From positions 3,205,177 through 3,269,176 of the forward strand of contig NZ_CP054058.1 in assembly GCF_003935895.2 (NCBI RefSeq): a stretch of DNA of 64,000 nt, given 5' to 3'. The notes under the pieces are model-generated. The model saw nothing but the letters and a program-made list of their open reading frames with translations, was not told where the DNA came from and did no database searches. The position numbers and the translations under genes are program-made. Positions 1 to 64,000 of the stretch are shown here, piece after piece (position 1 is the first letter of the stretch; each line of letters begins with the position of its first letter). The DNA comes from Scandinavium goeteborgense (GTDB taxonomy: Bacteria; Pseudomonadota; Gammaproteobacteria; Enterobacterales; Enterobacteriaceae).

Positions 1-227
1 CCTCTATCGAGGACTTCAACGAAGCCTACGGCACGCACTTCAGCGATGATGAAGTCGATACCATCGGCGGTCTGGTGATGCAGGCGTTCGGGCACCTGCC
101 TGCACGCGGCGAAACCATTGACATTGATGGTTACCAGTTCAAAGTTGCGATGGCTGACAGCCGCCGTATCATCCAGGTACACGTCAAACTTCCGGAAGAT
201 GCGCCACAGCCTAATCTGGAAGATTAA
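1..227 (+). CDS. corC: Magnesium/cobalt efflux protein CorC, C-terminal part (partial)
   Basis: This is the 3' end of a gene whose start lies before the window; the reading frame begins at base 3 and gives about 74 residues before a TAA stop at 225-227. The peptide (for example EDFNEAYG, GGLVMQAFGHLP and the end APQPNLED) is the CorC/HlyC transporter-associated domain of the protein called CorC or YbeX, a peripheral partner in magnesium and cobalt export. It sits directly upstream of lnt, as in E. coli, where ybeX and lnt are cotranscribed. Identity is firm from both sequence and position; the CBS domains lie outside the window. Confidence 0.93.
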   Translation, partial: SIEDFNEAYGTHFSDDEVDTIGGLVMQAFGHLPARGETIDIDGYQFKVAMADSRRIIQVHVKLPEDAPQPNLED

Positions 228-249
228 TTTTACGGGACGACAACGCTAA

Positions 250-1788
250 ATGGCATTTGCCTCTCTGATTGAACGCCAGCGCATTCGCCTGCTGCTGGCG
301 CTACTTTTTGGTGCCTGCGGAACGCTGGCTTTTTCCCCTTATGATTTCTGGCCGGCGGCGATCGTTTCGCTGATGGGGCTTCAGGGATTAACCCTTAACC
401 GCCGTCCGCTGCAAAGCGCCTGGATTGGTTACTTCTGGGGTCTGGGCTTATTTGGCTCCGGCATTAACTGGGTCTACGTCAGCATCGCGCAGTTTGGCGG
501 TATGCCGGGTCCTGTGAATGTGTTCCTCGTGGTGCTTCTCGCCGCCTATCTTTCGTTGTATACCGGGCTGTTTGCCGGTGTGCTTGCGCGTCTGTGGCCC
601 AAAGCTAACTGGATCCGCGTGGCGATTGCTGCCCCTGCGGTATGGCAAATCACCGAATTCCTGCGCGGCTGGGTTCTGACCGGATTCCCATGGCTGCAGT
701 TTGGCTACAGCCAGATTGACGGCCCGCTGAAAGGCCTGGCGCCGGTAATGGGCGTGGAAACCATCAACTTCCTGCTGATGATGGTCAGCGGTCTGCTGGC
801 GCTGGCGCTGGTCACCCGCAACTGGCGTCCTCTGGTGGCTGCCGTAGTGCTGTTCGCGCTGCCGTTCCCGCTACGCTACATCCAGTGGTATCAGCTGCTG
901 CCTGAGCGCACGACGCAGGTCTCGCTGGTACAGGGCAATATTCCGCAGTCGCTGAAGTGGGATGAGAAAGAACTCATCAATACGCTGAAGATTTATCTCG
1001 ATGCGACCGAAAAAGTGATGGGTAAATCGCAGCTGATTATCTGGCCTGAGTCTGCGATTCCTGATCTGGAAATCAATCAGCAGCGTCTGCTCAGCATGAT
1101 GGACGATATGCTGCGCGCCAAAAACAGCTCGCTGATTACCGGGGTGGTGGATTCCCGTCTTAATGCGAAAAACCGTTATGACACCTACAACACCATCATT
1201 ACGCTGGGCAAAGATAATCCTTACAGTTACAACTCTACCGACCGCTACAACAAGAACCACCTTGTGCCGTTTGGTGAGTTTGTGCCGCTGGAGTCTATTC
1301 TGCGTCCGTTGGCGCCGTTCTTCGACCTGCCGATGTCATCGTTTAGCCGTGGGCCGTACGTTCAGCCTCAGCTTTCAGCGCATAATCTGAAGCTGACCCC
1401 TGCAATTTGCTACGAAGTTATTCTTGGCGAGCAGGTACGCGACAACTTCCGTCCTGACACCGATTTCCTGCTGACCATTTCTAACGATGCGTGGTTCGGT
1501 AAATCGATAGGCCCGTGGCAGCATTTCCAGATGGCGCGGATGCGTGCGCTGGAACTGGCACGCCCGCTGCTGCGTAGCACCAATAACGGTATTACGGCGG
1601 TGATTAACCCACACGGTGACGTGCAGGCGATGATCCCGCAGTTCACCCGCGATGTGCTGACCACAACCGTGACGCCGACCACTGGCCTGACGCCGTACGC
1701 TCGTGCCGGCAACTGGCCGCTGTGGATCCTCACCGCGCTGTTTGGTTTTGGCGCTCTGGTGATGAGTCTTAGGCAGCGCCGCCGCTAG
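250..1788 (+). CDS. lnt: Apolipoprotein N-acyltransferase Lnt
   Basis: Lnt transfers an acyl chain from phospholipid to the N-terminal cysteine of outer-membrane and periplasmic lipoproteins, the last step of lipoprotein maturation in the inner membrane. The product has 512 residues, the usual length. An N-terminal half with several membrane segments is followed by a nitrilase-like domain carrying the expected Glu-Lys-Cys triad: WPESAIPD (Glu), LVPFGEF (Lys just before it in a conserved block) and ICYEVI (Cys). The ATG at 250 lies 22 bases after the corC stop, so the two form one operon. A terminator follows at 1812-1840. Identification is near certain. Confidence 0.97.
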
Positions 1789-1811
1789 AACCCTTCTCAC
1801 ATCATGAATAC

Positions 1812-1840
1812 AAACGGCAATCCTTCGATTGCCGTTTTCG
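1812..1840 (+). terminator. Rho-independent terminator after lnt
   Basis: AAACGGCAATC, a short loop and GATTGCCGTTTTCGTTT form a stable stem followed by a T-rich stretch, 24 bases after the lnt stop. It separates the corC-lnt operon from gltI. Confidence 0.85.
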
Positions 1841-1868
1841 TTTAACCCCTCGCCCCAACCCCCATTTC

Positions 1869-1884
1869 TGGCACGCCAATTGCT
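1869..1884 (+). promoter_or_regulatory. Sigma54 promoter of gltIJKL
   Basis: The sequence TGGCACGCCAATTGCT matches the sigma54 (RpoN) consensus TGGCAC-N5-TTGCT exactly, with GG and GC elements at the correct 10-base separation. It points towards gltI, giving a start near 1895 and a leader of about 265 bases. In E. coli the gltI (ybeJ) operon belongs to the nitrogen-regulated set, which agrees with this reading. Confidence 0.8.
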
Positions 1885-1951
1885 TAGTTAATTCAGTGAG
1901 CTGCGTAATTTGCCTTAGTGCAACCCGGTCGCACCAGCAGCGCTCAACGAT

Positions 1952-1968
1952 GGCACCCTTTTGGTGCA
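1952..1968. promoter_or_regulatory. NtrC-like enhancer site
   Basis: GGCACC-N5-GGTGCA (1952-1968) matches the NtrC palindrome TGCACC-N5-GGTGCA at 11 of 12 positions. It lies about 60 bases downstream of the predicted sigma54 start rather than upstream, which is unusual but tolerated by enhancers. No equally good site was seen upstream of the promoter. Confidence 0.55.
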
Positions 1969-2104
1969 TCAGAGCATTTTTGCCTTAAAACGGTGCGGCG
2001 CACTTCGCAAAAACAAACAATAACGCAGCAAAATCTTTACATTAAGCCAAACTAAATGTTAACAAACTGGCTTAACACTGCACACTAAAGTTGCAGGCAA
2101 TAAC

Positions 2105-2117
2105 AACACAACACTCA
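2105..2117 (+). promoter_or_regulatory. C/A-rich GcvB target in the gltI leader
   Basis: The stretch ACACAACACTCAC sits at -57 to -45 from the gltI start codon, inside a longer C/A-rich run from about 2098. In Salmonella the small RNA GcvB represses gltI by pairing its G/U-rich region to a C/A-rich element at this same place in the leader. Position and composition match; pairing itself is inferred. Confidence 0.65.
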
Positions 2118-2161
2118 CATGGGTATCCGTGCGTCACTGACGCTACGATAAGGAGTTGGAT

Positions 2162-3073
2162 ATGCAATTACGTAAACTGGCCGCAGCAATGCTGGTGATG
2201 GGAATATCCGCAGGCGTAGCGCACGCCGACGACGCAGCACAGGCTTCAGGCCAGAGCACGCTGGACAAGATCGCCAAAAACGGCGTGATTGTGGTAGGAC
2301 ACCGTGAATCATCCGTACCGTTCTCTTACTACGACAACCAGCAAAAAGTGGTGGGCTACTCGCAGGATTACTCCAACGCTATCGTTGACGCTATCAAGAA
2401 GAAGCTCAACAAGCCGGATCTGCAGGTTAAGCTGATCCCTATTACCTCTCAGAACCGTATCCCATTGCTGCAAAACGGCACCTTTGACTTCGAGTGTGGC
2501 TCCACCACCAACAACCTCGAGCGTCAGAAGCAGGCTTCGTTCTCTGACACCATCTTCGTGGTTGGCACCCGTCTGCTGGTCAAGAAAGGCGGCGCTATCA
2601 AAGATTTCGCTGACCTGAAAGGCAAAGCGGTCGTTGTAACGTCCGGGACCACCTCTGAAGTTCTGCTGCACAAGCTGAACGACGAGAAGAAAATGGACAT
2701 GCGTATCATCAGCGCCAAAGACCACGGCGACTCCTTCCGTACGCTGGAAAGCGGCCGTGCGGTGGCGTTCATGATGGATGACGCCCTGCTGGCGGGTGAA
2801 CGTGCGAAAGCCAAGAAACCTGACAACTGGGAAATCGTGGGCACCCCGCAGTCCAAAGAAGCTTACGGCTGCATGCTGCGTAAAGACGATCCGCAGTTCA
2901 AAAAGCTGATGGATGACACCATCACTCAGGCACAGACCTCCGGTGCAGCGGCGAAGTCGTTCGATAAATGGTTCAAAAACCCAATTCCACCGAAGAACCT
3001 GAACATGAACTTCGAACTGTCTGACGACATGAAAACGCTGTTTAAAACACCAAACGACAAAGCACTTAACTAA
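2162..3073 (+). CDS. gltI: Glutamate/aspartate-binding periplasmic protein GltI
   Basis: GltI binds L-glutamate and L-aspartate in the periplasm and delivers them to the GltJKL membrane complex. The product has 303 residues with a signal peptide ending near VAHA-DD, then a family 3 solute-binding fold (IAKNGVIVVGHRE, SQDYSNAIVDAI, DFECGSTTNN, FMMDDALLAGERA). A TTG in frame at 2156 is possible, but the ATG at 2162 is chosen because AAGGAG at 2150-2155 is correctly spaced and E. coli GltI begins MQLRK. Expression is likely nitrogen-controlled (sigma54 promoter) and repressed by GcvB. It is the first gene of gltIJKL; SroC follows it. Confidence 0.97.
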   Translation: MQLRKLAAAMLVMGISAGVAHADDAAQASGQSTLDKIAKNGVIVVGHRESSVPFSYYDNQQKVVGYSQDYSNAIVDAIKKKLNKPDLQVKLIPITSQNRIPLLQNGTFDFECGSTTNNLERQKQASFSDTIFVVGTRLLVKKGGAIKDFADLKGKAVVVTSGTTSEVLLHKLNDEKKMDMRIISAKDHGDSFRTLESGRAVAFMMDDALLAGERAKAKKPDNWEIVGTPQSKEAYGCMLRKDDPQFKKLMDDTITQAQTSGAAAKSFDKWFKNPIPPKNLNMNFELSDDMKTLFKTPNDKALN

Positions 3074-3114
3074 CTAGAACAATGATGGGCGGGCTCGCCT
3101 GCCCTCTCGATTGC

Positions 3115-3277
3115 GAGGAGATACGGACAGACTATATGGTGAAGGGTCGTTCCCCGTTCACCATGAACAATTAATTACCCCACATAGTCCGGGTTGTAGG
3201 CAGCTACAGCACGAAGTATGGAAGGTGATAGTTTCCTTAGCAGTCTTAGAGGGTAGCGCTGCTACCCTTTTTTTTTT
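3115..3277 (+). ncRNA. sroC: SroC small RNA (GcvB sponge) in the gltI-gltJ spacer
   Basis: In E. coli and Salmonella SroC is released from the gltIJKL messenger by processing after gltI, and it base-pairs with GcvB to promote its decay. The spacer here is about 215 bases, long for an operon, and shows the SroC-like layout: a hairpin region around GGTGAAGGGTCGTTCCCCGTTCACC followed by unpaired sequence and a strong terminator stem, GGGTAGCGCTGCTACCC, with ten T residues. The 5' end given is approximate. Because GcvB represses gltI, this forms a feedback loop within one operon. Confidence 0.8.
3251..3277 (+). terminator. SroC/gltI intercistronic terminator
   Basis: The perfect palindrome GGGTAGC-GCTACCC followed by a run of T residues forms the 3' end of SroC. 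It should stop a share of transcripts after gltI, so the binding protein is made in excess over the membrane components. Confidence 0.88.
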
Positions 3278-3289
3278 CGGAGTCCATTT

Positions 3290-4030
3290 ATGTCAATCGA
3301 CTGGAACTGGGGTATTTTTCTGCAACAAGCCCCGTTCGGCAACACCACCTATCTTGGCTGGCTGTGGAGCGGATTTCAGGTCACCGTGGCGCTGTCTATC
3401 ACGGCCTGGATTATCGCGTTCTTCGTCGGCTCACTGTTCGGCATTCTGCGCACCGTGCCAAATCGGTTCTTATCCGGGCTCGGCACGCTGTATGTGGAAC
3501 TGTTCCGTAACGTTCCGCTGATCGTTCAATTCTTTACCTGGTATCTGGTGATACCGGAACTGTTGCCTGAAAACTTGGGTATGTGGTTTAAGTCCGAACT
3601 TGATCCAAACATTCAGTTCTTTGTTTCCTCGATGCTGTGCCTGGGGCTGTTTACCGCTGCCCGCGTATGCGAACAGGTGCGGGCGGCAGTTCAATCGCTG
3701 CCGAGCGGTCAGAAAAACGCCGGGCTGGCGATGGGCCTGACGCTGCCACAAACCTACCGTTATGTGCTGCTGCCGAACGCCTATCGCGTGATTGTCCCGC
3801 CGATGACCTCCGAGATGATGAACCTGGTGAAAAACTCGGCCATCGCTTCAACCATCGGCCTGGTGGATATGGCTGCACAGGCGGGCAAACTGCTCGATTA
3901 CTCGGCGCACGCCTGGGAGTCCTTCACTGCAATTACCCTCGCTTACGTACTGATTAACACGGTTATCATGCTGGTAATGAATCTGGTTGAACGTAAGGTT
4001 CGCCTGCCGGGCAATATGGGAGGCAAATAA
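3290..4030 (+). CDS. gltJ: Glutamate/aspartate ABC transporter permease GltJ
   Basis: GltJ is one of two inner-membrane subunits of the GltIJKL glutamate/aspartate importer. The product has 246 residues with several hydrophobic segments ([22 protein letters not shown] and later ones) and the polar-amino-acid permease signature around [20 protein letters not shown], the EAA-type loop that contacts the ATPase. The ATG at 3290 follows the SroC terminator with a CGGAG ribosome site. Its stop overlaps the gltK start by one base (TAATG), so the two are translationally coupled. Confidence 0.96.
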
Positions 4031-4704
4031 TGTACGAATTTGACTGGAGTTCTATCGTTCCGTCTATGCCTTACCTGCTGGCAGGTCTGGTTATCACGCT
4101 AAAGATTACCGTCACGGCAATAATTATCGGGATCGTCTGGGGTACCCTGTTGGCGGTGATGCGTCTGTCAACCTTCAAACCCCTGGCCTGGTTTGCGACG
4201 GCATATGTGAACGTGTTCCGTTCTATTCCGCTGGTGATGGTGCTGCTGTGGTTCTACCTGATTGTGCCGGGCTTCTTGCAGCAGGTGCTTGGCCTGTCGC
4301 CGAAAGCCGACATTCGTCTGATTTCCGCGATGGTGGCGTTCTCAATGTTCGAAGCCGCTTACTATTCGGAAATTATCCGCGCCGGTATTCAGAGCGTTTC
4401 TCGCGGCCAGGGCAATGCCGCGCTGGCACTGGGGATGACCCACTGGCAGTCAATGAAGCTCATTATTCTGCCGCAGGCTTTCCGGGCTATGGTGCCGCTG
4501 CTGCTGACACAAGGGATTGTCCTGTTCCAGGATACATCACTGGTGTACGTGCTGAGCCTTGCCGATTTCTTCCGTACCGCCTCCACCATTGGCGAGCGTG
4601 ATGGAACCCAGGTTGAGATGATCCTGTTCGCGGGAGCCGTCTATTTTGTTATCAGTTTAAGCGCCTCGCTGTTGGTCAGCTATTTGAAGAAAAGGACCGT
4701 GTAA
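4030..4704 (+). CDS. gltK: Glutamate/aspartate ABC transporter permease GltK
   Basis: GltK is the second membrane subunit of the glutamate/aspartate importer. The 224-residue product has the typical multi-pass pattern ([21 protein letters not shown]) and the EAA-like loop [21 protein letters not shown]. Start and stop overlap by one base with gltJ and gltL respectively, a tightly coupled arrangement found in other enterobacteria. The length matches E. coli GltK. Confidence 0.96.
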
Positions 4705-5429
4705 TGATTTCCCTGAAAAATGTTTCGAAATGGTATGGTCACTTTCAGGTGCTCAGCGACTGCTCCACGGAAGTGAAAAAAGGCGAAGTGGTGGTGGTTT
4801 GCGGCCCGTCGGGCTCTGGCAAATCGACCCTGATCAAAACCGTCAATGGCCTCGAACCGGTGCAGAAAGGTGAAATTCTGGTGAATGGCACGCAGGTGAC
4901 CCACAAGAAAACGGATCTCGCCAAACTGCGCTCGAACGTCGGCATGGTGTTCCAGCATTTCGAGCTGTTCCCGCACCTGTCGATTATCGAAAACCTGACT
5001 CTGGCGCAGGTCAAAGTGCTACGACGTGATAAAGCCGCGGCGCGCACCAAAGGGCTGAAATTGCTGGAGCGCGTGGGGCTTTCTGCTCATGCCGATAAAT
5101 TCCCGGCGCAGCTTTCCGGCGGCCAGCAGCAACGTGTGGCGATCGCCCGCGCGCTGTGTATGGATCCGGTGGCGATGCTGTTTGACGAACCCACGTCAGC
5201 GTTGGATCCGGAGATGATCAACGAAGTGCTGGACGTCATGGTCGAACTGGCGCACGAAGGGATGACGATGATGGTGGTGACTCACGAAATGGGCTTTGCC
5301 CGTAAAGTGGCGAACCGCGTTATCTTTATGGACGAAGGCAAGATTGTGGAAGACTCCGACAAAGACGAGTTCTTTGATAATCCGAAGTCCGACCGCGCGA
5401 AAGATTTCCTGGCGAAGATCCTGCATTAA
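4704..5429 (+). CDS. gltL: Glutamate/aspartate ABC transporter ATPase GltL
   Basis: GltL powers the glutamate/aspartate importer. The 241-residue product carries every ABC ATPase motif: Walker [10 protein letters not shown], the Q-loop [11 protein letters not shown], the signature [15 protein letters not shown], Walker [14 protein letters not shown] and the switch histidine in [10 protein letters not shown]. It is the last gene of gltIJKL; a repeat and a bidirectional terminator follow before the convergent ybeL. Confidence 0.97.
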
Positions 5430-5492
5430 TTTTTGCAAACGGTGAGGTCTGTTTTTCCTTGTGCGGCCTGCTTTTCCTTGTGCGGTCTGATG

Positions 5493-5526
5493 CCCTCACC
5501 CCGGCCCTCTCCCACGGGGAGAGGGT
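5493..5526. repeat. GC-rich palindromic intergenic repeat, copy 1
   Basis: CCCTCACCCCGGCCCTCTCCC-ACG-GGGAGAGGG is one copy of a repeat that recurs at about 49.6, 58.3 and 60.7 kb. It is an imperfect palindrome built on CCCTCTCCC/GGGAGAGGG and resembles the BoxC class of enterobacterial intergenic repeats; that class name is from memory. Just before it, at 5451-5489, a 19-20 base unit containing TTTTCCTTGTGCGG is tandemly duplicated. Confidence 0.7.
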
Positions 5527-5535
5527 GCAAACACT

Positions 5536-5562
5536 AAAACGACAATCTTTAGATTGTCGTTT
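5536..5562. terminator. Bidirectional terminator between gltL and ybeL
   Basis: AAAACGACAATCT-TT-AGATTGTCGTTT is a near-perfect inverted repeat with A-rich and T-rich flanks, so it can end transcription from gltL and from the convergent ybeL. Confidence 0.85.
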
Positions 5563-5570
5563 GCTTTTAC

Positions 5571-6053
5571 CTAGGGCTCAAACGCTTTGCGCTGGAACTG
5601 GTCGTGACCGCATTTCGGGCACAGTGGCAGCACGTCGGGCGAATACACCGCTAAATGGAAGTGGCATTTCTCACACACCAGATTGCCCAACCCTACCACT
5701 TCCCCGCTGTGATACACCCCATGGTGATTCAAGTCCTGAAATACTTCGCGCCATTCCAGCTGCGTTTTGTCAGTGATATCCGCCAACTCCTGCCAGATAC
5801 TCTCTTTAATCACCCGCAGAAAAACGCTGTCCTTCAGCTCATCCTGGCTTTCGTTATAGCTGATGGCGAACTCTTCCAGGTCGCGACGAACGGCCCTTGT
5901 CAGCTCCTCCACTTCGGTTCGGGTTAACTCCCCGGTCTGACTGACGCGCTGCCGCGCCTGCTCGACCAGCGCGTCAATATCGCGGTCTCCGTTACGCAGG
6001 CGTTCGGTTAGTGTCGTCACCAGTTCACGATAATATTGAGCGACCTTGTTCAT
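5571..6053 (-). CDS. ybeL: Zinc-ribbon protein YbeL (DUF1451)
   Basis: YbeL is a conserved enterobacterial cytoplasmic protein without an assigned function. The 160-residue product has a charged, helical N-terminal part rich in Glu/Arg (for example VEELTRAVRRDLEEFAIS) and a C-terminal zinc ribbon with two knuckles, CEKCHFH and CPKCGHDQ, likely to hold one zinc ion. It is divergent from leuS, as in E. coli, and ends against the gltL operon terminator. The length equals the E. coli protein. Confidence 0.94.
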   Translation of the reverse strand: MNKVAQYYRELVTTLTERLRNGDRDIDALVEQARQRVSQTGELTRTEVEELTRAVRRDLEEFAISYNESQDELKDSVFLRVIKESIWQELADITDKTQLEWREVFQDLNHHGVYHSGEVVGLGNLVCEKCHFHLAVYSPDVLPLCPKCGHDQFQRKAFEP

Positions 6054-6172
6054 TGTTTCATCTCCCGGGCGGTTAACGTCCTCTAATGATAGACCTTATT
6101 TCCCTATCGCTTTGTCAGCTAAGCCACAGACACGGTAAATAAACGCCAGCCTGGTATGTGCGAAAGGCTGTT

Positions 6173-6202
6173 TTGACGTGCCCGTTTGGGCTATGCTATG
6201 CG
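6173..6202 (+). promoter_or_regulatory. Possible sigma70 promoter of leuS
   Basis: TTGACG (6173-6178) and TATGCG (6197-6202) are separated by 18 bases in the ybeL-leuS divergent region; an alternative TATGCT lies at 6192. The -35 element is good and the -10 weak, so this is a candidate only. Confidence 0.4.
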
Positions 6203-6267
6203 GATCTGAATGACCACATCCATTGGCTACGTTTGTAGCTGTATTGAAAACAGGACCACTGGCTGCC

Positions 6268-8850
6268 ATGCAAGAGCAATACCGCCCGGAAGAGATAGAA
6301 TCGAAAGTCCAGCAACACTGGGACGATAAGCGCACATTTGAAGTGACTGAAGACAACAGCAAAGAGAAATACTACTGCCTGTCGATGCTCCCCTATCCTT
6401 CTGGCCGACTACACATGGGCCACGTGCGCAACTACACCATCGGTGATGTGATTGCCCGTTACCAGCGCATGCTGGGCAAAAACGTGCTGCAGCCAATCGG
6501 CTGGGATGCGTTTGGTCTGCCGGCTGAAGGCGCTGCGGTAAAAAACAACACCGCACCTGCACCGTGGACCTACGACAACATCGCCTACATGAAGAACCAG
6601 CTCAAAATGCTGGGCTTCGGCTATGACTGGAGTCGCGAACTGGCGACTTGCACCCCGGAATACTACCGCTGGGAGCAGAAGTTCTTCACCGAGCTCTACA
6701 AAAAAGGCCTGGTCTATAAAAAAACGTCCGCCGTTAACTGGTGCCCGAATGACCAGACCGTACTGGCGAACGAGCAGGTTATCGACGGCTGCTGCTGGCG
6801 CTGCGATACCAAAGTTGAGCGTAAAGAAATTCCACAGTGGTTTATCAAAATCACCGCCTACGCTGACGAACTGCTGAACGATCTGGATAAAATGGATCAG
6901 TGGCCTGACACGGTGAAAACCATGCAGCGCAACTGGATTGGCCGTTCCGAAGGCGTGGAAATCACCTTTGACGTTGCCGATTATGCCGACAAGCTGACCG
7001 TTTATACCACTCGCCCGGACACCTTCATGGGTGCAACTTACCTGGCCGTGGCTGCAGGTCACCCGCTGGCACAGCAGGCTGCCCTTAATAATCCTGAACT
7101 GGCTGCCTTCGTTGACGAATGCCGTAACACCAAAGTCGCAGAAGCTGAAATGGCGACGATGGAGAAGAAAGGCGTCGACACTGGATTCAAAGCGATTCAT
7201 CCGCTGACCGGCGAACCCGTTCCAGTCTGGGCAGCTAACTTCGTGCTGATGGAATACGGTACCGGTGCTGTAATGGCCGTTCCTGGCCACGACCAGCGCG
7301 ATTACGAATTTGCGACCAAATACGGCCTGACCATCAAGCCCGTTATTCTGAACGCTGATGGCTCCGAGCCGGATCTGTCTGAACAAGCCCTGACCGAAAA
7401 AGGCACCCTGTTTAACTCCGGTGAGTTTAGCGGCCTGAGCTTCGAAGCTGGCTTCAACGCCATTGCCGACAAGCTGGCAGCACTGGGCGTCGGTGAGCGT
7501 AAAGTTAACTTCCGTCTGCGCGACTGGGGTGTTTCCCGTCAGCGTTACTGGGGCGCGCCAATCCCGATGGTGACTCTGGAAGACGGTACCGTGATGCCAA
7601 CCCCAGAAGATCAGCTGCCGGTTATCCTGCCGGAAGACGTGGTCATGGACGGTATCACCAGCCCAATCAAAGCCGATCCTGAGTGGGCGAAAACCACCGT
7701 TAACGGCCAACCCGCGCTGCGTGAAACCGACACCTTCGACACCTTCATGGAGTCTTCCTGGTACTACGCGCGTTACACCTGCCCTGATTATCAGGAAGGG
7801 ATGCTGGATTCCGACGCGGCTAACTACTGGCTGCCGGTAGATATTTATATCGGCGGGATCGAACACGCCATCATGCACCTGCTGTACTTCCGCTTCTTCC
7901 ACAAACTGATGCGCGATGCGGGCATGGTGAACTCTGACGAACCGGCTAAACAACTGCTGTGTCAGGGTATGGTGCTGGCAGATGCCTTCTACTACCTGGG
8001 CGACAGCGGCGAACGCAACTGGGTTTCCCCGAAAGACGCCATCGTTGAGCGCGACGAGAAAGGCCGTATCGTGAAAGCGAAGGACGAAGCAGGCCATGAG
8101 CTGGTGTATACCGGCATGAGCAAAATGTCTAAGTCCAAAAACAACGGCATCGACCCGCAGGAAATGGTTGAACGTTATGGTGCGGACACCGTTCGTCTGT
8201 TCATGATGTTTGCGTCTCCAGCAGACATGACCCTCGAGTGGCAGGAATCTGGCGTTGAAGGCGCTAACCGCTTCCTGAAACGCGTGTGGAAACTGGTTTA
8301 CGAACACACCGCGAAAGGCCCAACGACTGCGCTGAACGTCGACGCGTTGAGCGAAGATCAGCAGGCGCTGCGTCGTGACGTTCACAAAACCATCGCGAAA
8401 GTGACCGATGATGTGGGTCGTCGTCAGACCTTCAACACGGCTATCGCGGCCGTGATGGAGCTGATGAACAAGCTGGCGAAAGCCCCTGCGGAAGAAGAGC
8501 AGGATCGTGCTCTGCTGCAGGAAGCTCTGCAATCCGTGGTGCGTATGCTGAACCCGTTCACCCCGCACATCAGCTTCACGCTGTGGCAGCTGCTGGGTGG
8601 CGAAGGCGATGTCGACAACGCACCATGGCCAGTAGCCGACGAGAAAGCGATGGTGGAAAACACCACCCTCGTCGTGGTACAGGTTAACGGTAAAGTCCGC
8701 GGTAAAGTGACTGTGCCGGTAGAAGCAACCGAAGAGCAGGTTCGTGAACGTGCAGGCCAGGAACATCTGGTCGCAAAATATCTGGATGGTATGACCGTAC
8801 GTAAAGTCATTTACGTGCCGGGCAAACTGCTCAACCTGGTCGTTGGCTAA
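6268..8850 (+). CDS. leuS: Leucyl-tRNA synthetase
   Basis: LeuS attaches leucine to tRNA-Leu in the cytoplasm. The 860-residue product has the class I signatures LHMGH (HIGH box, about residue 50) and KMSKS near residue 620, a zinc-binding region with CWRC, and the CP1 editing domain containing [12 protein letters not shown]. The frame is open from 6223, but the ATG at 6268 is chosen because E. coli LeuS begins [13 protein letters not shown] and is 860 residues long. It heads the leuS-lptE-holA-nadD run; lptE starts 14 bases after its stop. A very long open frame lies antisense to it and is treated as a shadow. Confidence 0.98.
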
Positions 8851-8864
8851 GCGCGGGAGGAAGC

Positions 8865-9458
8865 GTGCGATTTCTGACAACGTTATTGGTATCTCTGGCG
8901 GTGCTTGTCACCGCGGGTTGTGGTTGGCACCTGCGCAGTTCGACTCAGGTTCCGGACAACATGAAAAAGATGATTTTTATCTCAAGCGATCCTAACGGAC
9001 CGTTGAGCCGCTCGGTGCGTAACCAGTTACGCCTGAACGGGATTGAGATTGTTGAAGCCAGCTCGATTCGCCAGGATATTCCATCCCTGCGTCTGGGCGG
9101 TGCATCGATTGGTAAAGATACCGCCTCGGTATTCCAGGATGGCAGAACGGCAGAGTACCAAATGGTAATGACCGTCTCCGCCAGCGTGTTGATCCCAGGC
9201 CACGACATCTATCCAATCAGCGCTAAGGTTTATCGTTCGTACTTCGATAACCCGCAGCAGGCGCTGGCGAAAGATGCCGAGCAGGAGATCATCATCCAGG
9301 AGATGTACGACAAAGCCGCTCAGCAGCTGATTCGTAAGCTGCCAAGCGTCAAAGTGGCGGATGCTGAATCAACCAAAGAGGACGAGCAGTCTGCTACGGA
9401 TGCTGACGCAACCGAAGCGCCGGCCGAAACTCGCGTCTCCACGACTCTGGGTAACTGA
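8865..9458 (+). CDS. lptE: LPS-assembly lipoprotein LptE
   Basis: LptE (RlpB) is an outer-membrane lipoprotein that plugs the LptD barrel and helps insert lipopolysaccharide into the outer leaflet. The 197-residue product begins at a GTG (8865) preceded by GGGAGGAAGC; a lipoprotein signal peptide ends at the lipobox VTAGC. The conserved core includes [25 protein letters not shown] and [11 protein letters not shown]. The acidic C-terminal tail is rich in Thr/Asp/Glu and ends VSTTLGN as in E. coli. Its stop overlaps the holA start. Confidence 0.96.
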
Positions 9459-10489
9459 TGATTCGGTTGTACCCAGAACAACTCCGCGCGCAGCTCTCTG
9501 AAGGGCTGCGCGCGGCGTTTTTACTCCTCGGAAACGACCCCCTTCTGCTTCAGGAAAGTCAGGATGCCATTCGCCACGCGGCGGGAGCTCAGGGCTTTGA
9601 TGAACACCATACTGTCACGATAGACGCCAGCACCGACTGGAATGCGCTGTTTGCGCTAAGCCAGGAACGCAGCCTGTTCGCCATGCGTCAAACGCTGACG
9701 TTGGTCCTGCCGGACAATGGTCCGAATGCGGCCATTAATGAACAACTTGTGGCGCTGATTGGCTTGCTCCATGACGAATTGCTGCTGATTATCCGCGGTA
9801 ATAAACTGACTAAAGCCCAGGAAAATGCCGCCTGGTATAACGCGCTTTCCGGACGTGCGGCGCAGGTTTCCTGCCAGACGCCGGAGCAAGCACAGCTGCC
9901 GCGCTGGCTCGCCACACGTGCCAAACAGCTTAATTTGCAGCTCGATGACGCTGCGAGCCAACTGCTTTGCTATTGCTATGAAGGCAACCTGCTGGCGCTG
10001 GCCCAGGCACTTGAACGCCTTTCGCTCCTTTGGCCTGACGGTAAATTGACGCTGCCACGGGTAGAGCAAGCGGTAAATGATGCGGCGCACTTTACGCCGT
10101 ATCACTGGCTGGATGCGCTGCTGGCGGGAAAAAGCAAACGCGCGTTGCATATCCTGCAGCAGTTACGCCAGGAAGGCAGTGAGCCAGTGATTCTGCTGCG
10201 AACCCTTCAGCGCGAGCTCCTGCTGCTGGTGAATATGAAGCGCCAGTCGGTCAATACGCCACTGCGCGCCCTGTTCGATAAACACCGCGTCTGGCAGAAT
10301 CGTCGGCCGTTGTTTACCGAGGCGCTGAACCGCCTGAGCCCGGAGCAGCTTCGCCATGCGGTGTCGCTCCTGGCGCGAACGGAAGTCACACTTAAGCAGG
10401 ATTACGGCCAGTCGGTCTGGGCTGAACTCGACGGTCTGTCACTGCTGCTGTGTCACAAAAATCTGCCCGACGTTTTTTTTGAAGGATGA
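9458..10489 (+). CDS. holA: DNA polymerase III subunit delta
   Basis: HolA is the delta subunit of the clamp loader, the part that opens the beta sliding clamp. The 343-residue product starts MIRLYPEQL, and the beta-binding hydrophobic element ([17 protein letters not shown]) and AAA+-like fold are recognisable. The ATG overlaps the lptE stop by one base (TGATG), and the nadD ATG follows its stop after a single base, so the three genes are translationally linked, as in E. coli. Confidence 0.96.
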
Positions 10490-10490
10490 T

Positions 10491-11132
10491 ATGACGGCGT
10501 TAAAGGCACTCTACGGTGGCACGTTTGATCCCGTACATTATGGTCACCTCAAACCGGTCGAAATTCTGGCAAATCTGATTGGCCTGTCAAAGGTCATCAT
10601 CATGCCGAACAACGTTCCGCCGCACCGCCCGCAGCCGGAAGCGACCAGCGCCCAGCGTACCGAAATGCTAAAACTGGCTATCGCCGATAAACCGCTGTTT
10701 GAACTCGACGAGCGTGAACTGCGCCGCGATACGCGTTCATATACCTCAGAAACACTGCGCGAATGGCGACAGGAACAGGGTCCAACGCAGCCACTGGCCT
10801 TTATTATTGGTCAGGACTCGCTGATCACCTTCCCGTCATGGCACGATTACGAAAGCATTCTGGATAATGCGCACCTGCTCGTGTGCCGCCGCCCAGGCTA
10901 TCCGATGGCGATGAAAGAGGAAGCGCATCAACAGTGGCTGGACCGCCATCTGACGAACAGTGCAGATGATTTACACCGCGCTCCCGCCGGGAAAATTTAC
11001 ATTGCGGAAACACCCTGGTTCAATATTTCCGCCACGCTGATTCGCGAGCGTCTCCAGCAGGGCGAATCCTGCGACGAGATGTTGCCACAGGCCGTGCTGC
11101 GTTATATCCATGAAAAGGGGCTTTACCAATAA
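10491..11132 (+). CDS. nadD: Nicotinate-mononucleotide adenylyltransferase
   Basis: NadD joins ATP and nicotinate mononucleotide to form deamido-NAD in NAD biosynthesis. The 213-residue product has the nucleotidyltransferase motif [12 protein letters not shown] (HxGH) and the second motif [10 protein letters not shown]. The frame extends upstream into holA, but the ATG at 10491 with GAAGGATG before it gives the E. coli length. In E. coli and Salmonella cobC follows nadD directly; here it does not. Confidence 0.97.
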
Positions 11133-11201
11133 CTTTCCGGGACTTACTGAACGTAAACTCTGCGATATTCCTATTTTCAGCGCCAACCTCCTTCCAGACC
11201 A

Positions 11202-11229
11202 TTGACACACCCTGACAGGCTGTTATTCT
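11202..11229 (+). promoter_or_regulatory. Candidate sigma70 promoter in the nadD-rsfS spacer
   Basis: TTGACA (11202-11207), a 16-base spacer and TATTCT (11224-11229) make a strong promoter pointing at rsfS, about 180 bases upstream of it. A further -10-like TATACT lies at 11373-11378 without a good -35. The 288-base spacer (11133-11420) otherwise holds no recognisable gene. Confidence 0.55.
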
Positions 11230-11420
11230 CCGCAGCCAGACTTGTCCCACCACACTGATTTACAGAAATTGTTTTACAAAAATGGCGATGCAATCATGGC
11301 CATTGGGTGGGATGATAGCGCGCCGGTACTGTCCGGCAGGCGACATTTGTCCGACTTCGTCCTGGTTTCAGGTATACTTACGGGCTGTTTATATTTTTCA
11401 TCACCTGACCAGGGGGAAAC

Positions 11421-11738
11421 TTGCAGGGTAAAGAACTTCAGGATTTTGTCATCGACAAAATCGACGACCTAAAGGGCCAGGACATCATCACTATCGATGT
11501 TCATGGTAAATCCAGCATCACCGACTGCATGATCATCTGCACCGGTACGTCCACCCGCCATGTGGTGTCCATTGCCGATCACGTTGTCCAGGAATCTCGC
11601 GCTGCAGGTTTGTATCCGCTGGGTGTGGAAGGCGAAAACGTCGCTGACTGGGTTGTGGTTGACCTTGGAGAAGTGATTGTCCACGTTATGCAGGAAGAAA
11701 GCCGTCGCCTGTATGAACTGGAAAAACTCTGGGGTTAA
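11421..11738 (+). CDS. rsfS: Ribosomal silencing factor RsfS
   Basis: RsfS (YbeB) binds protein L14 of the large ribosomal subunit and blocks subunit joining in stationary phase or starvation. The 105-residue product ([48 protein letters not shown]) matches E. coli in length. The start is a TTG at 11421 behind an AGGGGG ribosome site; no ATG fits. The rlmH GTG follows 3 bases after the stop. Confidence 0.96.
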
Positions 11739-11741
11739 TAC

Positions 11742-12209
11742 GTGAAGCTGCAGCTCATTGCCGTGGGAACCAAAATGCCGGACTGGGTTCAGACCGGTTT
11801 CACGGAATACCTGCGCCGCTTTCCCCGAGATATGCCGTTCGAACTGGTGGAAATTCCTGCCGGTAAGCGCGGTAAGAATGCTGATATCGCTCGCATTCTG
11901 GAGAAAGAAGGTGAATTAATGCTGGCTGCGGCCGGCAAAAATCGCATTGTCACGCTGGATATCCCCGGAAAACCGTGGGATACGCCGCAACTGGCCCATG
12001 AGCTTGAGCGCTGGAAACAGGATGGGCGTGACGTCAGTCTGCTGATCGGTGGCCCGGAGGGTTTATCTCCTGCCTGTAAAGCCGCCGCTGAACAGAGTTG
12101 GTCGCTCTCCTCGCTCACTCTCCCTCACCCGTTGGTACGCGTGCTGGTTGCAGAAAGCCTTTATCGGGCGTGGAGTATTACCACCAACCACCCTTACCAC
12201 CGCGAGTAA
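11742..12209 (+). CDS. rlmH: 23S rRNA pseudouridine-1915 N3-methyltransferase RlmH
   Basis: RlmH methylates pseudouridine 1915 in helix 69 of 23S rRNA, using S-adenosylmethionine. The 155-residue product has the SPOUT trefoil-knot signature [14 protein letters not shown] and the C-terminal [19 protein letters not shown]. It starts with GTG at 11742, immediately after rsfS. It precedes mrdA, the usual enterobacterial order. Confidence 0.96.
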
Positions 12210-12236
12210 TGATGACCAGGTTAGATTAAGCAGCGG

Positions 12237-14138
12237 ATGAAATTACAGAATTCTTTTCGCGACTACACGGCTGAGTCCGCGCTGTTTGTGCGCCGGGCGG
12301 TAATCGCATTTTTGGGCATTTTAGCGCTCAGCGGCGTGCTGGTTGTTAACCTCTATAATCTGCAGATTGTCCGTTTTACCGACTACCAGACCCGTTCCAA
12401 TGAAAACCGCATCAAGCTGGTGCCAATCGCACCGAGCCGCGGCATCATCTATGACCGCAACGGCACTCCGCTGGCGTTGAACCGCACCATTTATCAGTTA
12501 GAACTGATGCCGGAAAAGGTCGATAACCTCCAGCAAACGCTGAACGATTTGCGAAGCGTGGTCGATCTTACCGACGACGATATCGCCAACTTCAAGAAAG
12601 AGCGCGCCCGCTCTCACCGTTTCACTTCCATTCCGGTCAAAGTTAACCTGACTGAAGTTCAGGTCGCCCGATTTGCGGTGAATCAATACCGTTTCTCCGG
12701 CGTGGAAGTGAAAGGCTACAAGCGTCGCTACTATCCTTACGGCTCCGCGCTGACGCATGTGATCGGCTACGTCTCGAAAATCAACGATAAAGACGTTGAC
12801 CGCCTCGATAAAGAAGGCAAGACCGCTAACTACGCTGCGACCCACGATATCGGCAAGCTGGGCATTGAGCGCTATTACGAGGATGTGCTGCACGGACAGA
12901 CCGGCTACGAAGAGGTTGAAGTTAACAACCGCGGCCGCGTTATCCGTCAGCTGAAAGAAGTCTCGCCAACTGCCGGGCATGATATTCATCTCACGCTAGA
13001 CCTGCAGTTGCAGCAGTATATCGAAACCCTGCTGGCGGGCAGCCGCGCCGCCGTTGTGGTGACCGATCCGCGCTCTGGCGGCATCCTCTCCCTGGTATCG
13101 ATGCCAAGCTATGACCCGAACCTGTTCGTGGACGGCATCTCCAGCAAAGATTACTCCGGACTGTTGAACGACCCGAATACGCCGCTGGTGAACCGTGCCA
13201 CGCAGGGTGTTTATCCTCCAGCATCAACGGTAAAACCGTACGTTGCGGTTTCCGCATTGACGGCTGGCGTGATCACCCGCAATACCGGTCTGTTTGACCC
13301 GGGCTGGTGGCAGCTGCCGGGCTCTGACAAACGCTATCGTGACTGGAAAAGATGGGGCCATGGCCACCTGAACATCACCAAAGCGCTGGAGGAATCTGCG
13401 GATACCTTCTTCTATCAGGTCGCCTATGACATGGGCATCGACCGCCTTTCAGAGTGGATGGGCAAATTTGGCTACGGCCATTACACCGGCATCGATCTCT
13501 CAGAAGAGCGCTCTGGCAACATGCCGACCCGTGACTGGAAGCTGAAACGCTTTAAGAAACCGTGGTATCAGGGCGACACCATTCCGGTCGGGATCGGCCA
13601 GGGCTACTGGACGGCCACGCCGATTCAGATGAGCAAAGCGCTGATGATCCTGATTAACGATGGCGTCGTGAAAGTGCCCCACCTGCTGATGAGCACCGCC
13701 GAAAACGGTAAACAGGTTCCCTGGGACCAGCCGCACGAAACGCCGGTCGGCGACGTGCACTCTGGCTACTGGGAAATTGCCAAAGACGGGATGTACGGCG
13801 TGGCCAACCGTCCCAACGGAACAGCGCATAAATACTTTGCTGGCGCACCGTATAAAGTCGCCGCGAAATCCGGTACTGCGCAGGTCTTTGGTCTGAAAGC
13901 CAATGAAACCTATAACGCCCACCGCATTGCGGAACGTCTGCGTGACCACAAACTGATGACCGCGTTTGCGCCATACGACAATCCAAGAGTCGCGGTGGCG
14001 ATAATCCTCGAAAACGGCGGCGCTGGCCCTGCAGTCGGGACACTCATGCGTCAAATTCTCGACCACATTATGCTCGGTGACAACAACACCGTACTGCCGG
14101 CAGAAAACCCGGCAGCTGCAGCCGCGGAGGACCAATAA
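12237..14138 (+). CDS. mrdA: Penicillin-binding protein 2
   Basis: MrdA is the transpeptidase of the rod-shape elongation complex, working with RodA on peptidoglycan side-wall synthesis. The 633-residue product has a short cytoplasmic N-terminus, one membrane anchor ([19 protein letters not shown]), a dimerisation domain with RGIIYDRNG, and the transpeptidase domain with the nucleophile Ser330 in STVK, SAD as the second motif and KSGT as the third. The stop is 2 bases before the mrdB start. Length and motifs leave no doubt. Confidence 0.98.
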
Positions 14139-14140
14139 CA

Positions 14141-15253
14141 ATGACGGATAATCCGAACAAACGATCGATGTGGGATAAAATCCACCTTGACCCGACCATG
14201 CTGCTTATCCTGCTAGCGCTGCTGACTTACAGCGCGCTGGTTATCTGGAGCGCCAGCGGCCAGGACATGGGCATGATGGAGCGTAAGATCGGCCAGATCG
14301 CGATGGGTGTCGTGATCATGGTGGTGATGGCGCAAATCCCGCCGCGTGTTTACGAGGGCTGGGCGCCATGGCTCTATATCTTCTGTATCGTTCTGCTGGT
14401 TGCGGTGGACGCCTTCGGCGCTATCTCTAAAGGTGCTCAGCGCTGGCTGGATTTAGGCGTCGTCCGTTTTCAGCCGTCGGAGATTGCGAAAATCGCCGTG
14501 CCGCTGATGGTCGCTCGCTTCATCAACCGTGACGTCTGCCCGCCTACGCTCAAAAACACCGCCATCGCGCTGATACTGATTTTCCTGCCAACGCTGCTGG
14601 TTGCCGCGCAGCCGGACCTCGGGACCTCGATTCTGATTGCGCTGTCCGGCCTGTTCGTGCTGTTCCTGGCGGGCCTGAGTTGGCGTCTGATTGGCGTCGC
14701 CGTGCTGATGGTCGCCGCGTTCATCCCGATCCTCTGGTTCTTCCTGATGCACGACTATCAGCGCCAGCGCGTGATGATGCTGCTTGACCCGGAAACCGAC
14801 CCTCTGGGTGCGGGCTACCACATTATTCAGTCTAAAATTGCCATAGGCTCCGGCGGCCTGCGCGGTAAAGGCTGGCTGCACGGCACCCAGTCACAGCTGG
14901 AGTTCTTGCCCGAGCGCCATACAGACTTTATCTTCGCGGTACTGGCGGAAGAACTGGGCCTGATAGGCTTCCTGGTGCTGTTGGCGCTCTACGTCTTGCT
15001 GATCATGCGCGGACTGTGGATTGCCGCCCAGGCGCAAACCACCTTTGGCCGCGTCATGGCCGGTGGCTTAATGTTGATTTTATTCGTTTATGTCTTCGTA
15101 AATATTGGTATGGTGAGTGGGATCCTACCGGTAGTTGGCGTACCGTTGCCGCTGGTCAGCTATGGGGGCTCTGCCCTGATCGTACTGATGGCCGGGTTTG
15201 GTATCGTCATGTCGATACACACCCACAGAAAAATGTTGTCGAAAAGCGTATAA
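14141..15253 (+). CDS. mrdB: Peptidoglycan glycosyltransferase RodA (MrdB)
   Basis: RodA is the SEDS-family glycan polymerase of the elongation machinery and the partner of MrdA. The 370-residue product is a multi-spanning membrane protein with the SEDS signatures [10 protein letters not shown], the loop [18 protein letters not shown] and [13 protein letters not shown]. It is placed right after mrdA with GGAGG upstream. The downstream rlpA starts 16 bases after its stop. Confidence 0.97.
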
Positions 15254-15269
15254 GAAGGGGTGCGCAAAG

Positions 15270-16427
15270 ATGCGTAAACAATGGCTTGGGATCTGCATCG
15301 CAGCTGGCTTACTGGCAGCGTGTTCGAGTGATGATGGGCAGCAACAGCAAACCGTCACCGCACCGACACCGGCGGTCTGTAACGGTCCTGTTGTAGAAAT
15401 AAGTGGTGCCGACCCGCGCTTTGAACCCCTGAATCCGTCGGTGAATCAGGACTATCAGCGTGACGGGAAGAATTACAAAATTGTGCAGGACCCGTCGAAC
15501 TTTAGTCAGGCCGGTCTCGCCGCAATTTATGACGCCGAGCCGGGCAGCAACCTGACCGCGTCAGGTGAGCCGTTTGATGCCACGCAGTTGACCGCCGCGC
15601 ATCCAACGTTGCCGGTGCCGAGCTATGCGCGAGTCACCAACCTGGCGAATGGCCGGATGCTTATCGTGCGCATCAACGATCGTGGCCCTTACGGTAACGA
15701 TCGCGTGATCTCACTTTCTCGCGCCGCCGCCGATCGCCTGAATACCTCGAACAACACCAAAGTGCGGGTTGACCCAATTATCGTGGCGCAGGACGGAACC
15801 CTGTCCGGCCCGGGTACCGCCTGTACCACTATTGCGAAACAAACTTACGCCCTGCCCGCTCGTCCCGATTTGAATGGCGGCATGGGCAGCGTGTCGTCCA
15901 CGCCGCAGGATGCGACGCCGCAAAGCGACGTGCGTGCCATCAGCAATGACACGCTGAAAGCGGAAGATGCCACCGGCGCACCGGTTAACAGCAGCGGCTT
16001 CCTTGGGGCACCCACCACGCTGAACAACGGCGTACTGGAAAGCAGCGCGCCGGCGGCACAGCCAGCCGCTCAACCTGCGGCACAGTCAGCCGCTGTGCAG
16101 CCTGCACCAACGCAAAGCGCACCGGTGACGGCTCCGGGTTCCACTCAGGGAAGCGTTGCGCCTGTCGCCGCACCTGCAGCAGCAGCCTCAACGGCCGCCA
16201 GCGGCAGCTATGTGGTTCAGGTCGGTGCGGTGAGTGACCAGGCCCGCGCGCAGCAATATCAGCAGCGTCTGAGCCAGCAATTTTCTGTGCCCGGTCGTGT
16301 CATGCAGAACGGCGCCGTCTGGCGTATTCAGTTAGGACCGTTCAGCAACAAGACCGAAGCCAGCACCGTACAGCAGCGCCTGCAAAGCGAGGCGCAATTA
16401 CAGTCATTTATTACTCGCGCCAACTAA
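15270..16427 (+). CDS. rlpA: Septal ring lytic transglycosylase/lipoprotein RlpA
   Basis: RlpA is an outer-membrane lipoprotein that binds denuded glycan strands at the septum; in Pseudomonas it cleaves them. The 385-residue product starts at ATG 15270, with a lipobox LLAACSS; the frame is open upstream but overlaps mrdB, so this start is preferred. A double-psi beta-barrel RlpA domain (QAGLAAIYD, TNLANGRMLIVRINDRGP) is followed by a low-complexity Ala/Pro/Gln linker (about residues 260-310) and a C-terminal SPOR domain (GSYVVQVGAVSDQARAQQY). Confidence 0.96.
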   Translation: MRKQWLGICIAAGLLAACSSDDGQQQQTVTAPTPAVCNGPVVEISGADPRFEPLNPSVNQDYQRDGKNYKIVQDPSNFSQAGLAAIYDAEPGSNLTASGEPFDATQLTAAHPTLPVPSYARVTNLANGRMLIVRINDRGPYGNDRVISLSRAAADRLNTSNNTKVRVDPIIVAQDGTLSGPGTACTTIAKQTYALPARPDLNGGMGSVSSTPQDATPQSDVRAISNDTLKAEDATGAPVNSSGFLGAPTTLNNGVLESSAPAAQPAAQPAAQSAAVQPAPTQSAPVTAPGSTQGSVAPVAAPAAAASTAASGSYVVQVGAVSDQARAQQYQQRLSQQFSVPGRVMQNGAVWRIQLGPFSNKTEASTVQQRLQSEAQLQSFITRAN

Positions 16428-16436
16428 AACAGGACT

Positions 16437-16499
16437 GGCATCCTCAGTGCAGTGCGTATGTTAAAACCATTAACACTCTCATACGCATTGCCGGATGCC
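16437..16499. repeat. Long imperfect hairpin between rlpA and dacA
   Basis: GGCATCC...GGATGCC encloses GCGTATG-TTAA...TTAA...CATACGC, forming a two-part stem over 63 bases. It ends near the dacA promoter (a TATAGT -10 at about 16519) and has no T-run. It could be a degenerate REP-type element or an RNA 3' protecting structure for the rlpA transcript. Confidence 0.6.
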
Positions 16500-16565
16500 C
16501 CGTTCCCTTGTATTTGCTATAGTTAGGCACTTTTTTAACTCATCACGGATGTCGTTGTTCTGACC

Positions 16566-17765
16566 ATGAAGACCTCTTTTTCTGCTCGTTTACTTATCAC
16601 GGCTCTGTCCGTCGCGGCACTGACCTCCGCTGCCCACGCTGATGACCTGAACATCAAAACCATGATCCCAGGCGTTCCGCAGATCGACGCGGAATCCTAC
16701 ATTCTGATCGACTACAACTCAGGCAAAGTCCTGGCCGAGCAGAACGCTGACGAACGTCGCGACCCGGCGAGTCTGACCAAAATGATGACCAGCTACGTCA
16801 TCGGTCAGGCAATGAAAGCGGGTAAATTCAAAGAATCTGACCTGGTCACCGTCGGTACCGACGCGTGGGCCACCGGTAACCCCGTCTTCAAAGGTTCATC
16901 CCTGATGTTCCTGAAACCAGGCATGCAGGTCCCTGTTTCTCAGCTGATTCGCGGGATTAACCTGCAGTCCGGTAACGACGCCTGTGTGGCAATGGCCGAC
17001 TACGTCGCCGGCAGCCAGGATGCCTTCGTTGGCCTGATGAACAGCTATGTTAATGCCCTGGGCCTGAAAAACTCCCACTTCCAGACCGTTCACGGCCTGG
17101 ACGCAGACGGTCAATACAGCTCCGCGCGCGATATGGCGATGATTGGTCAGTCACTTATCCGCGACGTACCGAACGAATACACCATCTACAAAGAGAAAGA
17201 ATTTACCTTCAACGGCATCCGTCAGATGAACCGTAATGGTTTGCTGTGGGACAACAGCCTGAAGGTCGATGGCATCAAAACAGGCCATACAGACAAAGCG
17301 GGTTACAACCTCGTGGCGTCGGCAACCGAAGGCCAAATGCGTCTGATCTCCGCGGTAATGGGCGGTCGCACTTATAAAGGTCGTGAAACCGAAAGCAAAA
17401 AGCTGCTGACCTGGGGCTTCCGTTTCTTCGAAACTGTGAACCCGCTTAAAGTAGGCAAAGAGTTTGCCTCTGAGCCAGCCTGGTTCGGTGACACCGATCG
17501 CGCATCCCTTGGTGTAGATAAAGACGTTTACCTGACCATTCCACGTGGTCGCATGAAAGACCTGAAAGCAAGCTACACGCTGAACAACGTGGAACTGCAC
17601 GCCCCACTGCAGAAAAACCAGGTGGTCGGCACCATTAACTTCCAGCTCGATGGTAAGACTATCGAACAGCGTCCGCTGGTGGTGCTGCAAGAAATTCCCG
17701 AAGGCAACTTCTTCGGTAAAATCATTGATTACATTAAATTAATGTTCCACCACTGGTTTGGTTAA
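16566..17765 (+). CDS. dacA: D-alanyl-D-alanine carboxypeptidase, penicillin-binding protein 5
   Basis: DacA trims the terminal D-alanine from peptidoglycan pentapeptides and is the main low-molecular-weight PBP. The 399-residue product (E. coli 403) has a signal peptide ending AAHA-DD, the catalytic SLTK (Ser69), SGN (QSGNDACV) and KTG ([11 protein letters not shown]), then the beta-rich domain and a C-terminal amphipathic anchor ([18 protein letters not shown]). It stands alone between rlpA and ybeD and is closed by a strong terminator. Confidence 0.98.
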
Positions 17766-17818
17766 AAATTGCACACTTGAAAGTGTGATTTCGATCCCCA
17801 TATACTTAGCATGACAAT

Positions 17819-17855
17819 AACTGCTCCCGTGCCCTGCGCGGGAGCAGTTCTTTTT
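17819..17855 (+). terminator. Terminator after dacA
   Basis: AACTGCTCCCG, a 7-base loop and CGGGAGCAGTTCTTTTT make a very stable stem with T-run. A smaller stem (CACACTTgaaAGTGTG) lies just upstream at about 17771. Confidence 0.9.
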
Positions 17856-17872
17856 AAACCACCGGAGCTGAC

Positions 17873-18136
17873 ATGAAAACCAAACTTAACGAACTGCTTG
17901 AATTCCCTACTTCATTCACCTACAAGGTAATGGGGCTGGCGAAGCCTGAGCTGGTTGACCAGGTGGTTGAAGTGGTGCAGCGCCACGCGCCAGGTGATTA
18001 CTCTCCGCAGGTAAAACCGAGCAGCAAAGGCAACTACCACTCAGTGTCCATCACCATTAACGCCACCCACATCGAGCAGGTCGAAACCCTGTACGAAGAG
18101 CTGGGGAATATCGAAATCGTTCGTATGGTGCTGTAA
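17873..18136 (+). CDS. ybeD: YbeD, small ACT-like DUF493 protein
   Basis: YbeD is an 87-residue cytoplasmic protein of the DUF493 family with a ferredoxin-like/ACT-like fold known from structure; its molecular role is not established. The sequence ([47 protein letters not shown]) matches the E. coli protein in full length. It lies between dacA and lipB, as in E. coli, which has led to suggestions of a link to lipoate metabolism. Confidence 0.95.
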
Positions 18137-18225
18137 CCCTGTTGCCCGGAGCTCTCCGGGCAATTCCTTTCCCGCGCTGTGATATACTCTTCGCCCATGT
18201 TTTCCCGTCCCGCGGAGATGTCGTT

Positions 18226-18867
18226 TTGGATCTGAACACCCTCCTCGTCCGCCAGCTTGGCGTACAACCCTATGAGCCTGTTTCTCAGGCGATGCATGAC
18301 TTTACCGACCGCCGTGATGAAACTACCCCAGACGAAATCTGGCTGGTTGAGCATCAACCTGTCTTTACGCAGGGTCAGGCTGGCAAAGCGGAGCATGTGC
18401 TGGTTCCCGGTGACATTCCGGTCGTTCAGAGCGATCGCGGCGGCCAGGTGACCTATCATGGACCCGGCCAGCAGGTGATGTATGTGCTGTTGGATTTAAA
18501 ACGCCGTAAGCTTGGGGTGCGTGAGCTGGTAACGCTGTTGGAACAGACGGTGGTCAATACGCTGGCTGAATTTGGAATCGAGTCCCACCCGCGTGCCGAT
18601 GCACCCGGCGTCTATGTCGGTGAGCAGAAGATTTGTTCGCTGGGGTTACGCATTCGAAAAGGCTGTTCATTTCACGGGCTGGCGCTGAATGTCGCCATGG
18701 ATTTATCGCCCTTTTTACGCATCAACCCTTGCGGTTATGCGGGGATGGAAATGACGCAAATGCAGCAATGGTATGCAGAGGCAAAACCGGAAAATATTTC
18801 CCCCGTTCTGGTCTCGCAATTTTTAGCACTGCTAAACAATCCACCCCATAAATATATTGCTGCTTAA
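18226..18867 (+). CDS. lipB: Octanoyltransferase LipB
   Basis: LipB moves the octanoyl group from acyl carrier protein to lipoyl domains, the first step of lipoate synthesis; LipA in this window then adds sulfur. The 213-residue product has the family blocks [46 protein letters not shown] (Lys) and [10 protein letters not shown] (active Cys). No ATG fits: a TTG at 18226 with CGGAG 9-10 bases upstream gives the E. coli length of 213, so TTG is the chosen start. Confidence 0.95.
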
Positions 18868-19166
18868 TATATTATACACTTGGACCTGATATTTTGTCGG
18901 GTCCACGCTCTTTTACCTCGTTTTCCTTTACATTATTCACATCTTTCTATATTTTTTCTGCGCTCGACGGAAAAAACCACGTCGCATACAAAAATTTACG
19001 TTAACACACCACCAGAAACACGAGACGGCTCCGCAGTTCGAGATCTAACTCATTGTTCAAAATGATGTAAATCCTGTCTCCGCGTAAAAGTGCCTCTCAA
19101 AAGCATAATAACAATAAATACTTTTTCAACTATCATTCATATTGTGAATGAATATGGAGCACAAGT
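18868..19166. other. AT-rich spacer between lipB and ybeF
   Basis: No coding sequence is supported in these 299 bases. A weak hairpin (TGGACC...GGTCCA, 18881-18905) followed by CTCTTTTA may end lipB transcripts. The ybeF promoter and a palindrome at 19133-19151 occupy the distal end. Confidence 0.6.
19133..19151. promoter_or_regulatory. Palindrome upstream of ybeF, possible LysR-type site
   Basis: TCATTCA-TATTG-TGAATGA is a perfect 7-base inverted repeat 15 bases before the ybeF start. LysR-type regulators often bind such dyads near their own promoter; autoregulation is inferred. Confidence 0.45.
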
Positions 19167-20120
19167 GTGGAATATAACGAAAAGCCGGAAAGCCGAATAA
19201 ATCCTCGCCTTGAGAGTGATACCCCGCAAATCTTCCGAACACTGCGAAATATCGACCTCAATTTGCTGACGATCTTCGAGGCTGTATATGTGCATAAAGG
19301 CATCGTTAATGCTGCGAAAATTCTGAATCTCACTCCTTCCGCTATTAGCCAATCAATTCAGAAGTTGCGCACTATATTTCCTGACCCGCTTTTCATCCGC
19401 AAAGGCCAGGGCGTCACGCCCACCGCCTACGCCACTCATTTGCACGAATACATTAGCCAGGGCCTGGAGTCGATTCTTGGCGCGTTAGATTTGACCGGCA
19501 GCTATGACAAGCAGCGTACGATCACGATCGGCACCTCGCCGACGGTCGGCGCGGTGGTGATGCCCGCTATTTATCAAACCATCAAAGATAAATTCCCACA
19601 GCTGCTGCTGCGCAATATTCCGGTTACCGACGTCGGCCTTCAACTGAGCCAGTTCCAGACCGACTTGATCATCGATAGCAACCTGCACAGCGCGCGGGCG
19701 TTAAGCCATCACGTGCTTTATAGCGACAAAGTGGTACTGGTTGCGCGTGAAGGTCATCCGGTCCTGAAGATGACACCTACACAAGAGTCGTTGAGCCACT
19801 ACGAATACACGTTGCTCATGATGGAAGGGGCCTCGCACACTGAGCTGCGTAAGCGCGTGCATGAGATGTTCCCAGAGCGACACATCAGCTTTAGTAGTTA
19901 CAACCTTGTGACGATTGCCGCGCTGATTGGCAGCAGCGATTTGGTCGGCTTAATGCCTGCGCGATTCTTCACGCTGTTCTCTCGATGCTGGCCGCTTAAG
20001 GTCGTCGATTTCCCGCCGCTGCGTGAGGAATCGGTCGAATTTTCACTGCATTACAACAAACTCAGCATGCGTGATCCGGTGCTACAAAGTGTTATCACTG
20101 CGATTCGCCAGGTATTCTGA
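19167..20120 (+). CDS. ybeF: LysR-family regulator YbeF
   Basis: YbeF is a LysR-type transcription factor of unknown regulon. The 317-residue product has the N-terminal winged helix-turn-helix (IDLNLLTIFEAVYVHKGIVNAAKILNLTPSAISQSI is the HTH region, about residues 29-64) and a C-terminal substrate-binding fold. The start is a GTG at 19167 with TGGAGC about 9 bases upstream. It is located between lipB and lipA in E. coli too, and the length is identical. The effector is unknown; no flanking metabolic gene gives a clear hint. Confidence 0.93.
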   Translation: MEYNEKPESRINPRLESDTPQIFRTLRNIDLNLLTIFEAVYVHKGIVNAAKILNLTPSAISQSIQKLRTIFPDPLFIRKGQGVTPTAYATHLHEYISQGLESILGALDLTGSYDKQRTITIGTSPTVGAVVMPAIYQTIKDKFPQLLLRNIPVTDVGLQLSQFQTDLIIDSNLHSARALSHHVLYSDKVVLVAREGHPVLKMTPTQESLSHYEYTLLMMEGASHTELRKRVHEMFPERHISFSSYNLVTIAALIGSSDLVGLMPARFFTLFSRCWPLKVVDFPPLREESVEFSLHYNKLSMRDPVLQSVITAIRQVF

Positions 20121-20330
20121 GAGGCTCAGAATCCACCTCTTTCTGCTGCTTTGCTCGCCAATAAGCACATAAAGCAACATCTGGTTTACAAATTGCCGGG
20201 CTGGCAGGCTGCTTTATCACCTTGATTAATGCTATACTGCCACCCGTCTGATTCAAAAATAGTTGATAAATACAACATTTCCTTGAATTGAAACGCTTTC
20301 TTCGTTACCCGCAACTGGAACACGCACGCT

Positions 20331-21296
20331 ATGAGTAAACCCATTGTGATGGAACGCGGTGTTAAGTACCGCGATGCCGATAAAATGGCCCTTATCCCGG
20401 TTAAGAATGTGGCTACCGAGCGCGAAGCGCTGCTGAGAAAACCGGAATGGATGAAAATCAAACTTCCGGCCGACTCCACCCGTATTCAGGGTATCAAGGC
20501 GGCAATGCGCAAAAATGGCCTGCACTCGGTGTGCGAAGAAGCCTCTTGCCCTAACCTCGCGGAATGTTTTAACCACGGCACGGCCACCTTTATGATCCTC
20601 GGTGCGATTTGCACCCGCCGCTGCCCGTTCTGCGATGTTGCCCACGGTCGCCCTGTTGCGCCGGACGCCAACGAACCGCAGAAACTCGCACAGACCATTG
20701 CCGATATGGGCCTGCGCTACGTGGTCATCACTTCCGTTGACCGTGACGACTTGCGCGACGGTGGTGCACAGCACTTTGCGGACTGCATTGATGCTATCCG
20801 TGAGAAAAACCCAACCATCAAAATTGAAACCCTGGTTCCGGATTTCCGTGGACGTATGGATCGTGCGCTGGAAATTCTCACCGCCACGCCGCCGGATGTG
20901 TTCAACCACAACCTGGAAAACGTGCCACGCGTATACCGCCAGGTCCGTCCGGGCGCTGACTATAACTGGTCCCTGAAGCTGCTGGAGCGTTTTAAAGAAG
21001 CGCATCCGGAGATCCCAACCAAATCAGGTCTGATGGTCGGTCTGGGTGAAACTAACGCCGAAATCATCGAAGTGATGCGTGACCTGCGTCGCCACGGCGT
21101 GACCATGCTGACTCTCGGTCAGTATCTGCAGCCAAGCCGTCACCACCTGCCGGTTCAGCGCTACGTCAGCCCGGATGAGTTCGAAGAAATGAAAGCAGAA
21201 GCACTGGCAATGGGCTTCACCCATGCCGCTTGCGGTCCTTTCGTGCGTTCTTCCTACCACGCCGATCTGCAAGCCAAAGGTCTCGAAGTTAAATAA
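20331..21296 (+). CDS. lipA: Lipoyl synthase LipA
   Basis: LipA is a radical SAM enzyme that inserts two sulfur atoms into octanoylated lipoyl domains. The 321-residue product has the auxiliary cluster motif [12 protein letters not shown] and the radical SAM motif [10 protein letters not shown], plus the late conserved RSSYHA serine region. A TATACT -10 lies at 20233-20238, about 90 bases upstream of the start. It ends at a terminator. With LipB in the same window it completes endogenous lipoate assembly. Confidence 0.97.
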
Positions 21297-21315
21297 CCTT
21301 TGCCGCTGAGCACTC

Positions 21316-21346
21316 AGGCCGCCGCGTTATCGCCGCGGCCTTTTTA
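21316..21346 (+). terminator. Terminator after lipA
   Basis: AGGCCGC...GCGGCCT followed by TTTTTATTTT. The stem is six to seven GC-rich pairs with a loop of about 12 bases. Confidence 0.8.
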
Positions 21347-21543
21347 TTTTGGCGCAATCAGCCCACTTTCTAGCACCATTACGGTGCAAGCCTTCCTCCA
21401 TGAAACTTTTGGCTCACAATCTGGGACCCGCTCCTTCCTCTGGTTTCGGGAAAACTACGGCTATTTGTCTATTTCACACTCGCCTTTAATTTCTGGATCG
21501 TTTCATGCATTACCTTCTTATCGAGAAAAGAAGGAGTGGCCCC

Positions 21544-22914
21544 ATGTCTGCACAAGAACCTGGCGATCTGATTTACGGTCTGGAAGATAAACCCGCCCCG
21601 CTTCCGGCATTTTTAACCGCACTCCAGCACGTGCTGGCGAGCCTGGTCGGGATAATCACCCCGCCCCTTATCGTCGGCTCGGTACTGGGCCTCAATGCTT
21701 ATTTGCCGTGGCTTATCAGTATGTCGCTGATTGTTTCCGGCATCGGTACGTTCCTGCAAGCGAGGCGCTTCTTCGGGATTGGGGCAGGCATGATCTGCCT
21801 ACAGGGCACCAGCTTTGCATTTCTGAGCGTTATTCTCGCCGCCGGGTTTAGCGTCAAAAGCAAAGGCGGTGGTCCAGAGCAAATCATGGCGATGATTTTC
21901 GGCCTGAGTCTGGTTGCCGCATTTATTCCAGTAGTGGTCAGCCGTTTTCTCGGCCAGCTTCGCAAAGTGATCACCCCGCTGGTCAGCGGCACCGTGGTTT
22001 GTCTGATTGGGATAAGCCTGATTAAGGTCAGTATTACCGACTGGGGCGGCGGCCATAACGTGAAAGATTTCGGCGCACCGGGCAATTTGCTGCTCGGCCT
22101 GCTGACGCTCGGCACTATCGTGCTGTTTAGCCGCGCACAGAGCCGCTGGCTACGTCTGGGCGCAGTCATCCTGGGCATTGCCATCGGCTGCATCGCGGCG
22201 CGGTTCAGCGGCAAGCTGAGCTGGCAGCCCTACAACCAGGCATGGATTGCACTGCCGCAGCCCTTCCGTTTTGGCTTCGATTTCGATTACAGCCTCTTTT
22301 TACCGCTGGCGCTGATCTCCCTTATCAGCATTCTGGAAGCCGTCGGAGACCTCACCGCCAACTGCCTGCTGTCCCGCCAGCCGATTGAAGGCGAGCGCTA
22401 CGTGGCACGCCTGAAGGGCGGTATTCTCGCCGACGGCGTGAGCTGCATTCTGGCGGCGATGTTCTCTGCCCTACCGAGCACTACCTTTGCGCAGAACAAC
22501 GGCGTCATTCAGATGACCGGCGTCGCCAGCCGCCACGTCGGCATCTGGATTGGTGCCCTGCTGGCGTTCCTCGGACTGTTCCCGGTGTTTGGTGCCGTGG
22601 TCCAGCAAATTCCTGCCCCGGTACTGGGTGGCGCGACGCTGGTGATGTTTGGCAGCGTACTGGCCGCCGGGATTCGCATCATGACCCAGTCCCCGCTGAC
22701 CCGCCGCGACATGCTGATTATTGCCGTATCGTTTGGCATTGGCCTGGGCGTCGAAGCCGAGCCGGAATTTCTGAGTCATCTGCCGCCGGTGTGCAAAAGC
22801 CTGTTTGGTTCCGCAATCACCAGCGGAGGCTTGATGGCGATGCTGCTCAATCTGGTTCTGCCCGCAGAACGCAGTGACGCCCCCGCTGCCAGCCAGCCCG
22901 CCGTCGAAAAATAA
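21544..22914 (+). CDS. NCS2-family purine (xanthine/urate-type) permease
   Basis: This is an inner-membrane nucleobase symporter of the NCS2 family, closest in character to the E. coli xanthine/urate carriers XanP, XanQ and UacT. The 456-residue product has about 12-14 hydrophobic segments and the family blocks QGTSFAFLSVI, ITPLVSGTVVCLIG, a TM8 region ISILEAVGDLTANC (the conserved acidic residue) and TFAQNNGVIQMTGVASRHVG. The ATG at 21544 has AAGGAG 7 bases upstream. It lies 79 bases before a deaminase gene in the same direction; together they form a two-gene insert between lipA and tatE. The substrate is probably an oxidised purine or xanthine. Confidence 0.88.
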   Translation: MSAQEPGDLIYGLEDKPAPLPAFLTALQHVLASLVGIITPPLIVGSVLGLNAYLPWLISMSLIVSGIGTFLQARRFFGIGAGMICLQGTSFAFLSVILAAGFSVKSKGGGPEQIMAMIFGLSLVAAFIPVVVSRFLGQLRKVITPLVSGTVVCLIGISLIKVSITDWGGGHNVKDFGAPGNLLLGLLTLGTIVLFSRAQSRWLRLGAVILGIAIGCIAARFSGKLSWQPYNQAWIALPQPFRFGFDFDYSLFLPLALISLISILEAVGDLTANCLLSRQPIEGERYVARLKGGILADGVSCILAAMFSALPSTTFAQNNGVIQMTGVASRHVGIWIGALLAFLGLFPVFGAVVQQIPAPVLGGATLVMFGSVLAAGIRIMTQSPLTRRDMLIIAVSFGIGLGVEAEPEFLSHLPPVCKSLFGSAITSGGLMAMLLNLVLPAERSDAPAASQPAVEK

Positions 22915-22993
22915 CCCGCGCGCAGCGCCCCTGGATCAGCAGACAGGGCATAACTGAGCTGACTCTCTCATTCATTAACAGGAGGAGTTAGCG

Positions 22994-24352
22994 ATGTGCG
23001 CTAGCCGTATCTGGATCAAAAACCCGCAAGCCATTTTCACCCCGGACGACGTGGACGCCCGGGGTGGCGTTATCGTCGAAAACGGCAAAATCAGCGCCGT
23101 ACTCGCGGCCGGAGAAACACCGGCCCAGCCCTGCGACAGCGTTTTCGATGCGCGCGAGCACGTAGTGCTGCCGGGGCTTATCAATACTCATCACCACTTT
23201 TATCAGACCCTGACCCGCGCCTGGGCACCCGTCGTCAACGAACCGCTGTTCCCGTGGCTGAAAACGCTCTATCCAGTGTGGGCGCGGCTGACGCCGGATG
23301 CGCTCAAGCTGGCGAGCCAGGTGGCAATGGCGGAACTGTTGCTTTCTGGCTGCACCACCACCAGCGATCACCACTACCTGTTCCCTGAAGGCATGGAAAA
23401 CGCCATTGATGTACAGGTGGAAGTGGTGAACGAACTGGGGATGCGTGCGATGCTGACCCGCGGCTCAATGAGCCTCGGTGAAAATGACGGCGGTTTGCCG
23501 CCGCAACATACGGTGCAATCGGGTGAGGCGATTCTCGAAGACAGCCTGCGCCTGATTCGTCGCTATCATCAGCGTGGCGAAGGGGCGCGCATTCAGATTG
23601 CCCTCGCCCCCTGCTCACCGTTTTCAGTCACCGAAGAAATCATGCAGGAAAGTGCGCGTCTGGCTGCGGGGGAAGATGTCCGGCTGCACACGCATCTGGC
23701 GGAAACCCTCGACGAAGAAGATTTTTGTCTGGCGCGTTTTGGCCTGCGCACCGTCGACTATCTGGAGAAAGTCGGCTGGCTGAGCGGCAGAACCTGGCTG
23801 GCGCACGGCATTCATTTCAATGCTGATGAAATTCAGCGCCTCGGTGCGGCGGGCGTCGGGATTTGCCACTGCCCGGTGTCGAATATGCGTCTAGCATCCG
23901 GCATTTGCCCGACGCTCGACCTGGAAGACGCCGGGGCGATTATCGGCCTCGGCGTTGACGGTTCGGCCTCTAACGACGCATCCAGCCTTATGTTTGAAAC
24001 CCGTCAGGCGCTGTATTTGCAACGTTTACGCTACGGCGCAAAACGCATCACCCCGCAAAAAGTCCTCGGCTGGGCGACACACGGATCCGCTCGTCTGTTA
24101 GGACGTGCCGATCTCGGGGAAATTCGCGTGGGCAAACAGGCCGATCTGGCGCTGTTCCGTCTGGACGATCTACGCTTTAGCGGCAGCCACGATCCGCTTT
24201 CCGCAATGATCCTGTGTGGCGCAGATCGTGCCGATCGGGTCATGGTGGGCGGGGAATGGCGAGTTCTCGACGGTGAGATTTGTGGTCTGGATTGCGAACG
24301 CTTAAAAGCACAGCACCGCGAGGCGGCGAAACAGTTGGTTGCAACTTTCTGA
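22994..24352 (+). CDS. Amidohydrolase, probable 8-oxoguanine deaminase
   Basis: The 452-residue product belongs to the amidohydrolase superfamily (metal-dependent deaminases). Metal and catalytic motifs are NTHHHFYQTLTRA (HxH), HTHLAETLDE, HCPVSNMRLASG and GVDGSASNDASS (Asp). The GSASNDAS block and the N-terminal HHHFYQTLTRA are typical of 8-oxoguanine deaminase, which converts 8-oxoguanine to urate, rather than of guanine deaminase GuaD. AGGAGG precedes the ATG. Pairing with a purine permease supports uptake and deamination of an (oxidised) purine. A triazine-hydrolase-like or other aminohydrolase activity cannot be excluded from sequence alone. Confidence 0.82.
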   Translation: MCASRIWIKNPQAIFTPDDVDARGGVIVENGKISAVLAAGETPAQPCDSVFDAREHVVLPGLINTHHHFYQTLTRAWAPVVNEPLFPWLKTLYPVWARLTPDALKLASQVAMAELLLSGCTTTSDHHYLFPEGMENAIDVQVEVVNELGMRAMLTRGSMSLGENDGGLPPQHTVQSGEAILEDSLRLIRRYHQRGEGARIQIALAPCSPFSVTEEIMQESARLAAGEDVRLHTHLAETLDEEDFCLARFGLRTVDYLEKVGWLSGRTWLAHGIHFNADEIQRLGAAGVGICHCPVSNMRLASGICPTLDLEDAGAIIGLGVDGSASNDASSLMFETRQALYLQRLRYGAKRITPQKVLGWATHGSARLLGRADLGEIRVGKQADLALFRLDDLRFSGSHDPLSAMILCGADRADRVMVGGEWRVLDGEICGLDCERLKAQHREAAKQLVATF

Positions 24353-24374
24353 TCTGGCGGGCGCTAAAATGACA

Positions 24375-24405
24375 AGAGGCCGCAACGGAATCTGTTGTGG
24401 CCTCT
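24375..24405. terminator. Inverted repeat between the deaminase gene and tatE
   Basis: AGAGGCCGCAAC-N7-GTTGTGGCCTCT is a 12-base stem located between convergent genes. It lacks a clear T-run on the plus strand; it may still act as a terminator for one or both genes. Confidence 0.6.
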
Positions 24406-24480
24406 CTGGCTAACTCGTTGGCGTGGGCGAAATGACCTGCGTGAGCAAACGGCTACTGCACGTCGTTTCTGGCTGCGCCG

Positions 24481-24684
24481 TTACTCTTTATGAGAGAGTT
24501 TTTCTGCCGGGACGTCATCTTCAGCGCTTTTCTTGGCGCTGGTGTCGTCTTCGTTCATGGCTTTCTTAAAGCCTTTAATTGCTGACCCCAGGTCTCCGCC
24601 CAGCGTACGCAATTTCTTGGTACCAAACACCAGGACAATCAGTGCGGCAACCACCAGCAGTTTGGTAATACTAATCTCACCCAT
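24481..24684 (-). CDS. tatE: Twin-arginine translocase subunit TatE
   Basis: TatE is a TatA paralogue that takes part in the pore of the twin-arginine protein export system. The 67-residue product has a short N-terminal membrane segment ([22 protein letters not shown]), the FGTKKLR hinge, an amphipathic helix ([15 protein letters not shown]) and a charged tail. It stands alone, as in E. coli, next to ybeM. It is convergent with the inserted deaminase gene. Confidence 0.95.
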
Positions 24685-24811
24685 AGATACCTTCTTGATT
24701 AAAACAGGCTATAAAACGCGCCAACAAAACCGTAGCTAATTAACGGTCATTTAGCGAGGGCACACAATAGCAATCTGTAACAAGGTGAATCAAGCATTGA
24801 TTAAAAAAACA

Positions 24812-25600
24812 TCACATAATTTGCGGTGGCGCAAAGCGACGGTTTTTAAGTACCGGTAATTGAGCACGCACCTGTTGCAAAACCTCGAGACTGATGTCGG
24901 CAAAAATGAGCTGTTGGGCATAGCCCGCCCCGGCCAGCGTGACCCCGAGCGGATCGACCACCCGACTCTGACCAATGTTCTTGTTACCGCACTCGCCCGC
25001 CGCCACGATGTAGCAGGTAGTATCCAGCGCCCTCGCCGCCAGCAGCGTCGCCCAGTGATGCTCCTTCAGCGGCCCTCGCACCCACGCCGTCGGCAAGACC
25101 AATACCTCAGCCCCCTGCAAGGCATGCGCCAACGCGATTTCCGGGAATCGCAGATCGTAGCAGGTCATCAGGCCAATCTTCATGCCGTCGACCTCAATCA
25201 GCGGCGGCAACGTGTTTCCGGCATCGACGCGCTTTGATTCCTGAATATTGAACGCGTCATACAGATGCAGCTTCCGATACTCGGCAATAATCTCACCGCT
25301 GCGAAGCGCCACCAGCGTGTTGGCCGCCCGCCCCTCCGTGGTGGGAACGTGAATGGTCAGCACCGTGGTCATGCTGTTATGACGGCTTTCATCCAGTAAT
25401 CGTCGTAAAAATCCGCCATCAAACGCCTGAGCTGATTTTACCGACATATCGGGATCATTATCGTCCCGGGCTAACAACGCCTCAGGCAGCACCAACAGCG
25501 CCGTTTGCGCCCCGGCTGCCTGTTGCATCAATGATACGCAGGTCTGGGCGTTAGTAGACCAGTACGGGGTAACAGCAAATTGTCCTGCAGCAACGCGCAT
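24812..25600 (-). CDS. ybeM: Deaminated glutathione amidase YbeM (Nit1-type), intact
   Basis: This is a nitrilase-superfamily amidase that hydrolyses deaminated glutathione, a by-product of transaminases, to alpha-ketoglutarate and Cys-Gly (metabolite repair). The 262-residue product has the Glu-Lys-Cys triad in [17 protein letters not shown] and [10 protein letters not shown], and full domain length. In E. coli K-12 the gene is interrupted; here it reads through. It lies downstream of the tatE region on the minus strand, divergent from crcB. Confidence 0.9.
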
Positions 25601-25686
25601 AGTGTCTCCGAATATTTCTTGCCGTAGCCATAAACGAAGCCCGGCGCTAAGATAAGTGCTTACTATTCAAATAGCAGGAATTGGCG

Positions 25687-26064
25687 GTGTTACAAATACT
25701 TTTAGCCGTTTTTATAGGCGGTGGAACCGGGAGCGTGCTGCGCTGGCTGCTCGGGATGCGCTTAAACCCAATGCATCATGCGATTCCGGTTGGCACTTTG
25801 ACCGCGAACCTGCTGGGAGCGTTTATCATCGGTGCAGGGCTGGCGTGGTTCAATCGGATGACACATATCGATCCCATGTGGAAGCTGCTTATCACGACGG
25901 GCTTTTGCGGCGGTTTGACCACCTTCTCAACCTTTTCAGCGGAAGTGGTGTTTTTATTGCAGGATGGGCGTTTTGGCTGGGCGCTGCTGAACGTGGCTGT
26001 TAACTTGCTCGGATCGTTTGCGATGACGGCGGCCGCAATGTGGATTTTTTCGGCGGCTCGCTAA
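25687..26064 (+). CDS. crcB: Fluoride ion channel CrcB (Fluc)
   Basis: CrcB exports fluoride passively through a dual-topology dimer in the inner membrane. The 125-residue product has four membrane segments, the G-x-GG region [11 protein letters not shown], the Asn in [11 protein letters not shown], the [17 protein letters not shown] block and the NLLGSFAMT end. GTG at 25687 is chosen because AGGA lies 7 bases upstream and the E. coli protein begins at the same point; TTG at 25681 would leave no room for a ribosome site. No fluoride riboswitch is visible upstream. Confidence 0.94.
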
Positions 26065-26090
26065 TCCATTCTGCTTGAAGAAAAGGCAAA

Positions 26091-26116
26091 AAAAAACCCG
26101 TCAATGACGGGTTTTT
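26091..26116. terminator. Bidirectional terminator between crcB and cspE
   Basis: AAAAAACCCGTCA-TGACGGGTTTTT is a perfect inverted repeat with A and T tracts and serves both convergent genes. Confidence 0.93.
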
Positions 26117-26136
26117 GTATTCTACTGTCGAAATGC

Positions 26137-26346
26137 TTAGATAGGCATTACGTTTGCAGCAGATGGGCCTTTGGCACCGTTAGTGATTTCGAACTCTACA
26201 CGCTGGCCTTCGGCCAGAGTTTTGAAACCGTTGGACTGGATTGCAGAGAAGTGTACGAATACATCTTTGCTGCCATCTTCCGGAGTAATGAAACCAAAGC
26301 CTTTGGACTCATTAAACCACTTAACGTTACCTTTAATCTTAGACAT
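26137..26346 (-). CDS. cspE: Cold-shock protein CspE
   Basis: CspE is a constitutively made RNA chaperone that melts RNA secondary structure and acts as an antiterminator. The 69-residue product carries both RNA-binding motifs KGFGFI and VFVHF, and starts [11 protein letters not shown], which distinguishes CspE from CspC (MAKIKGQ). It ends ANVMPI instead of the E. coli ANVIAL. It is preceded by a leader of up to 190 bases (26347-26537) shared with the pagP 3' side. Confidence 0.95.
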
Positions 26347-26537
26347 CTATATTACCTTTACATGAAAATGGACACAAATGCTGTGTCGGCTAACAGTACA
26401 GCAATTGTGGTGCGTTTTGTCCAGCTTAACTTATCGAAAAAGTGATAAAAGTCGCTAAATTTTATTAAGTCTGAGAGTTAGTCGTTGTTTTTGCACACGA
26501 CGCAAACACCCCCGCTGTGAATCACCTCTTTTGTACG

Positions 26538-27113
26538 CTAAAACTGGAAACGCATCCACGCAAAATAGACGTTGCCGTTGTTATAAGTCCCTGGAATGTA
26601 AGTCATCTGGAACGTAACCGGGCCATAACCGACAGAAGCCAGCGGCAGCACCACAGGTATCGGAATGTAGTTCCAGTTATCACGCGCGGTGGCCCCAACG
26701 GTGTAGCCAAGTCCCAAATGGACGTTACCATCTGATAGCGGACGCCAGGTTTTCTCCCAGCCATAACCGCCAATCGGTTCCCATTTGTTGAACGAGTCCT
26801 TAAAGGCCATCAGATACAAACCGTGCCAGTTACCTTTATCATCCCACCGGGACTGACCAAAACCCGCGCCCCACGGACGTTCGTTGTATTTGTCCGTCTT
26901 CTCTTTGTCATAGGCGAAACGCGCATGCCAGGTAATAGCGGGAACGTACAGATCATAATGCTCAGGCGACTCCCAGGTTTGCGCAATATTATCCCCGAGT
27001 GTCGAAAAAGCATCACTGACCGTTGAAGTCATATTTGCCTTTGCAAAAGAGGCACATAACACTTGACTTGTTAATACCCCTGCAAGCACCAGGAGCTTAA
27101 TAAATTTAGTCAC
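26538..27113 (-). CDS. pagP: Lipid A palmitoyltransferase PagP
   Basis: PagP is an outer-membrane beta-barrel that moves palmitate from phospholipid to lipid A, giving resistance to antimicrobial peptides. The mature part is strongly conserved: PEHYDLY (catalytic His), [23 protein letters not shown] (Asp-Ser pair), DNWNYIP and the C-terminal YFAWMRFQF barrel signal. The signal sequence differs from E. coli. Two GTG starts are possible; 27113 has an AAGTGG 8 bases before it, whereas 27125 has none, so 27113 is preferred (191 residues). No convincing PhoP box was found upstream. Confidence 0.93.
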
Positions 27114-27490
27114 AAAAATAACCACTTGTAGTTCATAGCTGAACAGAGTAACAAGCGTAAAATTAATAAAACCTTAACAAAAGCGGAATAGTCCTTTCCT
27201 GACACCCCACGTATTAGCGAGACTAAACCCTTTACACCTCTCGCCGAACATGCTGATTTTGATTAACTTTTTAGTATCATTTTCGCATCAACAGAACACG
27301 AAACATTCATCAAAGAAATATATATAATGTGATAGCCGATTTGATTTGGCGTCAAGGAAGGCCGTGGTTGTCGGTTTATTGATTTTCGTCAGTAAGTTTT
27401 GACCGTTAATTGGGCACATTTTCAGACTTCTTTTTTTGAAAACATTTTCGATAAAATTTTCTTTGGGTATCAGGAAGACAGGAATCCATC
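27114..27490. other. Divergent pagP-dcuC regulatory region
   Basis: This AT-rich spacer of about 370 bases has no supported gene. It must hold promoters for pagP and dcuC. A weak FNR-like sequence, TTGATTTTCGTCAG at 27379-27392, lies upstream of dcuC, whose E. coli homologue is induced without oxygen; the match (right half 3 of 5) is too poor to call firmly. Confidence 0.45.
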
Positions 27491-28870
27491 ATGCTAACGT
27501 TGTTTGAGCTCCTTATTGGAGTGGTCGTCATTGCGGGTGTCGCTCGCTATATCATTAAAGGCTATTCCGCAACGGGCGTGCTATTTGTCGGCGGCCTGGC
27601 ACTGCTCATTGCCAGTGCCCTGATGGGCCATAAAATCCTGCCGGCCAGCGCCAGCAGCACCGGCTACTCCGCCACCGATATCGTCGAATATATCAAAATC
27701 CTGCTGATGAGCCGCGGTGGCGACCTCGGCATGATGATCATGATGCTGTGCGGTTTTGCGGCCTATATGACCCACATTGGCGCCAACGACATGGTGGTAA
27801 AACTCACCTCCAAGCCACTGCGCTACATTAACTCGCCGTACATCCTGATGATTGCTGCCTATTTCGTGGCGTGTCTGATGTCGCTGGCGGTGTCTTCTGC
27901 CACTGGCCTCGGCGTGCTGCTGATGGGTACGCTGTTCCCGGTGATGGTTAACGTCGGTATTAGCCGCGGCGCGGCGGCAGCCATCTGCGCCTCTCCGGCA
28001 GCTATCATCCTTTCACCGACCTCCGGTGACGTGGTGCTGGCGGCAAAAGCGGCCGAAATGCCGCTGATCGACTTTGCCTTCAAAACCACCCTGCCGATTT
28101 CCATCGCGGCGATTGTCTGCATGGCGGTGGCGCATTTCTTCTGGCAGCGCTATCTCGACAAGAAAGAGAACATTTCCCACGAGATGCTCGACGTCAGCGA
28201 AATCACCACCAACGCGCCGTCGTTCTACGCCATTTTGCCGTTCACCCCGATTATCGGCGTGCTGATTTTTGACGGTAAATGGGGCCCGGAACTGCACATC
28301 ATCACCATTCTGGTTATCTGTATGCTGCTGGCTGCGGTGCTCGAATTCTTCCGTGGCTTCAATACCCAGAAAGTCTTCTCCGGGCTGGAAGTGGCCTACC
28401 GCGGGATGGCCGATGCCTTCGCCGGCGTGGTCATGCTGCTGGTCGCAGCAGGCGTATTTGCCCAGGGTCTGAGCACCATCGGCTTTATCGACAGCCTGAT
28501 TTCCATCGCCACCTCATTCGGCTCTGCAAGTATCATTCTGATGCTGGTGCTGGTTATCCTGACCATGCTGGCTGCGATGACGACCGGTTCCGGTAACGCC
28601 CCGTTCTACGCCTTCGTCGAAATGATCCCGAAACTGGCACACAGCTCCGGCATCAACCCGGCGTATTTGTCGATTCCGATGCTGCAGGCCTCCAACCTTG
28701 GACGTACCATTTCACCGGTGTCTGGCGTCGTGGTTGCGGTATCCGGCATGGCAAAAATCTCGCCGTTTGAAGTGGTGAAACGCACCTCCGTGCCGGTGCT
28801 GGTCGGTCTGGTGGTGGTGATTATTGCCACCGAATTAATGGTCGCTTCTGCGAGCGTCGTCGCAGGCTAA
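27491..28870 (+). CDS. dcuC: Anaerobic C4-dicarboxylate exchanger DcuC
   Basis: DcuC exports succinate in exchange for other C4-dicarboxylates, mainly in fermentation. The 459-residue product (E. coli 461) has about 12 membrane segments with the repeated family blocks LLMSRGGDLGMMIMMLCGF, SLAVSSATGLGVLL, AICASPAAIILSPTSGDVV and MTTGSGNAPFYAF. It is divergent from pagP and followed by rna, as in E. coli. Closely spaced homologues DcuA/B are a different family, so the name is firm. Confidence 0.96.
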   Translation: MLTLFELLIGVVVIAGVARYIIKGYSATGVLFVGGLALLIASALMGHKILPASASSTGYSATDIVEYIKILLMSRGGDLGMMIMMLCGFAAYMTHIGANDMVVKLTSKPLRYINSPYILMIAAYFVACLMSLAVSSATGLGVLLMGTLFPVMVNVGISRGAAAAICASPAAIILSPTSGDVVLAAKAAEMPLIDFAFKTTLPISIAAIVCMAVAHFFWQRYLDKKENISHEMLDVSEITTNAPSFYAILPFTPIIGVLIFDGKWGPELHIITILVICMLLAAVLEFFRGFNTQKVFSGLEVAYRGMADAFAGVVMLLVAAGVFAQGLSTIGFIDSLISIATSFGSASIILMLVLVILTMLAAMTTGSGNAPFYAFVEMIPKLAHSSGINPAYLSIPMLQASNLGRTISPVSGVVVAVSGMAKISPFEVVKRTSVPVLVGLVVVIIATELMVASASVVAG

Positions 28871-28924
28871 TTCCACGCGCAAAAGTATTCCCCGGGCAAG
28901 CGACGGCTAACAGTCGCTATCACA

Positions 28925-28956
28925 ATGCCAGTCAATTAAACCTGATTGGCATTTTT
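28925..28956 (+). terminator. Terminator after dcuC
   Basis: AATGCCAGTCA...TGATTGGCATTTTTA forms an 11-base stem with T-run between dcuC and rna. Confidence 0.88.
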
Positions 28957-29005
28957 ATGATTAAATAGAAGGTATTCGGCGTTTTAATTACCCACGGACC
29001 CACAT

Positions 29006-29812
29006 ATGAAAAGCTTATGGAAAGTGCTGCCCATTCTGGCGGCTACCAGCCTCCCTGCGCTGGCCGCAGACAGCATGCCGTTACAACCTGCAAAATACCC
29101 TGATTTCGACAGCTACGTGCTGGCGCTCTCCTGGCAAACCGGCTTTTGTCAAAGCATGCAGGATAAAAACCGTAACGAGCCGAGCGAATGCCGGACCCAG
29201 AAAGAAGTCAGCGATAAAACGAATTATCTGACAGTGCACGGCCTGTGGCCGAGCCTGCCTAAATCCATCGCCGCCCGTGGCGTGGACAATCGTCGCTGGA
29301 TGCGTTTCGGCTGTGCGACACGCCCGGTGCCGAACATGCCTGAAGTGCGCGGTAACCGCAAATGCTCGGCGGCAGAAACCGGCCTGTCGCTGGAAATGGC
29401 CAACAAACTGAACAATGTGATGCCGGGCAGCGGCGGCGGTTCGTGTCTGGAACGTTATGAATATGCCAAGCACGGCGTCTGTTTTGGCTTCGACCCGGAC
29501 GCCTATTTCGGCACCATGGTGCGCCTGAACGGGGAGATCAAACACAGCGCTTTAGGCGCTTTCCTCGCGCAAAACTACGGCAAAACCGTCAGCCGGAATG
29601 ATTTCAACGCCGCCGTAGCCAAAAACTATGGCAAAGAAGGCGTAAAAGCGTTCAAGCTGACCTGCAACGGCAAACCGGCCTACCTGACCGAAATGCAGAT
29701 TGCTATCAAATCCAGCGCCATCAATGCGCCACTGGCCGAAGGCTCGCTGCTGCCACAGCCGCATCCGGGCAACTGCGGTTCACAGTTCGTGATTGATCAA
29801 GCCGGAAACTAA
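29006..29812 (+). CDS. rna: Periplasmic ribonuclease I (RNase T2 family)
   Basis: RNase I is a broad-specificity periplasmic endoribonuclease that leaves 2',3'-cyclic phosphates. The 268-residue product has a signal peptide ending LPALAADS, and both RNase T2 catalytic segments: LTVHGLWPS (first His) and ERYEYAKHGVC (second His and Glu). Several cysteines suit disulfide bonds. In E. coli its neighbour on this side is rnk; here 10 kb of other genes separate them. Confidence 0.96.
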   Translation: MKSLWKVLPILAATSLPALAADSMPLQPAKYPDFDSYVLALSWQTGFCQSMQDKNRNEPSECRTQKEVSDKTNYLTVHGLWPSLPKSIAARGVDNRRWMRFGCATRPVPNMPEVRGNRKCSAAETGLSLEMANKLNNVMPGSGGGSCLERYEYAKHGVCFGFDPDAYFGTMVRLNGEIKHSALGAFLAQNYGKTVSRNDFNAAVAKNYGKEGVKAFKLTCNGKPAYLTEMQIAIKSSAINAPLAEGSLLPQPHPGNCGSQFVIDQAGN

Positions 29813-29820
29813 TTCCCCGT

Positions 29821-29841
29821 CGGGCAACACGCGTTTGCCCG
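29821..29841. repeat. Hairpin after rna
   Basis: CGGGCAA-CACGCGT-TTGCCCG forms a 7-base GC-rich stem ten bases after the rna stop. There is no T-run, so it may be a rho-assisted end or RNA-stabilising hairpin. The rest of the 29813-30046 spacer holds the presumed fry promoter. Confidence 0.5.
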
Positions 29842-30046
29842 GCTCGCTTCACTCCCCGTTTTCTCTCCTTTTGCTTTCAGCACGTCACTCCTAACGTCGT
29901 ATTTCATCGATTTTCCTTATAAGCGGACACGCATCACACTTCCCTGCTAACGCATCAAAAATCCTGATAAAGCATTATTTGTCTGGTAACAGAAGCCAGA
30001 AAGCTCTGAGCATAATCAGTTCCGACTTTTACTGATGGAGTTCACC

Positions 30047-30373
30047 ATGGCGAAGAAACTGATTGCACTGTGTGCCTGCCCGATGGGGCTGGCACACACC
30101 TTTATGGCCGCGCAGGCACTGGAAGATGCCGCAACCGAAGCCGGTTACGAGGTCAAAATTGAAACCCAAGGGGCCGATGGCATCCAGAACCGGCTAACGC
30201 CGCAGGATATCGCCACCGCCGATATCATCATTCACGCCATTGCCATTACCCCGGAAGACAACGAGCGCTTTGAAACGCGCGACGTCTATGAGATTTCCCT
30301 CCAGGACGCCATTAAAAATGCCGCGGGCACCCTGAAAGAAATCGAAGAGCTGATAGCCGCCGAGCAACAATAA
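30047..30373 (+). CDS. fryB: Fructose-like PTS enzyme IIB, FryB
   Basis: FryB is the IIB phosphocarrier of a fructose-type phosphotransferase system whose sugar is not known. The 108-residue product has the phospho-cysteine motif ALCACPMGLAHTFMAA, typical of fructose-family IIB. ATG 30047 is preferred over 30035 because ATGGAG supplies its ribosome site and the E. coli protein has the same 108 residues. It is the first gene of fryB-fryC-ypdF-ypdE-fryA. In E. coli the same five genes are at another chromosomal position. Confidence 0.92.
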   Translation: MAKKLIALCACPMGLAHTFMAAQALEDAATEAGYEVKIETQGADGIQNRLTPQDIATADIIIHAIAITPEDNERFETRDVYEISLQDAIKNAAGTLKEIEELIAAEQQ

Positions 30374-30397
30374 TCCTCAACAGCAAGGGTGTGTGAA

Positions 30398-31648
30398 ATG
30401 GCAATAAAAAAACGCAGCGCCATTCGTCCTGTCTCGTCTGACGGCGAAAGCATTGCACTGGCAACAACGCCCGTAGAATCGGGCTCTTCCTTCTGGAAAG
30501 AACTCCCTCAGCACATTATGTCGGGCATTTCCCGCATGGTGCCGACGCTTATCATGGGCGGGGTTATTCTCGCCATTTCACAGCTGATTGCATACGTCTG
30601 GCTGGAAATTCCGCCGGACACCGGGATTATGGACGCGCTGAACTCCGGTAAATTCACCGGGTTTAACCTGTCGGTGCTGAAGTTTGGCTACCTGACGGAA
30701 TCGTTCGGCGGGCTGCTGTTCAGCTTCGCCATCCCGATGTTTTCTGCCTTCGTGGCGAACTCCATCGGCGGCAAGCTGGCGTTTCCGGCGGGCTTTATCG
30801 GTGGACTGGTTGCTACTCAGCCGACACTGGTACTGAATTTTGACCCGGAAAAACTGAGCTGGCTGGCCAGCAAACCGGTGCCATCGACCTTTATCGGCGC
30901 ACTGATTATCGCCATCGCCGCCGGGTATCTGGTTAAATGGCTGAACGCCCGAATCGCCGTACCACAGTATCTGCTCGCGTTCAAAAGTACCTTCTTAATT
31001 CCCATCCTTTCCGCGCTGTTCGTGATGCTGGCGATGTATTACGTCATCACCCCGATTGGCGGCTGGCTGAACGGCGGGATGCGGACGCTGCTGCTGGCAG
31101 CAGGTCAGGCGGGCTCAATGATGTACGCCATCGGCATGGCGGCGGCCACGGCCATTGACCTCGGCGGTCCGATTAACAAAGCGGCCGGGTTTGTGGCGCT
31201 CGGTTTCACCACCGATCACGTGCTGCCGATCACCTCCCGTGCGGTGGCGATTGTTATCCCGCCGATTGGTCTGGGCCTTGCTACGCTTATCGACCATCGT
31301 CTGACCGGCAAACGCCTGTTCAGCCCGCAGCTTTATCCGCAGGGTAAAACCGCGATGTTCCTCGCCTTTATGGGCATCAGCGAAGGGGCAATTCCGTTCC
31401 TGCTGGAAAACCCCATCGCCACCCTGCCCGCGTACATGACGGGGGCCATCGCCGGCGCAATGACTGCCTCGGCGCTCGGCGCGGTGCAATGGTTCCCGGA
31501 GTCGGCCATCTGGGCCTGGCCGCTGGTGACCAATCTCGGTGCGTACATGCTGAGTATCGCGGTTGGCGCGGTGATCACCGCCCTGCTGGTGGTGCTTATC
31601 CGCAACAGCCTGCACAAACGTGGCAAGCTGGCCATCGACGCGATGTAA
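30398..31648 (+). CDS. fryC: Fructose-like PTS enzyme IIC, FryC
   Basis: FryC is the membrane channel of the Fry PTS. The 416-residue product begins MAIKKRSA as E. coli FryC does and has about eight to ten membrane segments, with the fructose IIC blocks [36 protein letters not shown] and [15 protein letters not shown] (the GITEGAIPF-type sugar-binding loop). An upstream GTG at 30389 is in frame but less well placed. The next gene ypdF starts 13 bases after its stop. Confidence 0.92.
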
Positions 31649-31661
31649 GAGGAAAACGGAT

Positions 31662-32747
31662 ATGGCTTTACTGACGACGGTTCGTGACTGGATGACGCAT
31701 CAACGGATAGACGCAGTGCTCATTTCGTCACGCCAGAACAAGCTCGCGCATCTGGGCTTTTCGAGCAGTTCGGGCTACGTGCTGGTCACCCGGCGACATG
31801 CGCACATTTTGGTGGATTTTCGCTACTACAGCGATGTCGCCGTCCGCACTCACGGCTACCAGCTGCACCGGCTGGAAAGCGCTCGCCCAATGAGCGCCAT
31901 CGTCAACCAAATCGCGGAAGAAGAAGGGTTACAGCGTATCGGTTTTGAAGGTGAACAGGTGAGCTGGCAAACGGCGAGCGAATGGCTTGAAAGCCTGCGC
32001 CAGGCGCTGGTCAGCGTGTCGCTCGATGCGCTACGCCAGGTAAAAACCGCCGAGGAAATCGCCATTATTCGCGAGGCGTGTCGCATTGCCGACGCCACCG
32101 CCGGCCATATCCGTCGTTTTATCCAGCCCGGCATGCGAGAACGCGAAGTCGCCGCCGAGCTGGAGTGGTTTATGAAACAACAAGGGGCAGAGAAACCCTC
32201 GTTCGATACTATCGTCGCCAGCGGTCCTCGCGGCGCGCTGCCTCATGGCAAAGCGTCAGAGAAAATCATCGTGGCAGGCGAACTGGTGACGCTCGATTTT
32301 GGCGCTCAATACCAGGGATATTGTTCCGATATGACCCGCACCTTTCTGGTTGCGGGCCGCTATGCCAACGTGGAAACCTCGCCGCTGTACGCGGTGTACC
32401 AGACGGTGCTGGAAGCGCAGCTGGCAGCCATTGCCGCCGTGCGTCCGGGCGTGGCGTGTCAGACCGTCGACGCCGCAGCCCGGGAGCACATCACCCACGC
32501 GGGCTACGGGCCGAAATTTGGTCACAACACCGGACATGCCATCGGCATCGACGTGCATGAAAACCCACGTTTTTCACCGTCCGACACCACCCTGCTGCGT
32601 CCTGGAATGTTGCTGACCGTTGAACCCGGTATTTACCTGGAAGACGAAGGCGGCGTGCGCATTGAAGACGTGGTACTGGTCACCGAGGACGGCGCGGAAG
32701 TGCTGTATCACACCCCGAAAACGCTGCTGATGACAGGAGAAGCGTGA
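31662..32747 (+). CDS. ypdF: Aminopeptidase YpdF (M24 family)
   Basis: YpdF is a metal-dependent methionyl/Xaa-Pro aminopeptidase; the E. coli enzyme has weak activity on Met- and Xaa-Pro peptides. The 361-residue product has the creatinase-type N-terminal domain and the pita-bread catalytic domain with metal ligands in [18 protein letters not shown] (two Asp), [15 protein letters not shown] (His) and TVEPGIY plus GVRIEDVV (two Glu). GAGGA precedes ATG 31662. Its last bases overlap the ypdE start. Why a PTS operon carries peptidases is unknown. Confidence 0.93.
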
Positions 32748-33787
32748 TGGATTTCGCGTTACTGAAAGCGCTAAGTGAAGCCGATGCCATCGCCGCTTCC
32801 GAGCAGGAAGTGCGACAAATTCTGCTGCGCGAAGCCGACGCCTTGGGCAAAGAGGTGCAGTTTGACGGCCTCGGTTCGGTACTCATCCGCCTGAACGAAA
32901 GCCGCGGCCCGAAGGTCATGGTCTGCGCACACATGGATGAAGTGGGCTTTATGGTTCGCAGTATCTCGTCGACAGGCGCTATCGACGTGATTCCAATTGG
33001 CAACGTGCGCATGACCGCTCGCGAACTGCAACCGGTACGGATAACCACCCGCAGCGGCTGCAAAATCAACGGTCTGCTGGACGGCGAGCGTCACGGAAAC
33101 GATGTGGCAAAATTGCGCGTCGATATTGGCGCCTGTAACGCCGATGAAGTCGCCGAAGCGGGCGTGGAGCCAGGCGATCGCGTCACTTTCGCCACAACAT
33201 TCAGCGAACTGCCACACAACCGCGTGATGGGTAAAGCCTTCGACGATCGCCTCGGCTGTTATTTGCTGGTCACGCTACTGCGCGAATTACATTCCACGCC
33301 GCTGAATGCCGAAGTGTGGCTGGTGGCCAGCTCCAGTGAAGAGGTTGGCCTGCGCGGCGGACAAACCGCCACCCGCGCACTTCAGCCCGATCTTGCCCTG
33401 GTGCTCGACACCGCCTGCTGGGCGAAAAACTTTGATTACGGCAGCGACAACCATCGCCAGATTGGCGAAGGCCCGATGCTGGTGATGTACGATAAAACCC
33501 TGATTGCGCCGCCGAAACTGACCGCCTGGGTAGAAGACGCGGCCGCGCAGAATGCCATTTCCCTGCAACGGGATATGTTCAGCAACGGCGGCACCGACGG
33601 CGGAGCGGTACACCTTTGCGGCAACGGCATCCCAACGGTGGTGCTCGGCCCGCCGACGCGCCACGGCCACTGCGCTGCCTCGATTGCCGACGCCGGAGAC
33701 ATTGACCTCACCCACCAGCTACTGGTGGCGCTGCTTCACGATATCGACGCCAAAACCGTTTCTCGTCTGATGGATTTCAGATGCTGA
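32747..33787 (+). CDS. ypdE: Aminopeptidase YpdE (M42 family)
   Basis: YpdE is a cobalt/zinc-dependent M42 aminopeptidase that removes residues one at a time from peptides. The 346-residue product has the family metal ligands in [10 protein letters not shown], the [11 protein letters not shown] aspartate, the catalytic [12 protein letters not shown] glutamates and the final [10 protein letters not shown] histidines. The ATG is in the TGATG overlap with the ypdF stop; a GTG one codon upstream is less likely. It is related to FrvX of the frv PTS operon, another PTS-linked M42 enzyme. Confidence 0.93.
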
Positions 33788-33809
33788 TTTTGCGCTTAAA
33801 GGAACCGCT

Positions 33810-36305
33810 ATGCTGACTCTCGATTTTCTCTGTCCGTTGCCTAACGGCCTGCACGCCCGCCCGGCCTGGGCGTTGAAGGAACAATGCAGCGCGTGGCAAA
33901 GCGATATTCGCTTTATCAACCACCGCCTGAGCACCCACGCCGATGGCAAAAGCTCGCTGGCGCTGGTCAGCACCGGCACCTTATTCAACGACAGCTGCTC
34001 GCTGGAAATCAGTGGCAGTGATGAAGAACCGGCCCGCCGCGCGCTGGAAATTTATCTCGAACAGCACTTTATCGACAGCGACAGCGTGCTGCCCGCCGTG
34101 GTCTCGCCCACGGCGCACCCGCTGCCGCGTTCACTTTCACGCCTGAATCCCCGTTTACTGACCGGCAACGTGCTCGCCAGCGGCATCGGTTTTGGGGAAA
34201 TCACCCTCTGGCGCAGCGACAGCCTCGACGGCTACCGCGCCATTGCGCCAAGCCCGGAAGATATGACTCGGCTGGAGCACAGCCTGGCGGAACTCGCCGA
34301 CAGCCTGAACCAGCAGCTTCGGTTGCTCGGCGGCGAAAGCAAAACCATACTCAGCGCCCATTTGTCTCTGATTCAGGATGAAGAGTTTGCCAGCAATATC
34401 CGCCGCATCATGCGCGACAATAAGCAAGGTCTGGCGGCGGCGATCATCGATAATATGGACGCTATCTGCGACAAACTGCTGGCATCCAGCAGCGACTATC
34501 TGCGTGAGCGCGCCAGCGACATTCGCGACATCAGCGAACGCTTGCTGCACATTACCTGGCCGCAGCACCGCAATCAGGACGTACTGCGCCTGACCCAACC
34601 CACCATTCTGGTGGCGGAAGATTTAACGCCCAGCCAGTTTCTCGGTCTCGACCTGACGCAGCTCAAAGGCATGGTGCTGGAGAAAACCGGTCGCACTTCG
34701 CACACGCTGATCCTCGCCCGCGCCTCGTCCATTCCAGTGCTCAACGGCTTTAGCGTGGCGGAACTCAGCGGGCTGGAGCATCGCCAGGCGGTACTCGACG
34801 GACAGTGCGGCGTGCTGGTTCCGGAACCGGACGTCGCGGTGATGGGCTATTACACCCTCGCGCGTGAACTCGACGACAAACGCGTGGCGCGCCAGACTGA
34901 GGACGCCGCGTTAACCGCGCTGTCGCGCGATGGGCAGCGCATCGAAGTGGCCGCTAACATCGGCAGCGCACTGGAAGCACCGGGTGCATTCAGCAACGGC
35001 GCGGAAGGCGTGGGCCTGTTTCGCAGTGAAATGCTGTACATGGACCGCCAAACGCCGCCGGACGAGCAGGAACAATTTGAGGCCTATCAACAAGTGCTGC
35101 TGGCGGCGGGCGATAAACCGGTCATTTTCCGCACCATGGATATTGGCGGCGATAAACCACTGAGCTATCTGAATATTCCGCAGGAGGAAAACCCGTTCCT
35201 CGGCTATCGCGCGGTGCGGATTTACCCGGAATTTACCGGGCTGATCCGTACTCAGCTGCGGGCCATTCTGCGGGCGGGCGCTTACGGAAACGCGCAGTTG
35301 ATGATCCCGATGGTGCACAGCCTCGACCAAATTCTGTGGATCAAAAGCCAACTGCAGCAGGTGAAAGCCGAACTTCAGGCCGAAGGATTGCGCTTTGCCG
35401 CCAGCCTGCCGCTGGGGATCATGGTTGAGGTGCCGTCGGTGTGTTACATCATCGACCATTTCTGCGACGAGGTGGATTTCTTCAGCGTCGGCTCCAACGA
35501 TATGACGCAGTATTTATACGCCGTAGATCGCAACAACCCCCGCGTTTCGCCGCTGTACAACCCCATCACCCCGTCGTTCTTGCGGATGCTGCGCCAGATT
35601 GTCAGCGTTGCCCATCGGCACGGAAAATGGGTCGGTATCTGCGGCGAACTGGGTGGCGAAAGCCGTTATCTGCCGCTGTTATTGGGGCTGGAACTGGATG
35701 AACTGAGCATGAGCGGACCGCGTATTCCGGCGGTGAAAAGCCAGCTGCGTCAGCTCGACAGCGCTGCCTGCCGCGAGCTGGCCAACAAAGCCTGTGAGTG
35801 TCGCAGCGCCGATGACATTGAAGCGCTGCTGCGCGAATTCACACCGGAAGACGACGCGCGTCCGCTGCTGGCGCTGGAGAATATTCTGTTCACCGACCGT
35901 CCTTTGCGCAAAGAGCAGATTATCCAGCTGCTGTGCGGCAATCTGGCGGTCAACGGGCGCACCGAGCATCCGCTGGAACTGGAAGAGGATATCTGGCAGC
36001 GTGAAGAAATCGTCACCACCGGCGTCGGGTTTGGCGTGGCGATCCCGCATACCAAATCGGCGTGGATCCGCCACTCGAGCATCAGCCTCGCGCGGCTGCC
36101 TGCGTTAACCGACTGGCAGTCGGAGATGGGCGACGTCGAACTGGTGATTATGCTCACGCTCGGCGAGCACGAAGGCATTAACCACGTGAAGGTTTTCTCC
36201 CAGCTGGCGCGCAAACTGGTCAATAAAGCCTTCCGTCAGTCGTTGCTGGAAGCCACCGATGCGCAGGCGATTCTGACACTGTTGAACGAAGAACTGAGCC
36301 TGTAG
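33810..36305 (+). CDS. fryA: Multiphosphoryl transfer protein FryA (HPr-EI-EIIA fusion)
   Basis: FryA passes phosphate from phosphoenolpyruvate through three fused modules to FryB. The 831-residue product (same as E. coli) has an N-terminal HPr domain with His15 in LHARPA, an enzyme I domain with His298 in KTGRTSHTLILAR and the PEP-binding end FFSVGSNDMTQYLYAVDRNN, and a C-terminal fructose-type IIA domain with His747 in VAIPHTKS. All three phosphorylation sites are intact, so the chain should be functional independently of ptsHI. It is the last gene of the cluster and is convergent with the AraC-type gene. Confidence 0.95.
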   Translation: MLTLDFLCPLPNGLHARPAWALKEQCSAWQSDIRFINHRLSTHADGKSSLALVSTGTLFNDSCSLEISGSDEEPARRALEIYLEQHFIDSDSVLPAVVSPTAHPLPRSLSRLNPRLLTGNVLASGIGFGEITLWRSDSLDGYRAIAPSPEDMTRLEHSLAELADSLNQQLRLLGGESKTILSAHLSLIQDEEFASNIRRIMRDNKQGLAAAIIDNMDAICDKLLASSSDYLRERASDIRDISERLLHITWPQHRNQDVLRLTQPTILVAEDLTPSQFLGLDLTQLKGMVLEKTGRTSHTLILARASSIPVLNGFSVAELSGLEHRQAVLDGQCGVLVPEPDVAVMGYYTLARELDDKRVARQTEDAALTALSRDGQRIEVAANIGSALEAPGAFSNGAEGVGLFRSEMLYMDRQTPPDEQEQFEAYQQVLLAAGDKPVIFRTMDIGGDKPLSYLNIPQEENPFLGYRAVRIYPEFTGLIRTQLRAILRAGAYGNAQLMIPMVHSLDQILWIKSQLQQVKAELQAEGLRFAASLPLGIMVEVPSVCYIIDHFCDEVDFFSVGSNDMTQYLYAVDRNNPRVSPLYNPITPSFLRMLRQIVSVAHRHGKWVGICGELGGESRYLPLLLGLELDELSMSGPRIPAVKSQLRQLDSAACRELANKACECRSADDIEALLREFTPEDDARPLLALENILFTDRPLRKEQIIQLLCGNLAVNGRTEHPLELEEDIWQREEIVTTGVGFGVAIPHTKSAWIRHSSISLARLPALTDWQSEMGDVELVIMLTLGEHEGINHVKVFSQLARKLVNKAFRQSLLEATDAQAILTLLNEELSL

Positions 36306-36308
36306 CGC

Positions 36309-37166
36309 TTACTGGAACCGCGCGCGATACTCTCCCGGCGTCAGCCCGAACTGACGCCGGAACAATCGGCTGAAATAGTCCCCATCCGGATAACCGCAGC
36401 GCAGCGCCACATCGCCAATCGACAGCTGATATTTTTGCAAAATCATCCGCGCTTTCGCCATTCTCACCCAGCGCAGGTAATCGACAAAACTCATGGTGCC
36501 CTGCTGGCTGAAGAGTCGCGACAGGTGATTTGGCGTGATATTGAAAAACGCCGCCACGTCTTCCCGCGTCAACGGTCTGGCGTAGTTATCCTGGATCCAG
36601 TTGCAGATACTTTGATAAAGAAACTGCGGGCGCGACGGCACAGCACCCACTTCAGTGACTGTACTTTTTCGGCACAGATGCAGAAAACTCAACGCCAGCG
36701 GCTGGATGATTTGCTGCTCCAGCGGCGAACGGCTGAGCAATGTCAGCGCGGTAAGCATCGCCTCCCCTTCACCGTGCTGCTGATGCGGAAACTCCACCTT
36801 TCGCAGCGGCGCGGGCGTATTGCCGTTGCGGCTGTCGTAAAACGCCATCCCGATCCACGCCGGGGCGAAAACCATACTCAGCACCATCGCCGAACGCGTA
36901 AACATCGGCTGATTGGCGGCACGCGGCGGAATAAACAGCATTTCGCCCTGAGCCAGCGTGTGCTGCGTTTCATCCAGCGCATTGCCGTATTCACCGCGGA
37001 GCACAATTTCAAGGCGCGGCATATCCAGACATAGCGCCCCGGCGGGCAGTGATTTTGCCGAACGGGCAAACCATACGCGGCCCAGGCGCTGCGGGTTGAG
37101 CACCAGCCCGCTGAGCAAATCGGCAAAGAAACGGCGGTCGGCAGGAAGGGGGGTCACCGGCATCAT
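36309..37166 (-). CDS. ypdC: AraC-family regulator YpdC
   Basis: This AraC/XylS-type regulator probably controls the fry genes. The 285-residue product has an N-terminal cupin-like sensing part (LEIVLRGEYGN, EMLFIPPRAANQP) and a C-terminal double helix-turn-helix (LTREDVAAFFNITPNHLSRLF; LSIGDVALRCGYPDGDYFSRLFRRQFG). An upstream methionine would add 21 residues, but MMPVTP matches the E. coli YpdC start and length. The gene is convergent with fryA, 3 bases apart. The E. coli two-component pair ypdA-ypdB, next to ypdC there, is not in this window. Confidence 0.9.
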   Translation of the reverse strand: MMPVTPLPADRRFFADLLSGLVLNPQRLGRVWFARSAKSLPAGALCLDMPRLEIVLRGEYGNALDETQHTLAQGEMLFIPPRAANQPMFTRSAMVLSMVFAPAWIGMAFYDSRNGNTPAPLRKVEFPHQQHGEGEAMLTALTLLSRSPLEQQIIQPLALSFLHLCRKSTVTEVGAVPSRPQFLYQSICNWIQDNYARPLTREDVAAFFNITPNHLSRLFSQQGTMSFVDYLRWVRMAKARMILQKYQLSIGDVALRCGYPDGDYFSRLFRRQFGLTPGEYRARFQ

Positions 37167-37220
37167 CTGGCCCTGAAAATGGCAAACGATGAGTGTAACC
37201 CGATGGCGGGAAATGTGAAC

Positions 37221-37243
37221 GCCCGGCACGTCACGTACCGGGC
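37221..37243. terminator. Hairpin at the 3' end of the hydrolase gene
   Basis: GCCCGG-N11-CCGGGC lies just after the hydrolase stop on the minus strand and upstream of ypdC. There is no T-run; it could protect or end the hydrolase transcript. Confidence 0.45.
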
Positions 37244-37250
37244 TGAGCGA

Positions 37251-38081
37251 TTACGATTTCAGGAACGTCAGCAAATCTTCGTTAATCTGCTGCTTATGGG
37301 TGGTGCAGATGCCATGAGAGCCGCCTTTGTAGACCTTCAGCTCCGCGTCGGGCAGCGTTTCAGCCGCCACTTTGCCGCAGGTTTCGAACGGCACAATCTG
37401 ATCGTCATCACCGTGGATAACCAGCGTCGGGATGGTCATGCGTTTTAAGTCTTCACGCAGGTCGGTTTCCGAAAACGCTTTAATGCAGTCATAAAGCCCT
37501 TTGATCGAACCCTGTAATCCCTGCGCCGTGAAGCTCGCCCGCACTGCTTCTGACGCGCTTGCCCCTGAGCGGTTATAGCCGTAAAACGCCTCCGACAGCT
37601 CATGGAAGAACGCGCCGCGATCGTTCACGACGCCCTGACGGATACCGTCGAATACCTCGATGGGCACACCGTTGGGGTTGAAATCGGTTTTCACCATAAT
37701 CGGCGTCACCGCGCTGATCAGCACCGCTTTTGCCACTCGCTCTGTGCCGTGGCGGCCAATGTAGCGCGCCACTTCGCCACCGCCAGTGGAATGCCCGACG
37801 TGCACCGCATCCTTCAAATTAAGATGGGCAGTGAGTTCCGCCAGATCGTCAGCATACTGATCCATGTTATTGCCGTCCCATGTCTGCGAAGAACGCCCGT
37901 GGCCGCGCCTGTCGTGGGCGATCACCCGGAAACCTTTCTCGCCCAAAAACAGCATCTGGTCTTCGAACGCATCCGCCGTCAGAGGCCAGCCGTGGCTGAA
38001 TACCACTGGCTGCCCGCTCCCCCAGTCTTTGAAATAGAGAGTGCTGCCATCTTTTAGGGTCAATTTGTCGTAACCGCTCAT
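37251..38081 (-). CDS. Alpha/beta hydrolase, non-haem chloroperoxidase-like
   Basis: The 276-residue product is a cytoplasmic alpha/beta-hydrolase of the group often labelled non-haem chloroperoxidase or arylesterase. It shows the oxyanion HGWP motif (FSHGWPLT), the nucleophile elbow GHSTGGGE (Ser), the acid in [11 protein letters not shown] and a late histidine in GGSHGI. The frame is open further upstream, but AGGAGATCCC directly precedes ATG 38081. It is divergent from the gluconate permease gene. The natural substrate cannot be told from sequence; an ester or lactone is plausible, and a lactone would suit its gluconate-transport neighbour. Confidence 0.82.
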
Positions 38082-38266
38082 GGGATCTCCTGGTTCATGG
38101 TCATGCTGACGCCGGATGGCGCAGCGGTGCTTAAGAAGCATATGCCAGATTTGAAATCGATCACGTTTATCGAACAAATATTATTCAAATCGATAAATCT
38201 TCCGGATATTTGAAGCCCGTCGCAAAGTGTTAATAAATGTGTCTGCGTGTATTTACAACCCCTGCC

Positions 38267-38296
38267 ATGTTACCAGTATCATGTTACCGGTATCAG
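38267..38296. promoter_or_regulatory. Two tandem GntR-type operators
   Basis: ATGTTACCAGTATCAT (38267-38282) and ATGTTACCGGTATCAG (38281-38296) are near-identical, overlapping by two bases, 70-100 bases upstream of the gluconate permease start. They resemble the ATGTTACC...GTATCAT-type operators that GntR uses to repress gluconate genes in E. coli. They support gluconate as the substrate. Confidence 0.72.
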
Positions 38297-38364
38297 TGAT
38301 AAACGCAGGGATTAAGCCAGGCTATCACTACCCTTTTCGCTGTCACGCTACAGAGGATACAAAG

Positions 38365-39741
38365 ATGACAGAAGTTACGAACGCATTGGGAGCCGGTACG
38401 CTGCTCGGCATCGCAGCAGGGGCAGTCGCCCTGTTGCTGGTCTTGATCATGCGCTTCAAAGTGCATGCCTTTTTAGCCTTAACCCTGGTCAGCATCGTGG
38501 TGGCGCTGCTGACGAAAGTGCCTTTCGACAAAGTAGTACCGACGCTGCTGACTGGCTTCGGCGGCACGCTGGCAGGCGTTGCGCTGCTGGTGGGTCTGGG
38601 AGCGATGATTGGCCGACTGCTGGAAGTCTCCGGCGGTGCAAAAGTGCTGGCTGATACGCTGATTAACAAATTTGGTGAGCAACGTGCGCCATTCGCACTG
38701 GGCGTGGCATCGCTGCTGTTCGGCTTCCCAATCTTCTTCGACGCCGGTCTGGTGGTGATGCTGCCGATTATCTTCAGCGTCGCTAAACAGTTTGGCGGCT
38801 CCACGCTGAAATACGCCTTCCCGGCAGCGGGTGCGTTTGCAGTAATGCACGCGCTGGTTCCGCCCCATCCGGGCCCGGTTGCCGCGGCTGAACTGCTCGG
38901 CGCAAACATTGGCCTGCTGGTGATTGTCGGTCTGATTATCGCCCTGCCAACCTGGTATCTCGGCGCGTACCTGTACGGCCTGTACGCCGGGAAGAAATTC
39001 GACATTAAACTGCCGACCTCTTTCCTCGGTGCGGTCGAAGCCGATCCTGACCACAAGCCACCTTCATTCGGCATGGTATTGACCATTCTGCTGATGCCGC
39101 TGGTGCTGATTTTCCTGGAAACCGGCCTCAACACCGCGATTGTGCTGGGTTGGGTGGCGAAAGACGACACGCTGGTCAACTTCCTGCGCATGCTCGGTAA
39201 AACCCCGGTGGCCTTGCTGATTACCGTGTTCTTCTCCCTGATGGTATTCAGCCGCCAGCACAGCCTGAAGCATCTGGAAAAAATCTGTGACGGCGCATTA
39301 GGCCCAATCTGCGGCATCATTCTGGTGACTGGCGCGGGCGGTATGTTCGGTGGCGTTCTGCGCGCCAGCGGCATTGGCGACGCGCTGGCAGGCGTGTTGT
39401 CCGATACCGGCATGCCGGTCATCGTGGCGGCGTTCGTCATTGCGACGGCGCTGCGTGTGGCGCAGGGTTCCGCCACGGTGGCGTTGACCACGACCGCCGC
39501 GCTGGTTGCGCCGATGGTCCACGCTACAACCGGTATCAGCCAGCTAGACCTGTGCTTTATCGTGGTCGCCATCGCCGGTGGCGCAACAGTGCTGTCTCAC
39601 GTGAACGACTCCGGTTTCTGGCTGGTTGGCCGCTTCCTCGAAATGGATGAAAAGACCACGCTGAAAACCTGGACGGTGATGGAAACGCTGCTCGGCGGCC
39701 TCGCCTTCCTGTTCGCGCTGATCGGTAGCATGATCTTCTAA
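38365..39741 (+). CDS. Gluconate:H+ symporter of the GntP family
   Basis: This is an inner-membrane permease of the GntP family (gluconate and related sugar acids). The 458-residue product has about 12-14 membrane segments and the family blocks TGFGGTLAGVALLVGLGAMIG, LFGFPIFFDAGLVVMLPI, MHALVPPHPGPVAAAELLGA, ALRVAQGSATVALTTTAAL and LSHVNDSGFWLVGRF. ATG 38365 has GAGG about 9 bases upstream and gives the normal family length. Tandem GntR-type operators precede it and a terminator follows, so it is a single-gene unit. Which of the E. coli paralogues it corresponds to is not decided. Confidence 0.9.
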   Translation: MTEVTNALGAGTLLGIAAGAVALLLVLIMRFKVHAFLALTLVSIVVALLTKVPFDKVVPTLLTGFGGTLAGVALLVGLGAMIGRLLEVSGGAKVLADTLINKFGEQRAPFALGVASLLFGFPIFFDAGLVVMLPIIFSVAKQFGGSTLKYAFPAAGAFAVMHALVPPHPGPVAAAELLGANIGLLVIVGLIIALPTWYLGAYLYGLYAGKKFDIKLPTSFLGAVEADPDHKPPSFGMVLTILLMPLVLIFLETGLNTAIVLGWVAKDDTLVNFLRMLGKTPVALLITVFFSLMVFSRQHSLKHLEKICDGALGPICGIILVTGAGGMFGGVLRASGIGDALAGVLSDTGMPVIVAAFVIATALRVAQGSATVALTTTAALVAPMVHATTGISQLDLCFIVVAIAGGATVLSHVNDSGFWLVGRFLEMDEKTTLKTWTVMETLLGGLAFLFALIGSMIF

Positions 39742-39796
39742 TGTGAGCTAAATCACTTCAAAGATCCGATCACAGTCAGTATCATGGTCAGACCCT

Positions 39797-39830
39797 AAAC
39801 CCTCGTCCTGTACGACGAGGGTTTTCTTTT
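39797..39830 (+). terminator. Terminator after the gluconate permease gene
   Basis: AAACCCTCGTC-CTGTAC-GACGAGGGTTTTCTTTT is a strong stem with T-run. Confidence 0.92.
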
Positions 39831-39875
39831 GGAAACAAGTAGCTGGATCTCAACCTGGAAAACATGGAGTCAACA

Positions 39876-40286
39876 ATGACCAGACCCGCCATCATCATTA
39901 ATGAGTTCGATGCCGAACGCATTGACCGCCTGCTGGAACGACCAGAGTGGGCAACTTCCCCGGTTGCGGCTGCGCTGAATGACGAACTGGATCGGGCGCA
40001 GATGTGCTCCCCGCAGGAGATGCCGCACAATGTGGTCAGCATGAATAGTCAGGTCCGCTTCCGCGATTTGAGCACTCAGGAAGAACGTGTGCGTACGCTG
40101 GTGTTCCCGGTCAATATGACCGACAGCGCAACGCAGCTTTCCGTTCTGGCACCGGTCGGGGCGGCACTGCTTGGCCTTCGCGTGGGCGATTCTATTCACT
40201 GGTCGCTGCCAAATGGCACCGAAACGCACTTAGAAGTGCTCGAGCTGCTGTATCAGCCAGAAGCCTCCGGTGAATTTAACCGCTAA
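39876..40286 (+). CDS. rnk: Regulator of nucleoside diphosphate kinase, Rnk
   Basis: Rnk is a GreA/GreB-like protein that binds RNA polymerase and was found by its effect on nucleoside diphosphate kinase levels. The 136-residue product ([45 protein letters not shown]) matches E. coli Rnk in length when started at ATG 39876; an in-frame ATG 12 bases earlier overlaps the GGAG ribosome site. Its E. coli neighbour is rna; here the fry-gluconate insert lies between them. A small stem-loop terminator follows. Confidence 0.95.
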
Positions 40287-40308
40287 GCGCATCTGAATGA
40301 CTTTTCAG

Positions 40309-40338
40309 AGGATGTTCCCCTACATCCTCTTTCCGTTT
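40309..40338 (+). terminator. Terminator after rnk
   Basis: AGAGGATGT-TCCCCT-ACATCCTCTTTCCGTTT: nine-base stem with a short T-rich tail. Confidence 0.8.
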
Positions 40339-40461
40339 CACCCTGCCACAAAACTTTACCCTCCCTGCACCGCCTGAAAGTGATATTTGCGACGTGAATG
40401 CCACAAAGTTGTCGCCGAATATGCTTGTATATAATCAGGATCGTTACATGGAGGTCATTGT

Positions 40462-40890
40462 ATGTATAACACCATCATAATGCCGGTTGATGTCTTCGAA
40501 ATGGCGCTGAGTGACAAGGCCGTTCGTCATGCGGAATTTCTCGCCCAGCAGGAAGGCATTATCCATCTTTTGCACGTCCTGCCCGGCTCCGCGAGCCTGA
40601 CCATGAGCCGTTTTGCCGCCGATTTACGTCGCTTTGAAGAGCATCTTTTCCACGAGGCGGAAACGCGCCTGAAAACCATGGTTGACCATTTCAGCATCGA
40701 CCCTTCGCGTATCAAAACCCATGTACTAATGGGCAACGTGCGTGACGTGGTGAACGAACTGGCCGAAGAACTCAAGGCCGACGTGGTGGTGATTGGCTCG
40801 CGCAATCCGTCCATTGCCACGCACCTGCTCGGCTCCAATGCCTCGAGCGTGATTCGTCATGCGCACGTGCCCGTGTTGGTGGTGCGGTAA
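40462..40890 (+). CDS. uspG: Universal stress protein G
   Basis: UspG (YbdQ) is a universal stress protein that can be autophosphorylated and adenylylated and accumulates under stress. The 142-residue product has the Usp fold with ATP-binding motif [34 protein letters not shown] (G-2x-G-9x-G-S/T pattern). TGGAGG precedes the ATG. It is convergent with ahpF; in E. coli ybdR lies between uspG and rnk but is missing here. Confidence 0.95.
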
Positions 40891-40915
40891 ATCCACAACC
40901 CGTCCACGCGTAAAA

Positions 40916-40943
40916 AAAGAGGCTACCTTTCGGTAGCCTCTTT
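40916..40943. terminator. Bidirectional terminator between uspG and ahpF
   Basis: AAAGAGGCTACC-TTTC-GGTAGCCTCTTT is a perfect inverted repeat with A/T flanks. Confidence 0.92.
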
Positions 40944-40970
40944 ACATTGCAGGTGTCGTCTTACTTTTTC

Positions 40971-41040
40971 GCCCGGTGGCGCTAACGCTTACCGGGCCTA
41001 CAACATCCGTAGGCCCGTGCAAGCATCGCGCCGCCGGGCA
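40971..41040. repeat. REP/PU palindromic pair (BIME) after ahpF
   Basis: GCCCGGTGGCGCTAACGCTTACCGGGCCTAC is followed by a second REP unit in reverse orientation (GTAGGCCCG...GCGCCGCCGGGCA). This is the standard bacterial interspersed mosaic element layout, lying between the shared terminator and the ahpF stop. Confidence 0.9.
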
Positions 41041-41045
41041 CTTTT

Positions 41046-42605
41046 TTATGCGGTGCGAATCAGATAATCAAACGAACTCAGGGAAGCTTTTGCGCCTTCG
41101 CCGGTCGCGATAATAATTTGTTTGTACGGCACGGTTGTACAGTCGCCCGCCGCAAACACGCCCTTCACGCTGGTTTCGCATTTGGCATCAATGATGATTT
41201 CGCCCATGCGGTTGCGCTCAATCGCGCCTTCCAGCCAGGTGGTATTCGGCAGCAGACCAATCTGCACGAAGATGCCGGAGAGTGGAATCTGATGCGTATC
41301 GCCGCTGACGCGGTCACGATACTCCAGCCCCACCACGCGGGTGCCGTCGCCTTTCACTTCGGTCGTTTGCGCATTCAGAATGATGTCGACGTTTTTCAGG
41401 CTACGCACTTTGTTCTGCAATACCTGGTCGGCTTTCATCTCTGGGGCAAATTCCAGCAGCGTTACGTGCTCAACAATACCCGCCAGATCGATAGCCGCTT
41501 CCACGCCGGAGTTACCGCCGCCGATCACCGCCACGCGTTTGCCTTTAAACAGCGGGCCGTCGCAGTGCGGGCAGTAGGTCACGCCTTTGGTACGATACTG
41601 ATCTTCGCCCGGTACGTTCATATTGCGCCATTTCGCGCCGGTGGCAATGATAACGCTGCGCGCTTTCAGCACCGCGCCGGAGGCGGTTTCAATCTGATGC
41701 AGGCCGCCTTCTTCCGCCGCTGGCGTCAGTTTGCTGGCGCTCTGGGAGTCGATAACGTCCACGTCGTAGTCGGAAACGTGCTGCTTGAGCGCGCCCGCCA
41801 GTTTCTGGCCTTCGGTTTTCGGCACCGAAATGTAGTTTTCGATGTCGACGGTGTCGAGCACCTGGCCACCAAAACGCTCGCCCATCAGGCCAGTGCGGAT
41901 GCCTTTACGCGCAGAGTAAACCGCCGCCGCCGCACCCGCCGGGCCGGAGCCGACAATCAGTACATCGTAGACATCACGTTTGTTCAGCTCTTCCGCCGCA
42001 CGTTTTTCCACGCCGGTGTCCACTTTTGCCACGATCTCCGCCAGCGTCATGCGACCCTGACCAAACTCCTGACCGTTCAAAAACACCGCCGGAACGCCCA
42101 TCACGTTGCGATCGGTAATTTCATTCTGGAAAACGCCACCGTCAATCGCGGTGTGCTTGATGCGCGGGTTCAGCACCGCCATCAGGTTCAGCGCCTGCAC
42201 CACGTCCGGGCAGTTGTGGCACGAGAGCGAGTAATAGGTTTCAAATTCGAAATCGCCATCCAGATCGCGGACTTGCTCCAGCAGCGCCTGGGCTTCTTTT
42301 GACGGATGGCCGCCGGTCCACAGCAGTGCCAGCACCAGCGACGTAAATTCATGACCCAGCGGAGAGCCCGCAAAGCGCGGTCCGTGGGTAGCGCCCGGGT
42401 TGGTAATCAAGAAAGAAGGGTTGCGCACCGGCAGGCTGTTATCTTCTTTAAAGGTCACCTTCGGGGAGAGTTCGGCGATTTCCGCCAGCAGTTCCTTGAT
42501 TTCTGCCGATTTAGCGCTGTCATCCAGCGTGGCAATCAGCTCAACAGGTTTCGTCAGTTTCTCAAGATAGGCCTTGAGCTGGGTTTTCATGTTTGTGTCG
42601 AGCAT
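41046..42605 (-). CDS. ahpF: Alkyl hydroperoxide reductase subunit F
   Basis: AhpF is the NADH:peroxiredoxin oxidoreductase (flavoprotein) that recycles AhpC. The 519-residue product has two N-terminal thioredoxin-like folds with the redox pair CHNC (SLSCHNCPD), an FAD-binding motif [18 protein letters not shown], an NAD-binding motif [16 protein letters not shown] and the thioredoxin-reductase-like CPHC (VTYCPHCDG). The C-terminus is two residues shorter than E. coli (ends LIRTA). It is transcribed after ahpC with a BIME in the spacer. Confidence 0.98.
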
Positions 42606-42682
42606 TGTTCTTCCCTCTCATAAAACATCATCATGCGAGCGGCCTTGTGCGGGCAGCTTGCATCATGGTGTTCAGGTTAATT

Positions 42683-42748
42683 GCCGGGTGACACTTCGTT
42701 TACCCGGCCTACGAGATTGTAGGCCCGGCAAGCACAGCGCCGCCGGGC
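42683..42748. repeat. REP/PU pair (BIME) between ahpC and ahpF
   Basis: GCCGGGTGACACTTCGTTTACCCGGCCTAC and the inverted unit GTAGGCCCGGCAAGCACAGCGCCGCCGGGC form a BIME inside the ahpC-ahpF operon. Such elements often protect the upstream message, which would favour more AhpC than AhpF. Confidence 0.9.
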
Positions 42749-42757
42749 ATGACAAAT

Positions 42758-43321
42758 TTAGATTTTGCCGACCAGATCCAGGGATGGAGCCAGTGTCGCG
42801 TCGCCTTCTTTCCATTTCGCCGGGCACACTTCGCCTGGGTGGGAAGCCACGTACTGTGCCGCTTTCACTTTACGCAGCAGGTCAGATGCGTCACGGCCGA
42901 TACCTTCAGCGGTAACTTCAATGGCCTGAATGATGCCCTGCGGGTCAACGATGAAGGTGCCACGATCGGCCAGGCCTTCGTCTTCACGCATGTTTTCGAA
43001 GTTACGGGTCAGGGCGCCAGTTGGGTCGCCGAGCATCGCGTATTTGATTTTTGCGATGGTGTCGGAGCTGCTGTGCCACGCTTTATGGGTAAAGTGGGTG
43101 TCGGTAGAAACGGAGTAAATATCTACGCCCAGTTTCTGGAATTCTTCGTAGTGGTCAGCCACATCGCCCAGTTCGGTCGGGCAAACGAAGGTAAAGTCAG
43201 CCGGATAGAAGAAGAACACGCTCCAGCGACCTTCGGTGTCTTTCTCAGTGACTTCTACGAATTCGCCGTTTTTGAAAGCCTGGTTTTTGAAAGGTTTGAT
43301 TTTGGTATTAATTAAAGACAT
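42758..43321 (-). CDS. ahpC: Alkyl hydroperoxide reductase subunit C (peroxiredoxin)
   Basis: AhpC is the main scavenger of endogenous hydrogen peroxide and also reduces organic peroxides and peroxynitrite. The 187-residue product has the peroxidatic Cys47 in FTFVCPTEL and the resolving cysteine in [13 protein letters not shown] 43321 follows GGAGGAAGTACAG and gives the standard length; the frame is open 26 codons further. Upstream lie an intrinsic terminator, a structured region and an OxyR-like site. Confidence 0.98.
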
Positions 43322-43454
43322 CTGTACTTCCTCCGTGTTGTCGTTGAGAGGTAAGTTAACTAACTTTGATTCAACGGGCCAATGCGTTTCCCGTATCAAA
43401 TCAATAAGCGTTAGCTAACAAACCGACGCAACGATTTTCATGAACCCAGAACGT

Positions 43455-43479
43455 AAAAAGGCCACCTTTTCAGGCGGCC
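43455..43479 (-). terminator. Intrinsic terminator on the ahpC strand, 134 bases before ahpC
   Basis: On the minus strand GGCCGCC-TGAAAA-GGTGGCC is followed by TTTTT: a seven-pair stem (one G-T pair), six-base loop and T-run. It lies between the OxyR-type promoter and the ahpC start, so it ends either a separate small RNA or a leader of ahpC. Confidence 0.78.
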
Positions 43480-43566
43480 CCGTTACCTGAAAGCCCCTGA
43501 GGGTGTTCAGTGCCAGTAAGCTGGCTTGCGTTGCGCTCTACACCCTTATTAAAGGCCGTAACAGCG
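43455..43566 (-). ncRNA. Candidate structured small RNA or leader upstream of ahpC
   Basis: From a predicted start near 43565, the minus strand contains GGGTGT...ACACCC enclosing GCCAG-CTTA-CTGGC (about 43500-43545), then the intrinsic terminator at 43455-43479. The length would be about 110 bases. It may be an independent OxyR-induced RNA or a prematurely ended ahpC leader. I do not recognise it as a named RNA. Confidence 0.42.
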
Positions 43567-43572
43567 GGACGG

Positions 43573-43601
43573 ATTAGACCACTCACCTTATGCCAGCGCA
43601 A
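43573..43601 (-). promoter_or_regulatory. Sigma70 promoter on the ahpC strand
   Basis: On the minus strand TTGCGC (43601-43596), a 17-base spacer and TCTAAT (43578-43573) form a promoter with a good -10 and a weak -35, as expected for an activator-dependent start near 43565. Confidence 0.55.
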
Positions 43602-43623
43602 TTGCGCCACGCCTCGGTCTTAT

Positions 43624-43638
43624 CTATGGTTGTGATAG
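43624..43638. promoter_or_regulatory. OxyR-like binding site between ahpC and dsbG
   Basis: CTAT-GGTTGTG-ATAG matches the central part of the OxyR tetranucleotide pattern (CTAT-N7-ATAG). The outer ATAG and CTAT elements are poor. It sits just upstream of the -35 of the ahpC-strand promoter and about 50 bases from the dsbG start; both genes are OxyR targets in E. coli. Confidence 0.58.
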
Positions 43639-43686
43639 GCTCTACCATTCATTGGACATCATCCACCTATTTTACAAGGAGTTATT

Positions 43687-44433
43687 ATGCGTAAACTCGC
43701 CCTACTGCTCACGCTGGCCCCCTTTCTGGCCACCGCCGAAGAGCTGCCCGCGCCGGTAAAAGCGATAGAGAAACAAGGGATTACGATAATCAAATCTTTC
43801 GATGCACCGGGCGGTATGAAAGGTTATCTCGGTAAGTATCAGGATATGGGGGTGACCATCTACCTCACGCCGGACGGCAAGCACGCTATTTCGGGTTACA
43901 TGTATGACGAGAAAGGCGCTAACCTCAGTGAGCAGCTGATTCAAAAGGATATTTACGCCCCGGTGGGCCGTGAGCTGTGGCAAAAAATGGAGCAAGCGAG
44001 TTGGATCCTCGACGGTAAAAAAACGGCGCCGCGCGTGATTTATGTCTTCGCCGATCCGTTCTGCCCGTACTGCAAACAGTTTTGGCAGCAGGCGCGCCCG
44101 TGGGTTGAGTCCGGCAAAGTGCAGTTGCGCACGCTGATGGTGGGCGTTATCAAACCCGAAAGCCCGGCGACAGCGGCGGCGATCATGACCAGCAAAGATC
44201 CGGCAAAAACCTGGCATGACTACGAACAATCCGGCGGCAAACTGAAGCTCGATATACCGTCATCGGTCGCACCGGCTCAAATGCAAATATTGAATGAGAA
44301 CCAGAAAATCATGGATGAATTAGGCGCCAACGCCACGCCTGCGATTTATTATCTCAACGATGACAATGCGCTCCAGCAGGTGGTCGGCTTGCCTGACGCT
44401 GAAAATCTGAAAGCCATGATGGGCGAAAAGTAA
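43687..44433 (+). CDS. dsbG: Periplasmic disulfide isomerase/sulfenic acid reductase DsbG
   Basis: DsbG protects single cysteines in periplasmic proteins from over-oxidation and is kept reduced by DsbD. The 248-residue product has a signal peptide ending ATAEEL, the N-terminal dimerisation domain and the thioredoxin domain with the active site CPYC (Cys126, Cys129) in [12 protein letters not shown] and a cis-proline in [17 protein letters not shown] precedes the ATG. It is divergent from ahpC across a shared regulatory region. Confidence 0.97.
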
Positions 44434-44438
44434 GTAAA

Positions 44439-44470
44439 AAGGTAAGGCGATGCGTTAATTGCCTTACCTT
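44439..44470 (+). terminator. Terminator after dsbG
   Basis: AAGGTAAGGC...GCCTTACCTTATTT forms a ten-base stem with a 12-base loop. The following 160 bases to ybdN are very AT-rich with no gene. Confidence 0.8.
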
Positions 44471-44644
44471 ATTTAACACCCTCGCATACATTTATTCCCT
44501 CGCACCCTATAACATTCACAAGCCTTATATTTTATAAATCATTATACATTTGACATATATTTCAAAAATGAAGTACATACTTTACTAAAATACTTATTTT
44601 ATATATGTTATATTTATAAAAAAGACACAATGAAAGGCAATGGA

Positions 44645-45868
44645 ATGTCAATTTACAAATTCCCTCTTCAGCAAAACGTATTGACCGCGGCAACCGAAAG
44701 AATAAATTGGATGCTTAATAATTTTGAACGGGTTTGCATCTCATTTTCCGGAGGAAAAGATTCTACGGTCATGCTGCATCTGGCCGGAACATTAGCCAGA
44801 AAATTGAAAAAAAAGTTCAGCGTTTTATTTGTCGACTGGGAAGCGCAGTTCAGCAGCACAATTCAGCATTGTGAGGAGATGCGGGCAGAATATGCCGACG
44901 TCATCGACACCTTTTATTGGGTTGCCCTGCCGTTGACGACCCCAAATGCCCTCACGCAATTCACCCCAGAATGGTGTTGCTGGGAACCTGATACGCCTTG
45001 GGTGCGCCAGCCTCCCGCCGACGCCATCACCGATCCGGCCTATTTCCCGTTTTATCAACCGGGGATCACCTTCGAAGAATTTGTCAGCCATTTTGCCGAG
45101 TGGTTCTCTCAGAATCGACCGGCAGCCGTCAGTATCGGGATCCGCGCTGATGAATCCTACACCCGCTTTTTAGCCGTCGCCGCCAAGGACAAACTGCGTT
45201 TTGCCGATGACAAACCCTGGACCAGCATGGCGCGTGGCGGCCACACCTGGTATGTCTACCCCATCTATGACTGGAAAACGGCCGATATCTGGACGTGGTT
45301 TTCTCGCACCGCTCTGCGCTATAACCCACTGTACAACCTGATGTATCAGGCAGGTGTCCCGCTGCGCTACATGCGCATTTGCGAACCGTTTGGCCCCGAG
45401 CAGCGCCAGGGATTGTGGCTCTATCACGTCCTCGAGCCAGAGCGTTGGGCCGCCATGTGCCAGCGCGTCAGTGGGGTCAACAGCGGCGGGATTTACGCCG
45501 GTCACGACAATCAGTTTTATGGCCACCGAAAAATGGAAAAACCCGAGGGTTACAATTGGGAAACCTATGCCCTCTTTTTGCTCGAGACCATGCCGCCCTC
45601 AACCGCAAACCACTATCGCAATAAGATTGCCGTGTATCTGCACTGGTACCAAAAACGCGGAATGGACCCTATCCCCGATACCCAGCCGAAGGATATTGCG
45701 GCGAAAGATATCCCTTCCTGGCGGCGGATCTGCAAGGTGCTGTTGAACAACGATTACTGGTGCCGAATGCTGTCATTCAGCCCAACCAAGGCGAAATACC
45801 ACCAGCGCTATAACCAACGCATCGCGAATAAACGTCAAGAATGGGGAATTTTATGCAACAGCAAATGA
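44645..45868 (+). CDS. ybdN: PAPS-reductase-family protein YbdN (IbrA-like)
   Basis: YbdN belongs to the adenine-nucleotide alpha hydrolase/PAPS reductase family. The 407-residue product has the PP-loop SFSGGKDSTVMLHL (about residues 33-46), WEAQFSSTIQHCEEM and later GIRADESYTR, PIYDWKTADIW and RICEPFGPEQRQG. It lacks the C-terminal redox cysteine motif of true PAPS reductases as far as I can see. Family relatives include DndC and the phage-borne IbrA. ATG 44645 matches the E. coli start. It overlaps ybdM by 16 bases, so the two are coupled. The function is not established. Confidence 0.9.
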   Translation: MSIYKFPLQQNVLTAATERINWMLNNFERVCISFSGGKDSTVMLHLAGTLARKLKKKFSVLFVDWEAQFSSTIQHCEEMRAEYADVIDTFYWVALPLTTPNALTQFTPEWCCWEPDTPWVRQPPADAITDPAYFPFYQPGITFEEFVSHFAEWFSQNRPAAVSIGIRADESYTRFLAVAAKDKLRFADDKPWTSMARGGHTWYVYPIYDWKTADIWTWFSRTALRYNPLYNLMYQAGVPLRYMRICEPFGPEQRQGLWLYHVLEPERWAAMCQRVSGVNSGGIYAGHDNQFYGHRKMEKPEGYNWETYALFLLETMPPSTANHYRNKIAVYLHWYQKRGMDPIPDTQPKDIAAKDIPSWRRICKVLLNNDYWCRMLSFSPTKAKYHQRYNQRIANKRQEWGILCNSK

Positions 45869-46479
45869 TCGAACAGATGACGGCCTGGCTGGCAACGCTA
45901 AAGGAACCAGAACGTATAGAAGCGATTAATCATTTCCGGCAGGCGCTCCATCGAGAAAGTCCGTTTCGTGATCAGCCCGTGGACTGCGTGCTGTGGATAA
46001 AACAGGGGGACATCGCACCGAATGATTACAACCCCAACAACGTTGCCCCGCCTGAAAAACGGCTCCTGCTGAAATCGCTGGAAACCGACGGGTTTACCCA
46101 GCCAATTGTGGTACATGGGCCGCATAATAATCAGTACGAAATTGTGGATGGTTTTCACCGGCATCAGTTGGCGAAATCAAAATCGGTGCTCAAAAAGCGG
46201 CTTAAAGGCTATTTGCCCGTCAGCGTCCTGCATTCAGAAGCCGAGGATGAGCCCGGCCGTATGGCATCGACTATCCGCCACAACCGGGCGCGCGGTCGTC
46301 ATCAAATCAACGCCATGGCAGAAATTGTGCGGGAACTGAGCCAGCTTGGCTGGACGGACGAAAAGATGAGTGTGGAACTTGGGATGGACGCCGATGAAGT
46401 CCTGCGCCTGCGGCAAATTAACGGTCTGCTGGATATGTTCAGCGACCGTCAATTCTCCGAAGCCTGGACGGTGAAATAA
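45853..46479 (+). CDS. ybdM: ParB/sulfiredoxin-like protein YbdM (IbrB-like)
   Basis: YbdM has an N-terminal ParB/Srx-like domain. The 208-residue product contains NDYNPNNVAPPEKRLLLKSLETDGFTQPIVV (region about 60-90), the nucleotide-binding EIVDGFHRHQLAK and the downstream RHNRARGRHQINAM, followed by a helix-turn-helix-like DEVLRLRQINGLLDMF. ATG 45853 has GGGGA upstream; a more distal ATG at 45841 is less likely. With ybdN it forms the pair known elsewhere as IbrA-IbrB, regulators of immunoglobulin-binding proteins in some E. coli. It ends directly against the convergent ybdL. Confidence 0.88.
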   Translation: MQQQMIEQMTAWLATLKEPERIEAINHFRQALHRESPFRDQPVDCVLWIKQGDIAPNDYNPNNVAPPEKRLLLKSLETDGFTQPIVVHGPHNNQYEIVDGFHRHQLAKSKSVLKKRLKGYLPVSVLHSEAEDEPGRMASTIRHNRARGRHQINAMAEIVRELSQLGWTDEKMSVELGMDADEVLRLRQINGLLDMFSDRQFSEAWTVK

Positions 46480-47640
46480 TCAGAGTTTACACAGCCTTTC
46501 AGCGGCGGCCAGCAGCGTCGATTCCTGTTTAGCGAAGCACAGGCGAATGAGTTTGTGCGGGAAAGGATCGGCGCAGAATACCGACAGCGGGATCGCCGCC
46601 ACGCCCACTTCCTTGGTCAGCCACTGACAGAAACTCACGTCATCGAGGCTGGAAATGGCGCTGTAATCCGCCAACAGGAAATAGGTGCCTTCGCAGGGCA
46701 GAATTTCGAGGCGACTATTGCCGAGGGCTTCAATAAACAGATCGCGACGCGCGCGATAGAAATCCGGCAGCTCGCGGTAATGTTGCGGTTCGTTGCGCAG
46801 CATATCCGCCAGCGCCAGCTGTGCCGGGGTATTCACCGCAAACGTCAGATACTGATGCACTTTTCGCAGCTCGGCGCTGATTTCCGCCGGGGCCACGCAG
46901 TACCCGACTTTCCAGCCAGTCATGTGGAAGGTTTTACCGAATGACGACACCGCCACCGAACGCTCACGCAACTGCGGATGCGCCAGCACGCTGGCGTGCC
47001 CTTCGACGGCAAAACAGATGTGCTCGTACACTTCGTCGCTCAGCACGTAAATTTCACGATCGGCAATCGCCTGCCACAACGCGTCAAAATCACTTTTCTG
47101 CCAAACGGTGGCCGACGGATTATGCGGCGTGTTGAGAATAACCAACCGGGTTTTGTCGTTCAGCAGTTCGGCAAACGCCTGCCAGTCGACGCGAAATTGC
47201 GGCGGCTGTAGCGCAATGCGCTTGAGGATGCCGCCGGAAAGTTCCACCGCAGGCGCGTAGCTGTCGTAGCTCGGGTCAAAGCAGATAACCTCATCGCCTT
47301 CACGCACCAGCGCGGTGATCGCTGCGTAAAGCGCTTCGGTCGCCCCCGCGGTGACGGTGATGTCGGTATTGGCATCCGGCGTATGCCCGTAAAGCGCCGC
47401 CGTTTTCGCCGCAATCGCCTCACGCAGCGCCGGTACGCCGGTCATCGGCGCGTACTGATTCGCCCCCTGAGACACATGAAACGCCAGACGCTCCTGCAAA
47501 TAGCGCGGGCCATCGAAATTAGGGAAGCCCTGCGACAGGTTAATGGCCTGATATTCGTGCGCCAGGGCGCTCATCTGCGTAAAAATCGTGGTGCCTAAAT
47601 TAGGGAGTTTACTCTGCGGAATCAGTCGGTTATGGCTCAT
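46480..47640 (-). CDS. ybdL: Methionine aminotransferase YbdL
   Basis: YbdL is a PLP-dependent class I aminotransferase that prefers methionine, histidine and phenylalanine; it can transaminate 4-methylthio-2-oxobutyrate to methionine, the last step of methionine salvage. The 386-residue product has the PLP lysine in VSSFGKTFHMTGWKVGY, substrate/cofactor residues in NTPHNPSATVW and DEVYEHI, and the late arginine in KLIRLCFAK. The start at 47640 matches E. coli in length. It is divergent from mtnB with MetJ-type boxes between them, which ties it to methionine recycling. Confidence 0.96.
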   Translation of the reverse strand: MSHNRLIPQSKLPNLGTTIFTQMSALAHEYQAINLSQGFPNFDGPRYLQERLAFHVSQGANQYAPMTGVPALREAIAAKTAALYGHTPDANTDITVTAGATEALYAAITALVREGDEVICFDPSYDSYAPAVELSGGILKRIALQPPQFRVDWQAFAELLNDKTRLVILNTPHNPSATVWQKSDFDALWQAIADREIYVLSDEVYEHICFAVEGHASVLAHPQLRERSVAVSSFGKTFHMTGWKVGYCVAPAEISAELRKVHQYLTFAVNTPAQLALADMLRNEPQHYRELPDFYRARRDLFIEALGNSRLEILPCEGTYFLLADYSAISSLDDVSFCQWLTKEVGVAAIPLSVFCADPFPHKLIRLCFAKQESTLLAAAERLCKL

Positions 47641-47669
47641 TATCGTTTTACCCGAATGTAATGCGGTTG

Positions 47670-47698
47670 TTGCTGACACTATAACACGATGTTAGTAT
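47670..47698 (+). promoter_or_regulatory. Promoter of mtnBCD
   Basis: TTGCTG (47670-47675), 17 bases, TAGTAT (47693-47698). The elements are moderate; the MetJ boxes at 47709-47724 then lie at the start of the transcript. Confidence 0.45.
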
Positions 47699-47705
47699 TT
47701 GGCAA
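47678..47705 (-). promoter_or_regulatory. Promoter of ybdL
   Basis: On the minus strand TTGCCA (47705-47700), 16 bases, TATAGT (47683-47678): each element matches five of six consensus bases. The MetJ boxes lie directly upstream of the -35. Confidence 0.65.
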
Positions 47706-47708
47706 TCA

Positions 47709-47724
47709 AGACGCTTAGACGTCT
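47709..47724. promoter_or_regulatory. MetJ operator between ybdL and mtnB
   Basis: AGACGCTT-AGACGTCT: two adjacent met boxes, the second a perfect match to the AGACGTCT consensus and the first 6 of 8. MetJ with S-adenosylmethionine binds such tandem 8-mers cooperatively and represses. Confidence 0.82.
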
Positions 47725-47761
47725 AAACAACACCAACCTCACCGGCCCGGAGAACGGCAAG

Positions 47762-48376
47762 ATGACTGAAAACCTGCAACTCGAAGCGCTCGTCGACGCC
47801 TGTCGCTGGATAGGCGCCAAAGGCTGGGCGCCCGCTACCGGCGGAAACATGTCCGTGCGCGAAGATGCCGACCGGTGCTGGCTGAGCGAGTCCGGCAAAG
47901 ACAAAGGCAGCCTGACTGGCGACGATTTTTTGCAGGTGGATATCGCCACCAATCAGGCGCCGTCCGGGCGTAAGCCGTCTGCGGAAACCGGGCTTCATAC
48001 CCTGATTTATCGCCTGTTCCCGGAAGCCGGCGCGGTACTGCACGTTCATACGGTGAATGCGACGGTGCTGTCCCGGGTCGAAAAATCCGCCGAGCTGGTG
48101 CTTCACGGCTACGAAATGCAAAAATCCCTGCGCGGCCAAAGCAGCCACCTCGACGACGTCTCCATTCCGGTGTTTGATAACGACCAGGATATTGACGCCC
48201 TCGCCCGCCGCATCGAACATTACGCTTCCGAGCGCCCGCTCAGTTACGGCTTTCTGCTGCGCGGCCACGGCCTGACCTGCTGGGGACGCGACGTTGCAGA
48301 AGCGCGTCGTCACCTCGAAGGGCTGGAATTTTTATTTGAATGCGAACTGCGCTTGCACCAACTGGAGAAACCATGA
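47762..48376 (+). CDS. mtnB: Methylthioribulose-1-phosphate dehydratase MtnB
   Basis: MtnB dehydrates 5-methylthioribulose-1-phosphate to 2,3-diketo-5-methylthiopentyl-1-phosphate in methionine salvage. The 204-residue product is a class II aldolase-like zinc enzyme with metal ligands in [10 protein letters not shown] (HxH) and RGHGLTCWG, and the [14 protein letters not shown]-terminal block. ATG 47762 is preferred to the in-frame upstream starts, which would overlap the operator. Its stop overlaps the mtnC start (ATGA). Confidence 0.96.
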
Positions 48377-49062
48377 TCCGCGCCATAGTGACCGACATTG
48401 AAGGCACCACCAGCGATATTCGCTTCGTCCATGACGTGCTGTTTCCCTATGCGCGCGAGCGCCTGGCGGCGTTTATCAGCGCGCAGCCGTTCGCCGAGCC
48501 GGTGAAATCAATTCTGGATAATCTGCGCGCAGAAATCGCCCAGCCGGACGCCACCGCAGAGGAACTCACACAAACCTTATTCGCGTTTATGGATGAAGAT
48601 CGTAAATCCACGGCGCTGAAAGCGTTGCAAGGGCTGATCTGGCGCGACGGCTACATCAATGGTGATTTTACCGGCCATCTCTACCCGGATGTGTTGCCGA
48701 CGCTGGAAAAGTGGAAGTCAGAAGGCATTGATCTGTATGTTTATTCCTCCGGCTCAGTCGCGGCACAAAAACTGTTATTTGGTTACAGCGACGAAGGTGA
48801 TATTACTCATCTGTTCAGCGGGTATTTTGATACCCACGTCGGTGCAAAACGCGAAGTGCAGTCTTACCAAAATATTGCGGAGCAGATTGGCCAGTCGGCC
48901 GGGCAAATCCTGTTCCTCTCCGATATTCATCAGGAGCTGGACGCCGCCGCACAGGCCGGTTTTCGTACCGTGCAGTTAATTCGTGGCGATGGCGACACCG
49001 CCAGTCACCACCATCAGGTTTCCCGTTTCGATAAAATCCATCCGGAGCAAATTCCCTCATGA
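48373..49062 (+). CDS. mtnC: Enolase-phosphatase MtnC
   Basis: MtnC is a bifunctional HAD-family enzyme that enolises and then dephosphorylates the MtnB product to give acireductone. The 229-residue product starts [13 protein letters not shown] (HAD motif I, DxE form), with motif II in VYSSGSVAA and motif III/IV around GAKREVQSY and [13 protein letters not shown]. It overlaps mtnB and mtnD by four bases on each side, so mtnBCD is one coupled operon. Confidence 0.96.
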
Positions 49063-49601
49063 GCGCCCTGACTATTTTCTCTGATAAAAACGCCAGCGAA
49101 CCAACCTGGCACAGCACCGACGGCCACGACATTCAGCAGCAGTTGAACGCGAAAGGCGTGCGCTTTGAGCGCTGGGAAGCCGACCGGGATCTGGGTGCCA
49201 ACCCGACGCCGGAAACGGTGATTAATGCGTATCAGCACGCCATCGACAAACTGGTACAGGAAAAAGGTTATCAGAGCTGGGATGTGATCAGCCTGCGCGC
49301 CGATAACCCGCAGAAAGACGCGCTGCGGGCGAAGTTCCTGAATGAACATACTCACGGCGAAGACGAAGTGCGCTTCTTTGTCGAAGGCGCGGGGCTGTTC
49401 TGCCTGCATATCGGCGAGGAGGTGTATCAGGTGCTGTGTGAGAAAAACGATTTGATTTCGGTGCCCGCGGGTACGCCGCACTGGTTTGATATGGGTTCTG
49501 AGCCGAACTTCACCGCCATCCGTATTTTCGATAACCCCGAAGGCTGGATTGCGCAGTTCACCGGTAGTGAGATTGCGAGCGGGTATCCGACACTGGCGTA
49601 A
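49059..49601 (+). CDS. mtnD: Acireductone dioxygenase MtnD
   Basis: MtnD oxidises acireductone; with iron it gives formate and 4-methylthio-2-oxobutyrate, the methionine precursor, while with nickel the off-pathway product forms with carbon monoxide. The 180-residue cupin has metal ligands in [14 protein letters not shown] (two His and Glu) and [12 protein letters not shown] (His). It is the last gene of mtnBCD and is followed by tandem palindromic repeats. Confidence 0.96.
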
Positions 49602-49605
49602 CGTT

Positions 49606-49788
49606 TTCCCCCTCTCCCTAACCCTCTCCCTCATGGAGAGGGAACTGTACGGCACGCTTTTCCCCCTCGCCCCTCTGGGAGAGGGCCGAGGTGAGGGGTT
49701 AGGTTTACTCCCTCTCCCCGTGGGAGAGGGCCGGGGTGAGGGGTTAGGTTTTCTCCCTCTCCCCGTGGGAGAGGGTCGGGGAGAGGGC
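49606..49788. repeat. Tandem GC-rich palindromic repeats, four copies
   Basis: Four diverged copies of CCCTCTCCC(N)GGGAGAGGG lie in a row after mtnD: about 49608-49642, 49663-49700, 49707-49750 and 49752-49787. The last two share an almost identical unit of about 45 bases, CTCCCTCTCCCCGTGGGAGAGGG plus a CCGGGGTGAGGGGTTAGGTTT-type tail. Same family as at 5.5, 58.3 and 60.7 kb. Confidence 0.8.
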
Positions 49789-49789
49789 A

Positions 49790-50035
49790 TCAGGCCGCAC
49801 CGTTGCCTAACGCTAATGAATGCACTATTTCCTTTATCTCCATCCCTACCAATCGCGCCAAATGCACAAACTCCACTACATCCAGCCGACGTTCGCCGCT
49901 TTCGACTTTGGCGATAAATGACTGAGGCTTGCCCAACGCCTCGGCAAGCTGTGCCTGTGTGATCCCATTTTCCTTTCGTGCTTTCTTTAGCGCATTGATG
50001 ACACGCTGATATTCATCTGAGTAGACCGAGGCCAT
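49790..50035 (-). CDS. Small XRE-family regulator
   Basis: The 81-residue product is essentially one Cro/C1-type helix-turn-helix: VINALKKARKENGITQAQLAEALGKPQSFIAKVESGERRLDVVEFV (about residues 13-58). No other domain is present. ATG 50035 is chosen; a TTG at 50053 would add six residues. It is divergent from a Ner-like gene, an arrangement typical of phage switches or toxin-antitoxin regulators, but no toxin or phage gene is adjacent. Target unknown. Confidence 0.78.
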   Translation of the reverse strand: MASVYSDEYQRVINALKKARKENGITQAQLAEALGKPQSFIAKVESGERRLDVVEFVHLARLVGMEIKEIVHSLALGNGAA

Positions 50036-50141
50036 AAGTTCGATTCCGTTCAATTATCCTGAAATCGAATATCCTCTTGTTGTGTTTTTATCCCAAAACG
50101 GGATGGTTGAATGCATAACAACACCACTTAAGGAGAACATG

Positions 50142-50453
50142 ATGTCCCATCGGAATTGGCACAATGCCGATATCATCGCCGCACTGAAGAAGCGTGGAAC
50201 CAGCCTCGCCGCCTTGTCTCGCGAGGTTGGGCTATCGTCGTCAACATTGGCAAATGCACTCACACGCCCATGGCCGAAAGGAGAGTCAATTATTGCTCAA
50301 GCGTTGAATACCTCCCCGGAAAAGATGCACGGGCCTACAAAACCTGGAAAATACCTAAACCGTAGTCAAATTAGGCACCGATTGTGTCCCCGCTTGAAAT
50401 CGCCGGGCTGTAGGCCAGATGACAAGGTCAGCCCGCCAGGGATGGCGGGCTGA
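50142..50453 (+). CDS. Ner-like DNA-binding protein with an aberrant C-terminus
   Basis: The first 60 residues (MSHRNWHNADIIAALKKRGT, LAALSREVGLSSSTLANALTRPWPKGESIIAQALN) are clearly Ner/SfsB-like, the Mu-type winged helix regulator family. The normal continuation with an IWPSRY-like motif is missing; instead the frame runs KMHGPTKPGKYLNRSQ and then into the GC-rich hairpin repeat that starts near 50400, ending inside it. This suggests a gene whose 3' end was rearranged. AAGGAG lies 6 bases before ATG 50142. It may still be functional, since the DNA-binding part is complete. Confidence 0.65.
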   Translation: MSHRNWHNADIIAALKKRGTSLAALSREVGLSSSTLANALTRPWPKGESIIAQALNTSPEKMHGPTKPGKYLNRSQIRHRLCPRLKSPGCRPDDKVSPPGMAG

Positions 50454-50634
50454 GGCGAAACGAGACAGGAAGTCGAGTCGAGCCGGCCGCAGGCAGATGG
50501 CAGGAAGATCGGGCAGTGCGAAGCACCGATTTCTTGTGCGGGGTCGCGGGGATTGACAAGGGGTGCGCGATAGCTCCCCTTGTCCCGTTCACGTTCTCCA
50601 CGGGGTGAAGAACCTGCCGAACATCGGGTGAACG
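50430..50634. repeat. Cluster of strong hairpins
   Basis: Three dyads follow each other: AGCCCGCC-AGGGAT-GGCGGGCT (50430-50451), GACAAGGGG-N12-CCCCTTGTC (50555-50584), and CGTTCAC...GTGAACG (50586-50634) enclosing GTTCT...AGAAC. No reliable gene is present. The region differs in composition from its neighbours and could encode a structured RNA or be a non-autonomous repeat. Confidence 0.6.
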
Positions 50635-50651
50635 GAACGATTCCACCGTAG

Positions 50652-51122
50652 CTAACCTCTCAACCCCTTCACATACACCACCAGCTGATCCAGCACGATC
50701 CCCCAGCCTTCATGAAAGCCCATCTGCTCATGGCGCTGACGGATTTCCGCCGTCGGATGCCGGGCAATCGCCGTGTAGCGCGTTTTGCCCTCGCCCGCAT
50801 CTTCCAGCAGCAAAATCGCAGTCATGAATGGGTTTTCAGCCGGTTTCCAGCCTTCGGTATAACCATCGGTAAAGACCAGTTTTTTACCCGGGTCGATCTC
50901 CAGATACACGCCATGGTTGTGCATCTGCTGGCCGCCGACGTCAAAAATGGTGTTAAAACGCCCGCCGACGCGCAGGTCAATTTCACATTCGACCACCTTA
51001 TGCGGCACGGGAATAAAGAAGTTTTTGATGTGCTCCGGCGTGGTCCAGCAGGTCCACAGCAGGTCGCGTGGCGCATCCACCACGCGCTCCAGTTTCAGGT
51101 CAGTATTCGGGTCAATCGTCAC
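50652..51122 (-). CDS. SRPBCC/AHSA1-domain protein
   Basis: The 156-residue product is a single START-like SRPBCC domain of the Aha1-C (activator of Hsp90 homologue) type: LERVVDAPRDLLWTCWTTPEHI at the N-terminus, VGGRFNTIFDVGG, and the end HEGWGIVLDQLVVYVKGL. Such proteins bind hydrophobic ligands; the ligand is unknown. GTG 51122 is chosen because AAGAGG lies 8 bases upstream; GTG 51131 overlaps that site. It follows mtnA on the same strand after 41 bases containing a palindrome, so it may be cotranscribed with mtnA. Confidence 0.82.
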   Translation of the reverse strand: MTIDPNTDLKLERVVDAPRDLLWTCWTTPEHIKNFFIPVPHKVVECEIDLRVGGRFNTIFDVGGQQMHNHGVYLEIDPGKKLVFTDGYTEGWKPAENPFMTAILLLEDAGEGKTRYTAIARHPTAEIRQRHEQMGFHEGWGIVLDQLVVYVKGLRG

Positions 51123-51132
51123 GATAATCACC

Positions 51133-51155
51133 TCTTTAAGGGAACCCCTTAAAGA
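51133..51155. repeat. Palindrome between mtnA and the SRPBCC gene
   Basis: TCTTTAAGGG-N3-CCCTTAAAGA is a ten-base inverted repeat. On the minus strand its second arm covers the AAGAGG ribosome site of the SRPBCC gene, so folding could hide it. Confidence 0.65.
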
Positions 51156-51163
51156 TAGACGAC

Positions 51164-52180
51164 TCAGGCAAATTTCCCCGCTGCCACCTCTTCTGGCGTG
51201 ACCACGCCGATGTCCAGCACCCAGCCGCTGATTAACGCCGCGGGAGTGACGTCGAACGCCGGGTTATACACGCGGGCATTTTCAGGCGCCCACTGCACTT
51301 CGCCGAAACTGCCCGCCACGCCGGTGACTTCCGCCGCCGCGCGCTGCTCAATCGGGATGGCTTCACCGTTCGCACAGTTCGGATCAAGCGTGGTCTGCGG
51401 GGCAGCGACATAGAACGGAATACCGTGGAATTTGGCTAGTACCGCCAGCGAATAGGTGCCGATTTTGTTTGCCACGTCGCCGTTGGCGGCGATGCGATCC
51501 GCCCCTACCCAAACGGCATCGACCTGCCCTTTCGCCATCAGACTGGCCGCCATCGAATCGGTAATCAGCTGATACGGCACGCCCAGTTCGCCCAGTTCCC
51601 ACGCGGTGAGTCGCCCGCCCTGCAACAGCGGACGCGTTTCATCGACCCAGACGTTCGCGACGTTGCCCTGCTGATGAGCAAAATTAATCACGCCCAGCGC
51701 CGTTCCCACGCCCGCGGTCGCCAGCCCGCCGGTATTACAATGCGTCAGCAGACGGCTGCCGGGTTTCACCAGCTGGCTGCCCGCAATGGCGATGCGCTCG
51801 CAAAGCTGTTTGTCTTCCTCAATCAGCCGCAGCGCTTCTGCCACCAGCCCCGGAACGAAATCTTCCTGCGCCAGCGCCAGCTTCATGCGGTCGAGATTGT
51901 TCATCAGGTTGACCGCCGTCGGGCGCGACGCGCGCAGAGTTTCCAGCGCATTGAGCAGCGCATCACGGTTCAGGCCGCACTCCGCCAACAGCGCCAGCAA
52001 CAGGCTGGCGGAAAGACCAATCAACGGCGCACCGCGCACTCGCAAGGCATGAATATGGCCGACCAGCGCCTCTACGCTGTTGGCGTCCAGCCAGCGTGAA
52101 GCCTGCGGTAGCGCCTGCTGATCCAGAATAAACAGCTGATTGTCGCGCACCCACAGGCTGGTGGTCTGTAATGTCTGCAT
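51164..52180 (-). CDS. mtnA: Methylthioribose-1-phosphate isomerase MtnA
   Basis: MtnA converts 5-methylthioribose-1-phosphate to the ribulose form. The 338-residue product belongs to the eIF2B-alpha/beta/delta family with [14 protein letters not shown], the catalytic cysteine in [12 protein letters not shown] and the aspartate in [21 protein letters not shown] 52180 is the likely start; the frame is open 40 codons further up, across the operator. It is divergent from mtnK. Confidence 0.96.
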
Positions 52181-52232
52181 ATCGTTAAATCCCTGTTGCG
52201 TTGTTGTATCACATTGTGTCAGGATGAAATCC

Positions 52233-52248
52233 AGATGTATAGACGTCT
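52233..52248. promoter_or_regulatory. MetJ operator between mtnA and mtnK
   Basis: AGATGTAT-AGACGTCT: two adjacent met boxes, 6 of 8 and 8 of 8. For mtnK a possible promoter is TTGTGT (52214-52219), 18 bases, TATAGA (52238-52243), which the operator would cover. Confidence 0.8.
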
Positions 52249-52299
52249 GAATGGCTTTATTTCTGGTTATCTCATCACGAGAACATGAGGATCGAGGCA

Positions 52300-53499
52300 A
52301 TGTCGCAATACCATACCTTCACAGCCCACGATGCCGTGGCTTATGCGCAACAATTTGGCGGCCTCGACGACCCGTCCGAGCTGGTTTCAGCGCAGGAGGT
52401 CGGCGACGGCAATCTCAACCTGGTGTTTAAAATCTTCGACACCCACGGTGTAAGCCGCGTGATCGTCAAACAGGCGCTACCCTACGTACGCTGCGTGGGC
52501 GAATCCTGGCCATTGACGTTGGATCGCGCTCGCCTCGAAGCACAGACGCTGGTCGAGCATTACCAGCACGCCCCGGAACACACGGTGAAAATCCACCATT
52601 TCGACGCCGAACTGGCGGTGATGGTGATGGAAGATTTATCCGACCATCGCATCTGGCGCGGCGAGCTGATTCAGGGCGCATACTACCCGCAGGCGGCGCA
52701 GCAACTCGGGCGCTACCTGGCGCGAACGCTGTTCCACACCAGCGATTTCTACCTGCATCCGCATCAGAAAAAGGCCCAGGTAGCGAATTTCATCAACCCG
52801 GAAATGTGCGAGATTACGGAAGATCTGTTTTTCAACGACCCGTATCAGGTGCACGAGCGCAATAATTATCCGGCAGAGATTGAAGCCGATGTGGTCGCCC
52901 TGCGCGCTGATGCCCAGCTGAAACTGGCGGTGGCTTCGCTCAAGCACCGCTTCTTCTCACAAGCGGAAGCGCTGCTGCACGGCGATATTCACAGCGGGTC
53001 GATTTTTGTCGCCGACGGCAGTCTGAAGGCGATCGACGCAGAGTTTGGTTATTTCGGTCCGATCGGTTTTGACATCGGCACGGCGGTGGGCAACCTGCTG
53101 CTGAACTACTGCGGCTTGCCAGGCCAGCTAGGCATTCGCGATGCCGCCGCCGGACGCGAGCAGCGTCTGGCCGATATTCAGGAGCTGTGGAACACCTTTG
53201 CCGAACATTTCCAGGCGCTGGCGACGGAAAAAACCCAGGATGCCGCGCTGGCTTACCCGGGTTATGCGAGCGAGTTTCTGAAAAAGGTGTGGCACGACGC
53301 AGTGGGTTTCTGCGGCACTGAACTGATTCGCCGCAGCGTCGGGTTGTCTCACGTGGCGGATATCGAGACCATCAAAGACGACACCATGCGCCATGCGTGT
53401 TTACGCCATGCGATTTTGCTGGGGCGCGCGCTGATTGTGTTGGCGGATAGGATTGACAGTGCAGATGAGCTGATTGCGCGAGTTCGGCAGTACAGTTAA
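52300..53499 (+). CDS. mtnK: Methylthioribose kinase MtnK
   Basis: MtnK phosphorylates 5-methylthioribose at C1, the entry step of salvage after MTA cleavage. The 399-residue product (Klebsiella enzyme 399) has an aminoglycoside-phosphotransferase-like fold with the catalytic loop [13 protein letters not shown] and the metal aspartate region [20 protein letters not shown] 52300 is chosen because it begins [11 protein letters not shown] and has GAGG upstream. It is divergent from mtnA and convergent with the ABC transporter genes. E. coli K-12 lacks this gene and excretes methylthioribose. Confidence 0.96.
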
Positions 53500-53502
53500 G
53501 CA

Positions 53503-53534
53503 TTTCCCCTCACCCCCTTTAGGATGAGGGGAAA
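53503..53534. terminator. Bidirectional terminator between mtnK and the transporter
   Basis: TTTCCCCTCA-N12-TGAGGGGAAA is a ten-base stem placed between convergent genes. Confidence 0.82.
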
Positions 53535-53552
53535 CACATCCCCTGGTTTAAT

Positions 53553-54620
53553 TTACGGCTTATTCTTCGCTTCCAGCGTAGCAAACCACGGTGCGACGAA
53601 ATCTTCGGTCTGGCCCCAGCTTGGGACGATTTTGCCCAGGCTTGCCACGTTCACCGCGCCCGGCTGCGCTGCCAGCAGCGCCTGCGGGATCGCCGCCGCT
53701 TTGAAATCATAGGTCGCAGGCGTTGGCTCGCCGGCGATTTTATTGGCAATCAGGCGCACGTTGGTGGCACCAATCAGTTTCGGGTCCACCGCCACACTCA
53801 CTTTCCACGGGCTGTTCGCCTCACGCATCAGCTGTAAATCCTGGTTGGAAACGTCGATGCTATAGAGTTTAATTTCGGTGCGACCGTTCTCTTTCAGCGC
53901 CTTATACGCGCCCTGGCTGAACGCATCCCAGGTGCCCCAGATAGCGTCGATTTTGCCTTTCGGATACTTCGCCAGCACTGCGCCGACTTTATTGGCGGTG
54001 TCACCCTGCACATCAGAAGAAACCGCCCCGATAGACTCCAGTTCGTGAATGCCCGGGTTCTGCTTCAGCAGCGTCTGGTAACGCGTCTGGCGGCGTTCCA
54101 TCGGCGGGAATCCGGCGACCCACAGCTTGATGATGTTGGCTTTGCCATTGAAGTCCTTCACCAACTGGCCGAAAGAGAGATCGGTCAGCGAGCCGTCATC
54201 CTGCTGGGTGACGGTCACGCCCGGGATTTCGCCTTTTACCGCGGTGTCGAACACCGCCACTTTGATGCCCGCATCAACTGCTTTTTTCACCAGTTCGGTG
54301 GAGTACGGGTCACGGCCCTGCGACAGGATGATCCCGTCATATTTCTGGCTGATGGCCTGGTTGACGAAGTCCTGGAATTTGGCGTCGTCGCCGTTGCTCA
54401 GAAAAGTGCTGACTTTGAATCCGAGCTTTTTGCCTTCCTGAATAGCACCGGAAACGAACTGCGTGGTGTTGTCGTCCGAACCGAGGTTACGCACAATCGC
54501 GATACGAATCGGGCCGCTGTGGTTGGCGATCGCCGCCGGAACCGGGGTTGGCGTTTCAGCATAGGCGGCAACGGAATTGAGCAACCCGAGCGCGATGAGT
54601 GACAGCGTGATTTTTTTCAT
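53553..54620 (-). CDS. Sugar-type ABC transporter substrate-binding protein (possible methylthioribose-binding)
   Basis: The 355-residue product is a periplasmic binding protein of the ribose/galactose class (Peripla_BP_4 type), with signal peptide MKKITLSLIALGLL...AYA. Recognisable parts are IRIAIVRNLGSDDNTTQFVSG, GIILSQGRDPYSTELVKKAVDAGIKVAVFD and IDAIWGTWDAFSQGAYKAL. It is the last gene of a three-gene transport operon whose promoter region contains MetJ-type boxes. Neighbouring mtnK suggests a methylthio-sugar ligand, perhaps 5-methylthioribose; ribose or another pentose remains possible. Confidence 0.85.
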   Translation of the reverse strand: MKKITLSLIALGLLNSVAAYAETPTPVPAAIANHSGPIRIAIVRNLGSDDNTTQFVSGAIQEGKKLGFKVSTFLSNGDDAKFQDFVNQAISQKYDGIILSQGRDPYSTELVKKAVDAGIKVAVFDTAVKGEIPGVTVTQQDDGSLTDLSFGQLVKDFNGKANIIKLWVAGFPPMERRQTRYQTLLKQNPGIHELESIGAVSSDVQGDTANKVGAVLAKYPKGKIDAIWGTWDAFSQGAYKALKENGRTEIKLYSIDVSNQDLQLMREANSPWKVSVAVDPKLIGATNVRLIANKIAGEPTPATYDFKAAAIPQALLAAQPGAVNVASLGKIVPSWGQTEDFVAPWFATLEAKNKP

Positions 54621-54671
54621 TTTGTTTACCCTGATTGTTGTTATGTCTGAGTTGTTGTTATGTGCGAAGCG

Positions 54672-55670
54672 TTATGTCCGGCGCTGGAAATAGGTCAGAG
54701 CCAGCGCGCCTGCCAGCACCAGACCTTTGATGATGTCCATCGCGTAGTACGGTACCGACAGCATCACCAGCCCGTTCGACAGCACGCCAAGAATCACCGC
54801 CCCCACTAACGTGCCGAGCGCGTTGGGTTTACCCGATCCTGCCAGCGAGAAGCCAATCCACGCAGCCGCGACCGCATCCATCAGGTAGCCGCTGCCCGCG
54901 TTCACCTGCGACGAGCCGATGCGCGACGCCAGCAGAATGCCGCCCAGTCCGGCGAGCAGCGAGGCAATCACGTACGCCGCCACTTTGTAACGCGTGGTGC
55001 GAAGCCCCGACAGGCGCGCCGCTTCCGGGTTGCCGCCAATCGCGTACATCCGCCGCCCGTGGGTGGTCAGCGAGAGCACCAGCTGCGCCACCACCGTGAC
55101 CACCAGCATGATAATCACAATGGTCGGCACCTGACCGAGCAGGCCAAACGCCGCCGGGATCGTGCCTTCCGCCATATCGCCGCTCGGCAGTACCATGTTT
55201 TCGGTTATCGAGCCGCCGAAGCTGTAGGTCGCCGCCACGCCCTGCACCACGAACAAACTGGCGAGTGTCGCGAGCATGTCGGGAATACGCAGAATGACAA
55301 TTAAAAAGGCGTTAAACAGCCCCACCAGGGTGCACAGCAGCAGCGTGACCACAATCGCTTCGGTGGTGCCGAAGCCGTGCCAGACGAACAGCGAAATCAC
55401 CAGCGCATTTGCCAGCGACGCGGTCGAACCGACGGACAAATCAAAGCCGCCGACGGTGAGTGAAATTGACACACCGACGGCAATCACCGTCACGATGGCA
55501 ATCGAACGCAGGATGTTGATGATGTTGAACGGATCGAGGAAGTTATCCGACGCGAGGCCAAAAATCGCCACCAGCGCCACCACGGTCAGCAACATGCCCC
55601 ACTTATAGAGAAAATCGAAAAACTGCTGACGGCCCGATGCCGTCGCTTTAACTGTCAGGGCCTTGCTCAC
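54672..55670 (-). CDS. Sugar-type ABC transporter permease
   Basis: The 332-residue product is a BPD_transp_2 family inner-membrane permease like RbsC, with 8-10 hydrophobic segments and the family signature GGFDLSVGSTASLANALV, then NPEAARLSGLRTTRYKVAAYV (EAA-like loop) and SRIGSSQVNAGSGYLMDAVAAAWIGG-type end region. It starts with GTG at 55670, overlapping the ATPase stop by four bases, so it is coupled to it. Same presumed substrate as the binding protein. Confidence 0.87.
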   Translation of the reverse strand: MSKALTVKATASGRQQFFDFLYKWGMLLTVVALVAIFGLASDNFLDPFNIINILRSIAIVTVIAVGVSISLTVGGFDLSVGSTASLANALVISLFVWHGFGTTEAIVVTLLLCTLVGLFNAFLIVILRIPDMLATLASLFVVQGVAATYSFGGSITENMVLPSGDMAEGTIPAAFGLLGQVPTIVIIMLVVTVVAQLVLSLTTHGRRMYAIGGNPEAARLSGLRTTRYKVAAYVIASLLAGLGGILLASRIGSSQVNAGSGYLMDAVAAAWIGFSLAGSGKPNALGTLVGAVILGVLSNGLVMLSVPYYAMDIIKGLVLAGALALTYFQRRT

Positions 55671-57169
55671 GACGCCGCTCCTCCGGTGGAGTAATAAAGT
55701 AGGGTTTCTTCGCGGGCCTCAGCGCCCGCCACTTCTGCCACAATGCGTCCGTCCCACAGCACGCAGATCCGGTCGCATAAGCCGACCAGCTCCGCAAATT
55801 CGCCGGAGGCGTAAATCACGCCTTTGCCTTCGCGGGCCAGGCCGTCAATCAGGTTGAACAAATCGGTTTTGGCTTTGACGTCCACGCCTTTGGTCGGCTC
55901 GTCAAAAATCAGTACATTGGCATTGCCGCGCAGCCATTTGCCAATCGCCACTTTTTGCTGATTACCGCCCGACAACCTGCGCAGCGTCTGCGACGGGCCG
56001 GTGGTGCGAATGCCGATGCGGGCGATGACTTCTTCCGCCCAGCGCCAGGCTTTTCGATGCCCGAACAGGCTCCAGCGGGAAAAGCTGTTATCGGCCCCCA
56101 CCGCCAGATTCATGCCGATCGACTCATCGATGAAAATGCCCTCTTTGCGCCGCTCTTCCGGCACCAGTGCCAGCCCGCGTAGCACCGAATCTGCCGGGTC
56201 ACGTGGCCGCCACGGCTGCCCGTTCAGCTCAGCACGATCAACGCGGCTTTTACTGGCACCAAACAGCGCCTTGCACAGTTCGGTTTTTCCGGCCCCCGCC
56301 AGCCCGGCGATGCCCAAAATTTCGCCTTTGCGCAGCCGCAAAGAGATGTCCTGCAACAGGTGTTCGTCGTGTAGCCCATCGACCTGCAACACCACGTCGT
56401 CGCTGTAGGCCGGGCGCGCCGGGGGGAAAATATCGGTCAGCTCGTGGCCCAACATTTTTTCGACAATCTGCTCACCGGTCAGCGCTGCCATCGGCCCACT
56501 TTCGATTAAGCGCCCGTCGCGCAGCACCGTCAGGGTGTCGCAAATGGCTTTTAATTCGTGAATGCGGTGAGAGATAAACACCACGCCAATGCCCTGCTGT
56601 TGCAGGCGTCTGACCACCGTAAACAGGCGCTCGCTTTCGTGGCTGTCGAGCGGGGCGGTCGGCTCGTCGAGGATCAGAAAACGGCAGTGGTGCGACAGCG
56701 CGCGCGCCAGCAAAATTTGCTGTTTCTCCGCCAGAGAACAGCTGTCGATGGGGCGCTTCACATCGAGTTGCACGTCGAGCTGCGCCAGGGCCGCTTTCGC
56801 CTGCTGACGCACCTGCCGCCAGCTGAAGCGGTATCCCGGCCCGGCCAGATGGTCGAGCATGATGTTCTCGGCCACCGACAGGCCCGGCACCAGCGCCACG
56901 TCCACTTCCTGCTGCACCAGATGAATACCGGTTTTTTTGGCATCGCGCGGCGAGCGAATATTCACCGGCTGATTGTCGAGCAGGATCTCGCCCTCATAGT
57001 GATCGTACGTGCCGCACAGCACCGCCATCAGCGTCGACTTGCCTGCGCCGTTGGCCCCTGTCAGGGCGTGCACCGACCCGCCGGTGAGGGTAAAGGTCAC
57101 CTGCGTCAGAGCTTTGAAACCGGAAAAGGCCAGGCTGATGTCGCGCATCTCGAGGCGATTATCTACCAT
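55667..57169 (-). CDS. Sugar-type ABC transporter ATPase (two-domain, RbsA-like)
   Basis: The 500-residue product has two ABC domains, as RbsA and MglA do. The first has Walker A GANGAGKSTL, signature LAEKQQILLARAL and Walker B FLILDEPTAPLD; the second has GLAGAGKTELCK, LSGGNQQKVAIGKWL and VLIFDEPTKGVD. ATG 57169 gives MVDNRLEMRDISLAF and a normal length; ATG 57196 would add nine residues and begin three bases from the MetJ boxes. First gene of the transporter operon, divergent from an SDR gene. Confidence 0.88.
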   Translation of the reverse strand: MVDNRLEMRDISLAFSGFKALTQVTFTLTGGSVHALTGANGAGKSTLMAVLCGTYDHYEGEILLDNQPVNIRSPRDAKKTGIHLVQQEVDVALVPGLSVAENIMLDHLAGPGYRFSWRQVRQQAKAALAQLDVQLDVKRPIDSCSLAEKQQILLARALSHHCRFLILDEPTAPLDSHESERLFTVVRRLQQQGIGVVFISHRIHELKAICDTLTVLRDGRLIESGPMAALTGEQIVEKMLGHELTDIFPPARPAYSDDVVLQVDGLHDEHLLQDISLRLRKGEILGIAGLAGAGKTELCKALFGASKSRVDRAELNGQPWRPRDPADSVLRGLALVPEERRKEGIFIDESIGMNLAVGADNSFSRWSLFGHRKAWRWAEEVIARIGIRTTGPSQTLRRLSGGNQQKVAIGKWLRGNANVLIFDEPTKGVDVKAKTDLFNLIDGLAREGKGVIYASGEFAELVGLCDRICVLWDGRIVAEVAGAEAREETLLYYSTGGAAS

Positions 57170-57198
57170 TCGCTGCAAACCCCTATAATTAGCCATCC

Positions 57199-57214
57199 AG
57201 ACACCTAGACATAT
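57199..57214. promoter_or_regulatory. MetJ-like operator upstream of the ABC transporter
   Basis: AGACACCT-AGACATAT: two adjacent 8-mers, each 6 of 8 to AGACGTCT, sharing AGAC starts in register. This is weaker than the two other MetJ sites in the window but has the same tandem layout. It sits directly before the transporter genes and about 130 bases from the SDR gene. Confidence 0.6.
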
Positions 57215-57346
57215 TTCAGGCTAACGATAATACACAGATCAATAACAAATGAGCAACAGTGATATTAATCTGGTCGCTGGGCTGAGCGAGCGCTATACCT
57301 AATGAGGGTTCTCATCCGAAGACTCATCACAACATCTGGGGCAACT

Positions 57347-58090
57347 ATGCATATCTCTCTGACAGGTAAACGCGCGCTGGTGACGGGTGCCAGCCGCGGG
57401 CTTGGGCGTGCAATTGCGCTTTCACTGGCACAAGCGGGCGCTGACGTGGTTATCACTTACGAAAAATCAGCCGACAAGGCGCAGGCGGTGGCGGAAGAGA
57501 TCCGCGCGCTGGGCCGTAAAGGCCATGCGATTCAGGCAGACAGCAGCAATGCACAGGCCATCGTGCAGGCGGTGAATGAGTCAGCGGAAACCTTGGGTGG
57601 GCTGGATATTCTGGTCAATAACGCCGGGATAGCCCGCGACGGCCCACTGGAATCCATGTCGCTGGAGGATATTGATGCGGTGATTGGGGTGAACATTCGC
57701 GGGGTGGTGATTGCGACTCAGGCCGCGCTGGCCCATCTGGGTCAGGGTGGACGAATCATTAATATCGGCAGTTGTCTGGCGAACCGTGTGTCGTTTGGCG
57801 GCATCTCGGTCTATGCGATGAGTAAATCGGCGCTGAACTCGTTCACCCGTGGACTGGCCCGTGATTTAGGCCCGAAAGGCATCACCGTCAATCTGGTGCA
57901 TCCCGGCCCAACCGACAGCGACATGAACCCGGCCGACGGCGAACAGGCCGAGGGCCAGCGCCAGCAAATTGCGATTGGCCATTACGGTAAACCGGAAGAT
58001 ATCGCCGCCGCCGTCACGTTCCTCGTCAGCCCCGCCGCCGGACAAATCACCGGCACTGGCCTGGACGTTGATGGGGGTCTGAACGCCTGA
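57347..58090 (+). CDS. Short-chain dehydrogenase/reductase
   Basis: The 247-residue product is a classical SDR with cofactor motif TGASRGLGRAI, NNAG (ILVNNAGIA), catalytic Ser in NIGSCLANR and YAMSK (Tyr, Lys), and the late block HPGPTDSDMNPADGEQAEG, which resembles E. coli BdcA more than FabG. An acidic/basic context after strand 2 (ITYEKS) suggests either cofactor. ATG 57347 follows TGGGGC. It is divergent from the methylthioribose-type transporter and occupies the place of ybdH in E. coli. Substrate unknown. Confidence 0.85.
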   Translation: MHISLTGKRALVTGASRGLGRAIALSLAQAGADVVITYEKSADKAQAVAEEIRALGRKGHAIQADSSNAQAIVQAVNESAETLGGLDILVNNAGIARDGPLESMSLEDIDAVIGVNIRGVVIATQAALAHLGQGGRIINIGSCLANRVSFGGISVYAMSKSALNSFTRGLARDLGPKGITVNLVHPGPTDSDMNPADGEQAEGQRQQIAIGHYGKPEDIAAAVTFLVSPAAGQITGTGLDVDGGLNA

Positions 58091-58092
58091 CG

Positions 58093-58290
58093 CTAACAGC
58101 ACTTCGCGCCGCCTTTCCCGCCGTAGCGTGCATCCTGGCGTTCACGGAAAAACTCTTCGTAGGTCATGGGCGTCTGATCCGGATGGGTCAGGCGCACATG
58201 CGCGACGTAGTTATCGTAGTCAGGCACGCCAATCATCATTTTGGCCGCCTGGCCGAGGTATTTTCCGGCTTTTGATAGTGTGTCGAACAT
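58093..58290 (-). CDS. ybdD: Small protein YbdD (DUF466)
   Basis: YbdD is a 65-residue protein always found next to the CstA/BtsT-type pyruvate/peptide transporters and reported to be needed for CstA-dependent pyruvate uptake. The sequence includes [18 protein letters not shown] and [19 protein letters not shown], ending GAKCC with two cysteines. It lies downstream of cstA in the same direction, with a palindromic repeat between. It ends 2 bases from the stop of the convergent SDR gene. Confidence 0.95.
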
Positions 58291-58312
58291 AGAAAACTCC
58301 TCTGCGTTTTTT

Positions 58313-58430
58313 TCCCCGTCTCCCTAACCCTCTCCCTCAGGGAGAGGGAATATTCTTTTCTCCCTCTCCTGCGGTGCAGAGGGTAGCGTTTTTCTCCCTC
58401 TCCCCGTGGGAGAGGGCCGGGGTGAGGGGC
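58313..58430. repeat. GC-rich palindromic repeats between cstA and ybdD
   Basis: At least two copies (TAACCCTCTCCCTCAGGGAGAGGGAA and CTCCCTCTCCCCGTGGGAGAGGGCC-GGGGTGAGGGG) flank a more degenerate one. Same family as the copies at 5.5, 49.6 and 60.7 kb. Confidence 0.78.
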
Positions 58431-58438
58431 AACCCAAC

Positions 58439-60544
58439 TTAATGCGCGCTCTTCGCCTGCGCCACAATCTGCTCTACATCTTCAGGCATCCGCTCGTACG
58501 GCGTCTCTTTGGCGGTCGGCTTGTCTTCCTTCAGCGCCGCCAGCGCGGTTTTCAGCGAATAGAGCGCCAGCACCACGACCACCACCATAAAGAAGATAGT
58601 CAGCCCGGCATCGAGCCGGTTATTGAACACCAACTGCGACAGCTGAGACTCGGTGTACTGCGCCGGGATCTTACCGCTGTCGATCATCGCCTGGAATTTG
58701 TTAGCAATGGCGAGGAAACCGACTTTGGTATCCGCGCTAAACGCTTTCTGCCAGCCCGCCGCCAGGGTACAAATCAGCAGCCACGCGGTCGGCACCAGGG
58801 CCACCCAGGCGTAACGCTGACGTTTCATTTTGAACAACACCACCGCACACAGCATCAGCGCCATTCCGGCCAGCATCTGGTTGGCGATGCCAAACAGCGG
58901 CCACAGGGTGTTAATGCCGCCTAACGGATCGACCACGCCCTGATGCAGGAAGTAGCCCCAGGCCAGCACGCACAGCGCCGTTGCCAGCAGGTTCGCGGGC
59001 AGCGAATCGGTGCGTTTCAGGTTCGGGCTGATAACGCCGAGCAGGTCCTGCAACATAAAGCGGGCCGCGCGCGTACCGGCATCGACCGCCGTCAGAATAA
59101 ACAGCGCTTCAAACAAAATCGCAAAGTGATACCAGAATGAGACGTCCATCAGCCCGCCCAGCGACCCGTGCAGGATGTACGCCATGCCGACTGCCAGCGT
59201 CGGTGCCCCGCCCGCGCGGGAAATAATCGACTGCTCGCCGACTTCTTTTGCAATCTGCGTGAGCGTATCCGGCGTGACCACAAAGCCCCAACTGCTGACC
59301 ACCTGCGCGGCAGACGCCACCACGTCGGTGGTTCCCGCCGGAGCCAGCACCGCCATCGGGCTGTTCATCGCGAAGTAAACGCCCGGGTCGATAATACAGG
59401 CCGCCACCAGCGCCATGATCGCCACGAAGGATTCCATCAGCATCCCGCCGTAGCCGATAAAGCAGGCCTGGCCTTCATTCGCCAGCATCTTCGGCGTAGT
59501 CCCGGAGGCAATCAGGGCATGGAAACCCGATACCGCCCCGCAGGCGATAGTGATAAACAGGAACGGGAACAGGCTGCCGGTCCAGACCGGGCCGGTGCCG
59601 TCGATAAATTTAGTCAGCGCAGGCATGGTCAGCGTCGGACGCAGGATCAGAATGCCCACAGCCAGGCCAAGTATGGTGCCGATTTTCAGGAAGGTTGACA
59701 GGTAATCACGCGGAGCCAGCAGCAGCCACACCGGCAGTACCGCCGCCACGAAACCGTAACCCACCAGCATCCAGGTCAACTGCACGCCGGTGAAATCAAA
59801 CCACGGTGCCCACGTCGGGCTCGCCGCGACCCAGCCGCCCGAGATAATAGCGAACACCAGCATGACCAGACCCATCACCGACACTTCGCCAATGCGACCG
59901 GGGCGCAGATAGCGAATGTAGATCCCCATGAAAATCGCCAGCGGAATGGTGAAGGCCACGGTGTACGTTCCCCACGGGCTGTGGGTCAGGGCTTTCACCA
60001 CGATCATCGCCAGCACCGCGAGGATGATGACCATAATCATAAAGGTGGCGATCAGCGCGATAACGCCCGCGGTGGCACCCATTTCCTCTTTCACCAGCTC
60101 GCCGAGCGAACGCCCGTCGCGACGGGTGGAGACAAACAGCACCATAAAGTCCTGCACCGCCCCGGCGAGCACCACGCCCGCCAGGATCCAGATCATCCCC
60201 GGCAGATAGCCCATTTGCGCCGCCAGCACCGGGCCGACCAACGGCCCCGCGCCGGCAATCGCCGCAAAATGGTGACCGAACAGCACTTTTTTGTCGGTCG
60301 GAACGTAGTCGAGCCCGTCATTATGGCGCACAGCTGGCGTCATCCGCGTCGGGTCCACCGCCAGCACTTTTTTAGCGATGAACAGGCCGTAAAAACGGTA
60401 GGCGATGAGATAAACACAGACTGCCGCCACGACAATCCATAAGGCATTTATCTGTTCACCACGATTGAGCGCAATATAGCCAAGGGCGAAGGCTCCCACG
60501 ATCGAGAGAACGGCCCATATCAGGTATTTCCCTGGGTTGTTCAT
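58439..60544 (-). CDS. cstA: Carbon starvation protein A (pyruvate/peptide transporter)
   Basis: CstA is a large inner-membrane transporter induced by carbon starvation, implicated in peptide and pyruvate uptake. The 701-residue product matches E. coli CstA in length and has about 16-18 membrane segments with the CstA blocks FGHHFAAIAGAGPLVGPVLAAQMGY, DFMVLFVSTRRDGRSLGELV and FHALIASGTTPKMLANE. In E. coli it is CRP-dependent; no clear CRP site was fixed here. It is upstream of ybdD and downstream of the ent genes on the same strand. Confidence 0.97.
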   Translation of the reverse strand: MNNPGKYLIWAVLSIVGAFALGYIALNRGEQINALWIVVAAVCVYLIAYRFYGLFIAKKVLAVDPTRMTPAVRHNDGLDYVPTDKKVLFGHHFAAIAGAGPLVGPVLAAQMGYLPGMIWILAGVVLAGAVQDFMVLFVSTRRDGRSLGELVKEEMGATAGVIALIATFMIMVIILAVLAMIVVKALTHSPWGTYTVAFTIPLAIFMGIYIRYLRPGRIGEVSVMGLVMLVFAIISGGWVAASPTWAPWFDFTGVQLTWMLVGYGFVAAVLPVWLLLAPRDYLSTFLKIGTILGLAVGILILRPTLTMPALTKFIDGTGPVWTGSLFPFLFITIACGAVSGFHALIASGTTPKMLANEGQACFIGYGGMLMESFVAIMALVAACIIDPGVYFAMNSPMAVLAPAGTTDVVASAAQVVSSWGFVVTPDTLTQIAKEVGEQSIISRAGGAPTLAVGMAYILHGSLGGLMDVSFWYHFAILFEALFILTAVDAGTRAARFMLQDLLGVISPNLKRTDSLPANLLATALCVLAWGYFLHQGVVDPLGGINTLWPLFGIANQMLAGMALMLCAVVLFKMKRQRYAWVALVPTAWLLICTLAAGWQKAFSADTKVGFLAIANKFQAMIDSGKIPAQYTESQLSQLVFNNRLDAGLTIFFMVVVVVLALYSLKTALAALKEDKPTAKETPYERMPEDVEQIVAQAKSAH

Positions 60545-60718
60545 GGTCTAATTCCGTCAGTGAGGGGGAAGATGTTACATTTTGTATCTATAACACCCCT
60601 TCCGGATTTAACAACCTGATAACCGAGGAAAAGGGAGATGAGGCGAGGGATTTACATGACATTGTTAAGCGGATCACTGTCTGGTGGCGGGCGGGGTTTT
60701 GGCGGTGGCGAGTGGTTT

Positions 60719-60788
60719 CCCCCTCTCTCCCCTGCCCTCTCCCACTGTACAGTCCCCTCTCCCTGTGGGAGAAGGTTAGGGAGAGGGC
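60719..60788. repeat. GC-rich palindromic repeats between entH and cstA
   Basis: CCCCCTCTCTCCCCTGCCCTCTCCCACTG and CCCTCTCCCTGTGGGAGAAGGTTAGGGAGAGGGC form two degenerate copies of the window-wide repeat. The 266-base spacer (60545-60810) also holds the cstA promoter; nothing else is evident. Confidence 0.72.
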
Positions 60789-60810
60789 ATCAGCCCGCAC
60801 AAGAACAAAA

Positions 60811-61224
60811 CTACCCCAGTACCATCGTACTCAGCCGACACGTACAGCAGCGCCGCCCTTGCTCGTTGAAAACCACAATCTCCCAACTTTGGGTCTGCTT
60901 ACCGAGATGCAGCGGCTGGCACACGCCGCGCACTTTCCCTTGCGATACCGCCCGGTGATGGGTGGCGTTCAGCTCCATTCCCACCACGCACTGGCCTTCA
61001 CGGGTCATCAGATACCCCGCCATCGACCCCAGCGTTTCCGCCAGCGCGGCCGATGCGCCGCCGTGCAGCAGGCCAAACGGCTGATGCGTCCGCGTATCCA
61101 CCGGCATTTCGGCCTCCAGCGTGTCGTCGCCAAGCCGGGTATACACGATGCCCAGATGCGCCACCATCGTCGCCGCACTGGTGGCGTTCAACTCTTCAAG
61201 CGATAGATGTCGAATCCAGATCAT
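60811..61224 (-). CDS. entH: Proofreading thioesterase EntH
   Basis: EntH (YbdB) is a hotdog-fold thioesterase that clears mis-acylated carrier protein from the enterobactin synthase. The 137-residue product has the catalytic block [21 protein letters not shown] (Glu) and [14 protein letters not shown] 61224 overlaps the entA stop by one base (TGATG). It is the last gene of the entCEBAH operon as known in E. coli. Confidence 0.96.
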
Positions 61225-61979
61225 CACGCCCCCAGCGTCGAGCCGCCATCCACCACGATATCCTGCAACGTGATGTGGCTGGCGCTATCCGAGGCGAGGA
61301 ACAGAATGGTGCTGGCTATTTCCTGCGGGCGCGCAATTTTGCCCAGCGGAATGCCGAGCTTAAACTGCTCGCCGAAACCGCGAATACGCTGCTGCTCAGC
61401 GTCGTCACTGACCCACAGCGTGCGCTGCATATCGGTGTCGGTCGACCCCGGTGAAACCAGATTACAGCGCACGCCGCTGGCCGAAAGCTCCAGCCCGACG
61501 GTCAGCGCGAGGCTTTTCAGCGCCGCTTTCGACGCGCCGTACGCGCTCATGCCGATGCGCGGCGTGTGCGCGGCATCCGATGCGACGGTGACAATCGCGC
61601 CGCCCTGCTGCTGACGAAACGTCGCCATCGTCTGCTGGAACAGGTTGAACGCGCCGCCAACGTTAACCGCAAACGTCTGCTGCCAGTCGGCCTGGCTCAG
61701 GGTATCCGTGGCACCCATGCGCAAAATCCCGGCGGCATTGACCAGCACGTCGAGACGCGCCAGATCGTGCAGCAGCGGCGCACAAACCAGCATCACCTGC
61801 TGCGGGTCCGCCACGTCCATTTTCACCGTGGCGAACGGATAGTCGGCCTGGTCAAATGCCAGATCAAACCCAGTCACCTCTGCGCCCGCCTCGACAAACG
61901 CCCGCGCGGTGGCGTAGCCAATGCCTTTGCCCGCCCCGGTTACCCAGACGGTTTTGCCGTGAAAATCGAATCCGGCCAT
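61224..61979 (-). CDS. entA: 2,3-dihydro-2,3-dihydroxybenzoate dehydrogenase EntA
   Basis: EntA oxidises the EntB isochorismatase product to 2,3-dihydroxybenzoate with NAD. The 251-residue SDR has [19 protein letters not shown], and the catalytic YGASK in [15 protein letters not shown] 61979 overlaps the entB stop by one base; the frame is open 10 codons further but inside entB. Part of the iron-regulated enterobactin operon. Confidence 0.97.
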
Positions 61980-62830
61980 CACTGCACCTCGCGGGACAGC
62001 AGCGCCCACCAGGCATCAATCGTCGGGTTCTTGGCTAACATCACAAAGTCGATGTCAGCGTGAACTTTGCGCCAGCGCGCCGCCAGGGCCATCATCCGGA
62101 CCGAATCCAGACCGTAATCAATCAGGTTTTCGTCATCCAGCGGCTCGTCGGATTCATCCAGCAGCGGCAGAATAATTGCCCGCAGCGCCTCTTTTGACGC
62201 TGGCAGTGGCAGCAGTTCTTCGGTCATCACTACGCGACCGGAACGACCCGCGACGTATTTCAGCGACATCAAATGCTCTTCGCGGCTGAAATCCGCCAGC
62301 GCATCGGCAACAAAGAACGGTTTGATGTCACGCATAAACGCGTCGGTGGCAGTGGTCATGCAGCCGATGTGCGCGTAAACGCCGGTGATAATCAGTTGAT
62401 TACGCTCGGTCTCCTTCAGCATCTCTTCCAGCGGCGAACGGTGGAACGCGCTGTAGCGCCATTTCACCAGCACGGTATCGGCTTCGTCCGGTGCCAGGGC
62501 GGCAATCACGCGCTGTTGCTCCGGCGAGCGGGTCAGACCTGGCCCCCACATGTCGTTCAGCAACGCACGGTCTTCGTCGCTCTGCTCTTTCGGCTGGGCG
62601 GTGTAATAGACCGGAATGTTGTGCTTTTTGGCAAAGTCGCGAAGGGCTTTAATGTTCGCCACCACGGTTTCCATCATCGCGCTGTTTTCACCCCAAAAAT
62701 TGAGGAAATACTCCTGCATATCGTGGATCAGCAGCGCCGCGCGGGCAGGCTCAAAGGCCCAGTCCACTTTGTTGGCCGGAATATCAGCGGCGGTGGGCAG
62801 TGCGTAGGCCTGCAGTTTTGGAATTGCCAT
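61979..62830 (-). CDS. entB: Isochorismatase/aryl carrier protein EntB
   Basis: EntB has an N-terminal isochorismatase domain (ALLIHDMQEYFLNFWG, with the catalytic Asp; HIGCMTTATDAFMRDI) and a C-terminal aryl carrier domain whose phosphopantetheine serine is in DYGLDSVRMM. The 283-residue product (E. coli 285) supplies dihydroxybenzoate and holds it during enterobactin assembly. ATG 62830 follows AGGAGAAG; it begins 11 bases after the entE stop. Confidence 0.97.
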   Translation of the reverse strand: MAIPKLQAYALPTAADIPANKVDWAFEPARAALLIHDMQEYFLNFWGENSAMMETVVANIKALRDFAKKHNIPVYYTAQPKEQSDEDRALLNDMWGPGLTRSPEQQRVIAALAPDEADTVLVKWRYSAFHRSPLEEMLKETERNQLIITGVYAHIGCMTTATDAFMRDIKPFFVADALADFSREEHLMSLKYVAGRSGRVVMTEELLPLPASKEALRAIILPLLDESDEPLDDENLIDYGLDSVRMMALAARWRKVHADIDFVMLAKNPTIDAWWALLSREVQ

Positions 62831-62841
62831 ACTCTTCTCCT

Positions 62842-64000
62842 TCAGGCCAGGGCGCGGTTCGCAATCCACTGACGTAATTGTTTTTTATCGACTTTCCCGA
62901 CCGGCGTCAGCGGCAGTGCATCCACGCATTCCACGCGGTCCGGCAGTTTGAATTCTGCGACGCCCTGTTCGCGCAGGAAGCGGCGTACCGCGACCGCCCG
63001 CAACGGCGTTTTGGTGACCAGATACGCACAGCTTTTTTCGCCGAGCAGGCTGTCTTCCATGCTGACCAGCGCCGCATGAATCACCTCGTCGTGGCGCAGC
63101 AGCAGGTTTTCGACCTCTTCAGCGGCGATCTTCTCGCCCCCACGGTTGATCTGATCTTTCTCGCGCCCCTGCACCGTGATGTAGCCGTGCTCGTCGATCG
63201 AAATCAGATCGCCGGAGCCGTAAAATCCATTGGCGTCAAAGGCACTGGCGTTGTGCTCGGGGCTTTTGTAATAGCCGCGGAAGGTGTACGGCCCGCGAGT
63301 CATCAGCCGTCCCACTTCACCGCGCGGCAACGGATTGCCGTCGGCATCGGCCACCCACACTTCGTCGTCGGGCGACATCGGGCAGCCCTGGGTGTGGATG
63401 ATGCGTTCCGGTGAATCGTCGAGGCGGGTGTAGTTCACCAGCCCTTCTGCCATGCCAAAGACCTGCTGCAACTGGCAGCCAATTTCCGCCGGGATCCGCG
63501 CCGCCAGCGTGGCGGACAAACGCGCGCCGCCCACTTGCAGCAGCGTCAGGGAAGCTAACTGCGCCTGGCTGTTGTCGTCGTGAATCGCCTGGAGCCACAG
63601 GCTCACCGCCGGAGGCACCAGCGCCGCGACGGTAATCTGATGCTGTTCAATCAGCGGGAAACAGAGCGTGGCGCTTGGGTCCGTCGCCAGAATCACGCAG
63701 CCCTGAGCGAGGAAAACGCCGAGCGCGCCGGGGGAACTCAAGGCGTAGTTATGCGCCGCAGGCAGCGCACACAGGTAGCGCGTGTTGTGGTCAAAGCGGC
63801 AAATCTCATTGCTGCGGCGAATGCTGTAGGCGTAGTCGTTGTGAGTGCGCGGGATCAGCTTCGGCGTCCCGGTGCTGCCGCCGGACAGCTGGAAGAAAGC
63901 CACTTCCCCTGCGCCAGTCGGCGTCGCCACGAAATTATCAGCCGGATGCGCAATCGCCGCCGCCAGGCTGTGTTCGCCGTCGTCGTTACGCAGCAAAACG
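62842..64000 (-). CDS. entE: 2,3-dihydroxybenzoate-AMP ligase EntE (partial)
   Basis: EntE activates 2,3-dihydroxybenzoate with ATP and loads it onto EntB. The visible 385 or so C-terminal residues (of about 536) include the adenylation P-loop [51 protein letters not shown] and the catalytic lysine region [15 protein letters not shown]. The N-terminal part and the entC/Fur-regulated promoter lie beyond the window end. Confidence 0.96.

Follow-up and report, generated by a model that had tools for sequence, protein, structure and literature searches.

Results

Gene content of the locus

The window (the whole stretch of 64,000 nucleotides that was analysed) carries on its minus strand, at 53553-57196, an operon encoding an ATPase, a permease and a binding protein, as delimited from open reading frames and family profiles; the three genes are referred to here as mtrA, mtrC and mtrB (Table 1), following the name mtrACB given by Augustus and Spicer in 2011 to "a probable MTR transporter", with methylthioribose as the proposed substrate (PMC3228920). 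Two stretches of PF00005 together with PF02653 and PF13407 in a single operon constitute the signature of a ribose-type ABC importer, and both the coordinates and the Pfam families confirm the reading of an earlier note on this DNA, in which the three genes formed one operon adjoining mtnK. The mtrA and mtrC genes overlap by 4 bases, an internal ATG at 57169 offers an alternative start for mtrA (500 aa) which aligns with the starts of its relatives, and a probable signal peptide was recognised by eye in the sequence of mtrB. A scan of positions 57000-57500 for promoters and terminators found none, and a search of an E. coli collection with the operon (E 1e-30) gave no match.

At the level of equivalogs, the best NCBIfam matches of mtrC were GguB and the ribose permease, both far under their cut-offs, and mtrB scored far under the cut-off of each NCBIfam equivalog that it matched, including that of RbsB (NF007936, 26.3 bits against a cut-off of 337); a true RbsB (584.6 bits) is encoded elsewhere in the same genome. 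Among structures, mtrB matched PDB 5ulb (putative sugar ABC transporter) with 621 bits and PDB 4ry8 (periplasmic binding protein) with 165.5 bits.

The methionine-salvage gene mtnK, whose product matches the methylthioribose kinase of PDB 2olc (317 bits), lies downstream of mtrB and is convergent with the operon, at a gap of 53 bases. Past mtnK the order is mtnA, mtnD, mtnC, mtnB and mtnE, so that all six genes share the same 11 kb with the operon, while MetJ and the nucleosidase MtnN are encoded at other genome locations. For mtnD, assigned with a Pfam profile, the NCBIfam profiles searched at 1e-20 gave no match.

Table 1. Genes and MetJ operators at the mtrACB locus, in positions of the window
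Feature	Product or description	Position	Strand	Evidence
mtnE	methionine aminotransferase	46480-47640	minus	NF006569, 689 bits, cut-off 420
MetJ operator before mtnB	two boxes, one perfect	47709-47724		18.57 bits, matrix scan
mtnB	methylthioribulose-1-phosphate dehydratase	47762-48376	plus	NF006672, 335 bits, cut-off 226
mtnC	acireductone synthase	48373-49062	plus	TIGR01691, 331 bits, cut-off 128 (scored as longer ORF 48340-49062)
mtnD	acireductone dioxygenase	49059-49601	plus	PF03079, 122 bits
mtnA	methylthioribose-1-phosphate isomerase	51164-52180	minus	TIGR00512, 400 bits, cut-off 279 (scored as longer ORF 51164-52300)
MetJ operator between mtnA and mtnK		52233-52256		25.16 bits, matrix scan
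mtnK	5-methylthioribose kinase	52285-53499, likely start 52300	plus	TIGR01767, 503 bits, cut-off 275
mtrB	periplasmic sugar-binding protein, 355 aa	53553-54620	minus	PF13407, 105 bits
mtrC	permease, 332 aa	54672-55670	minus	PF02653, 117 bits
mtrA	ATPase with two ABC domains, 509 aa	55667-57196	minus	PF00005, two stretches
MetJ operator before mtrA	three adjacent boxes, AGCCATCC AGACACCT AGACATAT	57191-57214		20.88 bits, matrix scan
SDR-family dehydrogenase gene	divergent from mtrA	57302-58090, likely start 57347	plus	PF13561, 203 bits

MetJ operators

MetJ sites were scored with the matrix of Table 3 in PMC3228920, which was built from E. coli regulon genes and their homologues and does not include this operon, and with the thresholds of the same paper: a site has to reach at least the consensus value of 12.58, and a box at least a quarter of it. 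Three sites in the 64 kb exceeded the threshold, each located before salvage genes or the mtrACB operon. The boxes before mtrA score 5.86 (57191-57198), 6.45 (57199-57206) and 8.57 bits (57207-57214); the first of them, AGCCATCC, shares bases with the farthest-upstream ATG of mtrA, and the second and third correspond exactly to the two adjacent 8-mers that had been picked out earlier by inspection of the sequence. Of the two nearby sites then described as stronger, the one between mtnA and mtnK is indeed so, whereas the two-box site before mtnB scores below the three-box site before mtrA.

The score of 20.88 was reached by none of 20,000 first-order Markov sequences representing a 132-base region, and the two-box score of 15.02 by a fraction of 0.0006 of 20,000 simulated 132-base sequences; ten simulated sequences of 64 kb contained on average 0.3 sites each, none of them at 20.88. 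The loose pattern AGAC-N4-AGAC was not enriched in the whole genome (68 matches versus 144 for the reversed control) and its counts were set aside as a yardstick for the boxes, so the case for the operator rests on the matrix and on conservation.

Conservation was assessed in the best 80 of 265 related stretches (numbered here with an L). The mtrA gene was found in 72 of these 80 loci. When the stretch extending from its start 300 bases upstream and 60 bases into the gene was scanned, all 72 gave a MetJ site; they are close relatives and therefore not independent events. In six of the remaining eight loci a MetJ site precedes the binding-protein gene, and in the two others (L055 and L057), which have no site, the contigs end short of the mtrA start. 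Among loci outside the window's family, none of the 11 scanned had a MetJ site. Three plasmid loci were also scanned: L132 has two MetJ sites, and L133 and L134 have none and carry the binding protein but neither of the two other subunits. A further stretch, L110, encodes a different type of binding protein, and paralogues from the window's own genome (L116-L122), taken as longest open frames and for the most part the wrong genes, were left out. In the published survey, metboxes were present at mtrA in only 19 of the 41 Enterobacteria having this gene (PMC3228920).

Co-occurrence with mtnK

A comparison of genomes had been suggested in the earlier note as a way of asking whether homologous transporter genes always accompany mtnK and carry metboxes, and for the metboxes the 72 mtrA loci above give a uniform answer. 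As for mtnK, the binding protein was detected in 48 of 178 genomes sampled from the family (E <= 1e-100) and mtnK in every one of these 48, compared with 64 of the 178 overall (16 genomes have mtnK without the binding protein); in a sample of the order, nine of 247 genomes had the binding protein (E <= 1e-30) and all nine had mtnK, against 20 of 247 overall with mtnK over the cut-off; and in a sample of the phylum a relative of the binding protein was found in 21 of 329 genomes (E <= 1e-25), 15 of them with mtnK, against 28 of 329 overall. Fisher values for this co-occurrence are overstated, because of the relatedness of the genomes and because some of them belong to more than one of the three samples. 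The six phylum genomes with a binding-protein relative and no mtnK over the cut-off indicate that the family is heterogeneous at about 30% identity.

Within the 48 family genomes, mtnK and the binding-protein gene lie at most 12 kb apart in 23 and are separated in 25; of the latter, eight have 0.3 to 2.7 Mb between the two genes on a single contig, and in 17 the genes fall on separate contigs, a split which in some cases may be due to assembly breaks only. In all ten phylum genomes outside the family having both genes, the pair lies within about 4.2 kb. Relatives at about 31% identity adjoin mtnK in other families, and whole related operons (30-43% identity) adjoin mtnK and mtnA in L089, L105, L111, L112 and L114.

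The other side of the operator

In most relatives, ybdH faces mtrA across the operator and mtrY lies between mtrB and mtnK. A full ybdH was found in 67 of 81 sequences and is absent from the window; a match to mtrY was found in 74 of the 81, the seven without it being the window, L009, L010, L024, L025, L039 and L084, so that the succession of mtrB and mtrY, which is usual but not required for mtrACB, does not occur here. With ybdH absent, the first intact gene beyond the operator in this direction in the window is the one encoding the SDR-family dehydrogenase. This gene is present in 38 of the 81 sequences, 33 of which also carry ybdH (with a spacing of 50-100 bases between the two genes in 26 of the 33), and it adjoins the operator in the five sequences without ybdH, namely the window, L009, L010, L024 and L025. 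A frame of 17 residues at 57249 starts like YbdH by eye; since tblastn with YbdH against the window gave no match even at E 10, reading this frame as a remnant of ybdH is a guess. The leader between the operator and mtrA also differs, 79 alignment columns being missing in the window and in L010.

Discussion

Besides naming mtrACB, Augustus and Spicer reported metboxes and MetJ repression for mtrA and mtrB, with reporter repression ratios of 0.42 for Klebsiella mtrA (moderate) and no higher than 0.12 for mtrB from a relative, described the system as not functionally characterised, and noted that species with mtrACB are likely able to import MTR excreted by E. coli (PMC3228920); the proposal in the earlier note that the operon lets the cell use a compound excreted by E. 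coli therefore repeats an inference already in print. An mtnXYZ set is listed in the MetJ regulon for methylthioribose uptake (PMC4239095) and is probably the same as mtrACB, as the function given there agrees, and mtrB is given a like annotation in PMC7843439. In B. subtilis, methylthioribose influx takes place via MtrA, formerly YfnA (PMC5743806), and the passages of PMC4958253 on proteins for methionine transport mention no importer of methylthioribose. Our literature search, with most subscription journals outside its reach, found no import measurement for an mtrACB-type ABC system. The earlier note, which knew of no settled experimental assignment for this transporter, was unaware that the prediction had been printed, and MetJ repression measured, by 2011 (PMC3228920). 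The reading of the operon as a methylthioribose importer is, in our assessment, correct, well supported and already known, in the form of a 2011 prediction with partial regulatory evidence.

We conclude that the operon is very likely mtrACB, a ribose-type importer of 5-methylthioribose under MetJ repression. Our results establish its genes, the sequence and conservation of the operator and the co-occurrence with mtnK, and published work on relatives establishes the repression; what is carried, and in which direction, we infer. Methylthioribose is a sulphur-containing waste sugar. When released by other cells, it would be captured by MtrB in the periplasm, carried inward by the permease and the double ATPase and phosphorylated by MtnK, after which MtnA, MtnB, MtnC, MtnD and MtnE would convert the phosphorylated product to methionine. 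MetJ with S-adenosylmethionine would repress the operon through the three adjacent boxes before mtrA, and uptake would therefore rise when methionine is scarce. The co-occurrence with mtnK, the upstream MetJ boxes and the presence of a separate RbsB all support the proposal of the earlier note that the operon imports methylthioribose (or a close relative) under methionine control. PDB 4ry8, which we take to be a complex with 5-methylthioribose, was the subject of no paper found in our literature search, which likewise found none linking Thermotoga lettingae with methylthioribose.

It is unlikely that the main substrate of the importer is another 5-substituted pentose, e.g., 5-deoxyribose, that methylthioribose comes second and that MtnK and MtnA handle both. 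The observation that leads in this direction comes from L089, where mtnK, mtnA and a class II aldolase gene come after the related operon and a gene for a PF04198 sugar-binding regulator precedes it, with no metbox; such a setting suggests a wider 5-deoxypentose range, and since the cluster resembles the DHAP shunt of PMC12632272, 5-deoxyribose is a reasonable candidate for a second substrate. However, identity to the L089 proteins is only 31-42%, and the other genes in the window are mtnB, mtnC, mtnD and mtnE, with control by MetJ boxes.

Less probable still is a second importer of ribose (or of another plain pentose) which resides in the salvage cluster by happenstance. Its Pfam domains are those of ribose transporters and its PDB relatives include chains named ribose-binding, but mtnK co-occurs with it also in genomes that have the two genes at a great distance from each other, the MetJ operator is conserved, and ribose is an unlikely substrate since the genome carries its own RbsB; together with the low RbsB score of mtrB, this led us to reject the identity of the operon as a ribose importer. 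That the 8-mers are chance matches and the operon lies outside MetJ control we consider scarcely credible and reject, as the individual weakness of the boxes compared with the consensus and the unenriched AGAC-N4-AGAC pattern are outweighed by the simulations, by a site in all 72 mtrA loci versus none of the 11 loci from outside the family, and by published measurements in relatives, where mtrA and mtrB were repressed (PMC3228920).

With methylthioribose import as the preferred reading for the window, we would add a broader and distinctly tentative proposal, that MtrACB and its relatives may constitute one family of 5-deoxypentose importers (for methylthioribose and 5-deoxyribose), serving MetJ-controlled salvage in enterobacteria and, elsewhere, a DHAP-shunt-like pathway through mtnK, mtnA and an aldolase, controlled by a sugar-sensing regulator, and that in the lineage of the window the absence of ybdH has left the dehydrogenase gene nearest on the other side of the operator, perhaps as a direct MetJ target now. 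The value of the present analysis lies in an independent check of the 2011 prediction across more genomes, while the related operon in the DHAP-shunt-like cluster gives a starting point for testing how wide the substrate range is. Should the substrate be confirmed, bearers of the operon are able to use as food a sulphur compound thrown away by other bacteria, which constitutes a simple cross-feeding link in mixed communities.

Comparison with known systems

The window shares with the mtrACB loci of Enterobacteria the same three subunits, the position in the salvage cluster and the upstream metboxes, and differs from the usual loci in having neither mtrY nor ybdH; compared with its relative L009, it has 79 fewer alignment columns between the operator and mtrA. 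With RbsABC it shares the domain families, the double ATPase and the single permease gene, although its proteins score under the RbsA, RbsB and RbsC equivalog cut-offs and the true RbsB is located elsewhere in the genome. Similarity of mtrB to the proteins of PDB 5ulb and 4ry8 is by sequence score, and these structure entries, as matched, carry no ligand name. With MtrA (YfnA) of B. subtilis the operon shares the proposed substrate and role, but the B. subtilis protein is probably a lone permease rather than part of an ABC transporter, and the experiment performed with it is therefore not transferable to mtrACB.

Genes adjoining the MetJ operator

In the window (at 57226–58090) and in the related loci L009, L010, L024 and L025, ybdH is absent and the MetJ operator of mtrACB is adjoined by the SDR dehydrogenase gene, which may in these loci be a direct MetJ target. 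This gene lies after ybdH in 26 of the 33 relatives having both genes. At window position 57249, a 17-residue frame was judged by eye to resemble the start of YbdH, and no match for this frame was reported by tblastn.

On the mtrA side, alignment with L009 revealed that the window (at 57169–57196) and L010 are missing 79 columns of the mtrA leader, which in L009 lie between the operator and mtrA, and it is because of this absence that the operator overlaps the most upstream mtrA ATG in both.

Related operons and orphan binding-protein genes

In L089, a related operon is accompanied by mtnK, mtnA and the gene for a class II aldolase, and upstream of it lies the gene for a regulator that contains a sugar-binding domain; the cluster looks like a DHAP shunt having its own ABC importer. 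The stretch from cstA to mtnA, including the mtrACB operon, is also present in Klebsiella pneumoniae record NZ_OP378648.1 (L132), a 316-kb sequence listed as a plasmid.

Seven loci (L073, L078, L086–L088, L133 and L134) carry the binding-protein gene while the ATPase and permease genes are absent from the locus.

Plasmid loci with an orphan binding-protein gene and the genes flanking it
Locus	Host	Flanking gene	Flanking gene
L133	Erwinia sorbitola	oxidoreductase	LVIVD-repeat (mtrY-like)
L134	Rahnella aquatilis	oxidoreductase	hypothetical, of similar size

This orphan arrangement resembles the ybdH2-mtrB2-mtrY2 set of PMC3228920.
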